NCBI GenBank assembly: GCA_021828475.1
Contig: JAJZIY010000009.1
Span: 17,407 to 81,406 of the forward strand
Length of the DNA: 64,000 nucleotides
Reading direction: 5' to 3'
DNA from: Actinomycetes bacterium
GTDB taxonomy: Bacteria > Actinomycetota > Acidimicrobiia > Acidimicrobiales > Palsa-688
Under the pieces are notes generated by a model. That model had not been told where the DNA came from, did not search any database, and saw nothing but the letters and a program-made list of their open reading frames with translations. The translations under genes were made by a program, and so were the position numbers. Position 1 is the stretch's first letter, and the number at the start of each line of letters is the position of its first letter. Of this stretch, positions 1 through 64,000 are shown one piece after another.

Positions 1-87
1 GCCATAGGGGCATGGTCGCGCCCGCCACCGACGATTACCCCATGTCCCGGCTGGGCACTGGCCTGTCGTACCGCTGTGCCCGGCGGG

Positions 88-1545
88 TCAGGGCATCTGG
101 CCGGGGTTCCGCCCCGCCGGAGGAGTGCCGGGCAGCAAGGGCAGCCGGAGGACGGCGTCGAGGCCACCTCCGGGGGCTTCGCGCAACTCGACCGCCGCAC
201 CGTTGCGGCCCGCCAGCTCGCGCACTATGGCCAGGCCCAGGCCGCCTGCCGCGCCGGCGCTCGCCGCCGGACCTGCGGAGACCTTGCCTGTCCCCTGCCA
301 GAACCTTTCGAACGCCCGCTCCCGGTCCTCGGCGCTGAGCCCGGGCCCGCTGTCTGTGACGTGTATCTCCGCCGGCGCCAGGCCGTCACCGATCAGCCCC
401 ACGGAGATGCGGGCACCCTCCGGGCAGGCGTCAACGGCGTTGGCCAGGAGGTTGTCGAGGATCTGGTCCAGGTCGCCCGGCACCAGACGTGCCGCCAACC
501 CCGCCGACGGCGGCGGCCCTTCGTTCACCAGCGCCACACCCCGCTCCTCTGCCAGGGCGGCCCATGCTTCGCAGCGCTCGGCGATGACCCGCCCCAGCTC
601 CACGCGCTCGCGGCGCGGCTTCTCCACCCCGGCACGGGTGAGGGCAAGCAGGCCGTCAACCAATCTGGAAAGGCGCTGGAGCTCACGTCCGGCGGCGGCC
701 AGGCCCTGCGAGGCGTGCCCGTGGACGTCCGCCTCGAGGTTCTCCAGTCGCAGGCGCAGCGCCGTCAGGGGGGAGCGCAACTGGTGGGACGCGTCCGCCA
801 CGAAGCGGTTCTGCGCCTCCAGGAGGTCGCTGAGCCGGCTCGCCATGTCGTTGAACTCCCCCGCCAACGAACGCACCTCCGGTGGGCCCCCGGCGGGAGC
901 AGCGCGCGCTGCCAGGTCTCCACCGGCGAAGCGCGCCACAGCTTCCTCCAGCTCTGCCAGGGGGCGGGCGATGCTGCGGGCCATGTAGACGGCAGCCAGC
1001 GCCGCCAGGACGAGCACTCCGGCACCGAACGCCCCCAGCGCCAACCACGTGGCCCTGGCCCGGCTGACGACCGACATGGCCGGCACGTCAAGGAGCACCG
1101 CCGCCCGGATGACCCGCCCTGGCCGTTCGAGAGCGCCTCCTACGAAGACGGGTGCCGCTCCCACCGCCACGGTGGTGCCCTCGTCCACGGTGAAGGAGCT
1201 GGTGGCGTGACCGGCCAGCGCGGCCAGGACGAGGGGCCGCTGCTCACGGGCGTCGTTGTCCTTGTCCTTCTCCGACGACGCCAGCACCTTCCCGTCAGGC
1301 CCTACCACGATCACCTCGCCTCCGGTGCGGGCACGGTACTGGTCTGTCAGGTACTGGACCTGCCCGGGGACGGTCTGCTCCGCCGCTTCTCCCACCAGCA
1401 CCGACAGGCCCGTGGCCTCACGGAGCACCTGGGAGGCCAGGATCGACCTGTCGTGGCGGGTCATGACCACCCCCAGCGGGATCTCCAGGGCAGCCAGGAC
1501 CACCAGGATGAGCAAGAGGAACGAGCTTGCGAGCCGGCGCCTCAC
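88..1545 (-). CDS. HAMP-containing sensor histidine kinase
   Basis: N-terminal TM segment, HAMP-like region, HisKA motif (FVADASHQLRSPLTALRLRLENL), HATPase motifs (DNLLANAVDACPEGA, DSGPGLS, GGLGLAIVREL). GTG start at 1545 overlaps the upstream regulator stop (GTGA). Confidence 0.92.
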   Translation of the reverse strand: MRRRLASSFLLLILVVLAALEIPLGVVMTRHDRSILASQVLREATGLSVLVGEAAEQTVPGQVQYLTDQYRARTGGEVIVVGPDGKVLASSEKDKDNDAREQRPLVLAALAGHATSSFTVDEGTTVAVGAAPVFVGGALERPGRVIRAAVLLDVPAMSVVSRARATWLALGAFGAGVLVLAALAAVYMARSIARPLAELEEAVARFAGGDLAARAAPAGGPPEVRSLAGEFNDMASRLSDLLEAQNRFVADASHQLRSPLTALRLRLENLEADVHGHASQGLAAAGRELQRLSRLVDGLLALTRAGVEKPRRERVELGRVIAERCEAWAALAEERGVALVNEGPPPSAGLAARLVPGDLDQILDNLLANAVDACPEGARISVGLIGDGLAPAEIHVTDSGPGLSAEDRERAFERFWQGTGKVSAGPAASAGAAGGLGLAIVRELAGRNGAAVELREAPGGGLDAVLRLPLLPGTPPAGRNPGQMP

Positions 1546-2453
1546 GCCGTCTGGCCTGGGCCTGCTGCGCCGGAGCGTCCCTCGGTGCCGGCCGTGTCGC
1601 CGAGGCGCAACCCGACTCGGCGGACCGTCTCGACCCACTCGGGGTGCCCGAGCTTGCGCCGGAGCGTCGCCACGTGCACGTCGACGGTCTTCGTAGGCCC
1701 GTACCAATGCGGGCCCCACACCTGCTCGAGCAACGACTCGCGGGTGACGACCGCCCCGGGATCCTCGGCGAGAAGCGCCAGCAGGTCGAACTCCTTCGGC
1801 GACAGCTCGACCTCGGCACCCTCTACGTAGACGCGCCGCGTCCGGCGGTCGACCACCAGGCCGCCGAGGTCCTGGGCAGCCTGGCCGGCCCCCGGGGGCA
1901 CCCCGCCCGAAGGGCGCACCCGGGGTGCGCCGCCCGTCATGCCGGCCGCGTCGTCGAAGGCTTCCGCATGGCCCGTCTGCGGCTCGGCGGGCGTAGGCTC
2001 GCCGGCTGCAGGTGAGCCCGCCGTCCCCGGCCCGGCTCCGGGCATGAGGGAGGCGGTTTGTGGCGCATGGGCCGCTCCCTCCAGCGCCGGCGACGGGACG
2101 GGTACCTGGGCGCGGCGCGTGACCGCCCTGATGCGGGCGACCAGCTCACGGAAGCCGAAAGGCTTGACGAGGTAGTCGTCGGCGCCGAGCTCGAGGCCGA
2201 CCACCCTGTCCACCTCCGTGCCCCTGGCGCTGACGATGAGGATCGGCACCGGCGAGCGCGACCGCAACTGCCGGCAGACGTCGTAGCCGTCCATGTCCGG
2301 GAGGCGCAGGTCGAGCAGGACCAGGTCCGCCGGCGCAGCCGCAAGAGCGGCGGCACCGTCGGCAACGCGGTCGACCTCGAAGCCCTCCCGCTCCAGCCCT
2401 TCCACGAGGGGGTCCGCTATGCCGTCGTCGTCCTCGACCACGAGTAGTCGCAC
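1542..2453 (-). CDS. OmpR-family response regulator (REC + winged helix) with long Pro/Ala-rich linker
   Basis: VRLLVVEDDDGIADPL... DLVLLDLRLPDMDGYDVC ... KPFGFRELVARI ... C-terminal ELSPKEFDLLALLAEDPGAVVTRESLLEQVWG wHTH. Confidence 0.93.
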   Translation of the reverse strand: MRLLVVEDDDGIADPLVEGLEREGFEVDRVADGAAALAAAPADLVLLDLRLPDMDGYDVCRQLRSRSPVPILIVSARGTEVDRVVGLELGADDYLVKPFGFRELVARIRAVTRRAQVPVPSPALEGAAHAPQTASLMPGAGPGTAGSPAAGEPTPAEPQTGHAEAFDDAAGMTGGAPRVRPSGGVPPGAGQAAQDLGGLVVDRRTRRVYVEGAEVELSPKEFDLLALLAEDPGAVVTRESLLEQVWGPHWYGPTKTVDVHVATLRRKLGHPEWVETVRRVGLRLGDTAGTEGRSGAAGPGQTA

Positions 2454-2702
2454 GACAAGATAGTGCCACCACTGCCGGGTGCACCTCGCCGCCCGGCTGA
2501 CAGCCACCGAAGATGTGCCGAACCTTAACCGGTTCTTTGGGGGGCGCCATCCGTCGCGCTCTTGGCTTCGTACTACCGGCAACGCCACGACGGGGCGGGT
2601 GCCGACGGCCCGCTACGTGGCAGGCGCCACACAGCAGGTGCCGAGCAGGCGCGACCCTCGCCCGGGCAACGCCCAGCGGTCGCGCCGGGTACCGTTGGGG
2701 CG

Positions 2703-2981
2703 ATGGTTACAGCGTTCGTACTGATCGACGCCGAGCCGGCACGGGTGGCGACGCTGGCCGGCGAAGTCGCCGCGGTCGAAGGGGTGGCCGAGGCCTACTC
2801 GGTGGCCGGCCACGCTGACGTGGTGGCCGTGGTGCGCGTCAGGCGCATCGAGGATCTGGCTGAGGTCGTCACCGGCCGGCTCCACCTGCTCGACGGGGTG
2901 ACCGACACCCGCACCCTCGTCGCCTTCCAGTCCTATAGCCGCAAGGACCTCGACGCCATGTGGGAGCTCGGCGCGCCCTGA
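2703..2981 (+). CDS. Stand-alone Lrp/AsnC ligand-binding (RAM) domain protein
   Basis: MVTAFVLIDAEPARVATLAGEVAAVEGVAEAYSVAGHADVVAVVRV..., typical AsnC_trans_reg pattern without HTH. Confidence 0.85.
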   Translation: MVTAFVLIDAEPARVATLAGEVAAVEGVAEAYSVAGHADVVAVVRVRRIEDLAEVVTGRLHLLDGVTDTRTLVAFQSYSRKDLDAMWELGAP

Positions 2982-3048
2982 ACGGGCCGTGAACCACGGG
3001 CCGGGGCCCGGCGGTCCGGCAGGCCTCGGGTGGCGCCCGCGCAAGCCG

Positions 3049-3131
3049 CCCGGTTGGGCCAACCAGGCGGGACGGCCCAGCGGCCAGGGTGACACCTGCG
3101 GGCGGTACCGGTTGCGCCAACCAGGCGGGAC
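3049..3131. repeat. Two 25-bp imperfect direct repeats, each with a GGTTG-N3-CAACC palindromic core
   Basis: CCCGGTTGGGCCAACCAGGCGGGAC (3049-3073) and ACCGGTTGCGCCAACCAGGCGGGAC (3107-3131). Confidence 0.8.
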
Positions 3132-3209
3132 GTGGCGCGCTCGGCCCGACTGCCACCCGGTGCACAGCCGTGGGCCCGGGCCGCCTCCTGCCGCCCTAGC
3201 ATTGGATCC

Positions 3210-3791
3210 GTGGGCGAATGGCTCGTCTTGCTCGTCGTCGTACTGACCGTGCCGGTGCTGCTCATGGGCGGGGCCGTAGCGTTGGCCGCGTCCTCGCTGC
3301 GGCGCGCCAACCGGCTCATGCCCGGTAGAGCCGCCGGCAGCATCCCTGTCACCTGGCTGTGGAGCCCGGGTACCGCCGCCGCCCTGCACCGCCGTCTGCG
3401 GTATGTCTGCCAGCTCTCCGCCCCCCTGGCCGGCCCGCCCGCCGGGGGTCGCCGCCTGAGGCGCAGGCGAGGCGGCGGCTTGGACGGCATATCCCGGCTG
3501 GCCGGCGAGGTGCTGGCAGAGGCGGTGGCGCTCGACCGCGAGCTGGTGGCCACCAACTACCTCCCGCGGGGCCTGCCCCGGGCGCAGGCGCTGGCAGAGA
3601 TGGAGGCCCAGGTCCGCAGCCTCGAGAGCTCGGCACGCAGGGTGCAGCAGCTCTCTGCGCGTCGCACGCAGCTGGCCCGCCCCGGCGGGCCCGCAGACCT
3701 GACCCTCGACCAGCGCATAGCGGCCATGGAGGACGCTCTGAACGAGCTGGGCCCTGAGCCTGGCAGCCTGACCCGGCCCCCGCTGCAATAG
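3210..3791 (+). CDS. Conserved hypothetical protein with N-terminal TM segment
   Basis: VGEWLVLLVVVLTVPVLLMGGAVALAASSLRRANRL...; GTG start at 3210 inferred. Confidence 0.7.
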   Translation: MGEWLVLLVVVLTVPVLLMGGAVALAASSLRRANRLMPGRAAGSIPVTWLWSPGTAAALHRRLRYVCQLSAPLAGPPAGGRRLRRRRGGGLDGISRLAGEVLAEAVALDRELVATNYLPRGLPRAQALAEMEAQVRSLESSARRVQQLSARRTQLARPGGPADLTLDQRIAAMEDALNELGPEPGSLTRPPLQ

Positions 3792-3831
3792 GGACCGGCT
3801 CCGTCCTCCCCGGTGCCCTGCGCGCCGTCGG

Positions 3832-4716
3832 CTATGGCCGTGGTGTGGGGCCGGTCGAGAGCCGGCTCAGGACGCCGGCGGCGACCAGGGTGACGACCAG
3901 ACCGACCACCTCGGCACCCAGCGGTAGCAGGCCGTGGCGTAGCTGCTCGTCGTAGACCACGACGCCGAGCACAACGCTCAGGATCGGGTCGATGGTCTGG
4001 ATGGCGGGCAAGCTGGCCGACAGCGGCCCGGCCTGGAACGCCAGCTGGTTGAGCACCACGCCCGTCCCACCGACGACCAGGACGCCCCAGAACGGCCAGC
4101 TCGTGACCATGCCGTCGAAGCCGTGGGACACCAGGATGTCCCCCGAGGTCTTTATGAGGGCCGCGACATCGGCGAAGGTCACTCCGGCCCCTGCCCCCAG
4201 CAGCATGGCCCGTCGTGAACCGGAGGTGAAACGGCTGCCGACAGCCGCCGCAACCACGGCGAGGACGCTGAAAGCCGACACCGCCACGGCTGGTACCAGG
4301 TCCGCCCTGTGAGCGGTGTCGTGCGGCGGCGTTGCCGTAACCAGGAACACCGCCAGGCCCACCGTGAGCACCACTGCCCAACCCATCTCCGGTCCGGCCA
4401 GCTTGTCCCGGTCGAGACGGCGCCGCACGGCCAGTGCGAAGACCACGGTGGAGACCAGGACGGGCTGCACCAGCACGAGTGTCCCGACATGCAGGGCGAT
4501 GGCGTGCAGGCCCAGTCCCACGGCCTCGACCAACAGTGCCAGTGCCCAGGCCGGATGGTGCAGCACCGAACGCACGAAGGCGCTCAGGTCGGCCAGGCGC
4601 GCTCCGGTCAGCCTGGCTGACTCGCTGCTGCGGTGCTGTAGGGCGCTCCCGAGGGCAAACAGCAGGGCGGCGGCCAGGGCGGCCAGGGCCGCCTCCACGA
4701 TGTGCGCCCGGCTCAC
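3832..4716 (-). CDS. DMT/EamA-like multidrug or metabolite transporter
   Basis: About 9-10 hydrophobic segments; DMT-like pattern (LVQPVLVSTVVFALAVRRRLD, LNQLAFQAGPLSASLPAIQTIDPILSVVLGVVVYDEQLR). Confidence 0.85.
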   Translation of the reverse strand: MSRAHIVEAALAALAAALLFALGSALQHRSSESARLTGARLADLSAFVRSVLHHPAWALALLVEAVGLGLHAIALHVGTLVLVQPVLVSTVVFALAVRRRLDRDKLAGPEMGWAVVLTVGLAVFLVTATPPHDTAHRADLVPAVAVSAFSVLAVVAAAVGSRFTSGSRRAMLLGAGAGVTFADVAALIKTSGDILVSHGFDGMVTSWPFWGVLVVGGTGVVLNQLAFQAGPLSASLPAIQTIDPILSVVLGVVVYDEQLRHGLLPLGAEVVGLVVTLVAAGVLSRLSTGPTPRP

Positions 4717-4782
4717 CCCTCAAATGTAACGGCGGCCGCCCCGCCAGCCGGACCGATGTCGCGAGGGGCCGGTGCCGAGCCC

Positions 4783-4823
4783 GGCGTGCGGAAGGGCCGG
4801 CGTGCGGAAGGGCCGGCGTGCGG
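4783..4823. repeat. 16-bp tandem repeat, about 2.5 copies
   Basis: ggcgtgcggaagggcc x2 + ggcgtgcgg, intergenic. Confidence 0.9.
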
Positions 4824-4857
4824 ACGATATCCCTGAAGCCTGCGCCTACCGACGCTG

Positions 4858-5991
4858 TCAGGCTTCGGCCGCCCCTGCCGCCCCTGCCGCCTCGGCGCGC
4901 GACGTGGCCACCAGGCGCTCCAGGCAGGCGGCGGCCCGGCCGCTGTCGACCGACTGCGCTGCCCGGTCCAACCCGTCCTCGAGAGTGCCGGCTGTCCCGT
5001 TGACCACCAGCGCCGCCGCCGCGTTGAGCAGGACCACGTCGCGCTGCGCCCCCGGCGCCCCCCCGAGGACGTCCCTCACGACCTGGGCATTGTGGGAGGC
5101 GTCGCCGCCCTTCAGCTCTTCGGGGCGCGCGCTGCGCAACCCGAGATCCCGGGGGTCGACTCTGAAGGCCCGCAGATCCCCTGCTGCGCTCGACCACTCG
5201 ACCACGCGCGATGGAGCCGTCGTCGACAGCTCGTCCAGGCCGTCCTCTCCGTGGACCACCCAGGCCCGGTCTGCCCCTGCATGGCCGAGCACCCGCGCCA
5301 GCCTGTCGGCCACCCGCCCGTCGCCCACGCCGACGAGCTGGAACGGCGTGCGCCCCGGGTTGGCCAGGGGACCGAGGAGATTGAAGGCCGTAGGCACACC
5401 GAGCTCGCGCCGCGTGGCTATCACATGGCGCATGGCCGGGTGGTAGCGCGGGGCGAAGCAGAAGCCGATGCCAGCCGTCTCGATGCAACGGGCTACACCG
5501 GCCGGGGCAAGGGCGATCTCCACGCCGAGCGCTTCGAGGACGTCCGCCGAGCCTGTGCGCGACGAGGCTGCCCTACCGCCGTGCTTGCACACCGGTGCAC
5601 CTGCGCCGGCGACCACCAGTGCGGCGATCGTCGAGATGTTGATCGTGCCGGCCCGGTCGCCACCCGTACCGCAGGTGTCGACCAGGCGGGCCGCGAGCAG
5701 GGGCGGCACCGGCACCCGCTCGGCCACCTCCAGCATCGCTTCGAGCATGCCGGTGAGCTCGTCGACCGTTTCCCCTTTGCAGCGGAGGCCGAACACGAAG
5801 GCGGAAACCTGCGAGGCGGTGGCGGCACCCTCGAGGACCTCCCGTAGGGCTGCTGCAGCCTCCTCCCGGCTCAGGTCCGAACCGGCGGCCAAGCGCCCGA
5901 GGAGCCCCGGCCATCCCTCGAGGTCGGCGAGCGATGGGTGCACTTTCGCGGGCGGGGCACTCTCGGCGCTTTCGTCTGCTGGTACGGCCAC
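4858..5991 (-). CDS. trpD: Anthranilate phosphoribosyltransferase
   Basis: DTCGTGGDRAGTINISTIAALVVAGAGAPVCKHGGRAASSRTGSADVLEALG; NLLGPLANPG; HGEDGLDELS. Confidence 0.97.
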   Translation of the reverse strand: MAVPADESAESAPPAKVHPSLADLEGWPGLLGRLAAGSDLSREEAAAALREVLEGAATASQVSAFVFGLRCKGETVDELTGMLEAMLEVAERVPVPPLLAARLVDTCGTGGDRAGTINISTIAALVVAGAGAPVCKHGGRAASSRTGSADVLEALGVEIALAPAGVARCIETAGIGFCFAPRYHPAMRHVIATRRELGVPTAFNLLGPLANPGRTPFQLVGVGDGRVADRLARVLGHAGADRAWVVHGEDGLDELSTTAPSRVVEWSSAAGDLRAFRVDPRDLGLRSARPEELKGGDASHNAQVVRDVLGGAPGAQRDVVLLNAAAALVVNGTAGTLEDGLDRAAQSVDSGRAAACLERLVATSRAEAAGAAGAAEA

Positions 5992-6109
5992 GGTCCTCCA
6001 CCGTACAAGAGCAGCTGCAGGCCTTGAGGCGGGCGGGAAGAGTCGCTATCGTCCTGGCCTGGCCACCGAGAGGCCGACGGGCTACGCCCGTGCGCAAAAG
6101 GAGCCACCG

Positions 6110-7582
6110 ATCAGCATCCTGGTTGTAGACGTCGGCAGCAGCGCCGTCAGGGCCAGCGTGGTGAGGGAGGACGGCACCACCGCCTGCAGGCGGCTGGAGA
6201 GCTTCGTCACCAGCCGGCCCTTCCCGGGCCTGGTAGAGCTCGACGCGGGTGAAGTTGCAGCCGCTGTCCTGGGGGCGGCTCAGGCCTGCCTGGCCGTGGA
6301 AGGCCCGGTGACTGCCGTCGGGGTCACAAACCAGCGGGGCACGACGGTCGTCTGGGACGCCACGACGGGGGAGCCCGTGGGGCCAGCACTCAGCTGGCAG
6401 GACCTGCGCACCGCCGGCGCCTGCCTCGAGCTCCAACGTGAGGGGCTCCGCCTCGCCCCCAACGAGTCGGCGACCAAGCTTGCATGGTTGCTCGACGACG
6501 CCGACCCCGGGCGCCACCGCGACCTTCGCTTCGGCACCTTGGACAGTTGGGTCACCTGGGTGCTCACCGAGGGTCGCTCGCACGTGACGGACGTCAGCAA
6601 CGCCGCCGTGAGCGGGCTACTGCCGACCGAGGACATCCTGGCCGGCAGAGCGGACATCGCCTGGTCGGACAGCCGGCTCGAGCGCTTCCGGATCCCCAGC
6701 ACGTGCATGCCCGCCCTGGTCGGCTCGTCCGAGGTGGTCGGGGAGGCGACCGCGCTCCCCGGCGCCCCACCTGTAGCGGGCCTGGTGGGCGACCAGCAGG
6801 GCTCGCTGCTCGGCCAGGGCTGCGTCAACGAGGGTGACGCCAAGGCCACTTTCGGCACGGGCGCCTTCCTCGACCTCAACGTCGGCGGCCGGCCCCCCGC
6901 CTTCGGTGCCACGGAGAAACGGGGCGAGCAGGGATGCCTGCCCATCGTCGCGTGGCAGCGCTCCGGCACCTGCACATGGGGCGCCGAAGCCCTGGTGCTC
7001 TCGGCGGGGACAGCGGTCCAATGGCTCGTCGACGACCTGGGGCTGATATCGAGCCCAGACGAGTCTGCCGAAGTCGCGGCTCGCTGCACCGACACCGGCG
7101 ACGTCTACTTCGTGCCCGCCCTGATGGGGCTCGGCACGCCGCAATGGGATTTCGGCGCCCGCTCGTTGTTCATCGGGATGTCGACCGGCACCGGTCGGCC
7201 AGAGTTGGTCCGGGCCGTGCTCAGGGGTGTGGCCCAGCGCGGGGCCGACATGCTGGCAGCGGTCGAGGCCGATTCGGGCCACAAGGTGCCGGTGCTGCGT
7301 GTTGACGGCGGCATGAGCGCGAACGAGGTGTTCCTTCGGGAGCTTGCCGATGCTTGTCAAGTCCCCTTGCATGTGTCGGCCGAGTTGGAGGCGACTTCTC
7401 TCGGCGCTGCATACCTGGCAGGACTTGCGACGGGGATCTGGTCGAGCGAGCAGGAGGTGGCAGGGCTCGTCGCTCCTCGCCTGGTGGTCGAACCGGGACC
7501 GGACAGCCGCAGGGACCGTTGGAAAGAGGCCGTTTCCCGTTCGGTCAGGTGGATCCCGGAACTTTCTGCTCTGCAGTTCTGA
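6110..7582 (+). CDS. FGGY-family carbohydrate kinase, glycerol-kinase-like; apparent ATC start
   Basis: (I/M)SILVVDVGSSAVRASVV; TNQRGTTVVWDATTGEPVGPALSWQDLRT; GDQQGSLLGQGCVNEGDAKATFGTGAFL; DGGMSANEVFLRELADACQVPLHVSAELEATSLGAAYLAG. SD AAAAGGAG at 6096-6103. Confidence 0.9.
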   Translation: MSILVVDVGSSAVRASVVREDGTTACRRLESFVTSRPFPGLVELDAGEVAAAVLGAAQACLAVEGPVTAVGVTNQRGTTVVWDATTGEPVGPALSWQDLRTAGACLELQREGLRLAPNESATKLAWLLDDADPGRHRDLRFGTLDSWVTWVLTEGRSHVTDVSNAAVSGLLPTEDILAGRADIAWSDSRLERFRIPSTCMPALVGSSEVVGEATALPGAPPVAGLVGDQQGSLLGQGCVNEGDAKATFGTGAFLDLNVGGRPPAFGATEKRGEQGCLPIVAWQRSGTCTWGAEALVLSAGTAVQWLVDDLGLISSPDESAEVAARCTDTGDVYFVPALMGLGTPQWDFGARSLFIGMSTGTGRPELVRAVLRGVAQRGADMLAAVEADSGHKVPVLRVDGGMSANEVFLRELADACQVPLHVSAELEATSLGAAYLAGLATGIWSSEQEVAGLVAPRLVVEPGPDSRRDRWKEAVSRSVRWIPELSALQF

Positions 7583-7927
7583 CCGCTTGCGGAGGATGAG
7601 CGGCTCATCCTGTTGCCACCCATGAGCTTTTGTCCGGTTTGCGACGCTGTGACCATGACTGCAACCACCCGTCCGGACCATGGGCAACCCGGTGCTCGCT
7701 CAATTAGGGTCGGTCGGCGATGAACGCGAACGCGCTCAAGACGGCCGCCGAATTGGACGAGGTTCCGATGGTGGGTACGGCACGGCGGATGTCCACCACC
7801 AGATGGCGCCGCACGGCCCGGGGCCGGGAGCAAGACCGCTCCAGCTGAGCCACAACCCGCCTTCGGGCGGCCGGTACGACCGAAAGACCAGACTCCCTCG
7901 CCGAGCAGACCACGCGGAGGCTTGCCC

Positions 7928-10054
7928 ATGCGCGCCCATGCCCGTTCCCGGACCGACCTGACCCGGCGCGCTGTAACCAATACCGCCACCGTCCTGGCCA
8001 TGACGGTGGGCCGCCGCCGCGGCCTGACCCCCCTCTTGGCGGTGAGCTCGCTGGCGTGCATCCCGTTGGTAGCGACCGCCGCTCCCGCTTCTGCAACCGG
8101 CCCGCTGGTGGGAACGGCCACCACCACGTCCTCGACGCCGGAGCCGGCGTACCCTGTGCCGGCCACGGCGCCCGGGGCCACGACCACGACCACGACGGCG
8201 GCTGGGGCCACCACAACAACGCCCGGAGCCACCACCACAACGCCCGGGGCCACGACCACGACGGCACCTGGCTCCACCACGACGGCGCCAGGAGCCACGA
8301 CGACGACCACCACTGCCGGGGCCACGACGACGACCACCACTGCCGGGGCCACGACGACGACCACCACTGCCGGGGCCACGACGACGACCACCACTGCCGG
8401 GGCCACGACGACCACGACGGCACCTGGCTCCACCACGACGGCGCCAGGAGCCACGACCACAACGCAGCGCCAGTCCGGAGCACCGCTCTGGCCTGCCTCC
8501 CGTCCTGCCGGCTACTGGATGGTCACGGACGCCGGGGAGGTCGCCTCCTTCGGCGGCGTGGCCCACCCCAGAGCGCTGCAGCGGCACGGCGAACAGCACG
8601 TGGTGGGGATCGCCGCGGCAGCGGGAGGCAGGGGGTACTGGCTGGCCGGGGCGGCCGGGACGGTCTACCCGGTCGGCCTGGCGACACGCTACGGCGGGGT
8701 ACCCGCCGGCTCCCCGCCACAGCGGGTCGTGGCCATCAGCGCGACCCCGGACGGCCGGGGGTACTGGCTGGCAGCCGCCGGAGGAGGCGTCTTCACCCGG
8801 GGGGACGCCGTGTACCGCGGCTCGATGGGGGCCCACCGCCTCAACTCTCCGATCGTCGGCATGGCTCCGACCCCTGACGGCCGGGGGTACTGGCTGGCGG
8901 CTGCGGACGGCGGGGTGTTCGCTTTCGGCGACGCTGCCTTCTTCGGATCGCCCGGAGGTGCCCACCTGGCCTCGCCCGTTGTCGGCATCGCCGCCACGCC
9001 GGACGGAGGAGGGTACCGCCTGGCCCTGGCCGACGGTGCCGTGCTCGACTACGGAGACGCAACCGACCTCGGGTCGGCGGCGAACATGGACCTCGGGGGT
9101 CGGGTCGTCGCCATCCGGAGCGCGCCGGGCGGCCAGGGCTTCTGGCTCCTTGGCGCGGATGGCGGCGTCATCACCTTCGGCGACGCCCGCTATGCCGGCT
9201 CGGCCTACCGTACGGTCCCGCTCGGCCAGAGCGTCGTCGCTATGGCCGTTGCACCAGGCTCACGGGGGCCGGCTGCCGGTGCCTTCGCTCCCGGTGAAGC
9301 CACGACGACGACGACCACCACCACCACGACGACGACCGTCCCCCCGAGGACGACGACCACCGTCCGCCGCGCCCCGGCCCCTGCTCCCGCTCCGGCCCCT
9401 GTGACAGGAGCGCACCGCAGCTACCGCGCCGGCGCCACCGGCTACGACGTGTCGTGGCCCCAGTGCGGCCGCGCATTGCCCCCTTCGGCGGCCGTCGCCA
9501 TAGTCGGCGTCAACGGTGGCTATGCCTTCTCTGGCAACCCCTGCTTCGAGCGCGAGGCCCGCTGGGCCGGCCACAACCTGACCACCTACATCAACCTCAA
9601 CTCCCCGCAGGGAGCCAATTCGTCGCAGTGGTCCGACGGGCCGGCCGGGCATTGCCGTCCCGGCCAGCTCTTCTGCGAGTCCTACAACTACGGCTACAAG
9701 ACGGCGCAGTACTCGGTGCGCTCGGCGGCCTTCAAAGGGGCCCGCAGCCGCACCTGGTGGCTCGACGTGGAAACCGCTTCGTACTGGTCGTCGTCGCAGG
9801 CAGCCAACGCGCGGGTCGTAGCAGGAGCCGTAGGCGCCCTGAGGGCGGACCACCTCAACCCGGCCGTCTATTCGACCAACTACCAGTGGGGCGTGATCAC
9901 GGGGGGTTACGTACCGGGTACGGTCGCCTGGTACCCCACCGGCATCGCCACCCGGACCCCCGCCCGCTGGTGCAGAGTACGCAGCTTCGCCGGTGGCCCG
10001 GTGACGATGGTGCAGCGGGCGGCCGGTCGTTTCGACGGCGACTATTCCTGCTGA
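7928..10054 (+). CDS. Secreted multidomain protein: Thr-rich linker, beta-propeller-like repeats, second Thr-rich linker, C-terminal DUF1906/GH25-like domain
   Basis: Signal peptide-like N-terminus; about six GRGYWLAAADGGVFAFGDAAFFGS-type repeats; C-terminal GYDVSWPQCGRALPP...WWLDVETASYW... Confidence 0.85.
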   Translation: MRAHARSRTDLTRRAVTNTATVLAMTVGRRRGLTPLLAVSSLACIPLVATAAPASATGPLVGTATTTSSTPEPAYPVPATAPGATTTTTTAAGATTTTPGATTTTPGATTTTAPGSTTTAPGATTTTTTAGATTTTTTAGATTTTTTAGATTTTTTAGATTTTTAPGSTTTAPGATTTTQRQSGAPLWPASRPAGYWMVTDAGEVASFGGVAHPRALQRHGEQHVVGIAAAAGGRGYWLAGAAGTVYPVGLATRYGGVPAGSPPQRVVAISATPDGRGYWLAAAGGGVFTRGDAVYRGSMGAHRLNSPIVGMAPTPDGRGYWLAAADGGVFAFGDAAFFGSPGGAHLASPVVGIAATPDGGGYRLALADGAVLDYGDATDLGSAANMDLGGRVVAIRSAPGGQGFWLLGADGGVITFGDARYAGSAYRTVPLGQSVVAMAVAPGSRGPAAGAFAPGEATTTTTTTTTTTTVPPRTTTTVRRAPAPAPAPAPVTGAHRSYRAGATGYDVSWPQCGRALPPSAAVAIVGVNGGYAFSGNPCFEREARWAGHNLTTYINLNSPQGANSSQWSDGPAGHCRPGQLFCESYNYGYKTAQYSVRSAAFKGARSRTWWLDVETASYWSSSQAANARVVAGAVGALRADHLNPAVYSTNYQWGVITGGYVPGTVAWYPTGIATRTPARWCRVRSFAGGPVTMVQRAAGRFDGDYSC
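8254..8457. repeat. Minisatellite: four 27-bp units flanked by near-identical ~48-bp direct repeats
   Basis: gccacgacgacgaccaccactgccggg x4 at 8294-8401; flanks gaccacgacggcacctggctccaccacgacggcgccaggagccacgac at about 8254 and about 8410. Confidence 0.9.
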
Positions 10055-10211
10055 AGCTGACGGCAGGTGACCAGCCCGCGGCCAACTGGCGGCCCGGTCG
10101 GCCCCACAACCGGGCCCATCGCCTCGGCCCGGCCATGGCCCAGCCCCCCCGGCGCCACCGCTCGGCTGCAGGCAGAGTGCACAGCACCCCGCGGGCGTGT
10201 CTAATGGGGCG

Positions 10212-11159
10212 ATGGGAAAGCGGCGGGACACAGCAGTGCTGTGCCTGGCATCAGGTGCCGTCGGAGTGCTGGCGAGCGCCTGCGGGACCACCGTCCACAA
10301 GGCCACCCCGCCCGCCCCGACGACGTCTTCGGCTCCCGCGGCCACCTCCACCATCGCAGTGACCACGACGAGCGCCGGCCCCACCACCACCACCCCCGCC
10401 ACCTCGACATCGCCCGCCAAGTCGACGACCACCACGACGGCGGGTACGACGACGGCGGGTACGACGACGAGCACCGTCCCTCACCCACCGTTCGCCCCCG
10501 TGGTCGACCAGGCGATGCAGACCATACGGCCCCGGCCGCCCGGCCTCGAAGCCCCCGACGCCCTGCCGGGCGCTCCGGCGTACGTCTCAGCCGAGGCGAC
10601 GGGGCTGGGAGGTACCTACTCGGTCACGCTCGTGGCCACAGACAAGCCCGTCCCGGTCAACAGCCCCCAACTGGCTGCGGTGGCTGCCAAGCAGTCCTCC
10701 GACCTCGGGAGCTTCTCGACGATACCGGCCTCCTCGCCGGCAGTAGCCGCCGAGCACGTTCAAAGTTCGCAGTCCAACGGCCTCGCACCCTGCACCGGGG
10801 CCTCCACCGTCGCCACGGTACCGGGGGCCCGCGGCGCCAGCTCCTGCCCCACTCCTCAGGGGGTGGCATTGAACTGGCATTCGGCCCAGTGGCTGGTCCA
10901 GGTGGGAGGGGTCGGCGGGGCGAAGGCACCCCTGACCACGGCCGCCGCCGTGGCCGGTTGGCTCGCCTCTCATTCCCTGCCGGCAGCGACCGGCGGGGTG
11001 GTCTCGGTCTCGGTCCCCGAGAGCTCCCAGGCCGGCTCCACCAGCTCCACCGAGGTCATGTGGTACCTGGGCAGCGACGTCTACGAGGTGACGGCCCTTC
11101 GTGACGAACTGGCGGCACTCGACATGGCTGCTTCGATGCGCCCCTGGCCCGCAGGCTGA
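10212..11159 (+). CDS. Putative lipoprotein with Thr/Ser-rich linker, unknown function
   Basis: MGKRRDTAVLCLASGAVGVLASACGTT lipobox followed by TTTT-rich stretch. Confidence 0.8.
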   Translation: MGKRRDTAVLCLASGAVGVLASACGTTVHKATPPAPTTSSAPAATSTIAVTTTSAGPTTTTPATSTSPAKSTTTTTAGTTTAGTTTSTVPHPPFAPVVDQAMQTIRPRPPGLEAPDALPGAPAYVSAEATGLGGTYSVTLVATDKPVPVNSPQLAAVAAKQSSDLGSFSTIPASSPAVAAEHVQSSQSNGLAPCTGASTVATVPGARGASSCPTPQGVALNWHSAQWLVQVGGVGGAKAPLTTAAAVAGWLASHSLPAATGGVVSVSVPESSQAGSTSSTEVMWYLGSDVYEVTALRDELAALDMAASMRPWPAG

Positions 11160-11246
11160 GAGGGAGGCCCGCAGCACGCGGCACGCGGCTGCTGTCGACC
11201 AAGGGGAGGCCGCCGCCGGACCGGGTGGCGGCGTCCGGAGGAAGGC

Positions 11247-12206
11247 TCAGTCCCCTCCGGCCCGGTCCACGCCCTCCAACCCTGGCGCCGGCACCCGCAT
11301 CAGGGCTTCGCCGTCGATGGCCGGGCTGCCTCCCTCGCCCGAAGGCCCTGGCGCGGCGAGGTTCCTCGCCGCCAGGAGGGCCGCTTCGAGCTGTCGGTCC
11401 GAGCGCAGCGCGCGGCGCTCCTCCTCCCGGGCCCACTCGACGAAGAGGTACGCCAGGCCGGCCACGACCGCTATCTCACTGAGAGCCCACAGGACGTCGC
11501 CCCCCGAGCGCGTGTCGTGAAGGGTGTTCGCGGCTGCGTAGAGGGGCCGGGCTACGCCGCCCAGGTAGATCCCGAGGAAGGCGAAGAAGGGGATGCCGAG
11601 CAGCACGAGGGCAAAGCGTGCCCCGTAGCCGACCTGCCTGGGCAGGCTGTCCCGGCCGGCGACAACCGACCACAGGACGACGCCTGTCACGAGCATCTGC
11701 AGTTGGAGGTACTCCAACAGGACCGGGTGGCGAGCGGCCGCCGCGAACAGCGGGCTCAGGAAGTACACGTACAGAGTGCCTATGTACGCCAGGAACGCCA
11801 CGGGTGGGCGGGTCAGAAGGCCGAGCCAGCGGCTCCGGGCTGCGGCCAGGGCCACCCCTCGGCCCCGACCACCGGCCTGGATTGCGAGCCGGAGCGGCGC
11901 CCCGAAAGCCAGCAGCGGAGCGGCCACGTCGAACAGGAGCAGGGACTGCACGACGTGCAGGGTGAAGTTGTCCACCTGGTAACGGGCGATACCCCCCTCG
12001 GTGGCGTAGGCGGTGACGACCAGGCCCACGGCGAAAGCCGCCGTCTGCGTGGCCGGCCAGCGCCGGCCACGGGCCGACAGCCGGCGCGTGCCCACCAAGT
12101 AAAGAGCCATGGCCAGCACTTGGGCGACCAGGGCCAGGGCCGTCAACCAGTCGAGGTGAAGGCCTGTCACGAGTGCTGCGGTCTGAGGGGCCGGCGACTT
12201 CGGCAT
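11247..12206 (-). CDS. CtaG-like cytochrome c oxidase assembly membrane protein
   Basis: Multi-TM; LYLVGTRRLSARGRRWPATQTAAFAVGL...YATEGGIARYQVDNFTLHVVQSLLLFDVAAPLLAFGAPLRL, caa3_CtaG family pattern. Confidence 0.88.
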   Translation of the reverse strand: MPKSPAPQTAALVTGLHLDWLTALALVAQVLAMALYLVGTRRLSARGRRWPATQTAAFAVGLVVTAYATEGGIARYQVDNFTLHVVQSLLLFDVAAPLLAFGAPLRLAIQAGGRGRGVALAAARSRWLGLLTRPPVAFLAYIGTLYVYFLSPLFAAAARHPVLLEYLQLQMLVTGVVLWSVVAGRDSLPRQVGYGARFALVLLGIPFFAFLGIYLGGVARPLYAAANTLHDTRSGGDVLWALSEIAVVAGLAYLFVEWAREEERRALRSDRQLEAALLAARNLAAPGPSGEGGSPAIDGEALMRVPAPGLEGVDRAGGD

Positions 12207-12219
12207 GCCGTAGGCGATC

Positions 12220-14229
12220 CTACCGGTAGCCGGACGGAGCCCCGGGCGCAGCCCATCTCACCGTGCCGAGTTTTTCAGCCTCGTCGAGGTCGGCGGAGCC
12301 CACCGCCCCCTCGGCCGCCTCCCCGACCCCGAGCACACGCCGGAAGAAAGCCAGCTCGGCCTCCTGGGAACGCACCATCGCCCACGCCTGGCGAAAGCCG
12401 TGGCCCTCACCCTCGATCAGGACGAGCACGGCCCGCCCCCCGGCCGCCCGTAGTGCCTCGGCCATGGCCACGGCCTGGGACGCCGGGACCACGGGGTCGT
12501 CGAGCCCCTGCAACATGAGCACAGGGCAGCGCACTGCCGGCGCGAAGTTGACAGGAGACCGCTCGGGCGCCGACGCCGCCGGCAGCAGCCTGCCCGTGTA
12601 GCGGCTCTCGAACTTGGGGCTGTCTGCCGACAAGGTGGCCACGTCGCACACGGCGTAGCGGACGGCGCCACCGAGGAAACCGCCGCGGGCGAGCAGGGCC
12701 AGAGCCGTCAGACCGCCGGCGCTCGAGCCCCGGACGACGGCCAGGCCGGCGTCGACCCAGCCCCGCCGGCCTGCCTCACGGCGCGCCGCGTCGCAGTCGT
12801 CCACGTCGAGCACGCCCCAACCTCCCTCCAGGGCCTGCCTGTAGACGCGCCCGTAACCGGTACTGCCGCGGTAGTCGACGTCCAGCACGGCCAAGCCACG
12901 GGTGGTCCAGTACTGGGTACGCAGCTCCAGCACCCCCGATGAACTGCCCGTCGGCCCCCCGTGGCTGGTGAGGACCACGGGAGGCGCCTCCCCCGCAGGG
13001 CCTTGCACGGTCGGGTTGACAGGTGGGTAGAAGGTCGCGTGGGCACTGGCGCCGTGTGAGGTGGCAAAGCTGAAGTGCCGGCCAACCGAGATCCATTCGT
13101 CCGCGAGCAACCGGGACGACGACCATCTGATGTCGGTGCTCCGGCCGCCCGGGCCCACGTGGACGAGGCGGCGCGGCGAGCGCGGCCCTCCGGCAACGGC
13201 CAGCACGCCCGGGCCCAGGGTGAACCCCTCCCCGACGGCACTCAGGTGGCAGAACGAAGTGTCGTCCAGCTCGAAGGCCTCGGCACGGCCACCGGCAACC
13301 CGTCCCAGGTAGGCACGGCCCCCGGACGACCAGGTGGCCATGAGCTCCCCGCCCGGGAGGAACGCATAGTCGCTCTCGCCCAGGGCCCAGGCCGGCCCGG
13401 CGAACTCGGCCTCGACCGGTGCCAGGGGACGGCCGTCCAGGTAGAGGTTCCACCAACCCGTCTCGTCCGAGAGCCAGGCCAACCGGCCCCCGGGTGACCA
13501 CCGGGGCTGCAACACCGACACCGCCCCGCCCGCTCCGCCTGCCATCGTCCTCGCCTCCCCTACGAGGCGGCCCTCCCCGAAGCCGCCCACGACCAGGGCG
13601 GTACCGTCCCAGGGCATGTTCGGATGGTCCCAGCAGACGAAGGCCAGCTCGCGCCCGCCGGGGGAGAAGCATGGCGACGAATAGAAGTCGTGGCCCTGTG
13701 CCAGCACCGAGGGCTCGGCCTGCAGCCCGTCGCCACCGGCCAGGGGCAAGGACACGAGGTCGTTGACCACCCCCGTCGGCAGGTGCCGCTCGCGCACCGC
13801 CACCAACCAGGCGCCGTCCGGCGACACGACCGGGCAGCCGTAACGAACCGAGCGCTCCAGGGGTGGCTCCGGCGTCATGGCACGGGCTTCGCCGCCGCTC
13901 ACCCACCACAGGCGCTGGTCGGCAAGGGCGGACGTGACGACCGCGCCATCTCCCGCCGGCACCCAGGCTCGACCGCCGTACTCGTGCACCGCGGTACGGG
14001 CGGACATGCCTTCGGGGAGCACGTCACGCTGTCGCCAGGCGCCATCCGGTATGGGACGCCCCGCTACGACGGCGACACGCCCACGCTCAGCCGGCCTGGC
14101 CTCCTGCCAGAACAGTTCGCCCCCGACGGCCACCGGGAAGGCCAGGCCGAGAGAGCCGGCCACGAGCTGGTCGGCACCGAGGGGCGACGGCCACGAGCCG
14201 AACGGCAACCGGGCGGGCTCTGACGGCAC
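12220..14229 (-). CDS. S9-family prolyl oligopeptidase-like peptidase
   Basis: C-terminal HGGPTGSSSG, VLDVDYRGSTGYGR, RGSSAGGLTALALL, LQGLDDPVVPASQ, EGEGHGF. Confidence 0.93.
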   Translation of the reverse strand: MPSEPARLPFGSWPSPLGADQLVAGSLGLAFPVAVGGELFWQEARPAERGRVAVVAGRPIPDGAWRQRDVLPEGMSARTAVHEYGGRAWVPAGDGAVVTSALADQRLWWVSGGEARAMTPEPPLERSVRYGCPVVSPDGAWLVAVRERHLPTGVVNDLVSLPLAGGDGLQAEPSVLAQGHDFYSSPCFSPGGRELAFVCWDHPNMPWDGTALVVGGFGEGRLVGEARTMAGGAGGAVSVLQPRWSPGGRLAWLSDETGWWNLYLDGRPLAPVEAEFAGPAWALGESDYAFLPGGELMATWSSGGRAYLGRVAGGRAEAFELDDTSFCHLSAVGEGFTLGPGVLAVAGGPRSPRRLVHVGPGGRSTDIRWSSSRLLADEWISVGRHFSFATSHGASAHATFYPPVNPTVQGPAGEAPPVVLTSHGGPTGSSSGVLELRTQYWTTRGLAVLDVDYRGSTGYGRVYRQALEGGWGVLDVDDCDAARREAGRRGWVDAGLAVVRGSSAGGLTALALLARGGFLGGAVRYAVCDVATLSADSPKFESRYTGRLLPAASAPERSPVNFAPAVRCPVLMLQGLDDPVVPASQAVAMAEALRAAGGRAVLVLIEGEGHGFRQAWAMVRSQEAELAFFRRVLGVGEAAEGAVGSADLDEAEKLGTVRWAAPGAPSGYR

Positions 14230-14234
14230 CGCGC

Positions 14235-14666
14235 TCAGGGACGGGGAGCCCTGGGCTTACGGTTGACCGCAGCCCAGACCACCGATGCCGGAGCGGGTGG
14301 GGCGTCGGCCCCCATCGCCTGCTGCGCCCTGACCCGGGCCACGACGCGCCGTTCCATGTAGAACGCCAGGAGCGGCAGCAGCCCGGAGCACACCATGCCG
14401 AGCAGCTGCACGGCACGGAACCTGGCTCGGCCGGCCAGGTCCAGGCAGGTGATGAGGTAGGCGATGTAGAAGAAGCCGTGGGCCGTGCCGACGATCTCCA
14501 CCACCGAGGTCCAGGGCCACTTGTTGTGGCCCGCCAGTTGCAGTGGTATCCCGATGAAGCAGACGATTGCCAGGCCGGTGCCCACGACTATGGCCATCAC
14601 GCGGTAGCGGGTCAGGGCGGCTCCCAGGCCCCCGAGGGGGGCCGACCGCCCGAAGGGGAGAGCCAC
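14235..14666 (-). CDS. DUF3817-family membrane protein
   Basis: YRVMAIVVGTGLAIVCFIGIPLQLAG...VEIVGTAHGFFYIAYLITCLDLAGRARF. Confidence 0.85.
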   Translation of the reverse strand: MALPFGRSAPLGGLGAALTRYRVMAIVVGTGLAIVCFIGIPLQLAGHNKWPWTSVVEIVGTAHGFFYIAYLITCLDLAGRARFRAVQLLGMVCSGLLPLLAFYMERRVVARVRAQQAMGADAPPAPASVVWAAVNRKPRAPRP

Positions 14667-15088
14667 TAGCCCGCCTCGCCATCGGCGCTCAACGGAAGCC
14701 CCCGCGGGTTGCGCCAGGTCTTGCGGCTGCGGCCGGCAGCCAGCCCGCGCAGGTAGTCGTTGTAGGCAGCCAGCTCGGGCGTCTCGAGTGACTTGTCCCA
14801 CTCCAGTGGCCTGGACGGGATCTCGTCGTCGCGGTGCAGGAAGGAGCGGCGCACCCGCTCGGGCGCCTCCTCCTCGCGCCGCCCGGGCTGGTCGTGGACG
14901 AGCTGCCACCAGGCGACGACCGCCAGTAGGGCGAAGATCGGCCACTCGATCGAGTAGAAGTAGCTGAGCAGGTTGCCACCGAGGGCCCGGTGGACCTGCC
15001 ACCATCCGGCCAGCAGGCACGCCGGCACCACCGTCACCAAGAGGAAGTGCAGCACGAAGGCCCTACGAGTGAACCAGGCGCTGTGCAC
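14666..15088 (-). CDS. Conserved actinobacterial-type membrane protein
   Basis: Two TM segments, FLLVTVVPACLLAGWWQVHRALGGNLLSYFYSIEWPIFALLAVVAWWQLVHD; stop overlaps next gene start. Confidence 0.75.
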   Translation of the reverse strand: MHSAWFTRRAFVLHFLLVTVVPACLLAGWWQVHRALGGNLLSYFYSIEWPIFALLAVVAWWQLVHDQPGRREEEAPERVRRSFLHRDDEIPSRPLEWDKSLETPELAAYNDYLRGLAAGRSRKTWRNPRGLPLSADGEAG

Positions 15089-15109
15089 TCAGCCGAGTCT
15101 ACAGAGCAC

Positions 15110-15147
15110 CCCGCCCTCCTCCGTCCCGCCCTCCTCCGTCCCGCCCT
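15110..15147. repeat. 15-bp tandem repeat, about 2.5 copies
   Basis: cccgccctcctccgt repeated in the intergenic region. Confidence 0.85.
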
Positions 15148-15326
15148 GCTGGCGCCGGCGTGCCCGAAGAGGCCCGATCGGGGCGGGGTGCTGTCGCGGC
15201 CCGCCCGTCGGGGCCGACCCTCCCGACGGCCTCGACGGCACGGACCGACAACCAGGCGTTGCCGGGAGCCCGGGCACTCCCCGGCCTACGAGCCAAGCGG
15301 GTACGCCGCGCACCCGGCGCCTGCTT

Positions 15327-16730
15327 TCAGCTTGCCTTGACCGCCGCCAGAAGTTTGGTCAGGGAATCCTTCGCGTCCCCGAACAGCAGGACGGTCTTGG
15401 GGTCGTAGAGCAGGGCGTTGTCGATACCCGAGAAACCGGGCCGCATGCTGCGCTTCAGGAAGACGACGTTGGCGGCACCGTCGACGTTGAGGATCGGCAT
15501 GCCGTAGATCGGACTGCCGGGGTTGTCGCGCGCCGCCGGGTTGACGACGTCGTTGGCTCCCACCACCAGGGCCACGTCGGTGCTGGAGAACTGGTCGTTC
15601 GCCTGCTCCATCTCGATCAGATCCTCGTAGGGTGCATCGGCCTCGGCCAGCAGTACGTTCATGTGGCCCGGCATACGCCCGGCCACCGGGTGGATGGCGT
15701 AGGCGACCTCGACGCCCTTGCTCTCCAGAGCCCGTGCCAGTTCGACCGCTACATGCTGGGCCTGGGCTACGGCCAGGCCGTAGCCGGGCACGATCATCAC
15801 CTTGCGGGAATAGGCCAGCAGTGTGCCGATGTCCGTGGCCTCACCGCTGCGTACCGATCGGCCCTCCGTGCCGGCTACGGCGTCTGGGCCGGCCGCGGGG
15901 GCGGCACCGAAACCACCGAGGATGATGTTGGGCAACGAACGGCCCATGGCATCGCTCATCATCTTGGTGAGCAGACCACCGGACGCCCCGACCAAGGTGC
16001 CGGCCACGACCAGGACCATGTTGCCGAGCACGAAGCCGTCAGCGGCCACGGCCAGGCCGGTGAAGCTGTTGAGCAGCGAGATCAGCACCGGCGTGTCCGC
16101 CCCGCCGACCGGCAGGACAACGCCAGCGCCCAGAGCCAGTGCCACCGCTGCCAGGGCCAACATCGGTGCCAGGTGCGGGCTGACGACGACGACGATGCCC
16201 AACCCCACCACCGCCAGGCCCAGCAGGGCATTGACGACCTGCTGGCCCGGGTACATCACGGGGCGCCCGGTCATGAGCTCCTGCAGCTTCGCGAAGGCGA
16301 GCATGCTGCCGGAGAAGGAAAGGCAACCCACCACCAGGGCGAAGAGCACCTCGACGCCCTTTTGCGCCGGTACCCCGGCCGACAGGCCCTGCACGTAGTC
16401 GGTGAGGGAGATGACCGCCGCCGCCCCGCCGCCCACGCCGTTGAAGATCGCCACCATCTGAGGCATGCCCGTCATCGGCACCCGGCGGGCGGCCGGCACG
16501 GCGACAAGGGCGCCCAGGCCCATTCCGGCTCCGATCACCCAGTCGTGGCCCGGGTCCTGGACCAGGAAGGTCACCACTATGGCCACCACCATCCCGGCCA
16601 CCCCCACGAGGTTGCCGTAGCGGGCATTGCGGGGCGAGCTGAGCGCCTTGAGCGCCAGCACGAAACAGATGGCCGAGAACAGGTACACGCCGGTGCGCCC
16701 GTCGAAACTGATCTGGATAGCCGCCGTCAT
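15327..16730 (-). CDS. pntB: NAD(P) transhydrogenase beta subunit
   Basis: MVAIFNGVGGGAAAVISL; IVPGYGLAVAQAQH; NDVVNPAARDNPGSPIYGMPIL. Confidence 0.96.
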   Translation of the reverse strand: MTAAIQISFDGRTGVYLFSAICFVLALKALSSPRNARYGNLVGVAGMVVAIVVTFLVQDPGHDWVIGAGMGLGALVAVPAARRVPMTGMPQMVAIFNGVGGGAAAVISLTDYVQGLSAGVPAQKGVEVLFALVVGCLSFSGSMLAFAKLQELMTGRPVMYPGQQVVNALLGLAVVGLGIVVVVSPHLAPMLALAAVALALGAGVVLPVGGADTPVLISLLNSFTGLAVAADGFVLGNMVLVVAGTLVGASGGLLTKMMSDAMGRSLPNIILGGFGAAPAAGPDAVAGTEGRSVRSGEATDIGTLLAYSRKVMIVPGYGLAVAQAQHVAVELARALESKGVEVAYAIHPVAGRMPGHMNVLLAEADAPYEDLIEMEQANDQFSSTDVALVVGANDVVNPAARDNPGSPIYGMPILNVDGAANVVFLKRSMRPGFSGIDNALLYDPKTVLLFGDAKDSLTKLLAAVKAS

Positions 16731-17056
16731 TTGCCCGTGCCGTCCTGTCCGGCCCGGCCCTGTGCCTTCGGCTGCTGGCGGGTCTTGAACATGTCGAGCA
16801 TGCGGTCGGTGACGACCACACCTCCGACGATGTTGAGCGTGGAGAGGAACACCGCCACGAAGGCGAGGGACATCTGGAGCGAACCGTGTGCCTGGCTGGC
16901 TATGGTCATGGCGCCGACCAGGATTATCCCGTGGATGGCGTTGCTGCCGGACATGAGCGGTGTGTGCAGGATGCTCGGGACTTTGGATATCACCTCGAAG
17001 CCGACGAACACCGCCAGCACGAAAATGACGAGGAGGTCTACGGCGTCGGTGATCAT
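16727..17056 (-). CDS. pntA2: NAD(P) transhydrogenase alpha subunit, C-terminal TM part
   Basis: FVGFEVISKVPSILHTPLMSGSNAIHGIILVGAM. Confidence 0.94.
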   Translation of the reverse strand: MITDAVDLLVIFVLAVFVGFEVISKVPSILHTPLMSGSNAIHGIILVGAMTIASQAHGSLQMSLAFVAVFLSTLNIVGGVVVTDRMLDMFKTRQQPKAQGRAGQDGTGK

Positions 17057-18183
17057 GCCTGCGCTCCCTCCAGGGCGCTGCGGGTGGGTTCGTGGTGGAC
17101 AGCGCCGCCAACCGTGACGGCGCTCTTGTCGACTATCTCGTCGCTCGAGTCGGGTGCCAGCTCGCCGTCCTTGACCAGCAGCTTGACGAAGGCGCTGACG
17201 TTGCGTGCGTACAGCATGCTGGCGTGGGTCGGCATGGTTGCGGCGAGCTCGGACGCAGCGACCACGCGCACCCCGTTGACGAGCACCTCTTCGCCGTCGC
17301 GGGTCAGCTCGCAGTTGCCACCGCTGGACGCGGCCAGGTCGACGATGACCGCACCCGGCTTCATCGCCCTTACCATCGCCTCGGTCACCAGGACCGGGGC
17401 ACGCCTGCCTGGGATGGCCGCCGTCGTGACCACCACGTCCGACGCCGCGACGTGGGTGCCGATCATCTCCTGCTGGCGGGCGAGGAACTCCTCGGACTGC
17501 GCTGCGGCGTAGCCACCGGTGCCCTCCTGGGCCTCCAGGGCCAGCTCGAGGAAGCTGGCGCCCAGGCTCTTGACCTCGTCCCTGGCCGCCGTGCGCACGT
17601 CGTATGCACTGACTACGGCGCCCAGGCGCCTGGCAGTGGCAATGGCCTGGAGCCCGGCGACCCCAGCGCCCATCACCAGGACCCGGGCCGGGGGCACCGT
17701 CCCGGCGGCTGTCATGAAGAGAGGGAAGAACTTGCTGAGCCGGCTGGCAGCAAGCAGCACGGCCCGGTACCCCGCAACGGTTGCCTGAGAGGACAGGGCG
17801 TCCATGACCTGCGCACGGCTGATCCGGGGCACCAGCTCGAAGCTGTAGGCGGTGACCTCTCGGTCAGCCAGACGCCGCACCAGGTCCAAGTGGGCGCCGG
17901 GTGCCAGGAAGCTGAGGACGGACGAACCCTGGCGCAGCATGTCCGCCTCCTCCAGCGAGGGCGGCTGGACCTTCACCACGAGGTCGGCCACCTGGTAGAG
18001 CTCGCCGGCGCTGGCCGCCAGCGTGGCCCCGGCTGCGGTGTACTCCTCGTCCGGGAACAGGGCGGCCTCGCCGGCCCCCCGCTGGACGACGACGTCCACG
18101 CCAGGTATGCGGGCCAGCTCCCCCGGCACGAGGGCGACCCTCTGCTCACCGGCTTTTGTCTCTTTGGGCACTCCAAGTTTCAC
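17053..18183 (-). CDS. pntA1: NAD(P) transhydrogenase alpha subunit, N-terminal part
   Basis: LGVPKETKAGEQRVALVPGE; GAGVAGLQAIATARRLGAVVSAYDVR. Confidence 0.95.
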   Translation of the reverse strand: MKLGVPKETKAGEQRVALVPGELARIPGVDVVVQRGAGEAALFPDEEYTAAGATLAASAGELYQVADLVVKVQPPSLEEADMLRQGSSVLSFLAPGAHLDLVRRLADREVTAYSFELVPRISRAQVMDALSSQATVAGYRAVLLAASRLSKFFPLFMTAAGTVPPARVLVMGAGVAGLQAIATARRLGAVVSAYDVRTAARDEVKSLGASFLELALEAQEGTGGYAAAQSEEFLARQQEMIGTHVAASDVVVTTAAIPGRRAPVLVTEAMVRAMKPGAVIVDLAASSGGNCELTRDGEEVLVNGVRVVAASELAATMPTHASMLYARNVSAFVKLLVKDGELAPDSSDEIVDKSAVTVGGAVHHEPTRSALEGAQA

Positions 18184-18365
18184 GTTGGCCTCCGTCCAAA
18201 CAGGAGACCATACACCAGAGCGAAGGTGGCGTATCCGGGGACTTTGGGCCAACGGCGCGTAGGCCTTCCGCCCCCGCCTAGGCGGTCCTACGGACTTTGT
18301 GTACTAACGAGGAACGCCGGCCGGGGCGGCCCCACTTTTGCCGCCCTGGGACAGCGGGCTACCGC

Positions 18366-18767
18366 CTAGGATGAGCGGCGACGGCCTCCCTTTGACTGGG
18401 AGGCCTCATAGGCGGTCCTGACTTCCGCTGGTATGCGGCCACGGTCGCCGACGGCATAGCCCTGGGCGCGGGCCCATTCGCGGATCTCGGCCTGGGACTC
18501 ACCGCGTGGGGTTGCGGCCGGGCGATTGGCCCGGGACGAACGACCTACAGGTGCAGCGCCCCGGCCGCGCCGGCCGCGGGCAGCACGGCCCGTAGCGTGC
18601 CCGGCGTTGGCAAAGCCCTCGAGGACGCCCTTTACCTCCTCGAGGTGGTCCTTGCAGAGGTCGAGCGTGTACGACTTGCCGTTGTAGCTGAACGTCAGGG
18701 AGTCGTCGGCGCTGACGTCCCCTTCCTCCAGGTCGCACGTTACGACCACCTGCGTGATACGAGCCAC
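18366..18767 (-). CDS. lsr2: Lsr2-like nucleoid-associated protein
   Basis: MARITQVVVTCDLEEGDVSADDSLTFSYNGKSYTLDLC ... SQAEIREWARAQGYAVGDRGRIPAEVRTAYEAS. Confidence 0.95.
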   Translation of the reverse strand: MARITQVVVTCDLEEGDVSADDSLTFSYNGKSYTLDLCKDHLEEVKGVLEGFANAGHATGRAARGRRGRGAAPVGRSSRANRPAATPRGESQAEIREWARAQGYAVGDRGRIPAEVRTAYEASQSKGGRRRSS

Positions 18768-18819
18768 TACATAACCCCTTTCGGCGCTGGCCGTGCCTGA
18801 GGCGCGGCGTCATTTGCCC

Positions 18820-18849
18820 ACAGTACTTGGTTGAGGCTCCAAATGACAA
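18820..18849 (-). promoter_or_regulatory. Candidate lsr2 promoter (-35 TTGTCA, 18 bp, -10 TACTGT)
   Basis: Minus-strand TTGTCA (18844-18849) and TACTGT (18820-18825). Confidence 0.45.
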
Positions 18850-18938
18850 TTTTCCCACGACTTGTACGGCCGGTTCGCTGTTGTCTTCGCGGTGGACGGT
18901 CACGTCACCACTCGAAGCTTAGAAACAGCTTAACCCGT

Positions 18939-18977
18939 GGATCCCCAACAATGCTCCGCCGCACTTCATGGGGATCC
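18939..18977 (-). other. 8-bp perfect inverted repeat (GGATCCCC...GGGGATCC) just downstream of tRNA-Val
   Basis: 23-nt spacer; role uncertain (processing or termination). Confidence 0.5.
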
Positions 18978-18985
18978 GGGCTACG

Positions 18986-19058
18986 TGGGCGCTGCGGGCC
19001 TCGATCCCGCGACCTTCGCCTTGTAAGGGCGGCGCTCTTCCAACTGAGCTAAGCGCCC
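18986..19058 (-). tRNA. tRNA-Val(TAC)
   Basis: GGGCGCTTAGCTCAGTTGGAAGAGCGCCGCCCTTACAAGGCGAAGGTCGCGGGATCGAGGCCCGCAGCGCCCA folds as cloverleaf; loop CTTACAA. Confidence 0.93.
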
Positions 19059-19171
19059 GACTGAGCCATGTTAGTAGGCACGGGCGCCCCCGGGGCTAAT
19101 GCACGAGACAACCGCCACATCTCACCCATTGCCCTGGGACGCCCTCGGCCTTGGCGCGGCGGGCATCGCGT

Positions 19172-19549
19172 TCAGGCGATCTGGCGCGAGCCCAGCATGT
19201 TGGCACTTCCGACGGCGCTGAGGTGCCGCTCCGGTTCGCTAGGTATTGTGACGGCCACTTTGGGAGGGCGTCCGCGTTTTCGCTTGCGCGGTATCACCCG
19301 CCCATCGGCAAAGAGCTGGCCGCCCCAGACACCGGCGGGTTCGCGGCGCTCGAGGGCACCTTCGAGACATCTGGCCACCATGGGGCACGAGCTGCAGATC
19401 GCCTTGGCCAGGTTGATTTCGGCTTCTTCATCCGAGAAGAAAAGCGCGGTGAGCGTGCCCGAGCCGTCCTGACAGGCCGCGTCCTGCCAGGTCGTGGGCT
19501 CCGAACGGTCGATCTCGCAGCCGGGGCTGGACCAGCTGTAGGCGAACAT
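19172..19549 (-). CDS. WhiB7/WblC-like transcription factor with C-terminal AT-hook
   Basis: Four Cys (CEIDRS...AACQDG...CSSCPMVARC), GVWGG turn, RKRKRGRPPK AT-hook. Confidence 0.92.
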   Translation of the reverse strand: MFAYSWSSPGCEIDRSEPTTWQDAACQDGSGTLTALFFSDEEAEINLAKAICSSCPMVARCLEGALERREPAGVWGGQLFADGRVIPRKRKRGRPPKVAVTIPSEPERHLSAVGSANMLGSRQIA

Positions 19550-19561
19550 CTCGCATTCCTT

Positions 19562-19594
19562 CCTGTGGGTGTAGGGGCCCTGTGGGTGTAGGGG
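19562..19594. repeat. 17-bp tandem duplication in the whiB leader
   Basis: cctgtgggtgtagggg at 19562-19577 and 19579-19594. Confidence 0.85.
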
Positions 19595-19620
19595 GGGGTG
19601 AACGATGGACCGCTGCCGGA

Positions 19621-19657
19621 CAAACAAAGAGGCCGCCGGGGGTACCCCGGCGGCCTC
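19621..19657 (-). terminator. Strong intrinsic-terminator-like hairpin upstream of whiB
   Basis: Minus strand GAGGCCGCCGGGG-TAC-CCCCGGCGGCCTC, 13-bp stem, then TTTGTTTG. Confidence 0.85.
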
Positions 19658-19682
19658 TGGGCCTTTCCTGCGAGCGGACCGA

Positions 19683-19877
19683 TCAAGTCGGTGGAGGCTC
19701 GCTGGGGCTCGTCAGCCGCTCGGGGTGGCGGTACCACTTGGAGGACGTGGAGGCGGTTGCCGGCATGGGCTCAATGCCAGAACCGAGGCCTGCCCCGGCC
19801 CGGGCCGCTGCGAGGTCGGCACGCTTCTGCGCGCGCGCGAAGGCCAGGTCGGCCACTTGCTTGGTGCTCATGTCCAT
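19683..19877 (-). CDS. Small ORF (64 aa) in the whiB upstream leader; possible regulatory uORF
   Basis: AGGAGGTCGG-ATG strong SD; MDMSTKQVADLAFARAQKRADLAAARAGAGLGSG... Confidence 0.65.
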   Translation of the reverse strand: MDMSTKQVADLAFARAQKRADLAAARAGAGLGSGIEPMPATASTSSKWYRHPERLTSPSEPPPT

Positions 19878-19926
19878 CCGACCTCCTCTCGAACGCGCTG
19901 AACCTGTCGATGCGGGTACGCCGTCC

Positions 19927-19955
19927 ATCGCAGCATGCCCGGCGCCGGAAGTCAA
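19927..19955 (-). promoter_or_regulatory. Candidate promoter for small ORF/whiB (TTGACT-N17-TGCGAT) with AAATT just upstream of -35
   Basis: Minus strand CGAAATTGAGTTGACT...TGCGAT. Confidence 0.45.
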
Positions 19956-20000
19956 CTCAATTTCGGGACCGGGCTCGCGACAGGCGCGCCCTGGGGGCGC

Positions 20001-20750
20001 TCAGGCCGGGCGCGGTCCTCTGCGGGCAGCCAGGAGCTGCTCCAGCAGCTGCTCGTTCGCAGCCGCCACGAGCGAACGCCTCTCCCCTGGGCGGCGCAGG
20101 ACGAGCGGCCGGCCGTCGAGCTCGCCGACCCTGGCCCCAGCCTCGGAGCACACGAGCAGGGCCCCCATGTAGTCCCAGGGTGCCAGCCCGGCCCGGCTGC
20201 AGTCAACGAACCCGTCCACCATGCCACAGGCCACGGCACACAGATCGAGTGACGCGGCCCCCAGCGCCCGGTACTGCGCCCAGCCGTAATGTGACGACGG
20301 CCACCCATTGAAAGCCACGACCGCTTCGGACAGCCTGCCGGCGGTACCGGGCGTGGCGGGCGAGCCGTTGCATGTGGCGCCCCCACCTCGCACCGCCTCG
20401 AAGCAGAGGCCGCCGGCAGGGCAGGCGACGACCGCCGCCAGCGGCCCGGACCGGTCGAGGGCGCACAGGCTCACCGCCCACCAGGGCAGCCCACGAGAGG
20501 CGTTGGTGCTGCCGTCGACCGGGTCGACGACGACGAGGATCTCGCGGCCGGCGCCGCTCACGCCGGACTCCTCCGAAAAGACCCCGAAGCCTGCGTCCCC
20601 CAGCACGCTGAGGGCAGCGGCGTCGGCCACGACATCGTGGCGGTACTGGCCGTGGAGCGTGCCTGTCAGCCCCCAGTCCCGCTGGCCGGCGAGAGCGTCG
20701 CGCACCGCCACCACGGTGCGCCGCAGCACCTGGAGCACCTCGTCGGCCAC
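20001..20750 (-). CDS. Inositol monophosphatase family protein
   Basis: VFSEESG; VVVDPVDGSTNASRGLPWWAVSL; APWDYMGALLVCSEAGA. Confidence 0.93.
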   Translation of the reverse strand: MADEVLQVLRRTVVAVRDALAGQRDWGLTGTLHGQYRHDVVADAAALSVLGDAGFGVFSEESGVSGAGREILVVVDPVDGSTNASRGLPWWAVSLCALDRSGPLAAVVACPAGGLCFEAVRGGGATCNGSPATPGTAGRLSEAVVAFNGWPSSHYGWAQYRALGAASLDLCAVACGMVDGFVDCSRAGLAPWDYMGALLVCSEAGARVGELDGRPLVLRRPGERRSLVAAANEQLLEQLLAARRGPRPA

Positions 20751-20855
20751 GGTTGTCCACCGTCGCGCCGGCGGGGCACTTGTGCCAAGTCGGCTGCCCC
20801 TGCCGCCCGGCAGGCCGCCGGAGGCGGTCGGTGGCCGGAAGCTAGCTTGGTGGCG

Positions 20856-21419
20856 ATGGCCGTCATCGACGTTGCGGGTTATGTGGCAGAGCTGAAGGAC
20901 CACGCCGTGGACCACGGCTTCCACGTCCACGACGAGAGGCACTTCGTCGAGACCTACTCACTGCGCCAGGCATGGGAGGTCGACCTGCACCCCGAAGAGG
21001 CCTGCAACGGGCCGCTCGACCTCCATCTCGCCCTCGAGGTCGACCCCCGGGTGCTGCTGTCGTTCGAGGACGCAGTCGTGGACCTGCCCGAGGGTACGGA
21101 CCCGGCGGACGACTTCCACTTCCCGCTCACCTTCACGTGGGCGCTGCCGCCCCTGCCCAATGGCCCGGACCTACTGCATCTCGCCATCGACCTCGCCGGC
21201 ATAGGCGGTATGGACTTCCCGCTGGAGGCGTCGGCCATAGACAGCTACCCCTCAGCCACCGATCCTGCCGAGCGCCGCCTCACGGTGATCGCCCGCCAGA
21301 AGGTGTCCCTGGCCCGGGTCCTGGCGGGTGAGGAGCTGCTGTGCGAGGTGTTCGACAAGGCGCTGGCCGTGAGCCAGTTCCTGCTGGAGTCGGCACCGGC
21401 CTGGATGGCCCAGGACTGA
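20856..21419 (+). CDS. Conserved hypothetical protein
   Basis: MAVIDVAGYVAELKDHAVDHGFHVHDERHFVETYSLRQAWEVDLHPEEACNGPLDLHLALEVDPRV... Confidence 0.7.
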   Translation: MAVIDVAGYVAELKDHAVDHGFHVHDERHFVETYSLRQAWEVDLHPEEACNGPLDLHLALEVDPRVLLSFEDAVVDLPEGTDPADDFHFPLTFTWALPPLPNGPDLLHLAIDLAGIGGMDFPLEASAIDSYPSATDPAERRLTVIARQKVSLARVLAGEELLCEVFDKALAVSQFLLESAPAWMAQD

Positions 21420-21494
21420 GGCGGGCAGGGCCGGGGGCTCCCCCGCCTTCGAGCGGCGGAGCGAGCTCGGCCGCGCACCGCCCGGTGCGAGCGC

Positions 21495-21860
21495 TCAGGC
21501 GTAGCCCAGTTCGTGCAGCCTGGCGTCCGAGATGCCGAAGTGGTGCGCCACCTCGTGCAGGACCGTTGTGCGGACCAGGTCGCGTAGCTCCCCCTCGCTA
21601 CCAGCGAGGCGGCTGATCGGGCCCCGGAAGATGGTTATCCGGTCGGGCATCGCCCCCGCATAGGACAAGGGTGATCGCCGTGTGAGATCGACGCCCTGAT
21701 AGAGGCCCAGCAGCGTGCCCTCCACCCCTGCCAGTTGCGCGCTGGTCGGCCAATCCTGGACCACGACCGCCACGTTGTCCATGAGACCTGCGAGGTCGTC
21801 GGGGATGCCGTCCAGAGCGTCGGCTACGAGGCTCTCGAACTCTGGCAGATCTACCAACAC
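21495..21860 (-). CDS. Zincin-like metallopeptidase family protein
   Basis: VVVQDWP...LLGLYQGVDL...ITIFRGPI...VLHEVAHHFGISD. Confidence 0.88.
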   Translation of the reverse strand: MLVDLPEFESLVADALDGIPDDLAGLMDNVAVVVQDWPTSAQLAGVEGTLLGLYQGVDLTRRSPLSYAGAMPDRITIFRGPISRLAGSEGELRDLVRTTVLHEVAHHFGISDARLHELGYA

Positions 21861-21929
21861 CGTGGCTCATTGTGCCGTACTCTGCGCCACTTGGGCATCT
21901 GGCCGTGCTCAGGCGGGCTGCGGGCGCTG

Positions 21930-22002
21930 TGGGCTCGGTGGGGATCGAACCCACGACCAAAGGATTATGAGTCCCTTGCTCTGACCGCTGAGCTACGAGC
22001 CC
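21930..22002 (-). tRNA. tRNA with CAT anticodon (Met, or Ile2)
   Basis: GGGCTCGTAGCTCAGCGGTCAGAGCAAGGGACTCATAATCCTTTGGTCGTGGGTTCGATCCCCACCGAGCCCA. Confidence 0.92.
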
Positions 22003-22116
22003 TTGCACCCTCCGGGTGTACCTCTGGGTCGACGTTAGCCTACCGGCTGGCCGGCCCGGCTACCCCGGTGGCCGGTTGCGACGCGACGGCACCCCGCCGT
22101 TGGTGCCGTCGTGAAG

Positions 22117-22189
22117 CTCCGGGGGAGAGACTCGAACTCTCAACCTAGTGGTTAACAGCCACCCGCTCTGCCGGTTGAGCTACCCCGGA
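22117..22189 (-). tRNA. tRNA-Asn(GTT)
   Basis: TCCGGGGTAGCTCAACCGGCAGAGCGGGTGGCTGTTAACCACTAGGTTGAGAGTTCGAGTCTCTCCCCCGGAG. Confidence 0.94.
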
Positions 22190-22302
22190 CCGACTCCGCA
22201 ACACGCTACCATCTCCGGCGCGCGCCGACGGACGGCAGGCCCTCTGTTCTCCGGCAGGCCCCCGCTCCGGCTCCACCGTGCCTGCGTCTCCGGCGCAGGT
22301 GG

Positions 22303-23751
22303 TCAGTTGTCCAGGTAGTCGCGTAGTTGCCCGCTACGTACCGGCTGGCGAAGCTTGGCCAGGCTCTTGGACTCGATCTGGCGGACGCGCTCGCGCGTGA
22401 CGCCGAAAGCCTTCCCCACCTCCTCGAGGGTACGCACCTGCCCGTCGTCCAGCCCGTAGCGCAGCCGCACGACCTTGCGCTCACGCTCGGACAGGTCGGC
22501 CAGCACGTTGTGCAGCGCCTCGGTCAGCATGGCCTGGGCGGCTGCCTCGCTCGGCGCCAGCACACCCTGGTCCTCGAGGGTGTCCGACAGGCTGAAGTCG
22601 TCCTCGCCGAGGGGCTGCTCGAGCGACACGGTGTCCTGGCTGATCCGCAGGATGTCGCGGACCCGCTCGGGTGACATCTCGGCACAGGCGGCCACCTCTT
22701 CGATGGTGGGTTCGCGCCCGGACTCCTGCAGGAGGCTCCTTTGGGCGCGGATCACGGCGTTGATGTTGTCCACCATGTGGACCGGTATCCGTATGGTCCT
22801 GGCCTGGTCGGCGATAGCCCGGCTGATGGCCTGGCGGATCCACCAGGTGGCATAGGTGGAGAACTTGAAGCCCTTGGTGTAGTCGAACTTCTCGACGGCC
22901 CTCATGAGCCCGACGTTGCCCTCCTGGATGAGGTCGAGGAACGACAGGCCCCGGTTGCGGTACCACTTGGCCACCGACACGACCAGGCGCAGGTTCGCCT
23001 CAACCAGGACCTGGCGCGCCACCATGCCCTCGGCCCGGAGGCGCTCGTCCAGGTCGCGCTGGCGGTCGTTGGGCCTGGCGCGCACGGCTCGGGCAGGCTC
23101 GTCCTGGGTGGCAGGCACAGTGTCGAGGCGGGCTGCCGCCGCCATGCCCCGCTCGACGCAGCGTGCCAGGGCCACTTCCTGCTCGGCAGTCAGCAGGCGG
23201 ACCTTGCCGATCTCCTTGAGGTAGGCCCGCACCGAATCGGAGCCGCCCGTTGCCGCCACACCGAGGTCCAGCTTGAGCCCGGCGACCGAGAAGCGCTTGG
23301 CGCTGCGGAAGGGGTCGCGCTGGCGCTTGCGCAGGAAGCCGTGCCTGGCCGCTTCGTCGTCGTCCGCCTCCGGGCCGCCCTGGGCCGCCTCCGCCGGCAC
23401 CGCACCTGCCTGCTCTCCCACCGGCTGCGGGATGCTGGCCGCCCCGTCCGGCGGGTCGGTGGCGGTCGCAGGGGCTACAGCGGGGCACAGCGCGGCCCTC
23501 GGGTCGGCCACCACCTCCGCTACCAGCCGGTCGAGACCCTCGTCGGAGAGGATCTCCCCGGGCTCGCGCCATTCGATGCCCTCGGCCGTCACCCGGCCCA
23601 CCACGGCCGAGATCAGCTCAGGGCGCAGCTCCACTCCTTCGAGCACCTCCATCACGTCGTCGGGGGTGAGGTAACCGCGGTCGCGGCCCAACAGGAGCAA
23701 CGCAACGAACTCCGGAGTGGTTTCGCCCGAATGGTCGAACGGCGCTCTCAC
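22303..23751 (-). CDS. sigA: Primary RNA polymerase sigma factor
   Basis: [97 protein letters not shown]. Confidence 0.97.
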
Positions 23752-23773
23752 GAGTTCTCCGAAGCCTCCCTCT

Positions 23774-25780
23774 TCACGCAGCCGGACCGGGCGACACGCT
23801 AGGACTTCCCACCAACAAGGCTAGCAATTGCGCCTCTACTTCGGTCATCGGGGCTCCGGCGACCGCCCCAGGCTCAGTGGCGCGCAGGCGGCCGAGGGCG
23901 CGCTGCAGACCGGCGGCCCGTTCCGAGAGCGCCGCCAGGTCGCTCCCGCTCCCGCCTGTACCCACACCCACCGAGGCGCGAGCGTGGCGGCGCAGCTGCA
24001 CGAGCTCGGCGGAGGCGGCCCGGTCGAGCAGCCGCCGCAGGACGTCGTCGGCGTCCTCCTCCGAATCGGCCACGGCCAGCTGAGCCAGCAGGTCCGCCAC
24101 CTCCGGCGGGGCCTGGTCCATGGCGTCGTGGAGCGTCATCGAGGATGCCAGCTGCTCGAAGGCCTGGCGTGAGAGCACGGAGAGGAACAGTGCCGGGTGC
24201 ACTCGCTCGGCCACCAGTTCGGGACGGTGCACGGCCAGGCGCAGAGCCTCGAGCTCAGGTAGGGGCACGGCGGGCTGCCGCCGGCGGGCACCGGCAGGGG
24301 CGCCACCTCCAGGCCCTGCTGCCGCGGGCGCGCCCGCCAGCGGGTGGTCCGTGTAGTCCCGCTGCGGCCCCGCTTGGCTGTAGCCCGCCGCCATGCCGGG
24401 CCCCGCATGGCCCCTGGCCGGAGCGCGGAGCCCGGGGCCCCGGCGGTCGCCCGGACGCCCACCGCGCAACGCATCGGGTGATGTCGCGTCGCTACCATGC
24501 CGCTGAGGGGACACGAGCGCCCGCAGCCGCTCGGGGCTCAGGTTGCACTGGTCCGAAACGTGCATCACGTACTGGTCCCTCACCAGAGCGTCGGGATGTT
24601 CGGCCACAAGCACCATGGCCGCCTCCGCCGCCCTGGCACGGCCCTCGGGGTTGCGCAGGTCGGCAGATGCGAACAGGCGCTGCAGACGGAAGCCCAGGTA
24701 GGGCGACGCCTCCTCGACGGCGCGGCGCAGCGCCTCCGGGTCGCGCGCGGCCAGCTCGGCCGGATCCATGCCTGCCGGCAGCGACACCACGGAAATCTGG
24801 GCGTCGAAACGCTTCTCCCAGTCGTAGAACTTGTCCGCCGCTCCCTGGCCGGCGGCGTCGGCGTCATAGGCGAGCACGATGCGCCTGGAGAAGCCGACCA
24901 GCAGCTTCACGTGCCCGTCGGCGAGGGCCGTCCCGCAGGTGGCAACGGCCTGCGTGATCCCGGCACGGTGCAGGCCGATGACGTCGGTGTACCCCTCGCA
25001 CACCACCACCTGGCCGCGCTCGACGATGGACGCCTTGGCCCAGTTGAGCCCGTAGAGCACCCGGCTCTTGTCGTACAGGGCGGTGCCCTGGGTGTTCTTG
25101 TACTTGGGCGGCGGCGCTCCGGGCAGGGCGCGCCCACCTAGGCCCACTGCCCTGCCGCCTGCATCGTAGATGGGGAACAGCACCCGGCCGCGGAACGAGT
25201 CGGTCAACCGACCGGCCCGGTTGCGGAACGCAAGACCCGCCTCGACCAGCAGCTCCGGCCGCACACCTGACTGGCGGACCAGGGCGTCCCAGCCATCCGG
25301 GGCCCACCCGAGACGGAAACGGCGCACCGTCTCGCCGTCGTAACCCCTGTCGCGCCGGAGGTAGCGCCGGGCGGTGGCAGCGTCGTCGGCGCCGAGCAAC
25401 CGCTCGTGGTACCAGGTGACGGCGGCCTTCATCGCCTCGGCCAGCTCCGCCTGTCGCTTGCGCGAGGGGCCGGCCATCTGGTCGTCGTCGTAGCGAAGGA
25501 CGACGTTGACCCGCGCCGCCAGCGCCTCGACAGCGCCCGTGAAGTCGAGGTGGTCGAGCTCGCGCAGCCAGGTGATGGCATCGCCCCGGGCCTGGCAGCC
25601 AAAGCAGTAGTACACCCCGAGCTCGGCGTTGACCGAGAACGACCCCGTCTTTTCGGAGTGGAAAGGGCACAGCCCGACCCACCGGGTGCCGACACGGCGC
25701 AGGGCGACGCGCTCGGAAACCAGAGCCACCATGTCGGTTGCCGCCCTGACCCGCTCGATGTCTTCGGCGACGATCCCCAC
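23774..25780 (-). CDS. dnaG: DNA primase
   Basis: [32 protein letters not shown] zinc finger; [17 protein letters not shown] Toprim. Confidence 0.97.
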
Positions 25781-25899
25781 GAGCGAAGCCTAAGCCGGTG
25801 CGGCGACGGCCGCGCCAGGCGGGCCGAGCCCGGCCTGGAGGTGGACCTCCAGCTCAGTACCGCACACCCACAGCTGCCCAGCTTCCTGGGCGGCCCGGC

Positions 25900-27216
25900 C
25901 TACCAGGCGAGGCGACCGGTGACCACCTCGACCAGCCGGTCGAGGTGGACCCTCTCCTGGGTGGTCGTGTCGCGGTCGCGCACCGTTACAGCCTTGTCCT
26001 CGAGCGATTCGAAGTCGACGGTGACGCACAGGGGGGTGCCTATCTCGTCCTGGCGCCGGTAACGCCGCCCGATGGCCCGGGTCACGTCGTAGTCGCACAT
26101 CGCCACCGGCTGGAGCATCCCGAGGACCTCCTCGGCCATCGGCAAGAGGGTGTCCTTCTTGGACAGCGGCAGGACGGCGACCTGGTACGGGGCGATGCGG
26201 GGGTGCAACCTCAGCACCGTCCGGGCCTCACCCGCCACCTCGTCGGTGTCGTGGGCGGCGATGAGGAACGCCATCATCGTCCTGGCGACACCGGCAGCGG
26301 GCTCGATGACGTGGGGGACGTAGCGCTCGCCCGTCGCCTGGTCGAAGTACTCCAGCGGCTGGCCACTGGCCTTGGCATGGGCGTTCAGGTCGTAGTCGGT
26401 CCGGTTGGCTATGCCCTCCAGCTCGCCCCAGCCCCAGGGGAAGGCGAACTCGACGTCCGCGGTGCCCGCCGAGTAGTGGGACAGCTCCTCCTTGGTGTGG
26501 GGCCTCAGGCGCAGCATGTGGCGAGGTATGCCTAGGCGGACGTACCACTCGAAGCGCTCCTTGCACCAGTACTCGAACCACTCGGCGGACTCGGCCGGCG
26601 GCACGAAGTACTCGAGCTCCATCTGCTCGAACTCGCGGGTGCGGAAAACGAAGTTACCCGGCGTTATCTCGTTACGGAACGACTTGCCGATCTGCGCCGT
26701 GCCGAACGGCGGCCGCAGGTGCTCTGTCTGAACGACGTTGGCGAAGTTCACGAAATGGCCCTGCGCCGTCTCCGGCCGCAGGTACGCGACGGCTCCCTCG
26801 TCCTCGACCGGACCGGCAAAGGTCTTGAACATGAGGTTGAACGGCCGCGCCTCGGTGATGTCGGTGCTTGCGCAGTTGGGGCATACGAGGCGGCCGTCGT
26901 CTGTCGTCGGCATCTGGTCTGCGCGCCACCGCTGCTTGCACGAGCGGCAGTCCACGAGCGGGTCGGTGAAGTTGTTCAGGTGCCCCGACGCCTCCCAGAT
27001 GCGGGGGCTCGACAGCACGGCGGCGTCGAGACCGACCACCTCACGGCGCATCTGGACCATCGAGCGCCACCAGGCGTCCTTCACGTTCCGGGCCATGAGC
27101 ACCCCGAGCGGCCCATAGTCGTATGTCGAGCGGAACCCGCCGTATATCTCAGCCGAAGGGAAGACAAAGCCGCGGGCTTTGCACAGGCGGACCAGTTCTT
27201 CCATCGAAACGGGCAT
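25900..27216 (-). CDS. glyS: Glycyl-tRNA synthetase (dimeric type)
   Basis: GFVFPSAEIYGGFRSTYDYGPLGVLMARNVKDAWW; LRPETAQGHFVNF; QIGKSFRNEITPGNFVFRTREFEQMELEYF. Confidence 0.97.
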   Translation of the reverse strand: MPVSMEELVRLCKARGFVFPSAEIYGGFRSTYDYGPLGVLMARNVKDAWWRSMVQMRREVVGLDAAVLSSPRIWEASGHLNNFTDPLVDCRSCKQRWRADQMPTTDDGRLVCPNCASTDITEARPFNLMFKTFAGPVEDEGAVAYLRPETAQGHFVNFANVVQTEHLRPPFGTAQIGKSFRNEITPGNFVFRTREFEQMELEYFVPPAESAEWFEYWCKERFEWYVRLGIPRHMLRLRPHTKEELSHYSAGTADVEFAFPWGWGELEGIANRTDYDLNAHAKASGQPLEYFDQATGERYVPHVIEPAAGVARTMMAFLIAAHDTDEVAGEARTVLRLHPRIAPYQVAVLPLSKKDTLLPMAEEVLGMLQPVAMCDYDVTRAIGRRYRRQDEIGTPLCVTVDFESLEDKAVTVRDRDTTTQERVHLDRLVEVVTGRLAW

Positions 27217-27225
27217 GTGGGAAGG

Positions 27226-27960
27226 CTAGTCGACCTCCAGCAGGTGCAACGCCTTGAGACGCCGCTCCAGGTGGGCCTCGAGGGTCACCGTGGCCAGGTG
27301 AGCCACTTCGGCGGCGATGGGCCCGGGAGGTACCTTCAGCGCGCGCCCGAGCTGGCCGGAGAGTGCCCACGTTGTCACCTCGAGGGCAGCCGGCGACACG
27401 GCCAGGCCGCGGCGGCAGTTGCGGCACAGCACCCCGCCCTGGCTTATGTCGAAGGCGACCAGCTCCGCCACCGGGGGGGCGGCACCACATGAGGCGCAGG
27501 ACGCCAGCACGGGTTGGGCCCCGTCCAGGGCCAGCAGTTTCCAGTAGAAGCAGGCCGCGATCAGGGGACCGGGCCGCTCGACCAGCTCGCGCAGCGCGCC
27601 GACCAGCATCCGGTACAGGGGAGCGGAGGCGGCGGCGTCCCCGTCCTGGGCCACGTGCTCGGCCGCCTCCGTCATGGCCAGGCCCTGCGACAGGCGGTTG
27701 AGGTCCTCCCTGAAAGCCCGCCAGGGCTCCACCAGCTCGGCCTGGCTCACGATGTCGAGCTCGCTGCGCCCCTCGTACATCAGCAGGTCGACGTGGGAGA
27801 GCGGCTCGAGGCGCGCCCCGAGCCGGCTCCGGCCCCGGCGGGCACCCTTGGCCACGGCTCTGACCTTGCCGTGGGCGGCCGTGAGGACCACCACGATCCG
27901 GTCGGCCTCACCCAACTTGTAGGTCCGCAGGACGATGCCACGGTCCCGGTACAGGGACAT
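27226..27960 (-). CDS. recO: DNA repair protein RecO
   Basis: YRDRGIVLRTYKLGEADRIVVVLTAAHGKVRAVAKGARR; CASCGA...CRNC. Confidence 0.95.
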   Translation of the reverse strand: MSLYRDRGIVLRTYKLGEADRIVVVLTAAHGKVRAVAKGARRGRSRLGARLEPLSHVDLLMYEGRSELDIVSQAELVEPWRAFREDLNRLSQGLAMTEAAEHVAQDGDAAASAPLYRMLVGALRELVERPGPLIAACFYWKLLALDGAQPVLASCASCGAAPPVAELVAFDISQGGVLCRNCRRGLAVSPAALEVTTWALSGQLGRALKVPPGPIAAEVAHLATVTLEAHLERRLKALHLLEVD

Positions 27961-27989
27961 CGCTCCCTATCCTCGCGCCTGGGCCCGCC

Positions 27990-28739
27990 TCATCCCGGCA
28001 GGCCGTCATGGTCGCGCTGGTCCCCGGTCAGGCCGAAGCGCCGCTCGCGGTTCTGGTACTCGAGGACAGCCTCCAGCAGGTGTCCCCGGCGGAAGTCGGG
28101 CCACAGGACGTCCATGAACACCAGCTCGCTGTACGCGATCTCCCAGAGCAGGAAGTTGGAGATCCGGAACTCTCCCGAGGTCCGTACGAACAGGTCGGGG
28201 TCGGGGACGTCGGGCTGGTAGAGGTGGCGCCGCAGCGCCCGCTCGTCCACCTGGCGGGCGCTCGTGCCCTCGGCCACGAGTGCCCGTACAGCGTCCACTA
28301 TCTCGGCCCGGCCGCCGTAGTTGAAGGCGACGGTGAGCGTCGTGGCCTTGTTGCGGCGGGTGAGCTCGGCGGCCTCGTCCATGCGCCCCAGGATCCACTT
28401 GGGCACCCGCCAGTCCCTGCGCCCGGCGAAGCGTATGCGCACACCGATCTCGTGCAGCTCGTTGCGCCGCTTGGTGAGCAGGTCGTCGGCGATCACCCCG
28501 AGCAGGAAGCGGACCTCGTCCTGAGGCCGGCGCCAGTTCTCCGTCGAGAAGGCGTAGACGGTCAGGTACTCGATGCCCATCTCGACCGCACCTTTCACCG
28601 CGTCGAGCAGCGCTTCCTCGCCGGCGCGGTGCCCCTCGGTGCGGGGCAGGCCCTGGCGCGTGGCCCAGCGACCGTTGCCGTCCATCACACAGGCCACGTG
28701 CCTGGGCATGCGCTTGGGGTCGAGGCGGCTCAGGTCCAT
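27990..28739 (-). CDS. uppS: Isoprenyl transferase (undecaprenyl diphosphate synthase family)
   Basis: PRHVACVMDGNGRWATRQGLPRTEGHRAGEEAL; YLTVYAFSTENWRRP; DLFVRTSGEFRISNFLLWEIAYSE. Confidence 0.96.
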   Translation of the reverse strand: MDLSRLDPKRMPRHVACVMDGNGRWATRQGLPRTEGHRAGEEALLDAVKGAVEMGIEYLTVYAFSTENWRRPQDEVRFLLGVIADDLLTKRRNELHEIGVRIRFAGRRDWRVPKWILGRMDEAAELTRRNKATTLTVAFNYGGRAEIVDAVRALVAEGTSARQVDERALRRHLYQPDVPDPDLFVRTSGEFRISNFLLWEIAYSELVFMDVLWPDFRRGHLLEAVLEYQNRERRFGLTGDQRDHDGLPG

Positions 28740-28810
28740 TGCTGCAAGCTACTGCGGAGCGAGCAGCCGCACAGGCAGGCGGGACCGGCCCCCCGCACCG
28801 CGCTGGCTGC

Positions 28811-29704
28811 TCAGATGCCCATACGGTCCAGGACGTCGGTGCGCCGCTGCCAGTCGCGGGCCACCTTGACCGACAGGTCGAGGTATGCGCCCTGCGGCAT
28901 CTGGGCCCGAACGGCCGTACCCACCTGCTTGAGCACCGAGCCGGCGTGGCCAATCACGATCCCCTTCTGCGACGGCCGCTCGACGAGGATCTCGCACTTG
29001 ACGTACGGCCACTCCCAGTCGGTCACCCGGCACGCGATGCTGTACGGCAGCTCGTCACGGGCAAGGGCCAGGAGCTGCTCGCGCACGAGCTCGGCCACCC
29101 ACCGAGCGTCGTCCATGTCCCGCTCCGCCACCCGGCCCCCGGCGGCCGCCGCTGCGCTGAGCAGGGTCTCGGGCAGCGGGTACAGGGGCGGCCCTTCGGG
29201 CAGGCGGCCGAGCACGTGGGCCATGAGGTCCTCCACACCCTTGCCGGTCCGGGCAGAAACGGCGAAGTACTCCTCGAAGCCCCAGTCCGCCACCGCCGCC
29301 AGCTGGGCCAGGACAGACGGCCTGGCCATGCCGTCGACCTTGTTGACCACGCACACCTGCCGCCGAGGCAGCTGCTCCACGACGAACCGGTCGCCCCGGC
29401 CCGCACCGGAACGGCCGTCGACGACCATCACCAGCAGGTCGATGTCGTCCATCGCACCGACCGCTGTACGGTTGAGCCGCTGGCCCAGGGGGGTCCGGGG
29501 TTTGTGCAGGCCGGGTGTGTCGACGAAGACCGCCTGTGCCACCGGCGTCGTCAGGACGGCCCTGACGAGGCCCCGGGTTGTCTGTGGCTTGTCCGACACG
29601 ATGGACACCTTTTCACCGGCCATGGTGTTGAGCAGCGTGGACTTGCCCACGTTGGCCCGGCCGGCCAGGGCCACCACGCCCGAGCGGAAGCCCCGGGGCC
29701 ACAT
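28811..29704 (-). CDS. era: GTPase Era
   Basis: RSGVVALAGRANVGKSTLLNTMAGEKVSIVSDKPQTTRG; DTPGLHKP; NKVD; KH domain IVIGHAGSVLKQVG. Confidence 0.95.
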   Translation of the reverse strand: MWPRGFRSGVVALAGRANVGKSTLLNTMAGEKVSIVSDKPQTTRGLVRAVLTTPVAQAVFVDTPGLHKPRTPLGQRLNRTAVGAMDDIDLLVMVVDGRSGAGRGDRFVVEQLPRRQVCVVNKVDGMARPSVLAQLAAVADWGFEEYFAVSARTGKGVEDLMAHVLGRLPEGPPLYPLPETLLSAAAAAGGRVAERDMDDARWVAELVREQLLALARDELPYSIACRVTDWEWPYVKCEILVERPSQKGIVIGHAGSVLKQVGTAVRAQMPQGAYLDLSVKVARDWQRRTDVLDRMGI

Positions 29705-29784
29705 GGGCGACCGGTCCCGGCTTCCTGCGCCGTCGCCGGCACCGCCCAGGTCGCCGGCCTCCCCGCGCCTCGGAGGACCGGGGC

Positions 29785-31260
29785 TCACCCGGCCTCGGCC
29801 CGGGGGATGCCCGGTGCCGCCTCGTCGGCTGCAGGACCGGCTGCAGGACCGGCTGCAGGACCGGCTGCAGGACCGGCTGCAGGACCGGCTGCAGGACCGG
29901 CTGCAGGACCGGCTGCAGGACCGGCTGCAGGACCGGCTGCAGGACCGGCTGCGGGGCTGCCGATCAGGATCTGGGCGATGCGCCGGCCCTCGACCCTTTG
30001 TGCCACGAGCCGGTGGCCGTCGCATTCTGCAGCCTCGCCTTCCTCCGGGACGTGGCCCAGGAGGTTGTAGAGCAGGCCCCCAACGGTGTCCCAGTCCCCC
30101 TGGCGCAGCTCGAGACCCGTCAGTTCGTTGACCTCGTCGATGGACAGGCCGGCGTCGACCTGCAGTTGGCCGTCCTCCAGGCGCGCCACCCTGGGACGTT
30201 CGACGTCGTACTCGTCGGAGATCTCCCCCACCAGCTCCTCGAGGACGTCCTCCAGGGTGATGAGGCCGGCCGTACCGCCGTACTCGTCCACGACGATCGC
30301 CAGGTGCTGCTTGCCGGCCTGCATCTCGCGCATCACCTCGGCTATGCGCTTGCTTTCGGGCACGAACTGGGGCGTCCGCATGACCGAGGTGACCCTGTCC
30401 TCGGCGCAGCCCTCACGCTCGGCCCGCATCATGTCCTTCACGTAGGCGATCCCGACTATGTCGTCGATGTTCTGGCCGTAGACCGGTATGCGGCTGAAAC
30501 CCTGGCCAGATGCCAGATCAGCGGTCTCGCCGATGCTCGCCGTCATGGCGACGGTCACCATGTCGGGCCGGGGGACCATGACCTCACGGGCAACCGTGTC
30601 GCCGAAATCGATTATGGAATGGATGAGCTTACGCTCCTCGCGCTCGATCACCGCCTCGTCGGCCGCCGTGTCGGCCATTGCCAGCAGTTCGCCTTCGGTT
30701 ATGTACGGCCCCTTCTTCAACCCCTTGCCCGGGAGCAGCACGTTGGCCGCCTTGATCAGCGCGTGGGTACCCCAGCGCAGTGGCGGGAACCTGACCAGGC
30801 CGACGAGGAAGGGTGCCATCAGCAGAGCGGCGCGCTCTGGGTGCTGGACGGCCCAGATTTTCGGCGCCAGCTCGGCGAAAACAAACATGACAACGATCTC
30901 GAAGGCCGTCGCGACCACGACCCCCCAGGGGCCGAACACACGGTCCGAGACGACGCCGATCATCGTCGCGGCCACCAACGTGCATATCTGTGCGGCGAAG
31001 AGCACCACCGGCAGGTTGCGCTCAGGCTGGTCTACCAGCTTCAACAGGTAGGCCGAACCCCGCCGGTGCTCCTCCGCCATGGCGATGGCCTTGACCCTGG
31101 ACACGCGCGTCAGCGCCGTCTCCGACAGGGCGAACAGTGCCGACAGGGCTATGAGCGCAACGGCCAAAACGAGCAGCGCCGTGTCGGCACTGTCGAAGGA
31201 GTGGGTGCCGACGGCCCGGGCTGCAGCCAACATCGTCCTCAACCGTCCCCGGCGGGCCAT
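29785..31260 (-). CDS. CNNM/HlyC-CorC family protein with CBS pair and (AAGP)n C-terminal tail
   Basis: CNNM TM domain, REVMVPRPDMVTV CBS, VDEYGGTAGLITLEDVLEELVGEI, VDAGLSIDEVNEL. Confidence 0.93.
   Translation of the reverse strand: MARRGRLRTMLAAARAVGTHSFDSADTALLVLAVALIALSALFALSETALTRVSRVKAIAMAEEHRRGSAYLLKLVDQPERNLPVVLFAAQICTLVAATMIGVVSDRVFGPWGVVVATAFEIVVMFVFAELAPKIWAVQHPERAALLMAPFLVGLVRFPPLRWGTHALIKAANVLLPGKGLKKGPYITEGELLAMADTAADEAVIEREERKLIHSIIDFGDTVAREVMVPRPDMVTVAMTASIGETADLASGQGFSRIPVYGQNIDDIVGIAYVKDMMRAEREGCAEDRVTSVMRTPQFVPESKRIAEVMREMQAGKQHLAIVVDEYGGTAGLITLEDVLEELVGEISDEYDVERPRVARLEDGQLQVDAGLSIDEVNELTGLELRQGDWDTVGGLLYNLLGHVPEEGEAAECDGHRLVAQRVEGRRIAQILIGSPAAGPAAGPAAGPAAGPAAGPAAGPAAGPAAGPAAGPAAGPAADEAAPGIPRAEAG
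29827..29952. repeat. 12-bp perfect tandem repeat, 10.5 copies, in-frame (Ala-Ala-Gly-Pro)n
   Basis: ggctgcaggacc repeated from 29827 to 29952. Confidence 0.97.
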
Positions 31261-31916
31261 CGGCCCGCCTTGTCCTCCCCGTCAACCTCGGTGGCGCCGG
31301 TTACGTCCGGGCCGGCCCCTTCCGGCACAACGCCACTACCTCCCGGCACCGCTTCACCGGCGGCGGCGCCGACGCCAACCGCGGTGGCGTTGCGCGCCGG
31401 CCACGTCTCTGGACGAACCGCCTTGTAGTGGCGTTCGAGCAGCTCGCGCTCCTTGGCCTCCATCTCCTCGGCCTCTTCGTCGTCCTCGTGGTCCATCCCC
31501 ATCAGGTGCAGCAACCCGTGCACGACGAGCAGGGCCAGCTCGTCGTCATAGTCTCCTGCATGCTCGGGCGCGTTGGCGTGTGCCACGGCGGGACAGATCA
31601 CGATGTCGCCGAGCAGCACCGGCATGTCCTCGGGCTCCGAGGTCATCCCCGGCCCCGTACCGCCCGAGTCGGGAGAGCGCCCGCTCTCGGCCGGCTCCTC
31701 GTCTATGGGGAACGCCAGCACGTCCGTCGGCCCCTGCTTGCCGAGGAACCGATGGTTGAGCTCGGCGATGGCCCCCTCGTCCACGAACAGGAGCGAGAGC
31801 TCGGCGTCACCAGGCAGCTCCTGCTCGGCCAGCACCGCCTCCGCCAGGCGCGCCCAGCGCAGGGCGTCCACGGGTCTGTCGGCCTGCTCGTCCGCGGCGA
31901 AAACCTCCACTGCCAT
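31239..31916 (-). CDS. ybeY: rRNA maturation RNase YbeY with extended C-terminal tail
   Basis: LNHRFLGKQGPTDVLAFP; GDIVICPAVA; LALLVVHGLLHLMGMDHEDDEEAEEM. Confidence 0.95.
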   Translation of the reverse strand: MAVEVFAADEQADRPVDALRWARLAEAVLAEQELPGDAELSLLFVDEGAIAELNHRFLGKQGPTDVLAFPIDEEPAESGRSPDSGGTGPGMTSEPEDMPVLLGDIVICPAVAHANAPEHAGDYDDELALLVVHGLLHLMGMDHEDDEEAEEMEAKERELLERHYKAVRPETWPARNATAVGVGAAAGEAVPGGSGVVPEGAGPDVTGATEVDGEDKAGRWPAGDG

Positions 31917-31920
31917 GGTC

Positions 31921-33003
31921 TCAACTGTCCCTTCCGGCACGGCGCAGCGCCGGTGGCGCTCCCTGCCCGCTCTCATAAGCGTCATAGGCCGAGACGATGT
32001 CGGCCACGATCCGGTGGCGCACCACGTCCCGGCTTGTCAGCCTGACGAAGGCGATGCCTTCGATACCCCCGAGCACGCGCTCCAGACCGGCCAGGCCCGA
32101 GCGGCCCCCCGGAAGGTCGACCTGGGTCACGTCCCCGTTGACGACGACCTTCGAGCCGAACCCGATCCGAGTGAGGAACATCTTGATCTGCTCCGGGGTG
32201 GCGTTCTGTGCCTCGTCCAGGATGATGAAGCTCCTGTTGAGTGTCCGCCCCCGCATGTAGGCCAGCGGGGCCACCTCCACCGTCCCGTTCTCCAGGAGGC
32301 GCCGGGCCCCATCTGTGCCCATCATGTCGTACAGGGCGTCGTAGAGGGGTCTCAGGTAGGGGTCGATCTTGGCCATGAGGTCCCCGGGCAGGAAGCCGAG
32401 CCGCTCGCCCGCCTCGACAGCCGGGCGGGTCATGATCATGCGCTCGACGGTCTTGGCCTGCAGCGCCTGCACGGCGAGCGCCACCGCCAGGTAGCTCTTG
32501 CCCGTACCGGCAGGGCCGATGCCGAAAGTCACGATGTTTTCGGCGATGGCGTCCACGTAGGCCTTCTGACCGCTCGATTTCGGCCGCACGGAACGCCCCC
32601 GCCCCGGACGCAGCACTTCGGCCGTCAGCACCTCGGACGGCCGGCCGTCGGCGCGCAGGATGTCGATCGTGCGGGCCACTACCTGGGGGTCCACCACCTG
32701 GCCCCGCTCGAGCAACAGGCTCAGCTCCTCCACCAGGCGCGCCACGACCGCCGCCTCGTCGCCTTCGATGTTGAACTCGTTGCCCCGGGCAATAATGCGG
32801 GCACCCCCGAAAGCCTCCTGGACAGAGCGCAGGTTTTCGTTGAGGGGGCCCACGAGGCCGGCCATCAGATGATTGGGGACGGTGACGGTTACGGGCACGT
32901 TTGCCTCGTAAGCGTAGCCGCAGTGGAGCGGCTCTCCGGTCGATATCGCCCCGGCCGAGCCGCCTGCAGGTGGCTTCTCAACCGGGCGGCCACCCGAGCT
33001 CAC
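31921..33003 (-). CDS. PhoH-like ATPase
   Basis: KAYVDAIAENIVTFGIGPAGTGKSYLAVALAVQAL; IILDEAQNATPEQIKMFLTRIGFGSKVVVNGDVTQVDLP. Confidence 0.95.
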   Translation of the reverse strand: MSSGGRPVEKPPAGGSAGAISTGEPLHCGYAYEANVPVTVTVPNHLMAGLVGPLNENLRSVQEAFGGARIIARGNEFNIEGDEAAVVARLVEELSLLLERGQVVDPQVVARTIDILRADGRPSEVLTAEVLRPGRGRSVRPKSSGQKAYVDAIAENIVTFGIGPAGTGKSYLAVALAVQALQAKTVERMIMTRPAVEAGERLGFLPGDLMAKIDPYLRPLYDALYDMMGTDGARRLLENGTVEVAPLAYMRGRTLNRSFIILDEAQNATPEQIKMFLTRIGFGSKVVVNGDVTQVDLPGGRSGLAGLERVLGGIEGIAFVRLTSRDVVRHRIVADIVSAYDAYESGQGAPPALRRAGRDS

Positions 33004-33331
33004 GACCAGCGAGGACGTGCATGTGCATATGGGGCACCTGCGCCCCTGCGTCCGTACCCACGTTGAAGACCAACCGGTAGCCCCGCTGTGACAGGCCCGC
33101 CTCGCCCGCCACCTGGCGCGCCGCTGCCATCATCTCCGCCATCACCGGGCCGTGCTCAGGTGCCACCTCCGAGGCGTCGGCGATATGGTGGCGCGGGACG
33201 AGCAGGACATGGAGCGGGGCGGCCGGGTGCATGTCGTGGAAGCCGTAGACACCGGGGCCTGCGTAGGCCTCCCTCGAGGGGACCTCGCGGCCGACGATCC
33301 GGCAGAAGATGCAGTCCTGAGCGACGGTCAC
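32978..33331 (-). CDS. HIT-family protein
   Basis: CIFCRIVGREVPS...; histidine triad VPHMHMHVLAGR. Confidence 0.95.
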   Translation of the reverse strand: MTVAQDCIFCRIVGREVPSREAYAGPGVYGFHDMHPAAPLHVLLVPRHHIADASEVAPEHGPVMAEMMAAARQVAGEAGLSQRGYRLVFNVGTDAGAQVPHMHMHVLAGRELGWPPG

Positions 33332-33657
33332 TGTCCGAGATCCCCCTCCCCGCGGGCCTGGACGGCCCCCGACGCCTCTTTGGCAGCGGCAACCAGCGAC
33401 GCAGTGGTCACCTCGTCCTCGTCCCCTACCGGCTCGGAGCGCCCCCTGGGGTCCGGGTAGAGGTGCTCCAATGTGCCCGGCACGATCCTGGCCTTTTCGA
33501 TGAAGGCGTCGACCTCGTGGGCTTGCAGCCTTATCACGCGGCCCATCTTGTACGCCGGGAGCTGGCCCTCGTCGATGAAACGGTAGAGAGTGCGCAGGGT
33601 CACCCCGAGCCTCGCGCACGCCTCCGGGGTCCCGATCCATTTGATGGGTTCGCTCAC
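33328..33657 (-). CDS. Excisionase/MerR-type helix-turn-helix protein
   Basis: KWIGTPEACARLGVTLRTLYRFIDEGQLPAYKMGRVIRLQAHEVDAFIEKARI (HTH_17 pattern). Confidence 0.88.
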   Translation of the reverse strand: MSEPIKWIGTPEACARLGVTLRTLYRFIDEGQLPAYKMGRVIRLQAHEVDAFIEKARIVPGTLEHLYPDPRGRSEPVGDEDEVTTASLVAAAKEASGAVQARGEGDLGQ

Positions 33658-33722
33658 TGTGGCTGTATTGTACCCGCAGAGGGCATCATTAGATCGTCTC
33701 GGTGAGTTTCAGTGGATTTGGC

Positions 33723-34952
33723 TCACAGCTGCGCGGCGTCGAACGACGGCAGGTGCCAGCGCAGCGCCACCTGCGCCCAGCGGCGGGCGAAGTCCTGCGC
33801 GAGCGGCGCCGTCGCCTCTTCGACGGCCTTCGCCCGCTGGTAGAAGACGTCGTTGCCGGGGGCGCTGTAGCACCCGGCTACCTGGCGGTCCGAGGCCCAC
33901 TGGGCCAGGTCCGAGGACACCCCGGCCGAAGCCGATGCCAGGCGGCGCAACTCGCCGGCCACCACCGACAGGCCGGCTCCGGCCATGGTCGACCCCGGTC
34001 CCGTCGCCAGCGAGGCTGTAACGGAGAGGTCCAGGCTGCGGGCTGTGGACAGAGCCGCGACCGCGCCACGCCGGCTGGCCGCCCCCGGTGCCGCTTCACG
34101 GCACACGCCGGCCTCCGCCTGGCGGACGAGTGCCTGGGCCTTGACCGTCCTGCTCACCATGTCCCCTATCTGCTGGCCGGCGTTGCCTGGGGAAGGGCCG
34201 CCGACCACGACTGCGACCGTCACGGACGCGCCGACCAGGAGTGCCAGCGCACCGGCCAGGACCGTCCCGCGGCGGCGACGGACCGGGCGCGCCGGCGGAC
34301 CGGGGGTGACCGGTCCCGCTGCCGCTGTCCCGCCCACGGGAGCCGCCGGCAACGTCGGCCCCTGGGGCGCAGGGCCGTGAAGAGGAGGCGGTGGGGCCAC
34401 CGTCGGCATGACGGCGGTCATGGCCGGCACCGTCGGCAGCCCACCGGGCGGCTCGGCCTGAGGCTGGGGTCGGCCGGCCTTCGCCTGGGGTTCCCGCCGG
34501 CGGCCCGTTGCCGGCGCCGCTCCGCCTGCCAGCGACCCCGGGCGCAGGCCCTGACGACCGGGGGCCTCCCCCTGCGGAGCGGGTGCCGGTGCGTCCGCAC
34601 CACCGCGCGCCGCCGGGCGGACCGTCCTCGAGACCCTGGCCTGCGCGCCGCCCTGGCGCATCGGCGATCCGCGGCCCGGCACCGAGCCCGTGGCAATGGC
34701 CCAGCGCAGGGTGGTCCGCGGCCCGACAGGCGGGGGCATGGTAGGCATCTCGTCCACCGATCCGGCACCGCCGGCGTCGCCACCTGCGGGTGCCACCTCG
34801 TCCGCCTCCATGCCCGGTGGGGCGCCTGGCGCACGGGGCACGCCAACCAGGTCCGCCGGAGGCTGACCACCAACCGCGGCCGTTGCCCCGCCCACCCCGG
34901 ATGGGCGGCCACCACGGCCCTGCTGTCGTCCCACCCGCGAGTTGTCTGCCAC
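33723..34952 (-). CDS. Hypothetical protein, Pro/Ala-rich cytoplasmic region + single TM + extracellular domain
   Basis: RRRRGTVLAGALALLVGASVTVAVVVGG TM following a long disordered region. Confidence 0.7.
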   Translation of the reverse strand: MADNSRVGRQQGRGGRPSGVGGATAAVGGQPPADLVGVPRAPGAPPGMEADEVAPAGGDAGGAGSVDEMPTMPPPVGPRTTLRWAIATGSVPGRGSPMRQGGAQARVSRTVRPAARGGADAPAPAPQGEAPGRQGLRPGSLAGGAAPATGRRREPQAKAGRPQPQAEPPGGLPTVPAMTAVMPTVAPPPPLHGPAPQGPTLPAAPVGGTAAAGPVTPGPPARPVRRRRGTVLAGALALLVGASVTVAVVVGGPSPGNAGQQIGDMVSRTVKAQALVRQAEAGVCREAAPGAASRRGAVAALSTARSLDLSVTASLATGPGSTMAGAGLSVVAGELRRLASASAGVSSDLAQWASDRQVAGCYSAPGNDVFYQRAKAVEEATAPLAQDFARRWAQVALRWHLPSFDAAQL

Positions 34953-34973
34953 CTGACCTTCCTCGCCGAAAGA

Positions 34974-36212
34974 CTACAGCTGGTCCCGCAGCCTGACCGC
35001 CACCTCGTTTGCGAGCAGGCGGCCCCGCACGGTCAGCACCGCCCGGGCACGTCCCGGCACCGCCAGGGCACCTGCGGAGCCTCCGTCGTGCCCCGGCGCT
35101 CCCGCGAGGACCGTTTCCACCAGGCCGTCCTCGAACAACTCCTCAGGCACCACGCCAGCAGGCACCCCTCCACGGGTCCGTAGGGCGAGCATGAGCGCTT
35201 CCCGCCGCCTGTCGCCGGTCGCCAGGTCCTCGCCTGCCGCCTCCGGCGAGGCGCCGGACTCCACGAGGGCGCAGTAGCGCTCGGGGGTGCGGACGTTCCA
35301 CCAGCGCCGGGCCGAACCGCCGGGACCGGAGCGGTGCGAGTGGGCGGAACAGCCGACCCCGGCGTAATCGCCCTGGTCCCAGTACAGCCGGTTGTGGCGG
35401 CACTCGTGGCCGGGAAGGGACCAGTTGGAGATCTCGTACCAGTCGTAGCCTGCGGCCGACAGCGCCGCGTCGGCCATGAGGTACTTGTCGGCCTGGTCGT
35501 CGTCACCTGGGTAGCGCTCCGGCTGGCGCGAGAGGGGCGTACCCGGCTCCACCGTCAGCGCATAGGCGCTGAGGTGGGCCGGCGCCGGGTCGAGGCCGAG
35601 CACCTCCTCCAACGTGCGCTCCCACTCGCCGAGGGTCTCCCCGGCCGCCCCGTATATGAGGTCGAGGTTGTAGGAGGCACCGAAGCCGGCTTCTGCGGCC
35701 AGGCCAACCGCCCTGGCCACGGCGCCGGTTGTGTGCCGGCGGCCCAGGAGCTCGAGCACGCGGGGGACCATCGACTGGGCACCGAAGGACAGACGGGTGA
35801 CGCCACCACGGCTGTACTCGGCCAGCTTGGCGGCGGTGACCGTCTCCGGGTTGCACTCGACCGTGACCTCCGCCCCGGACGCCAGGCCCACGGCTGCCGA
35901 TATGGAAGCCAGGATGCCGGTCAGCAGCTCCGCTGGCACCAGCGAGGGGGTGCCTCCCCCGAAGAAGACCGAGGTCGCCGGGCCTGCCGACCAGTCAGCC
36001 AGCCCGGCTGCCTGGGTGCGGCACGCCTGCGCATAGCGCTCCCAGAGGTGGCCCCGGTCGGTCCATGTGGCGAAGGCGCAGTAGTCGCAGCGGTGCGAGC
36101 AGAACGGCACGTGCACGTACACGCCGAAACCCACCGGCCTGGCCGCTCGAGCCCGTGGGGGGGAGGCACCTTCGGCGCCTGCGCCCCGGGTGCTGGCATG
36201 GACTGGCGCCAC
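34974..36212 (-). CDS. hemW: Radical SAM HemW-like protein
   Basis: GVYVHVPFCSHRCDYCAFATW; FFGGGTPSL; EVTVECNPETVT; HNRLYWDQGDYAGVGCSAHSHR. Confidence 0.92.
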   Translation of the reverse strand: MAPVHASTRGAGAEGASPPRARAARPVGFGVYVHVPFCSHRCDYCAFATWTDRGHLWERYAQACRTQAAGLADWSAGPATSVFFGGGTPSLVPAELLTGILASISAAVGLASGAEVTVECNPETVTAAKLAEYSRGGVTRLSFGAQSMVPRVLELLGRRHTTGAVARAVGLAAEAGFGASYNLDLIYGAAGETLGEWERTLEEVLGLDPAPAHLSAYALTVEPGTPLSRQPERYPGDDDQADKYLMADAALSAAGYDWYEISNWSLPGHECRHNRLYWDQGDYAGVGCSAHSHRSGPGGSARRWWNVRTPERYCALVESGASPEAAGEDLATGDRRREALMLALRTRGGVPAGVVPEELFEDGLVETVLAGAPGHDGGSAGALAVPGRARAVLTVRGRLLANEVAVRLRDQL

Positions 36213-36238
36213 CTGTGAACGCGTAGCATACAAGGCTC

Positions 36239-37168
36239 GTGTTCGTTCTCCTCTTCCCCGGCCAGGGCGCGCAGCGGCCCGGCATGGGCACTCCGTGGCA
36301 GGCCCACCCCTCATGGGTGCTGGTCGGCGAGCTGAGCCGCGCCACCGGACGCGACGTGGCCCACCTCCTGCTCGAAGCCGACGCCGAGGAGCTGCGCGCC
36401 ACCCGCAACGCGCAGGTCGCCACCTTCAGCGTGAGCATGGTGGCTCTCGACGCCCTGCGCCGCCACCTGGGCGCCGGGCTGCCAACCGACCGCATGGCGG
36501 CCACCGCCGGCCACAGCCTCGGCGAGTACAGCGCCCTGACTGCCGCCGGCGCCCTGAGCCCTGCGGACGCGGCTCTGCTCGTATCCGAGAGGGGGGAAGC
36601 CATGCAGGCGGCAGCTCAGAGCGGCCCGGGCACGATGGCCGCCGTACTCGGCCTGCAGATCGAGCAGGTGGAGCGAGCCTGCGAGGGTCGGGAGCGAGCC
36701 TGGGTCGCCAACGACAACACCCCTGGGCAGGTCGTCATCGCCGGGACACAGGAAGGGGTCGCCGCCGCCGGTGCCGCCGCCATTGGCCTGGGCGCCAAGC
36801 GCGTCATCCCGCTCCAGGTCGGAGGTGCCTTCCATTCGCCACTGATGGCACCGGCTCAGCACCGCTTGGACGAGGCCCTGAGCCGGGCCGCCTTCGCCAC
36901 CACGGTGCACCCTGTGGTGGCGAACGTGGACGCCGCCCCCCATACCGACGGCTTCGCCGGCCTGCTCTCGGCACAGCTCTGCTCGCGCGTCCGCTGGCGG
37001 GAGTCGCTGCTCGCCCTGGCCGGCCTGGGTGCCCGCACGTTCGTCGAGCTCGGCCCGGGTACCGAGCTCTCCGGGATGGTGCGCCGTTGCCTGCCGGACG
37101 CGGTACGGGCCAACGTTGCCGGACCGGCCGACCTCGAGGCGGCAGCGTCCGCCCTCAGCGCGAGCTGA
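36239..37168 (+). CDS. fabD: Malonyl CoA-ACP transacylase family
   Basis: VFVLLFPGQGAQRPGMG; GHSLGEYSALTAAGAL; GAFHSPLM. Confidence 0.93.
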   Translation: MFVLLFPGQGAQRPGMGTPWQAHPSWVLVGELSRATGRDVAHLLLEADAEELRATRNAQVATFSVSMVALDALRRHLGAGLPTDRMAATAGHSLGEYSALTAAGALSPADAALLVSERGEAMQAAAQSGPGTMAAVLGLQIEQVERACEGRERAWVANDNTPGQVVIAGTQEGVAAAGAAAIGLGAKRVIPLQVGGAFHSPLMAPAQHRLDEALSRAAFATTVHPVVANVDAAPHTDGFAGLLSAQLCSRVRWRESLLALAGLGARTFVELGPGTELSGMVRRCLPDAVRANVAGPADLEAAASALSAS

Positions 37169-37199
37169 GGCGCGCTGCCGCCCGTAGAGCCAGGACGGC

Positions 37200-37715
37200 T
37201 CAGGCGTCCTGGGACAGCCAGCGCCGCCAGTCGCGCAGCCCCGCCTCCACGTCACGCGGCGACATGCGCACCACCTGCTCGGGAATGCGGCCCACGACCG
37301 CTCTCCGGCGCGCGTAGTCGTGCGCGATGCCGGCGAAAAGGGGCTTGCGGAAAGCGACCAGATCGGCGGGGGCGCCCGGCAGGAAGCCCCACAGCCCGAA
37401 GGACCATTCCATGTCGTAGATGGTGGGCGCCCGGTGGAACAGTGAAGCCCTCCTGGTCCCACAGGCGAAGCAACCGGCCAGCATGTCCTGGTCGTGCTCG
37501 CCCTCGGCCAGTGCGGCCCTCTCGGCCAGGCGCTTGGCCAGCTTGAGCCCGTAGCCGAGATCGGGCCCCGTGGCACCGAAGCGCGGGCCCTGCGGCGCGC
37601 GGAGCGTGGCCAGTTCGGCCGGACGGTCCTGCTCCCAGTGCCCAGGGCTCGAAAGGCGGCTCGAGGGCCTCACCCTGTCCGTCGACACCAGGGGCACGTA
37701 GTCGGGTTGAGCCAT
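37200..37715 (-). CDS. Conserved hypothetical protein
   Basis: MAQPDYVPLVSTDRVRPSSRLSSPGHWEQDRPAEL...PGAPADLVAFRKPLFAGIAHDYARRRAVVGRIPEQVVRMSPRDVEAG. Confidence 0.75.
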   Translation of the reverse strand: MAQPDYVPLVSTDRVRPSSRLSSPGHWEQDRPAELATLRAPQGPRFGATGPDLGYGLKLAKRLAERAALAEGEHDQDMLAGCFACGTRRASLFHRAPTIYDMEWSFGLWGFLPGAPADLVAFRKPLFAGIAHDYARRRAVVGRIPEQVVRMSPRDVEAGLRDWRRWLSQDA

Positions 37716-37724
37716 GGCTAGAAC

Positions 37725-39389
37725 TTACCCGAGCCGCTCGGGGCCCGGCCCCTGCGCGTCGGGGACGTGCTCGGGGACGGGGACGTGCTCGGGGACGGGG
37801 ACGTGCTCGGTGGCACCGGCGTGGAGAAGGCCGTAGACGATGGAGTCCGACAACGCCTGCCACGAAGCCTCGATGATGTTCTCCGAGACCCCGATCGTGG
37901 TCCAGGTGCTTTCGCCGTCCGTGGAGTCGATGAGGACCCGGGTCACAGCCGCCGTGCCCGTCCCCGACTCCAGCACCCGGACCTTGAAGTCCGTGAGGTG
38001 GATGCGGGCGAGCTCGGGGTGCGAGCGGCCGAGCGCCTTGCGAAGAGCAGCGTCGAGGGCGTTGACGGGCCCGTTGCCCTCCGCCACCTCCATGATCCTC
38101 TCGTCCCCGACGAAGAGCTTTATGCGCGCCTCGGTGAGGAAACTGCCGTCCTCGCGCAGGTCGGTGACGACCCGGTGCGACTCCAGCCGGAAGAACGACT
38201 GCTTCCAACCCGTCGCCGCCCGCATGAGCAGCTCGAGGGACCCGTCCGCTACCTCGAAGTGGTAGCCGGCGTGCTCTAGCTCCTTGAGCCGGGTGACCAC
38301 GAACGCTGTCTCGGAGTCGGTGAGATCCAAGCCAAGTTGCTGCGCCTTCAGGGCGACGGTGGACCGGCCGGACATCTCCGAGAGCACGAAGCGGTTGGTG
38401 TTGCCCACAGCCTCGGGGTCGACGTGCGAGTAGGCGCGCGGGGCGCGGGCGATGGCGCTGGTGTGGATGCCCGCCTTGTGGGCGAACGCGGACACTCCGA
38501 CGAAGGGCTGGCGGGGGTCGGGCGCCAGGTTGACGATCTCGGCGATGTGGCGAGCGACGGGCGTGAGCAGGTGCAGCCGGCCGGGCTCGAGTGTCTCGAT
38601 GCCGAGCTTGAGCGTGAGATTGGCGACAACCGCCGTCAGGTCGGCGTTGCCCGTGCGCTCACCGTAGCCGTTGATGCAGCCCTGGACGTGGTCAGCACCC
38701 TCGAGCACGGCCGCGACCGAATTGGCGACGGCGCAGCCGGTGTCGTTGTGGAAATGGGCACCGAGCCGGCCGGGCGACATGGCCCGGACCTCGGCGACCA
38801 CTCTGCGCACCTGGTGCGGGAGCATGCCTCCGTTGGTGTCGCAGAGCACAGGCGCGGCACCGACCTCGCGCACCACCCGCAGGAAGTCCGCGCTGAAGCC
38901 CGGGTCCTCCAGGTAGCCGTCGAAGAAGTGCTCCGCGTCCACCAGCACGGTCTTGCCGTGGTTGCGCAGGTAAGACACCGAGTCGGCCACCATGTCGAGG
39001 GCCTCGGTCGTCGTGGTGCGCAGGGTCTCGGTTATGTGCCATGGCGAAGCCTTGGCCACCAGGCACACATGGCCGGTACCGGCTTCCACCAGGTCGGCCA
39101 TGACCGGGTCCGTCTCGGCTCTGCCACCGGCTTTGCGGGTGGAGCCGAAAGCGACCAGCCTGGCCGAGCCGAGCGCCAGCCCGCCCTGCCGTGCGCGCTC
39201 GAAGAACTCCTTGTCCTTGGGGTGGGCACCCGGCCACCCACCCTCGATGTAGTGCAGCCCGAGACGGTCGAGCTGCTCGGCCACCCGCAGCTTGTCCGCC
39301 ACCGTGAGCGACAGGCCCTCGGCCTGGCTCCCGTCGCGCAGGGTCGTGTCGAAGATCTCTACGCTCGCCGGAGCGTTTTCAGCGGACAT
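37725..39389 (-). CDS. cimA: Citramalate synthase
   Basis: VEIFDTTLRDGSQAEGLSLTVADKLRVAEQLDRLGLHYIEGGWPGAHPKD; HFHNDTGCAVANSVAAVLEGADHVQGCINGYGERTGNADL; C-terminal LeuA dimer domain. Confidence 0.93.
   Translation of the reverse strand: MSAENAPASVEIFDTTLRDGSQAEGLSLTVADKLRVAEQLDRLGLHYIEGGWPGAHPKDKEFFERARQGGLALGSARLVAFGSTRKAGGRAETDPVMADLVEAGTGHVCLVAKASPWHITETLRTTTTEALDMVADSVSYLRNHGKTVLVDAEHFFDGYLEDPGFSADFLRVVREVGAAPVLCDTNGGMLPHQVRRVVAEVRAMSPGRLGAHFHNDTGCAVANSVAAVLEGADHVQGCINGYGERTGNADLTAVVANLTLKLGIETLEPGRLHLLTPVARHIAEIVNLAPDPRQPFVGVSAFAHKAGIHTSAIARAPRAYSHVDPEAVGNTNRFVLSEMSGRSTVALKAQQLGLDLTDSETAFVVTRLKELEHAGYHFEVADGSLELLMRAATGWKQSFFRLESHRVVTDLREDGSFLTEARIKLFVGDERIMEVAEGNGPVNALDAALRKALGRSHPELARIHLTDFKVRVLESGTGTAAVTRVLIDSTDGESTWTTIGVSENIIEASWQALSDSIVYGLLHAGATEHVPVPEHVPVPEHVPDAQGPGPERLG
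37761..37810. repeat. 18-bp tandem repeat, about 2.8 copies, in cimA 3' end (EHVPVP)n
   Basis: ggggacgtgctcggggac repeated; protein ...EHVPVPEHVPVPEHVPDAQ. Confidence 0.92.
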
Positions 39390-40302
39390 GTTCCACCCAG
39401 CGCCGGTACCTGTCCACCTCGCCGCGCACTGCGGCGCGGTACGCGTCCTGGATCTTTCGCGTCAGCGGTCCGGGCGTGCCATCTCCGACGACGCGGTCGT
39501 CCACCGAGCTGATGGGGACCACTTCTGCAGCCGTGCCCGTCATGAAGGCCTCGTCGGCCGTATAGAGGTCCGAACGCAGGATGTTGCCGAACTCGACCTC
39601 GGCACCGAGGTCACGGGCTATGGCCGTGACGGAGTCCTGCGTTATGCCCTGCAGCGCGCCGGCCGACACCGGCGGGGTGACCAGCCGGTCGCCACGCAGC
39701 ACGAAGATGTTCTCGCCGGTGCATTCACTGACATATCCTTGGGGCGAGAGCAGCACGGCCTCGTCGTAGCCGCTCTTCAGTGCCTCTGCTTTGGCCATCG
39801 AAGAGTTGATGTACATCCCGGTGCCCTTTGCGGCCGGTGGCATGGCATTGGGGTCGTGGCGTTGCCATGAGCTGATCTTGACCCGCACGCCGTTGCGGGT
39901 GCCCTCTTCGCCCAGGTACGCGCCCCACGGCCACACGGCGATCGCCACCTTGACATCGCAGTTGAGCGTCAACAGGCCCATCTCTCCGTAACCGAGGTAG
40001 ACGAGCGGGCGTATGTAGCACTCGTCGAGGTTGTTGGCGGCCACCGTCTGCTTCACCGCGTCCACGATCTGGACCGCACTGAAGGGGATGTCCATCATGA
40101 AGATCTTGGCCGAGTCGAAAAGGCGCCGAATGTGGTCCGTAAGGCGGAATATCCCCGGGCCCTGCGAGGTCGCGTAGGCCCTGATGCCCTCGAACACCCC
40201 GCACCCGTAGTGCAGCGAATGGGTGAGCACATGGACGTTGGCCTCGTCCCATGTCACGAGCTCGCCGTCCATCCAGATGTAGTCGGTCTTGGTCAGAGGC
40301 AT
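39379..40302 (-). CDS. ilvE: Branched-chain amino acid aminotransferase
   Basis: WMDGELVTWDEANVHVLTHSLHYGCGVFEGIRAY; CTGENIFVLRGDRLVTPP. Confidence 0.95.
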   Translation of the reverse strand: MPLTKTDYIWMDGELVTWDEANVHVLTHSLHYGCGVFEGIRAYATSQGPGIFRLTDHIRRLFDSAKIFMMDIPFSAVQIVDAVKQTVAANNLDECYIRPLVYLGYGEMGLLTLNCDVKVAIAVWPWGAYLGEEGTRNGVRVKISSWQRHDPNAMPPAAKGTGMYINSSMAKAEALKSGYDEAVLLSPQGYVSECTGENIFVLRGDRLVTPPVSAGALQGITQDSVTAIARDLGAEVEFGNILRSDLYTADEAFMTGTAAEVVPISSVDDRVVGDGTPGPLTRKIQDAYRAAVRGEVDRYRRWVEHVR

Positions 40303-40305
40303 GTC

Positions 40306-41316
40306 TTACACCCTTTCGGAGATGGCGTCGCCGAACTGCTCGGTACTGAGCGGGCTCGCCGGTTGGTAGTCGTTGACAGCTTTGGTAATGCGCGCGGCTT
40401 CTTCGGCCAGCCCTAGGTGCTCGAGCATCATGGCCGCCGAGACGATGGCGGCCGTGGGGTTGGCCTTGCCCGTCCCGGCAATGTCGGGAGCGCTGCCGTG
40501 GACGGGTTCGAACATCGACGGGCCGGTGCGCGCCGGGTTGAGGTTGCCCGATGCGGCCCGACCGATACCGCCCGAGAGCGCACCTGCGAGGTCGGTCAGG
40601 ATGTCGCCGAAGAGGTTGTCGGTTACCACGACGTCGTAGCGGCCCGGAGACTCCACCATGTAGATGCAGGCGGCGTCGACGTGGTTGTAGGCGGTGGCGA
40701 CATCCGGGTGCTCGGCTGCGACCTCGTCGAAGGTGCGCTGCCACAGGTCGCCCGAGTAGTTGAGGACGTTGGTCTTGTGCACCAGGGTCAGGTGCCGGCG
40801 GCGGGACTGCGCCAGCCCGAACGCGTACCGCACACAGCGCTCGACGCCGAAACGGGTGTTCACGGAACCCTGTGTGGCCACTTCCTGGGGCGTACCCCTG
40901 CGCAGCAAGCCGCCCTCCCCGGCATACGTGCCCTCGGTGTTCTCCCGCACCACGGCGAAGTCCACCGGCACGCCCGCCCCCACGCTGGCGGCAGCCCGGA
41001 ACGGCCTCAGGTTCACGAACAGGTCCAGCTCGAAACGCATGCGCAGGAGCAGGCCGCGCTCGAGCACGCCGGGCGGCACCTCGGGCGAACCGATCGCCCC
41101 GAGGAGGATGGCGTCGAAACCGCGCAGCTCGCCGAGGACGCTGTCGGGCAGGATCTCCCCGGTGGAGAGGTACCTCCTGGCCCCCAGGTCGTAGTCGACC
41201 GTCTCGAGCCGCGCGCCCGCGGCCCGGGCGACTTTGAGGGCCTCGGCTATGACCTCTGGGCCTATGCCGTCGCCGCCTATCACGGCTACACGGTGGGCGT
41301 TGTCAGTGGCGCTCAA
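40306..41316 (-). CDS. leuB: 3-isopropylmalate dehydrogenase family
   Basis: [83 protein letters not shown] start at 41316 preceded by GAGGAGGAG. Confidence 0.92.
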
Positions 41317-41375
41317 TTGCGGGCGCTCCTCCTCGTGCGGGATGGTCCTGGATGTCAGCTGCGCCCGGACATGAA

Positions 41376-41402
41376 AACGACCGCCCCTCTGGGACGGTCG
41401 TT
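41376..41402 (-). terminator. Terminator/attenuator hairpin upstream of leuB
   Basis: Minus strand AACGACCGTCCCAGAGGGGCGGTCGTT followed by TTC (T-run of 4). Confidence 0.7.
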
Positions 41403-41428
41403 CGACGCACACCCCGGGCGGGCGCGCG

Positions 41429-41503
41429 TCAACAGGTAATTACTACAGCCGGCTTGGCCGACCGCGTCTCGTTGACGCCGCTGGGTGCGGTGGTCGAGTT
41501 CAT
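41429..41503 (-). CDS. Putative branched-chain amino acid leader peptide (24 aa)
   Basis: [36 protein letters not shown] encoded by GTA GTA ATT, hairpin 26 nt downstream. Confidence 0.72.
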
Positions 41504-41513
41504 TGGCCTTCCT

Positions 41514-41542
41514 AGTATCGCAGCTGCGCCCGCCGTTCGCAA
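41514..41542 (-). promoter_or_regulatory. Candidate promoter of leuB-ilvE-cimA leader (-35 TTGCGA, 17 bp, -10 GATACT)
   Basis: Minus strand TTGCGA (41537-41542) and GATACT (41514-41519), about 10 nt before leader ATG. Confidence 0.6.
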
Positions 41543-41603
41543 CCACCCTCGGAGGCCTGGCCACGGCCGCGTATCGACGGCCCGCCCTGGTACCCTGCGC
41601 TGC

Positions 41604-42068
41604 ATGGCCACTACCAAGTTGTCGTCGGCGACCTTCGCGCGGTTGCAGGCAGAGTTGGACGACCTGAGGACCCGGGGCCGGGTCGAGATCGCCCGCGACA
41701 TCGAGGCGGCGCGGGCGCTGGGTGACCTGTCCGAAAACGGCGACTACCACGCCGCCAAGGACGCGCAGGGCAAGATGGAGGCCCGCATACGCCAGCTCGA
41801 GGCCATGTTGAAGGACGCCGAGGTCGTCGACGGGGCACCTACGGGCGAGGTCGCCGCCGGTGTGACCGTCCGCTTGCGCTACGTCGGCGACGACGAGGTC
41901 GAGAAGTACCTGGTCGGGTCAATCGAGGAACGGGACTCGGGCACTGCGGTGATCTCGCCGGGCTCGCCACTGGGCCAGGCGCTCATGGGGAAGCGCGCCG
42001 GTGCTGTCGTCGGCTACGAGGCACCGAGCGGCAAGCTCGAGGTGGAGATCGTCTCCGTAGGCGACTGA
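41604..42068 (+). CDS. greA: Transcription elongation factor GreA
   Basis: LQAELDDLRTRGRVEIARDIEAARALGDLSENGDYHAAKDAQGKMEARI; SPLGQALMGKRAGAVVGYEAPSG. Confidence 0.96.
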   Translation: MATTKLSSATFARLQAELDDLRTRGRVEIARDIEAARALGDLSENGDYHAAKDAQGKMEARIRQLEAMLKDAEVVDGAPTGEVAAGVTVRLRYVGDDEVEKYLVGSIEERDSGTAVISPGSPLGQALMGKRAGAVVGYEAPSGKLEVEIVSVGD

Positions 42069-42187
42069 GCGCGGCCGGGCGCCACTGAGCGCGGCCGACG
42101 CGAGCCACACCTTCCAAACTCGTCGGTGCCGACCTGGTACTTGGGCTCAATCTCGCGTCCCGAGCCGCCGACAAGGCCTGTACGGTC

Positions 42188-44980
42188 ATGACCACAGAAG
42201 CAATTGCCGGAGCGCCCGGCGTGACCCCACTGCGCGAGCGCGGGTGGGCAGCGGCCGGGGCTAGGGGACGGTCCTCCGTCCAGGTCATGGCGCGCCCCGG
42301 CATCTCCGTCGCCGCCAGCGCCCCCATCGCCATGGTCGTCTGGGCCACCGTACCCGGCTACCGGCCCCCCTCTCTGGTCCCGTTCCTGCTCGCCGTACTC
42401 TGCGCCGGAGTGTTGGTGCTGGCCGCCGAACTGGCCAGTTTCGACAACGAGGAGACCCGCAAACGGCGAGGCGTCGCCACCTCCGACCTCTCGGAAGCGT
42501 CCCAGCACCGCGACGGCACCCCCGAGCTGGCCGGGACGGCCCACGGTGGCTGGCAGCGGCGCGCAGCGCCGCCCGCCCGCCACCTCTGGTCGGATCCGGC
42601 CATGGTGGGTGTGGACCGCTGGCTGGGGCACTGGCCGGGCGTCGCCGGCGTCGGCGCCGTCTCGTGGTGGGCGGCTCGTCTCGGCACGGCCGGCCTTCTG
42701 GCCGCCGTGGCCTTCCGCTCCGTCGGTGTTGCCCACGCGTGGGCCTTCGCCGGCGCCGCAGTTGCGGTGCTGGTCGTAGTCTCGCTCCTACCAGCCGCCC
42801 GCCACCTGGTCCACGTGTCCCTCGCCCTGGTGGCCCTCTGCGGCGTCATGGTGACGGTGAGCGGCCTCGTCTCCCTGGCGACCGGGGACCTCGGCAACAA
42901 CCTGCTTCCAGCGGGCGAATGGCTCACGAGCCACAGCTCGGCTGGGACCGTGGCTGTCGACGCGAGCACCACGGTGGTCATCCTGTGCCTGGCGGCAGCA
43001 AGCCTGCCTGCGCTCACGCCGGTCACGGCCGTCCAAGCTGGCCGCGCCGCCCGCTGGGCCATCTGGGCCATCTGGGCCACGATAGGCGCAACCTTCGCCT
43101 CCTGGGCTTGCGCCATCCCGGCTCTGCTGCGAGCCGCCGGGTTGTCCTCGCCCACCATCGTCCTCGAGGGAGGCAAGTCGGCCGAGCTCAGAGCGGCCGT
43201 GGCGTCCCTGCTCCAGCCCCTTGCCGGCCGGGGCGCCACCGTGTTCGCCGGAGCCATCCTGTGTGTCACGCTCCTGGCCGCAGCCCTGGGGGCCGCAGCA
43301 GCGGGCACGGGCCTCGCGGAAACCGCCATGGGTGCGGTCCGGGCCGCCCGTGCCGGGCTCCACGGGCCCTCGCTCGTCGTCCCGGGAGCCGGGCAGCGGC
43401 AACCGTCACGGACGCTCCCGCTGTTACCCCTGCTCGGGATGGGCTTGGTCAGCAGTGTGGTGGCGGGCACGGTCGCCGCCGTGGGGCCCCGCGGGACCCT
43501 GGTGGTGGCCCTCGGGAGCCTGGCGGCCGGTGCCCTGGCCCTGACGACGCTGTCACCCCCCGTGCTGCGCCGCTGCCAGCGGGTGCCAAGACCCGTACGC
43601 GCCTGGGTGGGGACGTCCTGGGTCGTCGTGGTCACGGTCGCCATCGGCTCGGCCGGGCCCGTCGCCTTGGCGGTTGTGGGCGTGACGGCGCTTTCGGGGG
43701 CCTTCGCCATGGGGTGGCGAGGCCGGGCCGGCGACGTACGGCCGCCGGGGGCCTGGCGCGACCGGCACCTTGCGCTGCCCTGGGGTACGGCCGCCGCCGC
43801 GCTCGTAGCCACCACGGCGGTCACAAGCCTCGAGGTGCTGCCGGTGGGCGGCGGCAACAACTCCCCGGTCTGGCGCGGCCTCGCCGTGGTCGTTATGGGG
43901 GCCAGCATCGTCCTGCTCGCGATCTTCCCGGCTACGTCCAGGCTGCGGGCCGAGCACCTGGTGCATGCCGCCGACACGCTTTCGTACAAGGCGCTCCCGG
44001 CCCTGGCCAAGGCTCTCGAGGGCGTCGCCCGCGGCGAGGTGAGGCGCGCCCCTACCGTCGAAATGTCGGAGCTCGAGGCCTCGACCCGCCGCCTCGAGAC
44101 CGAGCTCGACGCTCACCAGGCTCCCGACGAGCTCGTCGAGCTCACCCGGGCGCTGGTCGAGGCCTCCCGCCAGGTCACGCGCGTGGCCATCGGGCTCGAG
44201 GCAGTGGCCCAACTGGACAGCCGGCGGTTGGAGGAGCTTGTCGAGGAGCGCACCGCCGCTCTCTCGAACGTCAACAGGCACCTGGCGGACTCCCAGCTGC
44301 GCCGCCGCCAGCTGCTCGACCGCACCGTACGGGTAGCCGAGGGCGAGCGGGCACGGATCGCCGCCAATCTCCACGACGGCCCCATACAGCGCCTCGCCGC
44401 CCTCGGCCTCGTACTGGACCGGTGCCGCCTGCGCCTCGACCGCGACGACGCCGACGGGGCGCGCGAGCTCGTGAAGCGGGCACGCACGGAGCTGAGCGCG
44501 GAGATACAGAACCTGCGCCAGATGATGAGCGAGCTGCGCCCCCCGATCCTCGACGAGGGCGGCCTCGACGCCGCCATCCGGGACCAGGTGTCAGCCTGGG
44601 GTTCGGCCACCGGTACCGACGCCCGCTTCGAGTCCTGGGCACACGCTCGCCTCAGCGCCAACAGCGAGACGGTCCTTTACCGCGTCGTGCAGGAGGCGCT
44701 CGCAAATGTGGCCAAACATGCCAAGGCGCGCCTCGTCACGGTCACCGTCAACCCCTCGGGCAGCGGTGTCAGCCTGACCGTCTGTGACGACGGAAAGGGC
44801 TTCGACGAGGCCGCCCAACCCGACCTGCTGCGTGGTGGCCACTTCGGCCTTGTGGTCATGCGCGAGAGGGTCGAGCTGGCGGCCGGCCGCTTCGAGGTCC
44901 GCAGCGCCCCCGATACGGGGACCCAGCTGACCGTCTGGTTACCAGCGGTCCCGACGCGCGAGCCCGTGGGGGCCGCGTGA
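42188..44980 (+). CDS. NarL-type sensor histidine kinase with very large polytopic transporter-like N-terminus
   Basis: Many hydrophobic segments; HisKA_3 ERARIAANLHDGPIQRLAALGLVLDR; HATPase NVAKHAKARLVTVTV...DDGKGFD...GGHFGLVVMRERVELAAGRFEV. Confidence 0.9.
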   Translation: MTTEAIAGAPGVTPLRERGWAAAGARGRSSVQVMARPGISVAASAPIAMVVWATVPGYRPPSLVPFLLAVLCAGVLVLAAELASFDNEETRKRRGVATSDLSEASQHRDGTPELAGTAHGGWQRRAAPPARHLWSDPAMVGVDRWLGHWPGVAGVGAVSWWAARLGTAGLLAAVAFRSVGVAHAWAFAGAAVAVLVVVSLLPAARHLVHVSLALVALCGVMVTVSGLVSLATGDLGNNLLPAGEWLTSHSSAGTVAVDASTTVVILCLAAASLPALTPVTAVQAGRAARWAIWAIWATIGATFASWACAIPALLRAAGLSSPTIVLEGGKSAELRAAVASLLQPLAGRGATVFAGAILCVTLLAAALGAAAAGTGLAETAMGAVRAARAGLHGPSLVVPGAGQRQPSRTLPLLPLLGMGLVSSVVAGTVAAVGPRGTLVVALGSLAAGALALTTLSPPVLRRCQRVPRPVRAWVGTSWVVVVTVAIGSAGPVALAVVGVTALSGAFAMGWRGRAGDVRPPGAWRDRHLALPWGTAAAALVATTAVTSLEVLPVGGGNNSPVWRGLAVVVMGASIVLLAIFPATSRLRAEHLVHAADTLSYKALPALAKALEGVARGEVRRAPTVEMSELEASTRRLETELDAHQAPDELVELTRALVEASRQVTRVAIGLEAVAQLDSRRLEELVEERTAALSNVNRHLADSQLRRRQLLDRTVRVAEGERARIAANLHDGPIQRLAALGLVLDRCRLRLDRDDADGARELVKRARTELSAEIQNLRQMMSELRPPILDEGGLDAAIRDQVSAWGSATGTDARFESWAHARLSANSETVLYRVVQEALANVAKHAKARLVTVTVNPSGSGVSLTVCDDGKGFDEAAQPDLLRGGHFGLVVMRERVELAAGRFEVRSAPDTGTQLTVWLPAVPTREPVGAA

Positions 44981-45396
44981 GAACAGGAAGCAGCCCGACC
45001 CCCGCCCGGATGCCACGGCTCGTGGTCGTAGACGACGACACCCAACTGGCAGCGGAGCTTGCCGGCCTCTTCAGTGATGTCGGTTACGAGGTGACCGGAG
45101 TCGCGCACGCGGCCAGGCAAGGCATCGACCTGGTCGAGAGCACCCGGCCGGACATCGTGGTCATGGACGTGCGCATGGAGGGCATGAGCGGCACAGAGGC
45201 CGCCCATGTCATGCGCCGTGACCATCCCGACATCCCGGTCGTACTGCTGTCCGCGTACGACGACGAGGGCATAGTGAAAGCGGCCGAGGACGCCGAGGTG
45301 GCTGCCTACCTGGTCAAGGGCTGCTCGGCCGGGGAGCTGCTCTCCACGGTGGGCGCCGCCGTGAAGAAGAGCCGGGACAGCAGGAGGTCGCGGTGA
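44977..45396 (+). CDS. Single-domain response regulator (REC)
   Basis: PRLVVVDDDTQLAAELAGLF...PDIVVMDVRMEGMSGTEAA...VVLLSAYDDE...AYLVKGCSAGELL. Confidence 0.92.
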   Translation: MRTGSSPTPARMPRLVVVDDDTQLAAELAGLFSDVGYEVTGVAHAARQGIDLVESTRPDIVVMDVRMEGMSGTEAAHVMRRDHPDIPVVLLSAYDDEGIVKAAEDAEVAAYLVKGCSAGELLSTVGAAVKKSRDSRRSR

Positions 45397-46664
45397 GCTT
45401 CTCGAGCCGAAGGAACGCCACGCTCACGGCTCCGTCGGGACGCCAGGGGCCGCGGGGACCGGACATGGCCCCCGCAGGCGCCGCACCGGCCGGTTTGCGC
45501 GTCTACACCGTCCTGGTGGCCGACGACGCTCCCTCCACGCGCCAGGCCCTGGCCGAACTGCTCGAAGACACGCACGATCTGGTCTGCGTGGCGGCAGTGG
45601 CCGACGCCGGCTCCGCCGTCGCCAAGGCCGCCCACTACCAGCCCGATGTGGCCGTCCTCGACGTGCGGATGCCAGGAGGCGGGGGTCTGGCGGCCGCTGT
45701 CGGCATCCGGGAGGTGTCACCGCGCACAAGGATGCTGGCGTACTCTGCCGCATCGGACCGGGCATCGGTGGTGCAGATGCTGCGCAGCGGCGCCCGCGGC
45801 TATCTCGTGAAGGGATCGCTGGCCCAGGACCTGCTGGCAGGGCTCCGGCGATGTGCCCAGGGCGCCACCGTCCTTTCGGAGGGTCTGTCCGAGCACCTCA
45901 TCGCCGAGATGGGCGAGCAGGGCAAGGCCGAGAGAGCCTTCAGTGCGGCAGCCAAAGCGCGCTACGAGCGCCTCAACGAGCTGTTGCAGCCCGGGGTTTC
46001 CTGCCCGACCTACCAGCCCGTGGTGCACCTGCGCACAGGGGCGGTCGCCGGGTACGAGGCCCTCACGGACTTCAGCTGGGAGCCGAGCCACAGCACCGAG
46101 GACATATTCAGGGAAGCCCACCACGTGGGCCTGGGAGTGGAGCTCGAGTTGCACACGGCCAGGCTGGCGGTGGACGGCTTCCAGGCCGAACTGGCCCGTT
46201 GCCCCGACACATACCTCGCCGTGAACGCCTCGCCCGGGCTCCTCTACCGTCCCTCCCTGGTGGAGGTCCTCTCCCAGCTGCCGCCGACGCGGGTCGTGGT
46301 CGAGATCACCGAGCAGCGCCAGTTCGACTCCTACGACCAGCTCCGTGAGACGGTGTGCCTGGTGCACGAGCGGGGGATGCGGGTCGCTGTCGACGACATG
46401 GGCAGCGGCTTCGCCGGGTTGCAGCGGCTCGTGGACGTCCGGCCCGAGATCGTCAAGCTGGACCGAGCCCTGACGAGCGAGATCGACACCGACCCGCCGC
46501 GACGGGCGCTCGTGACAGCCATGCGGCAGTTCGCTGACGACATGGGCATCGTCGTCGTGGCCGAGGGCATCGAACGCGACGAACAGCTCGCGGTGCTGCG
46601 CGACATCGGCATCGACTACGGCCAGGGCTACCTGCTCGGCCGGCCGGCACCGATGGAGGGCTGA
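45393..46664 (+). CDS. REC-EAL protein, putative c-di-GMP phosphodiesterase
   Basis: N-terminal REC (VLVADDAPSTRQAL...VAVLDVRMPGG...YLVKGSL); C-terminal EAL (YEALTDF, LAVNASPGLL, VVEITE, VDDMGSGFAGL, EIVKLDRAL, VVVAEGIE). Confidence 0.9.
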   Translation: MSFSSRRNATLTAPSGRQGPRGPDMAPAGAAPAGLRVYTVLVADDAPSTRQALAELLEDTHDLVCVAAVADAGSAVAKAAHYQPDVAVLDVRMPGGGGLAAAVGIREVSPRTRMLAYSAASDRASVVQMLRSGARGYLVKGSLAQDLLAGLRRCAQGATVLSEGLSEHLIAEMGEQGKAERAFSAAAKARYERLNELLQPGVSCPTYQPVVHLRTGAVAGYEALTDFSWEPSHSTEDIFREAHHVGLGVELELHTARLAVDGFQAELARCPDTYLAVNASPGLLYRPSLVEVLSQLPPTRVVVEITEQRQFDSYDQLRETVCLVHERGMRVAVDDMGSGFAGLQRLVDVRPEIVKLDRALTSEIDTDPPRRALVTAMRQFADDMGIVVVAEGIERDEQLAVLRDIGIDYGQGYLLGRPAPMEG

Positions 46665-46807
46665 GCCCTCCCGCGAAGGGGCGAGCGACCGGTCGGGGTG
46701 GCCAAGGGCGGCCCCCTGGCCGGACCGGGACAACCCGCTGCGACCCGCGGCGACGGCGCGGCAGCAAAAGGGCTGGCCGGGCGAGGCCTTTCCCGTACCA
46801 TGGGTGG

Positions 46808-49800
46808 GTGGAACGAGGCGCCGCCAGCTATCTCGAAGCAGTGCACGACGGCATCGTCGTCTTCGACGGGGCCACCGGTACCAACATCCAGACACTGGGC
46901 CTGAGCGCCGACGACTTCGGCGGCCCGGCTCTCGAGGGTTGCAACGAGATGCTGTGCAGCACCAGGCCCGACATCGTCGCCGACCTGCACCGCAGTTTCT
47001 TCGACGTCGGCTGCCAGGTGGTCGAGACCGACAGCTTCGGCAACCTCCCGTGGGTCCTGGCCGAGTACGGCGTCGCCGAGCGCGCTCGCGAGCTGTCCCT
47101 CGCCGCCGCTTCCATCGCCCGCGACGTGGCCGACGGCTATGGGCCGACGAGGTTCGTGGCCGGGTCCCTCGGCCCCGGCACCAAGCTGGTGTCCCTCGGC
47201 CAGATCGGCTTCGCCGAGATGCGCGACGGCTACGCCGAGGCAGCCGCCGGGCTGCTGGCTGGAGGCGTGGACCTCCTGCTCGTCGAGACCGCCCAGGATC
47301 TCCTCCAGGTGAAGGCGGCCGTCATCGGCTGCCGTCGGGCCATGGCCGAGGCCGGGCGCCAGGTACCTCTTCAGCTGCAGGTGACCATCGAGACCACGGG
47401 CAGGATGTTGATGGGCAGTGAGATCGGCGCCGCGCTGACCACGATCGACGCCCTGCGCCCCGACGTCGTCGGCCTCAACTGCGCCACCGGTCCGGCTGAG
47501 ATGGGCGAGCACCTGCGCTACCTGAGCGCCCACAGCCGCATCCCCCTTTCCTGCCTGCCCAACGCCGGCCTCCCCTCGGTCGTCGACGGAGCCATGCACT
47601 ACGACCTGACCCCGGACCAGCTGGCCGAGCATCACCGCCGGTTCGTCACCGAGCTGGGAGTCAATGTCGTCGGGGGGTGCTGCGGCACGACCCCGGACCA
47701 CCTGCGCGCCGTGGTCGAGGCGCTAGAGGGCGCGGTACCCGCCGCCCGCCAGGTCGACTTCGAGCCTGGCTGCGCCTCGTTGTACCACCACGTCGCCTAC
47801 GACCAGGCACCGTCGGTGCTGAACGTGGGCGAGCGCACGAACGCCAACGGGTCGAGGAAGTTCCGTGACGCCATGCTGGCAGGCGACTGGGACACCTGCA
47901 CCACGATGGCCAAGGAAGCCGTACGCGCCGGTAGCCACGTGCTCGACGTCTGCGTCGACTACACGGGTGCCGACGGGGTGGCTGACATGGCCGAGGTCGC
48001 GTCCCGCTTCGCCACCCAATCGACCCTGCCCCTGATGATCGACTCGACGGAGGCGCCGGTCGTCGAGTGCGGGCTGCAGCGGACCGCCGGCAAGCCGATC
48101 ATCAACTCTGTCAACCTCGAGGACGGCGACGGCCCGGGCACACGGCTCGACGCCTTCCTGACCCTGGCCCGCCAGTACGGGGCGGCGGTGGTCTGCACCT
48201 GCATCGACACCGAGGGCCAGGCCCGTACGGCCGAGTGGAAGCTTCGCGCCGCCCGTGCCATATACGAACTGGCCGTCGACAGCTACGAGATGGCACCGGA
48301 GGACCTGTTCTTCGACGCCCTGGTCCTGCCCGTCAGCACTGGCATGGAAGAGAGCCGCCGCGATGCGCTCGAGACGATCGAGGGAATCCGGCGCATAAAG
48401 GCCGAGCTGCCGGGGGCCCATTGCCTCCTCGGCGTCTCCAATGTCTCGTTCGGGCTCAACCCCGCCGCCCGCCAGGCGCTCAATTCGGTATTCCTGCACG
48501 AGTGCCAACAGGCGGGACTCGACGCAGCCATCGTCAATTCCGCCCGGATCCTGCCACTGGACCGCATCGACCCCGACGTGGTCGAGGTCTGCCTCGACCT
48601 CATCTACGACCGCCGGGACAAGACCCGCGGTTACGACCCGCTCGCCGAACTGCTGCGCATGTTCGAAGGGGTGGCCTCTACTGCTGCAGTGCAGGAGGAC
48701 CGCAGCGGGTGGCCCCTCGAGCGGCGCCTCGGCCAGCGCGTCGTAGACGGTTCGCGCGAGGGGCTGGAAGCCGAACTGGCCGAAGCCCTCTCCGAGGGTT
48801 GGGCGGCCCTCGACATCGTCAACGGGCCGCTCATGGGCGGCATGAAGACCGTCGGGGAGCTCTTCGGCTCCGGCCGCATGCAGTTGCCCTTCGTGCTGCA
48901 GTCCGCCGAGGTGATGAAGACCGCTGTCGCGTACCTCGAGCCGCACATGGCCCGCAGTGAGGACAGGGGCAAGGGCCGTGTCGTACTCGCCACGGTGAAA
49001 GGCGACGTCCACGACATCGGCAAGAACCTCGTCGACATCATCCTCACCAACAACGGTTACGAGGTACACAACCTCGGCACCAAGGTGGCCATCTCCGACA
49101 TGGTCGCCAAGGCACAGGAGGTGGGGGCGGACGTGATCGGAATGTCCGGCCTGCTCGTCAAGTCGACCCTGATAATGCGCGACAACCTGGCCGAGCTCAA
49201 CGGGCGCGGATTGCACCACTTCCCGGTCGTGCTCGGCGGGGCGGCGCTGACCCGCACGTATGTCGAGCGCGACCTGCGCTCGGAGTACAAGGGGCGCCTC
49301 TTCTACGGCAAGGACGCCTTCGAGGGCCTGCACACGATCGACCGCCTCATCGAGATGTCCCGCTCCGGCGCCGACGACCCGGACTTCGGCCGCTCACTCG
49401 GCGGACGCGCCGGCGTCCCCCGGCGCAACGAAGGCGCCGGGCCGGACAGCACGGGCCCCGCTGCCGGGAGACCGGCGAGGGCCCCGTCTGTGCAGGCCGA
49501 CAACCCGGTGTTCGTACCGCCCTTCACCGGTACTCGGGTCCAGCGTGGGATCCCGCTCGACGAGATCGCCGCCTATGTCAACGAGACGTCGCTGTTCCGC
49601 AACCAGTGGGGCTACAGGCCCGACAAGGGCGAGGCCGACGCAGACTTCAAGGCCCGCGTCAGGGGGGTACTGCGTGAGCAGCTGGCAGCCGCACGCGAAG
49701 CGGACGTCCTGCGGCCCGCCGTTGTCTACGGCTATTTCCCGGTCAACGCCGACGGCGACGACCTTGTCGTCTGGGACAACTTCGAGCGCAGGGCCGAGCT

Positions 49801-50347
49801 GGCGCGCTTCGGCTTCCCGCGCCAGCCGGGCGACCCCTGGCTCTGCATCGCCGACTTCTTCCGGCCGCTGGCGTCGGGCGAGGTCGACTACGCCGCCTTC
49901 CAACTCGTCACCATGGGCCCGGCAGCGTCGCAGCGCACAGCCGAGCTGTTCGCCGCCGACCGTTACACCGAGTACCTGCACCTGCACGGGTTGTCCGTGG
50001 AGATGGCCGAGGCGCTGGCCGAGTACTGGCACTTCCGGGTCAGGCAGGAATGGGGCTTCGCCTCGCAGGACGGCCCGAGCCTGCACGGTCTGTTCCGCCA
50101 GCAGTACCGGGGCGGCCGGTATTCCTGGGGCTACCCGGCGTGCCCCGACCTCGAGGACAACGCCCTGTGCGCCGAGCTGTTGCAAGCCGAGCGGATCGGG
50201 GTCGAGTGCTCGGAGGGCACATCGTGGCAGTTCCACCCCGAGCAGACGACGGCCGCCATCGTCTGCCACCATCCGCAGGCCAAGTACTTCGTCGTGCGGG
50301 GCGCGGCGCGGGCCGGGTCGGGAGCGGCTGTCCCGGGCGACGGCTGA
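46808..50347 (+). CDS. metH: Cobalamin-dependent methionine synthase
   Basis: FDGATGTNIQTLGL; GGCCGTTPDHL; NVGERTNANGSRKF; VKGDVHDIGKNLVDIIL; C-terminal AdoMet-activation domain. Confidence 0.97.
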   Translation: MERGAASYLEAVHDGIVVFDGATGTNIQTLGLSADDFGGPALEGCNEMLCSTRPDIVADLHRSFFDVGCQVVETDSFGNLPWVLAEYGVAERARELSLAAASIARDVADGYGPTRFVAGSLGPGTKLVSLGQIGFAEMRDGYAEAAAGLLAGGVDLLLVETAQDLLQVKAAVIGCRRAMAEAGRQVPLQLQVTIETTGRMLMGSEIGAALTTIDALRPDVVGLNCATGPAEMGEHLRYLSAHSRIPLSCLPNAGLPSVVDGAMHYDLTPDQLAEHHRRFVTELGVNVVGGCCGTTPDHLRAVVEALEGAVPAARQVDFEPGCASLYHHVAYDQAPSVLNVGERTNANGSRKFRDAMLAGDWDTCTTMAKEAVRAGSHVLDVCVDYTGADGVADMAEVASRFATQSTLPLMIDSTEAPVVECGLQRTAGKPIINSVNLEDGDGPGTRLDAFLTLARQYGAAVVCTCIDTEGQARTAEWKLRAARAIYELAVDSYEMAPEDLFFDALVLPVSTGMEESRRDALETIEGIRRIKAELPGAHCLLGVSNVSFGLNPAARQALNSVFLHECQQAGLDAAIVNSARILPLDRIDPDVVEVCLDLIYDRRDKTRGYDPLAELLRMFEGVASTAAVQEDRSGWPLERRLGQRVVDGSREGLEAELAEALSEGWAALDIVNGPLMGGMKTVGELFGSGRMQLPFVLQSAEVMKTAVAYLEPHMARSEDRGKGRVVLATVKGDVHDIGKNLVDIILTNNGYEVHNLGTKVAISDMVAKAQEVGADVIGMSGLLVKSTLIMRDNLAELNGRGLHHFPVVLGGAALTRTYVERDLRSEYKGRLFYGKDAFEGLHTIDRLIEMSRSGADDPDFGRSLGGRAGVPRRNEGAGPDSTGPAAGRPARAPSVQADNPVFVPPFTGTRVQRGIPLDEIAAYVNETSLFRNQWGYRPDKGEADADFKARVRGVLREQLAAAREADVLRPAVVYGYFPVNADGDDLVVWDNFERRAELARFGFPRQPGDPWLCIADFFRPLASGEVDYAAFQLVTMGPAASQRTAELFAADRYTEYLHLHGLSVEMAEALAEYWHFRVRQEWGFASQDGPSLHGLFRQQYRGGRYSWGYPACPDLEDNALCAELLQAERIGVECSEGTSWQFHPEQTTAAIVCHHPQAKYFVVRGAARAGSGAAVPGDG

Positions 50348-50369
50348 AGGCGGCTGCCGGCGAGGCGGC

Positions 50370-51155
50370 TCAGCCGAAGACGATGCCCTCGGTCCAGACC
50401 TCGTTGCCGTCACCCTCGACCAGGTACGCGGCGTAGCCGGCGATGTCGCGGACCATGGCGAGCACCTCCCTGCCCCCGACGCACAGGGCGGTGGCCAGCC
50501 CGTCGGCGACGGCCAACGACGGGCCCGTGACCGTGGCTGAGGCGGCTGCCGGCGCCGGCCGGCCCGACCGCGGGTCGACGAGGTGCGCTCCCCGCTCGTA
50601 TGTCCCCGAGGTGGCCACCGCCCCACCGCTCACCTCCAGCACGCAGGCAAGGCCCTCCGGCCGCCACGGGTGGCGGATGCCGACTCGCCAAGGCCCGCCG
50701 TCCGGTGCGGCGCCGTGCAGTGCGATGTCACCGCCTCCGTTGACCATGGCCGACAAGGCACCGGCGCGCCGCAGGGGCTCGAGTGCGCCCTCAACGGCCC
50801 AGCCCTTCACCAGTCCGGTCGGGTCTACGCCTCCGGGCATCGCCCACGGGTCGAACCACCCGCCCGAGAGGGCCTTCACGTGCCCGCAGAGTGCGAGGAC
50901 CTCGGGAACCTCGGCCGGCGCCTCCTCCAGGGGCATCTCCCCCCTGCGCAGACGGCTGAGAGGGCTGTGCGGCTTCCAGGTACTGAGCATGTCGTCGAGC
51001 TCGTGGAGCCGCCGGCAGGCCTCGCCCACGGCCTCCCCCGCTGCCTTCAGCGCCCCTGGGGCAGGAACGAGGTGGAACGACACCACCGTCCCCATGACCT
51101 CCTCGACGTGGACCATGGGGGCCTCCTGCACCGCCGCGGCCCCGGGGTTGCTCAA
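50370..51155 (-). CDS. apbE: FAD:protein FMN transferase (ApbE family)
   Basis: VMGTVVSFHLV; LDDMLSTWKPHSPLSRL; DPTGLVKGWAVEGALEPLRRAGALSAMVNGGGDI; GTYERGAHLVDPRSGRP. Confidence 0.95.
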   Translation of the reverse strand: MSNPGAAAVQEAPMVHVEEVMGTVVSFHLVPAPGALKAAGEAVGEACRRLHELDDMLSTWKPHSPLSRLRRGEMPLEEAPAEVPEVLALCGHVKALSGGWFDPWAMPGGVDPTGLVKGWAVEGALEPLRRAGALSAMVNGGGDIALHGAAPDGGPWRVGIRHPWRPEGLACVLEVSGGAVATSGTYERGAHLVDPRSGRPAPAAASATVTGPSLAVADGLATALCVGGREVLAMVRDIAGYAAYLVEGDGNEVWTEGIVFG

Positions 51156-51655
51156 GCGTGCAGCTTGTCGAGCGCCGACTGCACGGACATGAGGTACGCC
51201 TCGCTCGTGTAGGTCGCACCCGACACCCCGTTCACGCGTGCGCTGCTGGCGGCGAGCACCTCTTGGCGCAACATCGGCACCACCTGTTGGGCCAACATCT
51301 GCGAGTACGACTCGGCCACTCTCAGGTTGGCCAGGGACACGTCGGTGATCTTGCCCCCGCTGACTGTGACCTTGACCGACAGGATGCCGTAGCCGTACTG
51401 CTCGGCGGCGCCCACAGCGCTGCCCGTCGCCCCTGACGCCGGACCGGCCGTGGTAGGTGTCGTAGCGCCCGCGGCCGGCCCGCTCGACGACCTCGAGCCT
51501 GAGCTCGCGCTGCGACCGGTACCGCCGGCCGCCCCGCCGGACGCAGCTGCCGTCTTCAGAAGCGTGTTGACCGACCCGGACGAGACCGTATGCAGACCGA
51601 CGACGGCTGCGAAACCGGCGGCGGTTGCGCCCACGGCGGCGATGACGCGGTTCAC
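51152..51655 (-). CDS. FMN-binding domain protein with flavinylation motif SGATYTS
   Basis: GYGILSVKVTVSGGKITDVSLANLRVAESYSQMLAQQVVPMLRQEVLAASSARVNGVSGATYTSEAYLMSVQSALDKL. Confidence 0.92.
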   Translation of the reverse strand: MNRVIAAVGATAAGFAAVVGLHTVSSGSVNTLLKTAAASGGAAGGTGRSASSGSRSSSGPAAGATTPTTAGPASGATGSAVGAAEQYGYGILSVKVTVSGGKITDVSLANLRVAESYSQMLAQQVVPMLRQEVLAASSARVNGVSGATYTSEAYLMSVQSALDKLHA

Positions 51656-51693
51656 TGCGCCGCCCCGGCCGGCTGGTTCGTGGTGTTCACCAT
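51652..51693 (-). CDS. Possible 13-aa leader ORF coupled to FMN-binding protein start
   Basis: GAGGAAGGA-N9-ATG; MVNTTNQPAGAAQ* with stop overlapping the GTG start (GTGA). Confidence 0.35.
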   Translation of the reverse strand: MVNTTNQPAGAAQ

Positions 51694-51719
51694 GGCAGGC
51701 AGTCCTTCCTCGGTCGTTG

Positions 51720-53108
51720 TCACGGCAATCCGTACGCCTCGTAGTGCACACTGGAGCTCGGCGCCCCCATGCGTGTCACCAGGCGCGAGACGGTTGAGAC
51801 GAAACTCTCGGAGCCCGACACGTAGATGTCGCGCTTGCGGAAGTCCGGGACCATCTGGGGCAGTTGCTCCAATTTGACAGACGAGCGCGACCCGACGAGC
51901 TCATGGACACGGCCCCTGCGCCTGGCCACAAGCTCGGCCACTTCGGCCGCCAGCACGAGGTCGTCTTCGCTGCTCGCCCTCAGTACCACGACAGGCTCGC
52001 AGCTCGCAGGCAGGTCCTCGAGCAAGGCGCGCACCGCCGTCACGCCGATGCCACCCGCGATCAGAAGGGCCTTCTTGCGAGTACGGGCGCGCGCTGTGAA
52101 GACGCCGTACGGCCCCTCGATGGCCACCTTGGTGCCGGGCCTCATCCTCGCCAGTGCGGCGGAGAAGTCCCCGAGGCCCTTCACGGTCAGCCTCAGGTGG
52201 GGAGGAGCCGGTTTGGCGGACAGCGTGAAGGGGTGGGCCTGCCACCACATGCCCTTGGTCAGGAACCGCCATTCGAAGAACTGCCCACCCGAGACCGCCA
52301 GGCGGTCGAGGTGACGGCCACGGCAGATCACCGACACCACGTCGGCACTCTCGCGGCGGACCTCCACGACCTCGAGGCGGTGGCGCAGCGAGCGCAGGAT
52401 GGGCAACCCGAAACGGTAGGCCAGGACCAGCCCGGCGGTCAGCAGCCAGAACAGTCCCCACAGGAGCCGGGTCACCGGGTGCCCGACGAACGAAGGGCCG
52501 AGGGCGATGATGTGGGCGAAAGACAATGCCAGGGCCAGGTACATACCCAGATGGAAAGCCCACCAGCGCTCCCGGCGCACGCGGCTGCGGATAGCCCGGG
52601 CGGACACAGTGGCGATGGCCATCATCAGCAAGAACCCGGCCGTCGCCTCGATCATCCAGGGGAAGGTGCCCACGAGGACTCCGACCTCGTGCAGGAACCC
52701 CGCATGGGCAGCCTGGGCGTAGGCCACCACCAGCAGCACGACGTGGGCGACTATCAGCGATATCGGCCAGGGTGCCAGCCGACGGTGCCAACGCAGCAGC
52801 CCGTCCTGGCCGAGCACCCGCTCCACCAGGGGTACCCGGGACACGAGCAGCACCATGACCAGGGCCAGGTAGGTGCCGGCCAGCCCGGTGGCGCCCCCGA
52901 GGAACATGGCCACACCGCCGGAGGCGCGCAGCTCCGAAGCTGTCTCCGAGGTCACAGCCGAAGCGACGGTAGCGCCGAAGCCGATCCCGAGGCCGACGAC
53001 GCTGGCTGTGACCGCCCAGGGCACCGGACCAGGTGCCATGCTCGTACGCCTGCCGTCGGCGCCTTTGCGGCCGGTGCCGGTGGTCGGCGCCATCAAGGTG
53101 GTGGTCAC
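51720..53108 (-). CDS. Ferric-reductase-like transmembrane flavoprotein (ferredoxin reductase family)
   Basis: Six-TM ferric-reductase-like domain; GGQFFEWRF, HPFTLSAKP, VAIEGPYGVFT, LLIAGGIGVTAVRALLEDL, DIYVSGSESFVSTV. Confidence 0.93.
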   Translation of the reverse strand: MTTTLMAPTTGTGRKGADGRRTSMAPGPVPWAVTASVVGLGIGFGATVASAVTSETASELRASGGVAMFLGGATGLAGTYLALVMVLLVSRVPLVERVLGQDGLLRWHRRLAPWPISLIVAHVVLLVVAYAQAAHAGFLHEVGVLVGTFPWMIEATAGFLLMMAIATVSARAIRSRVRRERWWAFHLGMYLALALSFAHIIALGPSFVGHPVTRLLWGLFWLLTAGLVLAYRFGLPILRSLRHRLEVVEVRRESADVVSVICRGRHLDRLAVSGGQFFEWRFLTKGMWWQAHPFTLSAKPAPPHLRLTVKGLGDFSAALARMRPGTKVAIEGPYGVFTARARTRKKALLIAGGIGVTAVRALLEDLPASCEPVVVLRASSEDDLVLAAEVAELVARRRGRVHELVGSRSSVKLEQLPQMVPDFRKRDIYVSGSESFVSTVSRLVTRMGAPSSSVHYEAYGLP

Positions 53109-53554
53109 TGTCGGTCAGCCCTCCCGGCTCGGCGGCGGGGGGCGCGCATGCCTGCCCCGTCCTGCATACCCTCAACGCTATGAAACGGCGGCGCCCCACG
53201 ACGCCAGCAACGGGTAAAGGTTTGGCACAGGTTGCTCATGACACCCCCGGGCGCACCCGCGCCTGTGAGGTTGTCCAGCCAGGTGACGCTGCTCATCAGC
53301 AGGACTTCGACCACGACCAGGTAGGTACCGACCAAGCCGGTGACGCGGCCGGCGCCGCTCAGCCAGGGGCCGGCCCCTTGCACGCTCCGCCACCACATGT
53401 ACACGACCCCGAGGGCACCGAGGGCCACGGCGGCGGCCACCAACGACTCCCGGGTACCCTGGGCGGCGCGCATGTACGGGCGGCTCCCCACTTCGACTAC
53501 GGCGGGCGTCGGGCTCGTCGGGCCGGTGCGCGGGACTGTCTCTGCCAGGGCCAC
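53105..53554 (-). pseudogene. Truncated paralog of ferric-reductase-like protein (N-terminal TM remnant)
   Basis: LSGAGRVTGLVGTYLVVVEVLLMSSVTWLDNLTG aligns with ASGGVAMFLGGATGLAGTYLALVMVLLVSRVPLVERVLG of the neighbouring gene; downstream TM and NAD/FAD domains absent. Confidence 0.6.
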
Positions 53555-53676
53555 CCAACGATGCTCGGTGACCCACCTGAGCCCAAGCTGAGGTTTTGGC
53601 TCGGGCCCGCTGAGATCGACCCGTACCCCGACCTGCGGGCGCCCTTGCGGTTGGTCGGACGGCTACGGGGGAACGG

Positions 53677-54813
53677 TCAGGCTTCGACCACGACCAGGGA
53701 ATGGTCGGCGACATTGAGGGCACGAGGCCCGTCCTCGCACGCGACCACGATGTCCTCGATGCGCACACCGTGCTCACCCGGGACATAGATGCCCGGCTCC
53801 ACCGAAAAGGCGTGCCCTGTCCTCAGTACCTCGGTGTTGCCCTCGACCATGTAGGGGCCCTCGTGCTCCTCTAGGCCTATACCGTGGCCGGTACGGTGCA
53901 CGAAGTAGCGGCCGTAACCGGCCTCCTCTATCACCCGCCTGGCAGCGCGGTCGACCTCCTGGCACGCGGTGCCCACCGTGGCCGCTGCCACACCGGCACG
54001 CTGCGCCTCGGCGACCGTCTCGTACACCCTGCGCAATTCGGCCGAAGGCTCGCCTGTCACGACAGTGCGGGTCATGTCGGAGCAGTAACCGTCGAGCGTC
54101 CCGCCGAAGTCGCACACCACCGGCTCCCCTCGTCCGATCACTCGACCGGTGGGCTCGTGGTGCGGGCTGGCGGAGTTCGGGCCGGAAGCGACGATGGAGA
54201 AGTTGGCTCTTTCGTGGCCCTCGGCCAGCAGCCGGCGCCTCACCTCCGCCGAGACCTCGCGTTCGGTCCGTCCGATCAGCGCGATCTCACCGGAGAGCAG
54301 GGCCACCGCCACCCTGTCGGCAGCCGCAGCGGCGCGGGCCAGCGTAGCCACCTCCTCGTCGTCCTTGACAGCCCGCAGCGGCGCGCACACCTGCGACGAG
54401 ACCTCCCAGTCGAAACCCGGTAACAGGCTTTGGAGGCGTAGGACGAAGGTCGCCCAGGTCCGGTCACTCACACCCAGCACCGGGCGCCGTCCGGCACGGG
54501 TGGTGACTGCTCCCCCCACCAGGGTCGCGACAAGACCCACAGGGTCCTCGGACTCGGCCCACGGCCGCACCGTGAAGACATCCGGGCGGGCCATGACCCG
54601 GGGAGCTTCCAGCTGGGGCACCACGAGCACGGGTGTCCCGGCCGCCGGTACCACGAGCATGGTCAGGCGCTCGAGCGGCATGGCCTCGTAACCCGAGAGC
54701 CAGGGCAGGTCCGCCCCCAGGGACAGGAGCAGGACATCGGTCCCCGCGACCGACATGGCTCGGCGCGCCTGCTCGAGGCGCGCACCGAAGGGGGGGCCGG
54801 TCTGGGGGCTCAC
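53677..54813 (-). CDS. M24-family metallopeptidase (Xaa-Pro aminopeptidase-like)
   Basis: HHEPTGRVIGRGEPVVCDFGGTLDGYCSDMTRTVVTGEPS; HRTGHGIGLEEHEGPYM; FSVEPGIYVPGEHGVRIEDIVV. Confidence 0.94.
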   Translation of the reverse strand: MSPQTGPPFGARLEQARRAMSVAGTDVLLLSLGADLPWLSGYEAMPLERLTMLVVPAAGTPVLVVPQLEAPRVMARPDVFTVRPWAESEDPVGLVATLVGGAVTTRAGRRPVLGVSDRTWATFVLRLQSLLPGFDWEVSSQVCAPLRAVKDDEEVATLARAAAAADRVAVALLSGEIALIGRTEREVSAEVRRRLLAEGHERANFSIVASGPNSASPHHEPTGRVIGRGEPVVCDFGGTLDGYCSDMTRTVVTGEPSAELRRVYETVAEAQRAGVAAATVGTACQEVDRAARRVIEEAGYGRYFVHRTGHGIGLEEHEGPYMVEGNTEVLRTGHAFSVEPGIYVPGEHGVRIEDIVVACEDGPRALNVADHSLVVVEA

Positions 54814-56567
54814 CCGGCTGCTGCCGTGGAAGGGAGCTGGGCCGCCTGGCGGGCGTGGTAGCTCGAACGGGTCAACGGCGAGGCGACAACCTGGCGCAGT
54901 CCGAGGCGCCGCCCGGTGTCGGCGATCCGACGGAACTCGTCGGGCGAGTACCACCGGGTCACCGGTAGGTGCTTGGCACTGGGCCGCAGGTACTGGCCGA
55001 CCGTTACGATGCTCACCCCGATGGCGGCCAGGTCGGCGAAGACGCCGTAGAGCTCGTCCTCGGTCTCCCCGAGGCCCACCATGAGGCCTGATTTGGCAAC
55101 CAGACCGGCGCCTACTGCCCGCGAGAGGACGGCCAGACTGCGGGTGTACGAAGCAGACGGCCTCACAGCTCGCTGGAGGCGTGGGACGGTCTCCACGTTG
55201 TGGTTGAGCACGTCCGGCCGGCGCTCGAAGATCGTGGCCAGCGAAGTCGGGTCGCCCTTGCAGTCCGACACGAGCACCTCGACGGCGGTGGCCGGGCACC
55301 TCGACCGCACTGCCTCGATCGTGGCGGCGAAACCTGAGGCACCCCCGTCCGCCAGGTCGTCGCGCGCCACGCAGGTGATCACCGCGTGCGCCAGCCCGAG
55401 ACGGGCGACCGCCTCGGCGACCCGTTGGGGCTCACCCGGGTCCAGGGGTAGGGGCTTGGCCGTGCTCACCTGGCAGAAGCCGCAGGCACGGGTGCAGTGC
55501 TCCCCGTTGATCATGAAGGTCGCCGTGCCGTCGGCCCAGCACTCGAAGATGTTGGGACAGCCCGCCTCTTCGCAGACCGTGGCCAGGCCGAGACCATGGA
55601 CGGTCTTGTGCAGGGAGCGGTAGCCGGTGCCCATGTCAGCCCTGGCCCTCAGCCATTCCGGCTTGCGGGACCGCACCGCCAGCGCGGCCCCGGGGTCGAC
55701 GCCGGCGGCGGCGAGCCGGCCCAGCAGACGTACCGGTTGCGCTTCGTCACGGCTCCGGGACAGCGGGTCGACGGCCCGTGGGGCCAAGGCACCGACCGAG
55801 CCCTCGGCGGGATCTGGGGTGCCGGCCACCCGGCCACTCCCGCTGGCCGCGGCGGCGCGAGCACCCGTGCCACCGGACAGCCAGCAGTCCTGGCGCTCGA
55901 CTTTCCTCCCGCTACCCCACCGTCGCGCCGCCAGGTCGAAGAAAGTCCCGACCACCTCCGCCATGGGCGCCTCGGCTCCCTCGGCCGCCATCGAGGTGAC
56001 CGCCTTGCCGACGATCCCGCAGGGGACGATGTGCTCGAACATCGACATGTCGGTGCCGACATTGAGAGCGAAACCGTGCATCGTGCGCTGGCGGCTGTGC
56101 CTGGCCCCGATCGCGCATATCTTGCGGGGCTGCGGCCCGTCCGCGTCCAGCCAGACGCCCGGGTAGCCGGGCAGCCGGCCTGCACCCGGCAGACCCAGCT
56201 CGGCCAGCGCGTCGATGACCAGTTGCTCGAGCTCGTGCACGTAGGCCGGGGTCGCACCCGGACCGCTGAGCACCGACAGCACCGGGTAGCCAACGAGCTG
56301 GCCCGGGCCGTGGTAGGTGATGTCCCCGCCCCTGTCGGCCTTGACGAGCTCGGCCCCCACGCTCCCGGGGTCGACGAGCATGTGCTCCGGTTTGGCCCTT
56401 GCGCCTGCCGTGTACACATGGGAGTGCTCCAGCAACAGCAACCAATCGTCGGCGCCCGGCCCAGCCGCCCACAGGGCCCGCTGCAGGGCGTGCGCGTCGC
56501 GGTAAGCGACGCGGTCACCCAGCCAACGTAGCCGCAGTGTGCGGCCGTGGTTGAGCCTGAAGCTCAA
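54810..56567 (-). CDS. Fused octanoyltransferase (LipB) - lipoyl synthase (LipA)
   Basis: LipB half: LEHSHVYTAGARAKPEHML, ADRGGDITYHGPGQLVGYPV, RKICAIGARHSRQRTMHGFALNV, PCGI. LipA half: RKPEWLRARADMG, CEEAGCPNIFECWADGTATFMINGEHCTRACGFCQV, MVGLGET, GQYLRPS, TRSSYHA. One continuous frame; TTG start inferred. Confidence 0.93.
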   Translation of the reverse strand: MSFRLNHGRTLRLRWLGDRVAYRDAHALQRALWAAGPGADDWLLLLEHSHVYTAGARAKPEHMLVDPGSVGAELVKADRGGDITYHGPGQLVGYPVLSVLSGPGATPAYVHELEQLVIDALAELGLPGAGRLPGYPGVWLDADGPQPRKICAIGARHSRQRTMHGFALNVGTDMSMFEHIVPCGIVGKAVTSMAAEGAEAPMAEVVGTFFDLAARRWGSGRKVERQDCWLSGGTGARAAAASGSGRVAGTPDPAEGSVGALAPRAVDPLSRSRDEAQPVRLLGRLAAAGVDPGAALAVRSRKPEWLRARADMGTGYRSLHKTVHGLGLATVCEEAGCPNIFECWADGTATFMINGEHCTRACGFCQVSTAKPLPLDPGEPQRVAEAVARLGLAHAVITCVARDDLADGGASGFAATIEAVRSRCPATAVEVLVSDCKGDPTSLATIFERRPDVLNHNVETVPRLQRAVRPSASYTRSLAVLSRAVGAGLVAKSGLMVGLGETEDELYGVFADLAAIGVSIVTVGQYLRPSAKHLPVTRWYSPDEFRRIADTGRRLGLRQVVASPLTRSSYHARQAAQLPSTAAAG

Positions 56568-56577
56568 GCCGGGGCGC

Positions 56578-58017
56578 TCACAGCTCGGCGGCCCAGTCCC
56601 GGCTCTGGAGGATGTCGCGCACCTTGGCCATGAACGCGGCGGCGTAGGCGCCGTCCACAGCGCGGTGGTCCCAGGACATGACCAGGTTGCCCACCGGGTG
56701 AACAGCGATCCCGTCGGAACCGTCCGGCAATTGCACTGCCACCGGGCGCTTCTTGACACCGTCGGTCGACAGGATGGCGACCTGGGGCTGGTTGATGACC
56801 GGCACCGTGATGAGGGTGCCGAAGCCCCCGGCGTTCGTCAGCGTGAAAGTGCCGCCCGAGATGTCGTCCATCGTCAGGCGCTTGCCCCTCGCCCTCGACG
56901 CCAACCCGAATATGTCACGAGCAAGCCCGCGCAGGCGCTTTTCCTCGGCCCGGTGGACCACAGGTACCAGCAGCCCCTCGAAGTCCAGGTCCACTGCGAC
57001 ACCCAGGTTGACCTCGGAATGCACTATCAGCTCGTCCTCACCGACCGAGGAGTTGAGGTAGGGCCACTCGGCGAGGGCGTCCACGACCGCCCGGGCGATG
57101 AAAGGTAGGTAGGTCAGGCTGAAGCCCTCGGCCGCCTTGAACTTCTCCCGCTGGGACAGACGGACTTTCTCCACAGCGGAGTAGTCCACCTCGACCGCGA
57201 CCATCGTGTGGGCCGATGTGTGCTTCGAGCGGACCATGTGCTCGGCCGTGCGCCGACGGATGTTGGTGAAGGGGACGATGGTGTCGCGCTCACCGGGCCG
57301 CGGCGCCGGGACCGTAGGGGCGACGCTCGCCGGCGGGGTGTAGGAGGGTGCCTGGGGCGCCGGTGCCCGGGCCACGACAGCCCCGCCATTGCTCGACACG
57401 GCCGCAGCGGCCGGGCCGGCGCCGGCACCACGGCGCTCGATGGCAGCCATCACGTCGTCCCGGGTGATGCGCCCGCCCGCTCCGGTGCCTGGGATTTCCG
57501 CCGGGTCGAGCCCGTTCTCGGCGATCAACCGGCGCACGACCGGGGATAGCAGCTTTGCCGACCCGAGCCCGCCCGCAGCGGGGCGGCCGGCGGCCTGGCC
57601 ACCCGGCGCGCCTTGCGCAGCGGGGGCCGTCTCGGACGTGCCGGCCGTCTGCCCGGCCACCCCCAGAGGCTCCGCTTGCGCCTCCATCTGCCCTGGTGCC
57701 ACCGCTAGCGCTTGCTCCGGCGGCGCCGGCTCGCTGACTTGGGGCGACGGGACGCTGTCGGCAGCACTTGCGTCGAGCCCGGCCGCGTCGCCGACAACCG
57801 CCAGTTTGGTACCGACGGAGACCGTCTCACCCTCGGGTACGAGGATCTCGGTGACCGTCCCGCTCACGGGCGAGGGGACCTCCGAGTCGACCTTGTCAGT
57901 CGAGACCTCGAACAGGACCTCGTCCTCGGCGACGGCGTCGCCAACCTGCTTGTGCCACTTGGTGATGGTGCCTTCGGTGACCGTCTCACCGAGCTGGGGC
58001 ATCGTGATGTCAGCCAA
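56578..58017 (-). CDS. sucB: Dihydrolipoamide acyltransferase (2-oxo acid dehydrogenase E2)
   Basis: ADITMPQLGETVTEGTITKWHKQVGDAVAEDEVLFEVSTDKVDSEVPSP lipoyl domain; E3-binding; catalytic LVMSWDHRAVDGAYAAAFM. Confidence 0.93.
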   Translation of the reverse strand: MADITMPQLGETVTEGTITKWHKQVGDAVAEDEVLFEVSTDKVDSEVPSPVSGTVTEILVPEGETVSVGTKLAVVGDAAGLDASAADSVPSPQVSEPAPPEQALAVAPGQMEAQAEPLGVAGQTAGTSETAPAAQGAPGGQAAGRPAAGGLGSAKLLSPVVRRLIAENGLDPAEIPGTGAGGRITRDDVMAAIERRGAGAGPAAAAVSSNGGAVVARAPAPQAPSYTPPASVAPTVPAPRPGERDTIVPFTNIRRRTAEHMVRSKHTSAHTMVAVEVDYSAVEKVRLSQREKFKAAEGFSLTYLPFIARAVVDALAEWPYLNSSVGEDELIVHSEVNLGVAVDLDFEGLLVPVVHRAEEKRLRGLARDIFGLASRARGKRLTMDDISGGTFTLTNAGGFGTLITVPVINQPQVAILSTDGVKKRPVAVQLPDGSDGIAVHPVGNLVMSWDHRAVDGAYAAAFMAKVRDILQSRDWAAEL

Positions 58018-59458
58018 CGTGAAGACCTCTTCCAGCCAGGGCGAGCATGGTCTCGCCGAAAACCTCGGACAGTGATGGGTGCGGTTGCACGAACTGGGCG
58101 ACCTCGTCTGCGGTGGCCTCCCAGTTGACGGCCAGGTAGCCCTGGCCGAGCTGCTCGGTGACCCACGGGCCGGCCATGTGCACCCCGAGGATGCGACCGG
58201 CACGACCGTCCGGCAGCTTCTCGGCGATGAGCTTGACCACACCTTCGGTCTCGCCGATTATCGCGGCACGGCCATTGCCGACGAACGGGTCTTTCTTGGT
58301 CACCACGTCGTAACCGGCCTCTCGGGCCGCGTCCTCGGACAACCCGGCGAAGGCCACCTCCGGGAAGGTGTAGACGCACCAGGGCACCTTGTCGTAGTCG
58401 ACCGGGACGGGGTCCTTGCCGAGCAGTTGGTCGACGACGACCATGGCCTCGGCGAAGCCTACGTGGGCCAGGCCCGGCGTGGCGACAAGGTCGCCGATCG
58501 CCCACACGCCCTCGGCGCTCGTCTGGAGGAGGTCGTCCACCTTCACGAAACCACGCTCGTCCACCTCCACACCGCACCCCGGGGCGACCAGGTTGTCGCT
58601 GTAGGGCCGGCGGCCGACCGATACGACCACGGCCTCCACCACCACGGCCTCCTCCCCGCCCTGGGGGCTCGAGTAGCGGACCGCCGTGCTGGCGCCGTCC
58701 GCCGCCGGCTCGTGCCCCTGGACCCGGACGCCCGTCTTGATGTCGATGCCCCGTTTGGCGAAGGACTTGACCACAACGGCCGTCACATCCTTGTCGACCC
58801 CGGGAAGGATGCTCGGTAGCGCCTCGAGGACAGTCACCTTGACACCCATGTCGGACAGCATCGACGCGAACTCGCAGCCGATGGCGCCCCCACCTATCAC
58901 GGCCGCCGTGGCCGGGAGCCGCTCCATGTCGAGCACCTCGTCGCTGGTGAGCACGAACCTGCCGTCCACCTCGAAGCCCGGTATCGTCCTCGGCACCGAA
59001 CCGGCCGCGAGCAGCACGGCCGGCGCCGTGACCTCGGTGACCGACCCGTCAGCGGCCTCGACTCTCACGACGCGGCCGGGCTGGAGCGAACCCGTACCGG
59101 CGAACGTGGTCACCTTGCACTTCTTGAGCAGGCCCTGCAGGCCCTTGTGCTGCGTGTCGATCACCTTGCGCTTGCGGACCTGGGTCGCCGAGAAGTCGAC
59201 GGTCACGCCCTCGACGCCGACCCCGAACTCCTTGGCGCCCTTGACGGTACGGTAGACGGCGGCCGTCTCGAGGAGCTCCTTGGCGGGGATACACCCTCGG
59301 TGCAGGCACGTCCCGCCGACCTTGTCCTTTTCGACCAGGGCCACCCGCAGGCCCTTGCGGCCGCCGTAGAGCGCGGCAGCGTAACCGCCGGGCCCGCCGC
59401 CGACGACGACCACGTCGAAAGACTGTTCCTGCGAAGACTGGGCCGTAGGGACCACCAC
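58010..59458 (-). CDS. lpdA: Dihydrolipoyl dehydrogenase
   Basis: FDVVVVGGGPGGYAAALYGGRKGLRVALVEKDKVGGTCLHRGCIPAKELLE; C-terminal HPSLSEVFGE. Confidence 0.95.
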   Translation of the reverse strand: MVVPTAQSSQEQSFDVVVVGGGPGGYAAALYGGRKGLRVALVEKDKVGGTCLHRGCIPAKELLETAAVYRTVKGAKEFGVGVEGVTVDFSATQVRKRKVIDTQHKGLQGLLKKCKVTTFAGTGSLQPGRVVRVEAADGSVTEVTAPAVLLAAGSVPRTIPGFEVDGRFVLTSDEVLDMERLPATAAVIGGGAIGCEFASMLSDMGVKVTVLEALPSILPGVDKDVTAVVVKSFAKRGIDIKTGVRVQGHEPAADGASTAVRYSSPQGGEEAVVVEAVVVSVGRRPYSDNLVAPGCGVEVDERGFVKVDDLLQTSAEGVWAIGDLVATPGLAHVGFAEAMVVVDQLLGKDPVPVDYDKVPWCVYTFPEVAFAGLSEDAAREAGYDVVTKKDPFVGNGRAAIIGETEGVVKLIAEKLPDGRAGRILGVHMAGPWVTEQLGQGYLAVNWEATADEVAQFVQPHPSLSEVFGETMLALAGRGLHVG

Positions 59459-59633
59459 CTTTCTTGCTGCGCCCACACTAGGCCCGACCACGCCTGCGTG
59501 GCCTGTGGCACCCAGTGAAGGGTGCCACAACGGTGCACCTGATGGCCAGCGTCATGCGCCCCTGGCAACGAGGGCGCTTGGCCTGTCGTCCCCCCCCCCA
59601 CGACCCTCGGGTCACTCGGTAGGTTGTGTGGCC

Positions 59634-60605
59634 ATGCCCTCTCTGGCCGCGACCCGGGCCGGCCGGGCAGGCCGGCGTGCCGCCACCTCAGCCTCGCTCG
59701 CCCTCCTGGCGGCAGCCCTGAGCGCTGCCACGACCGCTTGCGGAGGTCCCTCCGCCGCAACGGTGGGCTCCTCGGGCGCAGGCCATGCCGGCAAGGGCGG
59801 GCCGGCGACCGACGCAGCACCGCGCTCCAAACGGCTCGAGGTCGTCGCCTCCGCCTACCCGCTGGCCCAGCTGCTCTCCTACATCGGCGGACGCGACGTC
59901 AAGGTGGTCGACCTGGCCGGCCCGGGCGTTCAGCCCCAGGGCCTGCACCTGAGCCGGGCCCAAGCCCGGACGGTGGCGTCGGCGCCGCTTGTCGTGGACG
60001 TCGGCGACGGCTACCAGCCCGCCGTGGAGCACGCCGCTGCCAGTTCCGGGCACGAGCTGGCCCTGCTCAGTGTTGCGTCGCCCCACGTGGCCCGCCCCTA
60101 CCAGTTCTGGCTTGACCCGTCGCTCATGGCCCGGGCGGCCACCGCCGCCGCTGCGGCCATGTCCCGGCTCGACCCCGCTGCGGCGCGCCGGTTCGACAAC
60201 GGTGCCCTCGACTTCCAGTCCGTTGCCAGCTCGCTCAGTTCCGACCTGCAGAGCAACTTCTCGGCCTGCACCCGCCAGACCTTCGTCACCGAGGACGACG
60301 CCTTCGCCAGGATGGCTTCGGCTTTCGGGCTCACGGATGTGGCAGTCAGCCGCAGCGGCATCGCGGCAGCGACCAGCACCGTACGCAGCCTGTCGCTGCC
60401 CGCCGTCTTCGCCGAGGCCGGCAATCCCTCGGGACTGGTACGCAGCGTCGCCAGACGGACCGGGGCCCGGGTGGCCTCGCTCGATCCCCTCGAGGTTGCG
60501 CCCGAGCCCGGCGCAACCGCCCTCAGCTACTTCGCCGTGATGGAGCAGAACCTGACCAACCTCGAGGGCCCACTGGCGTGCGACACCTCGGGGAGCTTCT
60601 CATGA
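59634..60605 (+). CDS. ZnuA/TroA-like substrate-binding lipoprotein with degenerate metal ligands
   Basis: Lipobox ATTAC; VVASAYPLAQLLSYIGGRDVKVVDL; FWLDPSLMARAA; DDAFARMASAFGL; AVFAEAGNPSGLVRSVARRTGARVASLDPL. Confidence 0.82.
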   Translation: MPSLAATRAGRAGRRAATSASLALLAAALSAATTACGGPSAATVGSSGAGHAGKGGPATDAAPRSKRLEVVASAYPLAQLLSYIGGRDVKVVDLAGPGVQPQGLHLSRAQARTVASAPLVVDVGDGYQPAVEHAAASSGHELALLSVASPHVARPYQFWLDPSLMARAATAAAAAMSRLDPAAARRFDNGALDFQSVASSLSSDLQSNFSACTRQTFVTEDDAFARMASAFGLTDVAVSRSGIAAATSTVRSLSLPAVFAEAGNPSGLVRSVARRTGARVASLDPLEVAPEPGATALSYFAVMEQNLTNLEGPLACDTSGSFS

Positions 60606-60624
60606 CCTCGGGCTGCTTCTCATG
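60585..60624. repeat. 20-bp tandem duplication spanning the stop codon of the ZnuA-like gene
   Basis: acctcggggagcttctcatg / acctcgggctgcttctcatg. Confidence 0.9.
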
Positions 60625-60683
60625 AGCACGGCCGGGCCGGTGCCGGCACCGGGAGCGGTTCAGGCGGAGCCCGGGCAGTCGCG

Positions 60684-61178
60684 GTGAAGATCGTGGTGGA
60701 CGAGCTCATCGCCGTGGCCACCGAGCAGGCCGAGGAGACCTTCCTGGACCCCGAGTTCTACGCCGGCCTCGGTGCTCTCGGCGCCATCGCCCCGCCCGAG
60801 TTGCGTTCGCTCGCCCGCTCCGAGCACCATGCCACCGCCGTCGTCGCCTACCGCTTCTCCGGCCAGCTCAACGGGCCAGCGCGCCGACTGCTCGACCCCG
60901 CCAAGCTGTCGTGGGCGCAGGTGACGGAGATGGACCTCGAGACACACCGTGCGCAAGTGACCATGGTCCCGGACAACTACGCCAACCTCCTGTCGTTCGC
61001 TGGATGGTACGAGTTGTCGGACGCGGGCCCGGGCCGCTGCCGCCAACACCTCGAAGCCGACCTGCGCGTGCACGTGCCGCTGCTCGGGCCGCTTGCGGAG
61101 CGGGCACTGGCCACCAGCGTGCGGGACAACCTCGCCGGTACCGCACGCCTGGTCGAGTCGTTCGCCGGGCAGCGATGA
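60684..61178 (+). CDS. DUF2505-like protein
   Basis: MKIVVDELIAVATEQAEETFLDPEFYAGLGALGAIAPPELRSLARSEHHATAVVAYRFSGQLNGPARRLLDPAKLSWAQVTEMD... Confidence 0.7.
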   Translation: MKIVVDELIAVATEQAEETFLDPEFYAGLGALGAIAPPELRSLARSEHHATAVVAYRFSGQLNGPARRLLDPAKLSWAQVTEMDLETHRAQVTMVPDNYANLLSFAGWYELSDAGPGRCRQHLEADLRVHVPLLGPLAERALATSVRDNLAGTARLVESFAGQR

Positions 61179-62029
61179 GCGCCGGGGCCAACGGGGCGGC
61201 CCTTGGCCGGCTGATGGCACAGCACCTCTCGGGCTGGCCGGCACCGGGGGCGATGGGTGCCATCGTGGGCGCGCAGGCCACGGGGACGACCGCGGCAACG
61301 GCCGGCGACGACGACCGCGTGTTCGAATGGGCCTCTGTCACAAAGCTGCTCGTCGGGCTGTCGTGCCTGGTGGCGCTGGAGGAGGGGACGGTCGGGCTGG
61401 AGGACGAGGCCGGGCCGCCGGGCTCCACCCTCGGCCACCTGCTGGCGCACGCATCGGGCCTGCCGTTCGAGGCCGAACGCCCGGTCGCCCCACCAGGTCG
61501 TAGGCGCATCTACTCCAATCGGGGCATCGAGGTCGCCGCGGCACACCTCGCCGGCAGGGCCGGCATGCCCTTCGAGGCGTACCTGCACGAGGCTGTCCTC
61601 GGGCCGCTCGGGATGGCGGGCACGACGCTGGCTGGCTCTCCCGCCCACGGTGCGCGGGGGCCCCTGGCAGACATCCTGGCGCTGGCTGCTGAGCTGCGCT
61701 CGCCGACTCTCGTCGCGCCTGAGACCCTGTCCAGGGCCACGGCCGTAGCGTGGCCCGGCCTGTCGGGCGTACTGCCGGGGTTCGGCCGCCACGACCCGTG
61801 CGACTGGGGCTTCGGGCCCGAGGTGAAAGGGGCCAAGTCACCTCATTGGACCGGCAAGGCGAACTCGCCGCGCACCTACGGCCACTTCGGCCAGTCGGGC
61901 TCTTTCCTCTGGGTGGACCCAGACGTCGGCGTAGCCATGGCCGGCCTGTCCGCCCACCCTTTCGGGCCCTGGGCGCGCGACGCCTGGCCGGCAGTGTCCG
62001 ACGCCGTGCTCGGCTCGGTCGGTACCTGA
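61175..62029 (+). CDS. Serine hydrolase (beta-lactamase family)
   Basis: FEWASVTKLLVGLSCLVALEEG (SxxK); LLAHASGLPFE; YSNRGIEVAAAHL; GHFGQSGSFLWVDP. Confidence 0.88.
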   Translation: MSAGANGAALGRLMAQHLSGWPAPGAMGAIVGAQATGTTAATAGDDDRVFEWASVTKLLVGLSCLVALEEGTVGLEDEAGPPGSTLGHLLAHASGLPFEAERPVAPPGRRRIYSNRGIEVAAAHLAGRAGMPFEAYLHEAVLGPLGMAGTTLAGSPAHGARGPLADILALAAELRSPTLVAPETLSRATAVAWPGLSGVLPGFGRHDPCDWGFGPEVKGAKSPHWTGKANSPRTYGHFGQSGSFLWVDPDVGVAMAGLSAHPFGPWARDAWPAVSDAVLGSVGT

Positions 62030-62052
62030 GGCTCCGTCGGTACCTGAGGCTC
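62018..62052. repeat. 18-bp-period tandem duplication spanning the stop codon of the serine hydrolase gene
   Basis: gtcggtacctgaggctc at 62018-62034 and 62036-62052. Confidence 0.92.
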
Positions 62053-62074
62053 GGGAGGCACCCCGGTCACCGGC

Positions 62075-62959
62075 TCAGGCGCTGGCGCGCTTGCGGTCCC
62101 GCCCGTGGCCCGAGGCCTGTTCCTCGTCTTCGGTCCCGTCGTCGTCCCGGGCGTGCTGGCCGCGCCCCGACGGGCCGCCCGCCCTGGCGAGGCTGGCCTC
62201 GAGGGCAGCCATGAGGTCCACCACCGGGGAGGGTCGCTCGACCGCCTCGGGGGCGGCGATCTCGTTGCCCTCAGCCTTGGCTTCGATCAGCCCCATCACC
62301 TTGTCGCGGAAATCGTCCCGGTACTTCTCCGGCTCCCAGTCAGCTGACAGTGAGGTGACCAGCTGGCGGGCCATGTTGAGCTCGCGCTCGTTGGGCCTGG
62401 TGTCCCGGATGGTCCGGACGTCGAGCTCGGAAGGGGCGACCACCTCGTCGGCGAACAACAGAGTCGACAGCACCAGCACACCGTCGCGCGGGCGCAGGGC
62501 GGCGAGGTACTGCTTGGTGCGCAGCACGAAACGGCCGATACCCACCTTGCCCGTGCCCTCCATGGCCTCGACGAGCAGTGCGTACGGCCTGGCCGCCGGC
62601 CCGTCGGGGACGAGGTAGTAGCTGTGCTCGAAGTAGAGGGGGTCGATCTCCGCCAAGTCGACGAACTCCTCGATGTCGATGCTGCGGCTCGCCTCAGGGG
62701 CCAGGGACTCCAGCTCCTCCGGGCCCAGCACCACGTACCGGTCCTTTTGGATCTCGTAGCCCTTCACGATCTCCGAGTAGTCGACCTCCTCACCGTCGAG
62801 CGAACAGACCCGCTTCTGGTTGACCCGGCCGCCGTCAGTGGCGTGGATCTGGTGGAAGCGCACATCCTTGGGAGAGGTGGCCGTGGTCAGCCTGACAGGC
62901 ACGTTTACAAGCCCGAAACTTATGGACCCGCTCCAGATCGACCGAGGCATGACACCCAT
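62075..62959 (-). CDS. ku: Ku protein (bacterial NHEJ)
   Basis: MPRSIWSGSISFGLVNVPVRLTTATSPKDVRFHQIH; YEIQKDRYVVLGPEELE; YYLVPD; ELNMARQLVTSL. Confidence 0.97.
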   Translation of the reverse strand: MGVMPRSIWSGSISFGLVNVPVRLTTATSPKDVRFHQIHATDGGRVNQKRVCSLDGEEVDYSEIVKGYEIQKDRYVVLGPEELESLAPEASRSIDIEEFVDLAEIDPLYFEHSYYLVPDGPAARPYALLVEAMEGTGKVGIGRFVLRTKQYLAALRPRDGVLVLSTLLFADEVVAPSELDVRTIRDTRPNERELNMARQLVTSLSADWEPEKYRDDFRDKVMGLIEAKAEGNEIAAPEAVERPSPVVDLMAALEASLARAGGPSGRGQHARDDDGTEDEEQASGHGRDRKRASA

Positions 62960-63006
62960 TGTGCCTGCTGGCTTGGCTAACAGCCGGGGTCGCTATCATT
63001 CCTCCC

Positions 63007-63984
63007 GTGCCCACGCTCGACGAGGCGGCACAGCGCCTGGCCCGGCTCCTCACTGGTGACGGGCACGAGTACTCCGACCCGTCCGGGGGTGACCTCGAGT
63101 TCGTGGAGGAGGTGTCACCCAGGCCGCTGGAGCCCTTGCCTGCCCCGCCGGACTGCTGGGCTGTCGACGGCGGCCAGGCCCTGGTAGCCGATGCCCGCTG
63201 CGTCCAGGTTGCCGTCACGCGCGCGGCGCGCACCCGTTGGAAGGCCGGCGCCTGCACCCTGGAGGAGCAGACGGGCCTCTCCGTGCACGTCCTCCTGGGA
63301 GCCGACGGTGGACCGCAGGCCCGACGCTCCCTGGCCGAAACGGCAGCCCCCGTCGCCCCCGGGGCGCCCGTCGACCTCAACCTGCTGCGGGACTGGTCGG
63401 AGTGGGCGCTCGTGGCCGACAGCGTCGATCTCGCCGCGCCTGGCGGCGTGGTGCTTGTGGACGGCGATCTGCAGCCGGACTGGCGAGTGGCTGCGCACTG
63501 GCTCGGGGCCCTCCTCGAGCGGGCCACGGCCCGGGACGTCACCCTGGTCGGGGTGACCAAGCACAGCTCGCTCGCCCGCGGCAATGCCCCGCTGGTGGGC
63601 CGGCTCGAGCTGGAGGCCGAGAAACTGCTCGGAGCCCGGGCGCGCTGGTGGGCACCGGTCGGTACCCGGCGCCGGGAGCTCGGGCCTGGATTGCTCGTTG
63701 TCGTGGCGAGGCTCGACCCCGATGCCCGTTTCGCGTTCAGGGTCGACCTGCCCATCGGGACCGCTCCGGAAGCGGTCCTGGGCGGCCTCTGCGCCCTGAG
63801 CGACGACGCCGCCTTCCCTGGCTACCCGTACCCCCTCTCGGCCGCCGACCGGCTGGCGGCCTGCAGCGGCTGGGCGCGGGCCCAGTTGCGCGCCGACCTG
63901 GGCGCGGCCCTCGAAGCGGCGGGCGTGCCGCCCGAGGTCAGCGAGCGCGCCTTCGCCGACAGGCACCGCCTGATGGAGCGCTGA
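63007..63984 (+). CDS. NurA-domain nuclease
   Basis: CWAVDGGQALVADARCVQVAVTRAAR; GGVVLVDGDLQPDWR; TLVGVTKHSSLARG; AAFPGYPYPLSAADRLA. Confidence 0.88.
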   Translation: MPTLDEAAQRLARLLTGDGHEYSDPSGGDLEFVEEVSPRPLEPLPAPPDCWAVDGGQALVADARCVQVAVTRAARTRWKAGACTLEEQTGLSVHVLLGADGGPQARRSLAETAAPVAPGAPVDLNLLRDWSEWALVADSVDLAAPGGVVLVDGDLQPDWRVAAHWLGALLERATARDVTLVGVTKHSSLARGNAPLVGRLELEAEKLLGARARWWAPVGTRRRELGPGLLVVVARLDPDARFAFRVDLPIGTAPEAVLGGLCALSDDAAFPGYPYPLSAADRLAACSGWARAQLRADLGAALEAAGVPPEVSERAFADRHRLMER

Positions 63985-64000
63985 GCCGGCCGGGGCCTCC

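Follow-up and report, generated by a model that had tools for sequence, protein, structure and literature searches.

In the leaders of whiB7 and wblC, full translation of an upstream open reading frame (uORF) favours a transcription terminator, while blocked translation favours an antiterminator (PMC11550727, PMC4128351, PMC13236596). The Mycobacterium whiB7 leader carries such a uORF together with a Rho-independent terminator (Dinan 2014, PMC4128351; also Lee, Lee and Roe 2022, as cited in PMC11550727), and a rule that couples the WhiB7 AT hook to an AT-rich motif directly upstream of the -35 element has been described for WhiB7 promoters (PMC3905903). Attenuators of the trp/ilv type, such as that of ilvB1 in M. 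tuberculosis (PMC13236596), act likewise: once a ribosome has reached the stop codon of the leader the antiterminator is masked, whereas it can form when the ribosome stalls. Here we describe a leader of this kind in a 64,000-nucleotide stretch of an Acidimicrobiales genome (hereafter the window; contig JAJZIY010000009.1, positions 17,407 to 81,406). We consider it very likely, on comparative grounds, that whiB7 of this uncultured Acidimicrobiales bacterium is controlled by ribosome-mediated transcription attenuation combined with autoactivation by WhiB7. The mechanism itself is known for Mycobacterium and Streptomyces whiB7/wblC, and the leader of the window is, judged by its sequence, a deep-branching addition. 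The full-text literature on WhiB7 and Acidimicrobi, subscription papers aside, yielded no treatment of an Acidimicrobiales whiB7 leader. The gene is not new, since an earlier study (PMC10205998) already recognises a whiB7 clade in a tree of marine Acidimicrobiales.

The identity of the window protein is consistent across several approaches. The initial annotation had described a WhiB7/WblC-type C-terminus, a GVWGG turn followed by an AT hook (GVWGG...KRKRGRPPK), and this is confirmed by both Pfam and the orthologue alignment A1. Pfam finds a Whib domain (E=2.4e-14) and, at residues 89-100, an AT_hook whose 17.5 bits lie just above the 17.4 cut-off. In A1, residues C26, C52, C55 and C61 and the GVWGG turn do not vary, and the KRKRGRP columns vary little or not at all. 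Among solved structures the top match is M. tuberculosis WhiB7 (E 1.5e-17), ten orders of magnitude ahead of WhiB1 (4.9e-7). A maximum-likelihood tree of 84 proteins, built on 100 columns only and unsure in its inner order, joins the window protein to M. tuberculosis WhiB7 on a 100/100 branch that leaves out the other Wbl proteins, including the five others encoded by the same genome. The phylogenetic placement proposed earlier as a check therefore sets the protein with WhiB7/WblC and not away from them, and supports its membership of the WhiB7 group. Canonical WhiB7 forms a 100/99 clade in this tree, beside or inside the Acidimicrobiales set. Orthologues of the window protein (E<=1e-20) occur in 163 of the 249 genomes sampled from the order.

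Several observations touch on the gene and its relatives. Downstream of whiB7, on the minus strand, lie tRNA-Val(tac) (18985-19058) and an lsr2-like gene (18366-18767). One genome, G029, holds a canonical-type WhiB7 (L032) and, in addition, a whiB7 of the Acidimicrobiales type whose coding sequence is divided between two frames (C255:30182-30432); this may reflect a frameshift, an assembly error or a foreign contig. Loci L084, L086 and L113 come from metagenome-assembled genomes whose records name Bifidobacterium breve or Candidatus Fonsibacter lacus; their bins or labels look wrong, because the whiB7 genes there are Acidimicrobiales- or Nanopelagicaceae-like.

The leader parts listed by the initial annotation were all recovered (Table 1), on the minus strand between 19964 and 19172, and the terminator stem, previously given as 13 bp, is now counted as 14 pairs.

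Table 1. Features of the whiB7 leader in the window, from the coding sequence back to the promoter.
Feature	Position	Strand	Details and basis
whiB7	19172..19549	-	ATG at 19549; 125 aa; four cysteines, GVWGG turn, C-terminal AT hook KRKRGRPPK
whiB7 Shine-Dalgarno AGGAAGG	19558..19564	-	seen in sequence
T-rich terminator tail TTGTTTGT	19620..19627	-	sequence, terminator scan
Intrinsic terminator stem-loop AGAGGCCGCCGGGG-TAC-CCCCGGCGGCCTCT	19628..19658	-	14 pairs, loop of 3; terminator scan and leader comparison
Antiterminator 3' strand (predicted)	19646..19663	-	overlaps terminator 5' arm; fold, covariation
Antiterminator apical hairpin GCGAGC..ACCGA-CTTGA-TCGGT..GCTCGC (predicted)	19670..19702	-	uORF stop codon in loop; fold
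Antiterminator 5' strand (predicted)	19702..19724	-	within last uORF codons; fold z = -3.97, covariation, swap control
uORF (putative translation sensor)	19683..19877	-	64 aa from ATG 19877, 62 aa from ATG 19871; TGA 19685-19683
uORF Shine-Dalgarno AGGAGGT	19881..19887	-	sequence, leader comparison
-10 hexamer TGCGAT	19927..19932	-	17-nt spacer; sequence, conserved across leaders
-35 hexamer TTGACT	19950..19955	-	sequence, conserved across leaders
AT-rich patch GAAATT	19959..19964	-	three bases 5' of -35; presumed WhiB7 AT-hook site by analogy with M. smegmatis/M. tuberculosis WhiB7 (PMC3905903)

The promoter, GAAATT-GAG-TTGACT-N17-TGCGAT (19964-19927), has an AT-rich motif directly upstream of its own -35, as in the WhiB7/WblC promoters of PMC3905903, and would start transcription near 19920. 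Its AT patch, pointed out earlier as a sign of WhiB7 dependence, is conserved over 76 leaders: along its five consecutive positions the A/T share is 86, 95, 96, 91 and 76%, against mostly 24-53% on either side. Downstream, the sequence given as the tail of the 14-pair terminator stem reads TTGTTTGTC, and 78 nt separate the terminator from the whiB ATG (19549). A 16-nt direct repeat, CCCCTACACCCACAGG, occurs in two copies (19594-19579 and 19577-19562) between the terminator and whiB7; in a relative, G007, this site holds another local duplication, which differs from that of the window.

Taken by itself, a generic terminator scan says little, with 1 hit where 0.9 would be expected, and an Rfam search of the window returned only tRNAs, with no match to the leader. 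Nonetheless, the leader parts are not a product of chance, because the promoter motif is unique, because terminator, uORF and promoter recur together at orthologues, and because such a terminator is lacking at the other Wbl genes of the genome. Without mismatch, the promoter motif has a single site in the 3.38-Mb, 147-contig genome, the whiB7 leader of the window. Upstream of orthologues the order is AT patch, TTGAC, 17-18 nt, -10, a uORF of ~45-80 codons, its stop codon and, 20-30 nt further on, a terminator with the arm (G)AGGCCGYCGGG. This layout is identical in 25/25 leaders of the window's family and in dozens more across the Acidimicrobiales, with uORF, terminator and the spacing between them all conserved; most of the relatives compared are metagenome bins. 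The genome encodes five further Wbl proteins, and no comparable terminator stands upstream of any of their genes.

Since a phosphatase-family gene (20942-20001) with the orientation of whiB7 comes to its end at 20001, the hairpin might be its constitutive terminator, with the whiB7 promoter situated after the hairpin. The promoter at 19964-19927 stands between that gene and the hairpin, however, and is conserved along with uORF and hairpin; the hairpin arm moreover covaries with the uORF tail, as described below. Between the hairpin and whiB7 a promoter scan detected nothing of the sigma-70 type, although the same scan also misses the conserved promoter. We regard a constitutive terminator as highly improbable, and favour one that belongs to the whiB7 transcript.

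Relative to the initial annotation, the new part found here is a predicted antiterminator that is built from uORF sequence and competes with the terminator. RNAalifold returns the terminator when given the full leader, which hides the antiterminator, and the latter was therefore tested as a named structure. When the RNA was folded only up to the terminator 5' arm, at least 6 bp formed between the uORF tail and that arm in 91/92 leaders; the mean z of these folds was -3.86 against dinucleotide shuffles, and each of them fell below -1. Covariation was tested on 16 named pairs in the 25 family leaders, where 88.7% of cells were paired and 8 of the 16 pairs had changed on both sides, whereas a partner offset by one, two or three columns gave at most 50.8% pairing. 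The model-fitted alignment A3, which contains short wrong-strand matches to the terminator, was left out of the pair counts. In a swap control, arms folded with their own tails at -32.4 kcal/mol, compared with -25.5 kcal/mol for foreign tails, and of 38 non-redundant leaders 34 had the own tail as the better partner (p 1.3e-8). The covariance model R1, for which the family served as the source, matched in 49/61 relatives, its strong matches lying beside whiB7, and matched none of the other Wbl genes tested.

The antiterminator draws its 5' strand from the uORF. The uORF announced earlier, with its near-perfect Shine-Dalgarno sequence, is present, and translation may start at the second in-frame ATG (19871), which is the start used by relatives L010 and L011. 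The initial annotation had allowed that the 64-aa uORF could be a real small protein. Under such an explanation the terminator would merely set the ratio of the two genes, and both the good Shine-Dalgarno sequence and a length conserved at ~45-80 codons would fit. The pattern of substitution argues strongly against it. When 16 pairs of related leaders are compared, the uORF body shows 0.157/0.143/0.190 changes at the three codon positions, almost equal at all of them, compared with 0.062/0.041/0.206 for whiB7 in the same genome pairs. The last 15 codons change two to three times more slowly than the body at all codon positions, as expected of a constraint on RNA, and outside this tail the peptides differ widely between genera. 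What is conserved is position, frame, stop codon and tail, while the peptide drifts, which answers the earlier proposal to compare the conservation of uORF sequence and position. On this evidence a working small protein is highly improbable. Because the peptide body appears to evolve nearly free of amino-acid constraint, the uORF is, from its sequence, a sensor rather than a small protein.

Compared with seven genes of the window, the uORF bodies of the 25 family leaders (L006, L008-L031) are poor in acidic residues (D+E 4.3% vs 12.1%) and rich in Ser+Thr (18.3% vs 10.0%), with Ala barely raised (16.9% vs 14.7%).

Placement of the uORF stop codon ties the reading frame to the RNA structure. 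The stop codon falls in a hairpin loop of the predicted antiterminator in 25/25 family leaders, where 2.7 are expected, and in 63/92 of all leaders, where 10.7 are expected; outside the window's family it does so in only 38/67. For the window leader, predicted energies are -45.3 kcal/mol for the antiterminator, -25.3 for the antiterminator masked by a ribosome at the stop codon and -32.1 for the terminator, and the corresponding averages over leaders are -40.7, -24.9 and -26.5 kcal/mol. These are equilibrium predictions, and they are not decisive, because in 35/92 leaders the terminator does not exceed even the masked antiterminator in stability. Kinetics may therefore matter to how the switch works.

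A terminator and an antiterminator alone would also fit riboswitch logic, and in principle the switch could respond to a ligand or an RNA-binding protein instead of a ribosome. Such a reader has no Rfam match to point to, and would leave an antiterminator built around a uORF stop codon to be accounted for. In L042, L045, L050, L053 and L055-L057 the uORF ATG lies 7-10 nt downstream of the -10 without a Shine-Dalgarno sequence, as in leaderless translation, while other lineages, the window included, have a Shine-Dalgarno-led uORF; the place of translation is thus kept however translation is started. We consider a non-ribosomal reader very unlikely, and retain the translating ribosome as the probable reader.

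We are now able to propose a model for ribosome-read control of whiB7. WhiB7 would switch on its own promoter, its AT hook reading the AT patch upstream of the -35 and its Wbl domain binding the primary sigma factor, by analogy with the family. The uORF would begin shortly downstream of the transcription start. Complete translation would bring a ribosome onto the stop codon, which lies in the loop at the tip of the antiterminator, and so open the hairpin; the 5' arm of the terminator would then be free, and transcription would end before whiB7. Should the ribosome stall early, or fail to initiate, as a result of an antibiotic or amino-acid shortage, the uORF tail would capture the terminator 5' arm ahead of synthesis of the 3' arm; with the antiterminator kept, RNA polymerase would continue into whiB7. 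We infer that the attenuator switch would operate in the cell, that WhiB7 would activate its own promoter and that inhibitors of translation would be the drugs that trigger the switch. The resemblance to whiB7 leader attenuation suggested by the initial annotation is supported by the conserved uORF, terminator and spacing, to which the competing antiterminator is now added.

Searches for further WhiB7 targets gave little beyond whiB7. Across the 32 genomes from the window's family, the complete promoter motif has 20 sites, of which 19 lie at whiB7, with 0 matches for the reversed control, and no regulon promoter common to the family was seen. The one match elsewhere is G011:C5:13465-13500 (L228). 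A looser search of the window's genome returned 14 matches, several of them inside reading frames, where the control gave 4; neither these 14 matches nor the strict search of the genome contained a convincing WhiB7 target promoter besides whiB7. The only suggestive one among the looser matches is L217 (G000:C125:8721-8756), a one-mismatch WhiB7-like promoter 106 nt upstream of an ABC-transporter ATPase gene resembling drug exporters, and a weak lead to a regulon member. A broader proposal, which we put forward tentatively and think rather unlikely as a whole, is that the Acidimicrobiales attenuator has settled on the stop-in-apical-loop geometry as a peptide-blind detector of completed translation, and that WhiB7, because the full motif stands almost only at whiB7 in the family, may be mainly self-directed or control a differently built regulon.

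Comparison with the described leaders places this element among them. Like the window, the Mycobacterium whiB7 leader has an AT patch upstream of the -35, a Shine-Dalgarno-led uORF, a terminator between uORF and whiB7, and a uORF tail able to pair with the terminator 5' arm. The terminator and tail sequences differ (GGCCACGGACCC against AGAGGCCGCCGGG), and R1 does not match Mycobacterium-type loci. Streptomyces wblC leaders (L155-L161, taken as Streptomyces-type by sequence) share the order of parts, and their antiterminator hairpin starts right at the uORF stop codon, which again resembles the window. Their uORF is longer, however, at 90-109 aa as called here, their stop codon lies in the apical stem rather than the loop, and their sequence differs. 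Unlike trp/ilv-type attenuators, the uORF of the window shows no series of regulatory codons dedicated to a single amino acid, and its nearly unconstrained peptide body fits a sensor of general translation arrest. The same folding was applied to WhiB7 loci outside the order, a set that also holds a few remaining order members. Of the 35 leaders there that have a terminator, 33 showed arm-tail pairing and 19 had the stop codon in a loop. Given this pairing and the published mechanism, we take the element of the window as a homologous member of the same system in another class.

The RNA model R1 locates the element in unannotated genomes. As indicated here, the ribosome-read whiB7 switch extends beyond mycobacteria and streptomycetes to the mostly uncultured Acidimicrobiales and, being common to these bacteria as well, it is probably old. 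The combination of a stop codon held in a loop with a drifting peptide would explain how a single leader answers many unrelated translation inhibitors.
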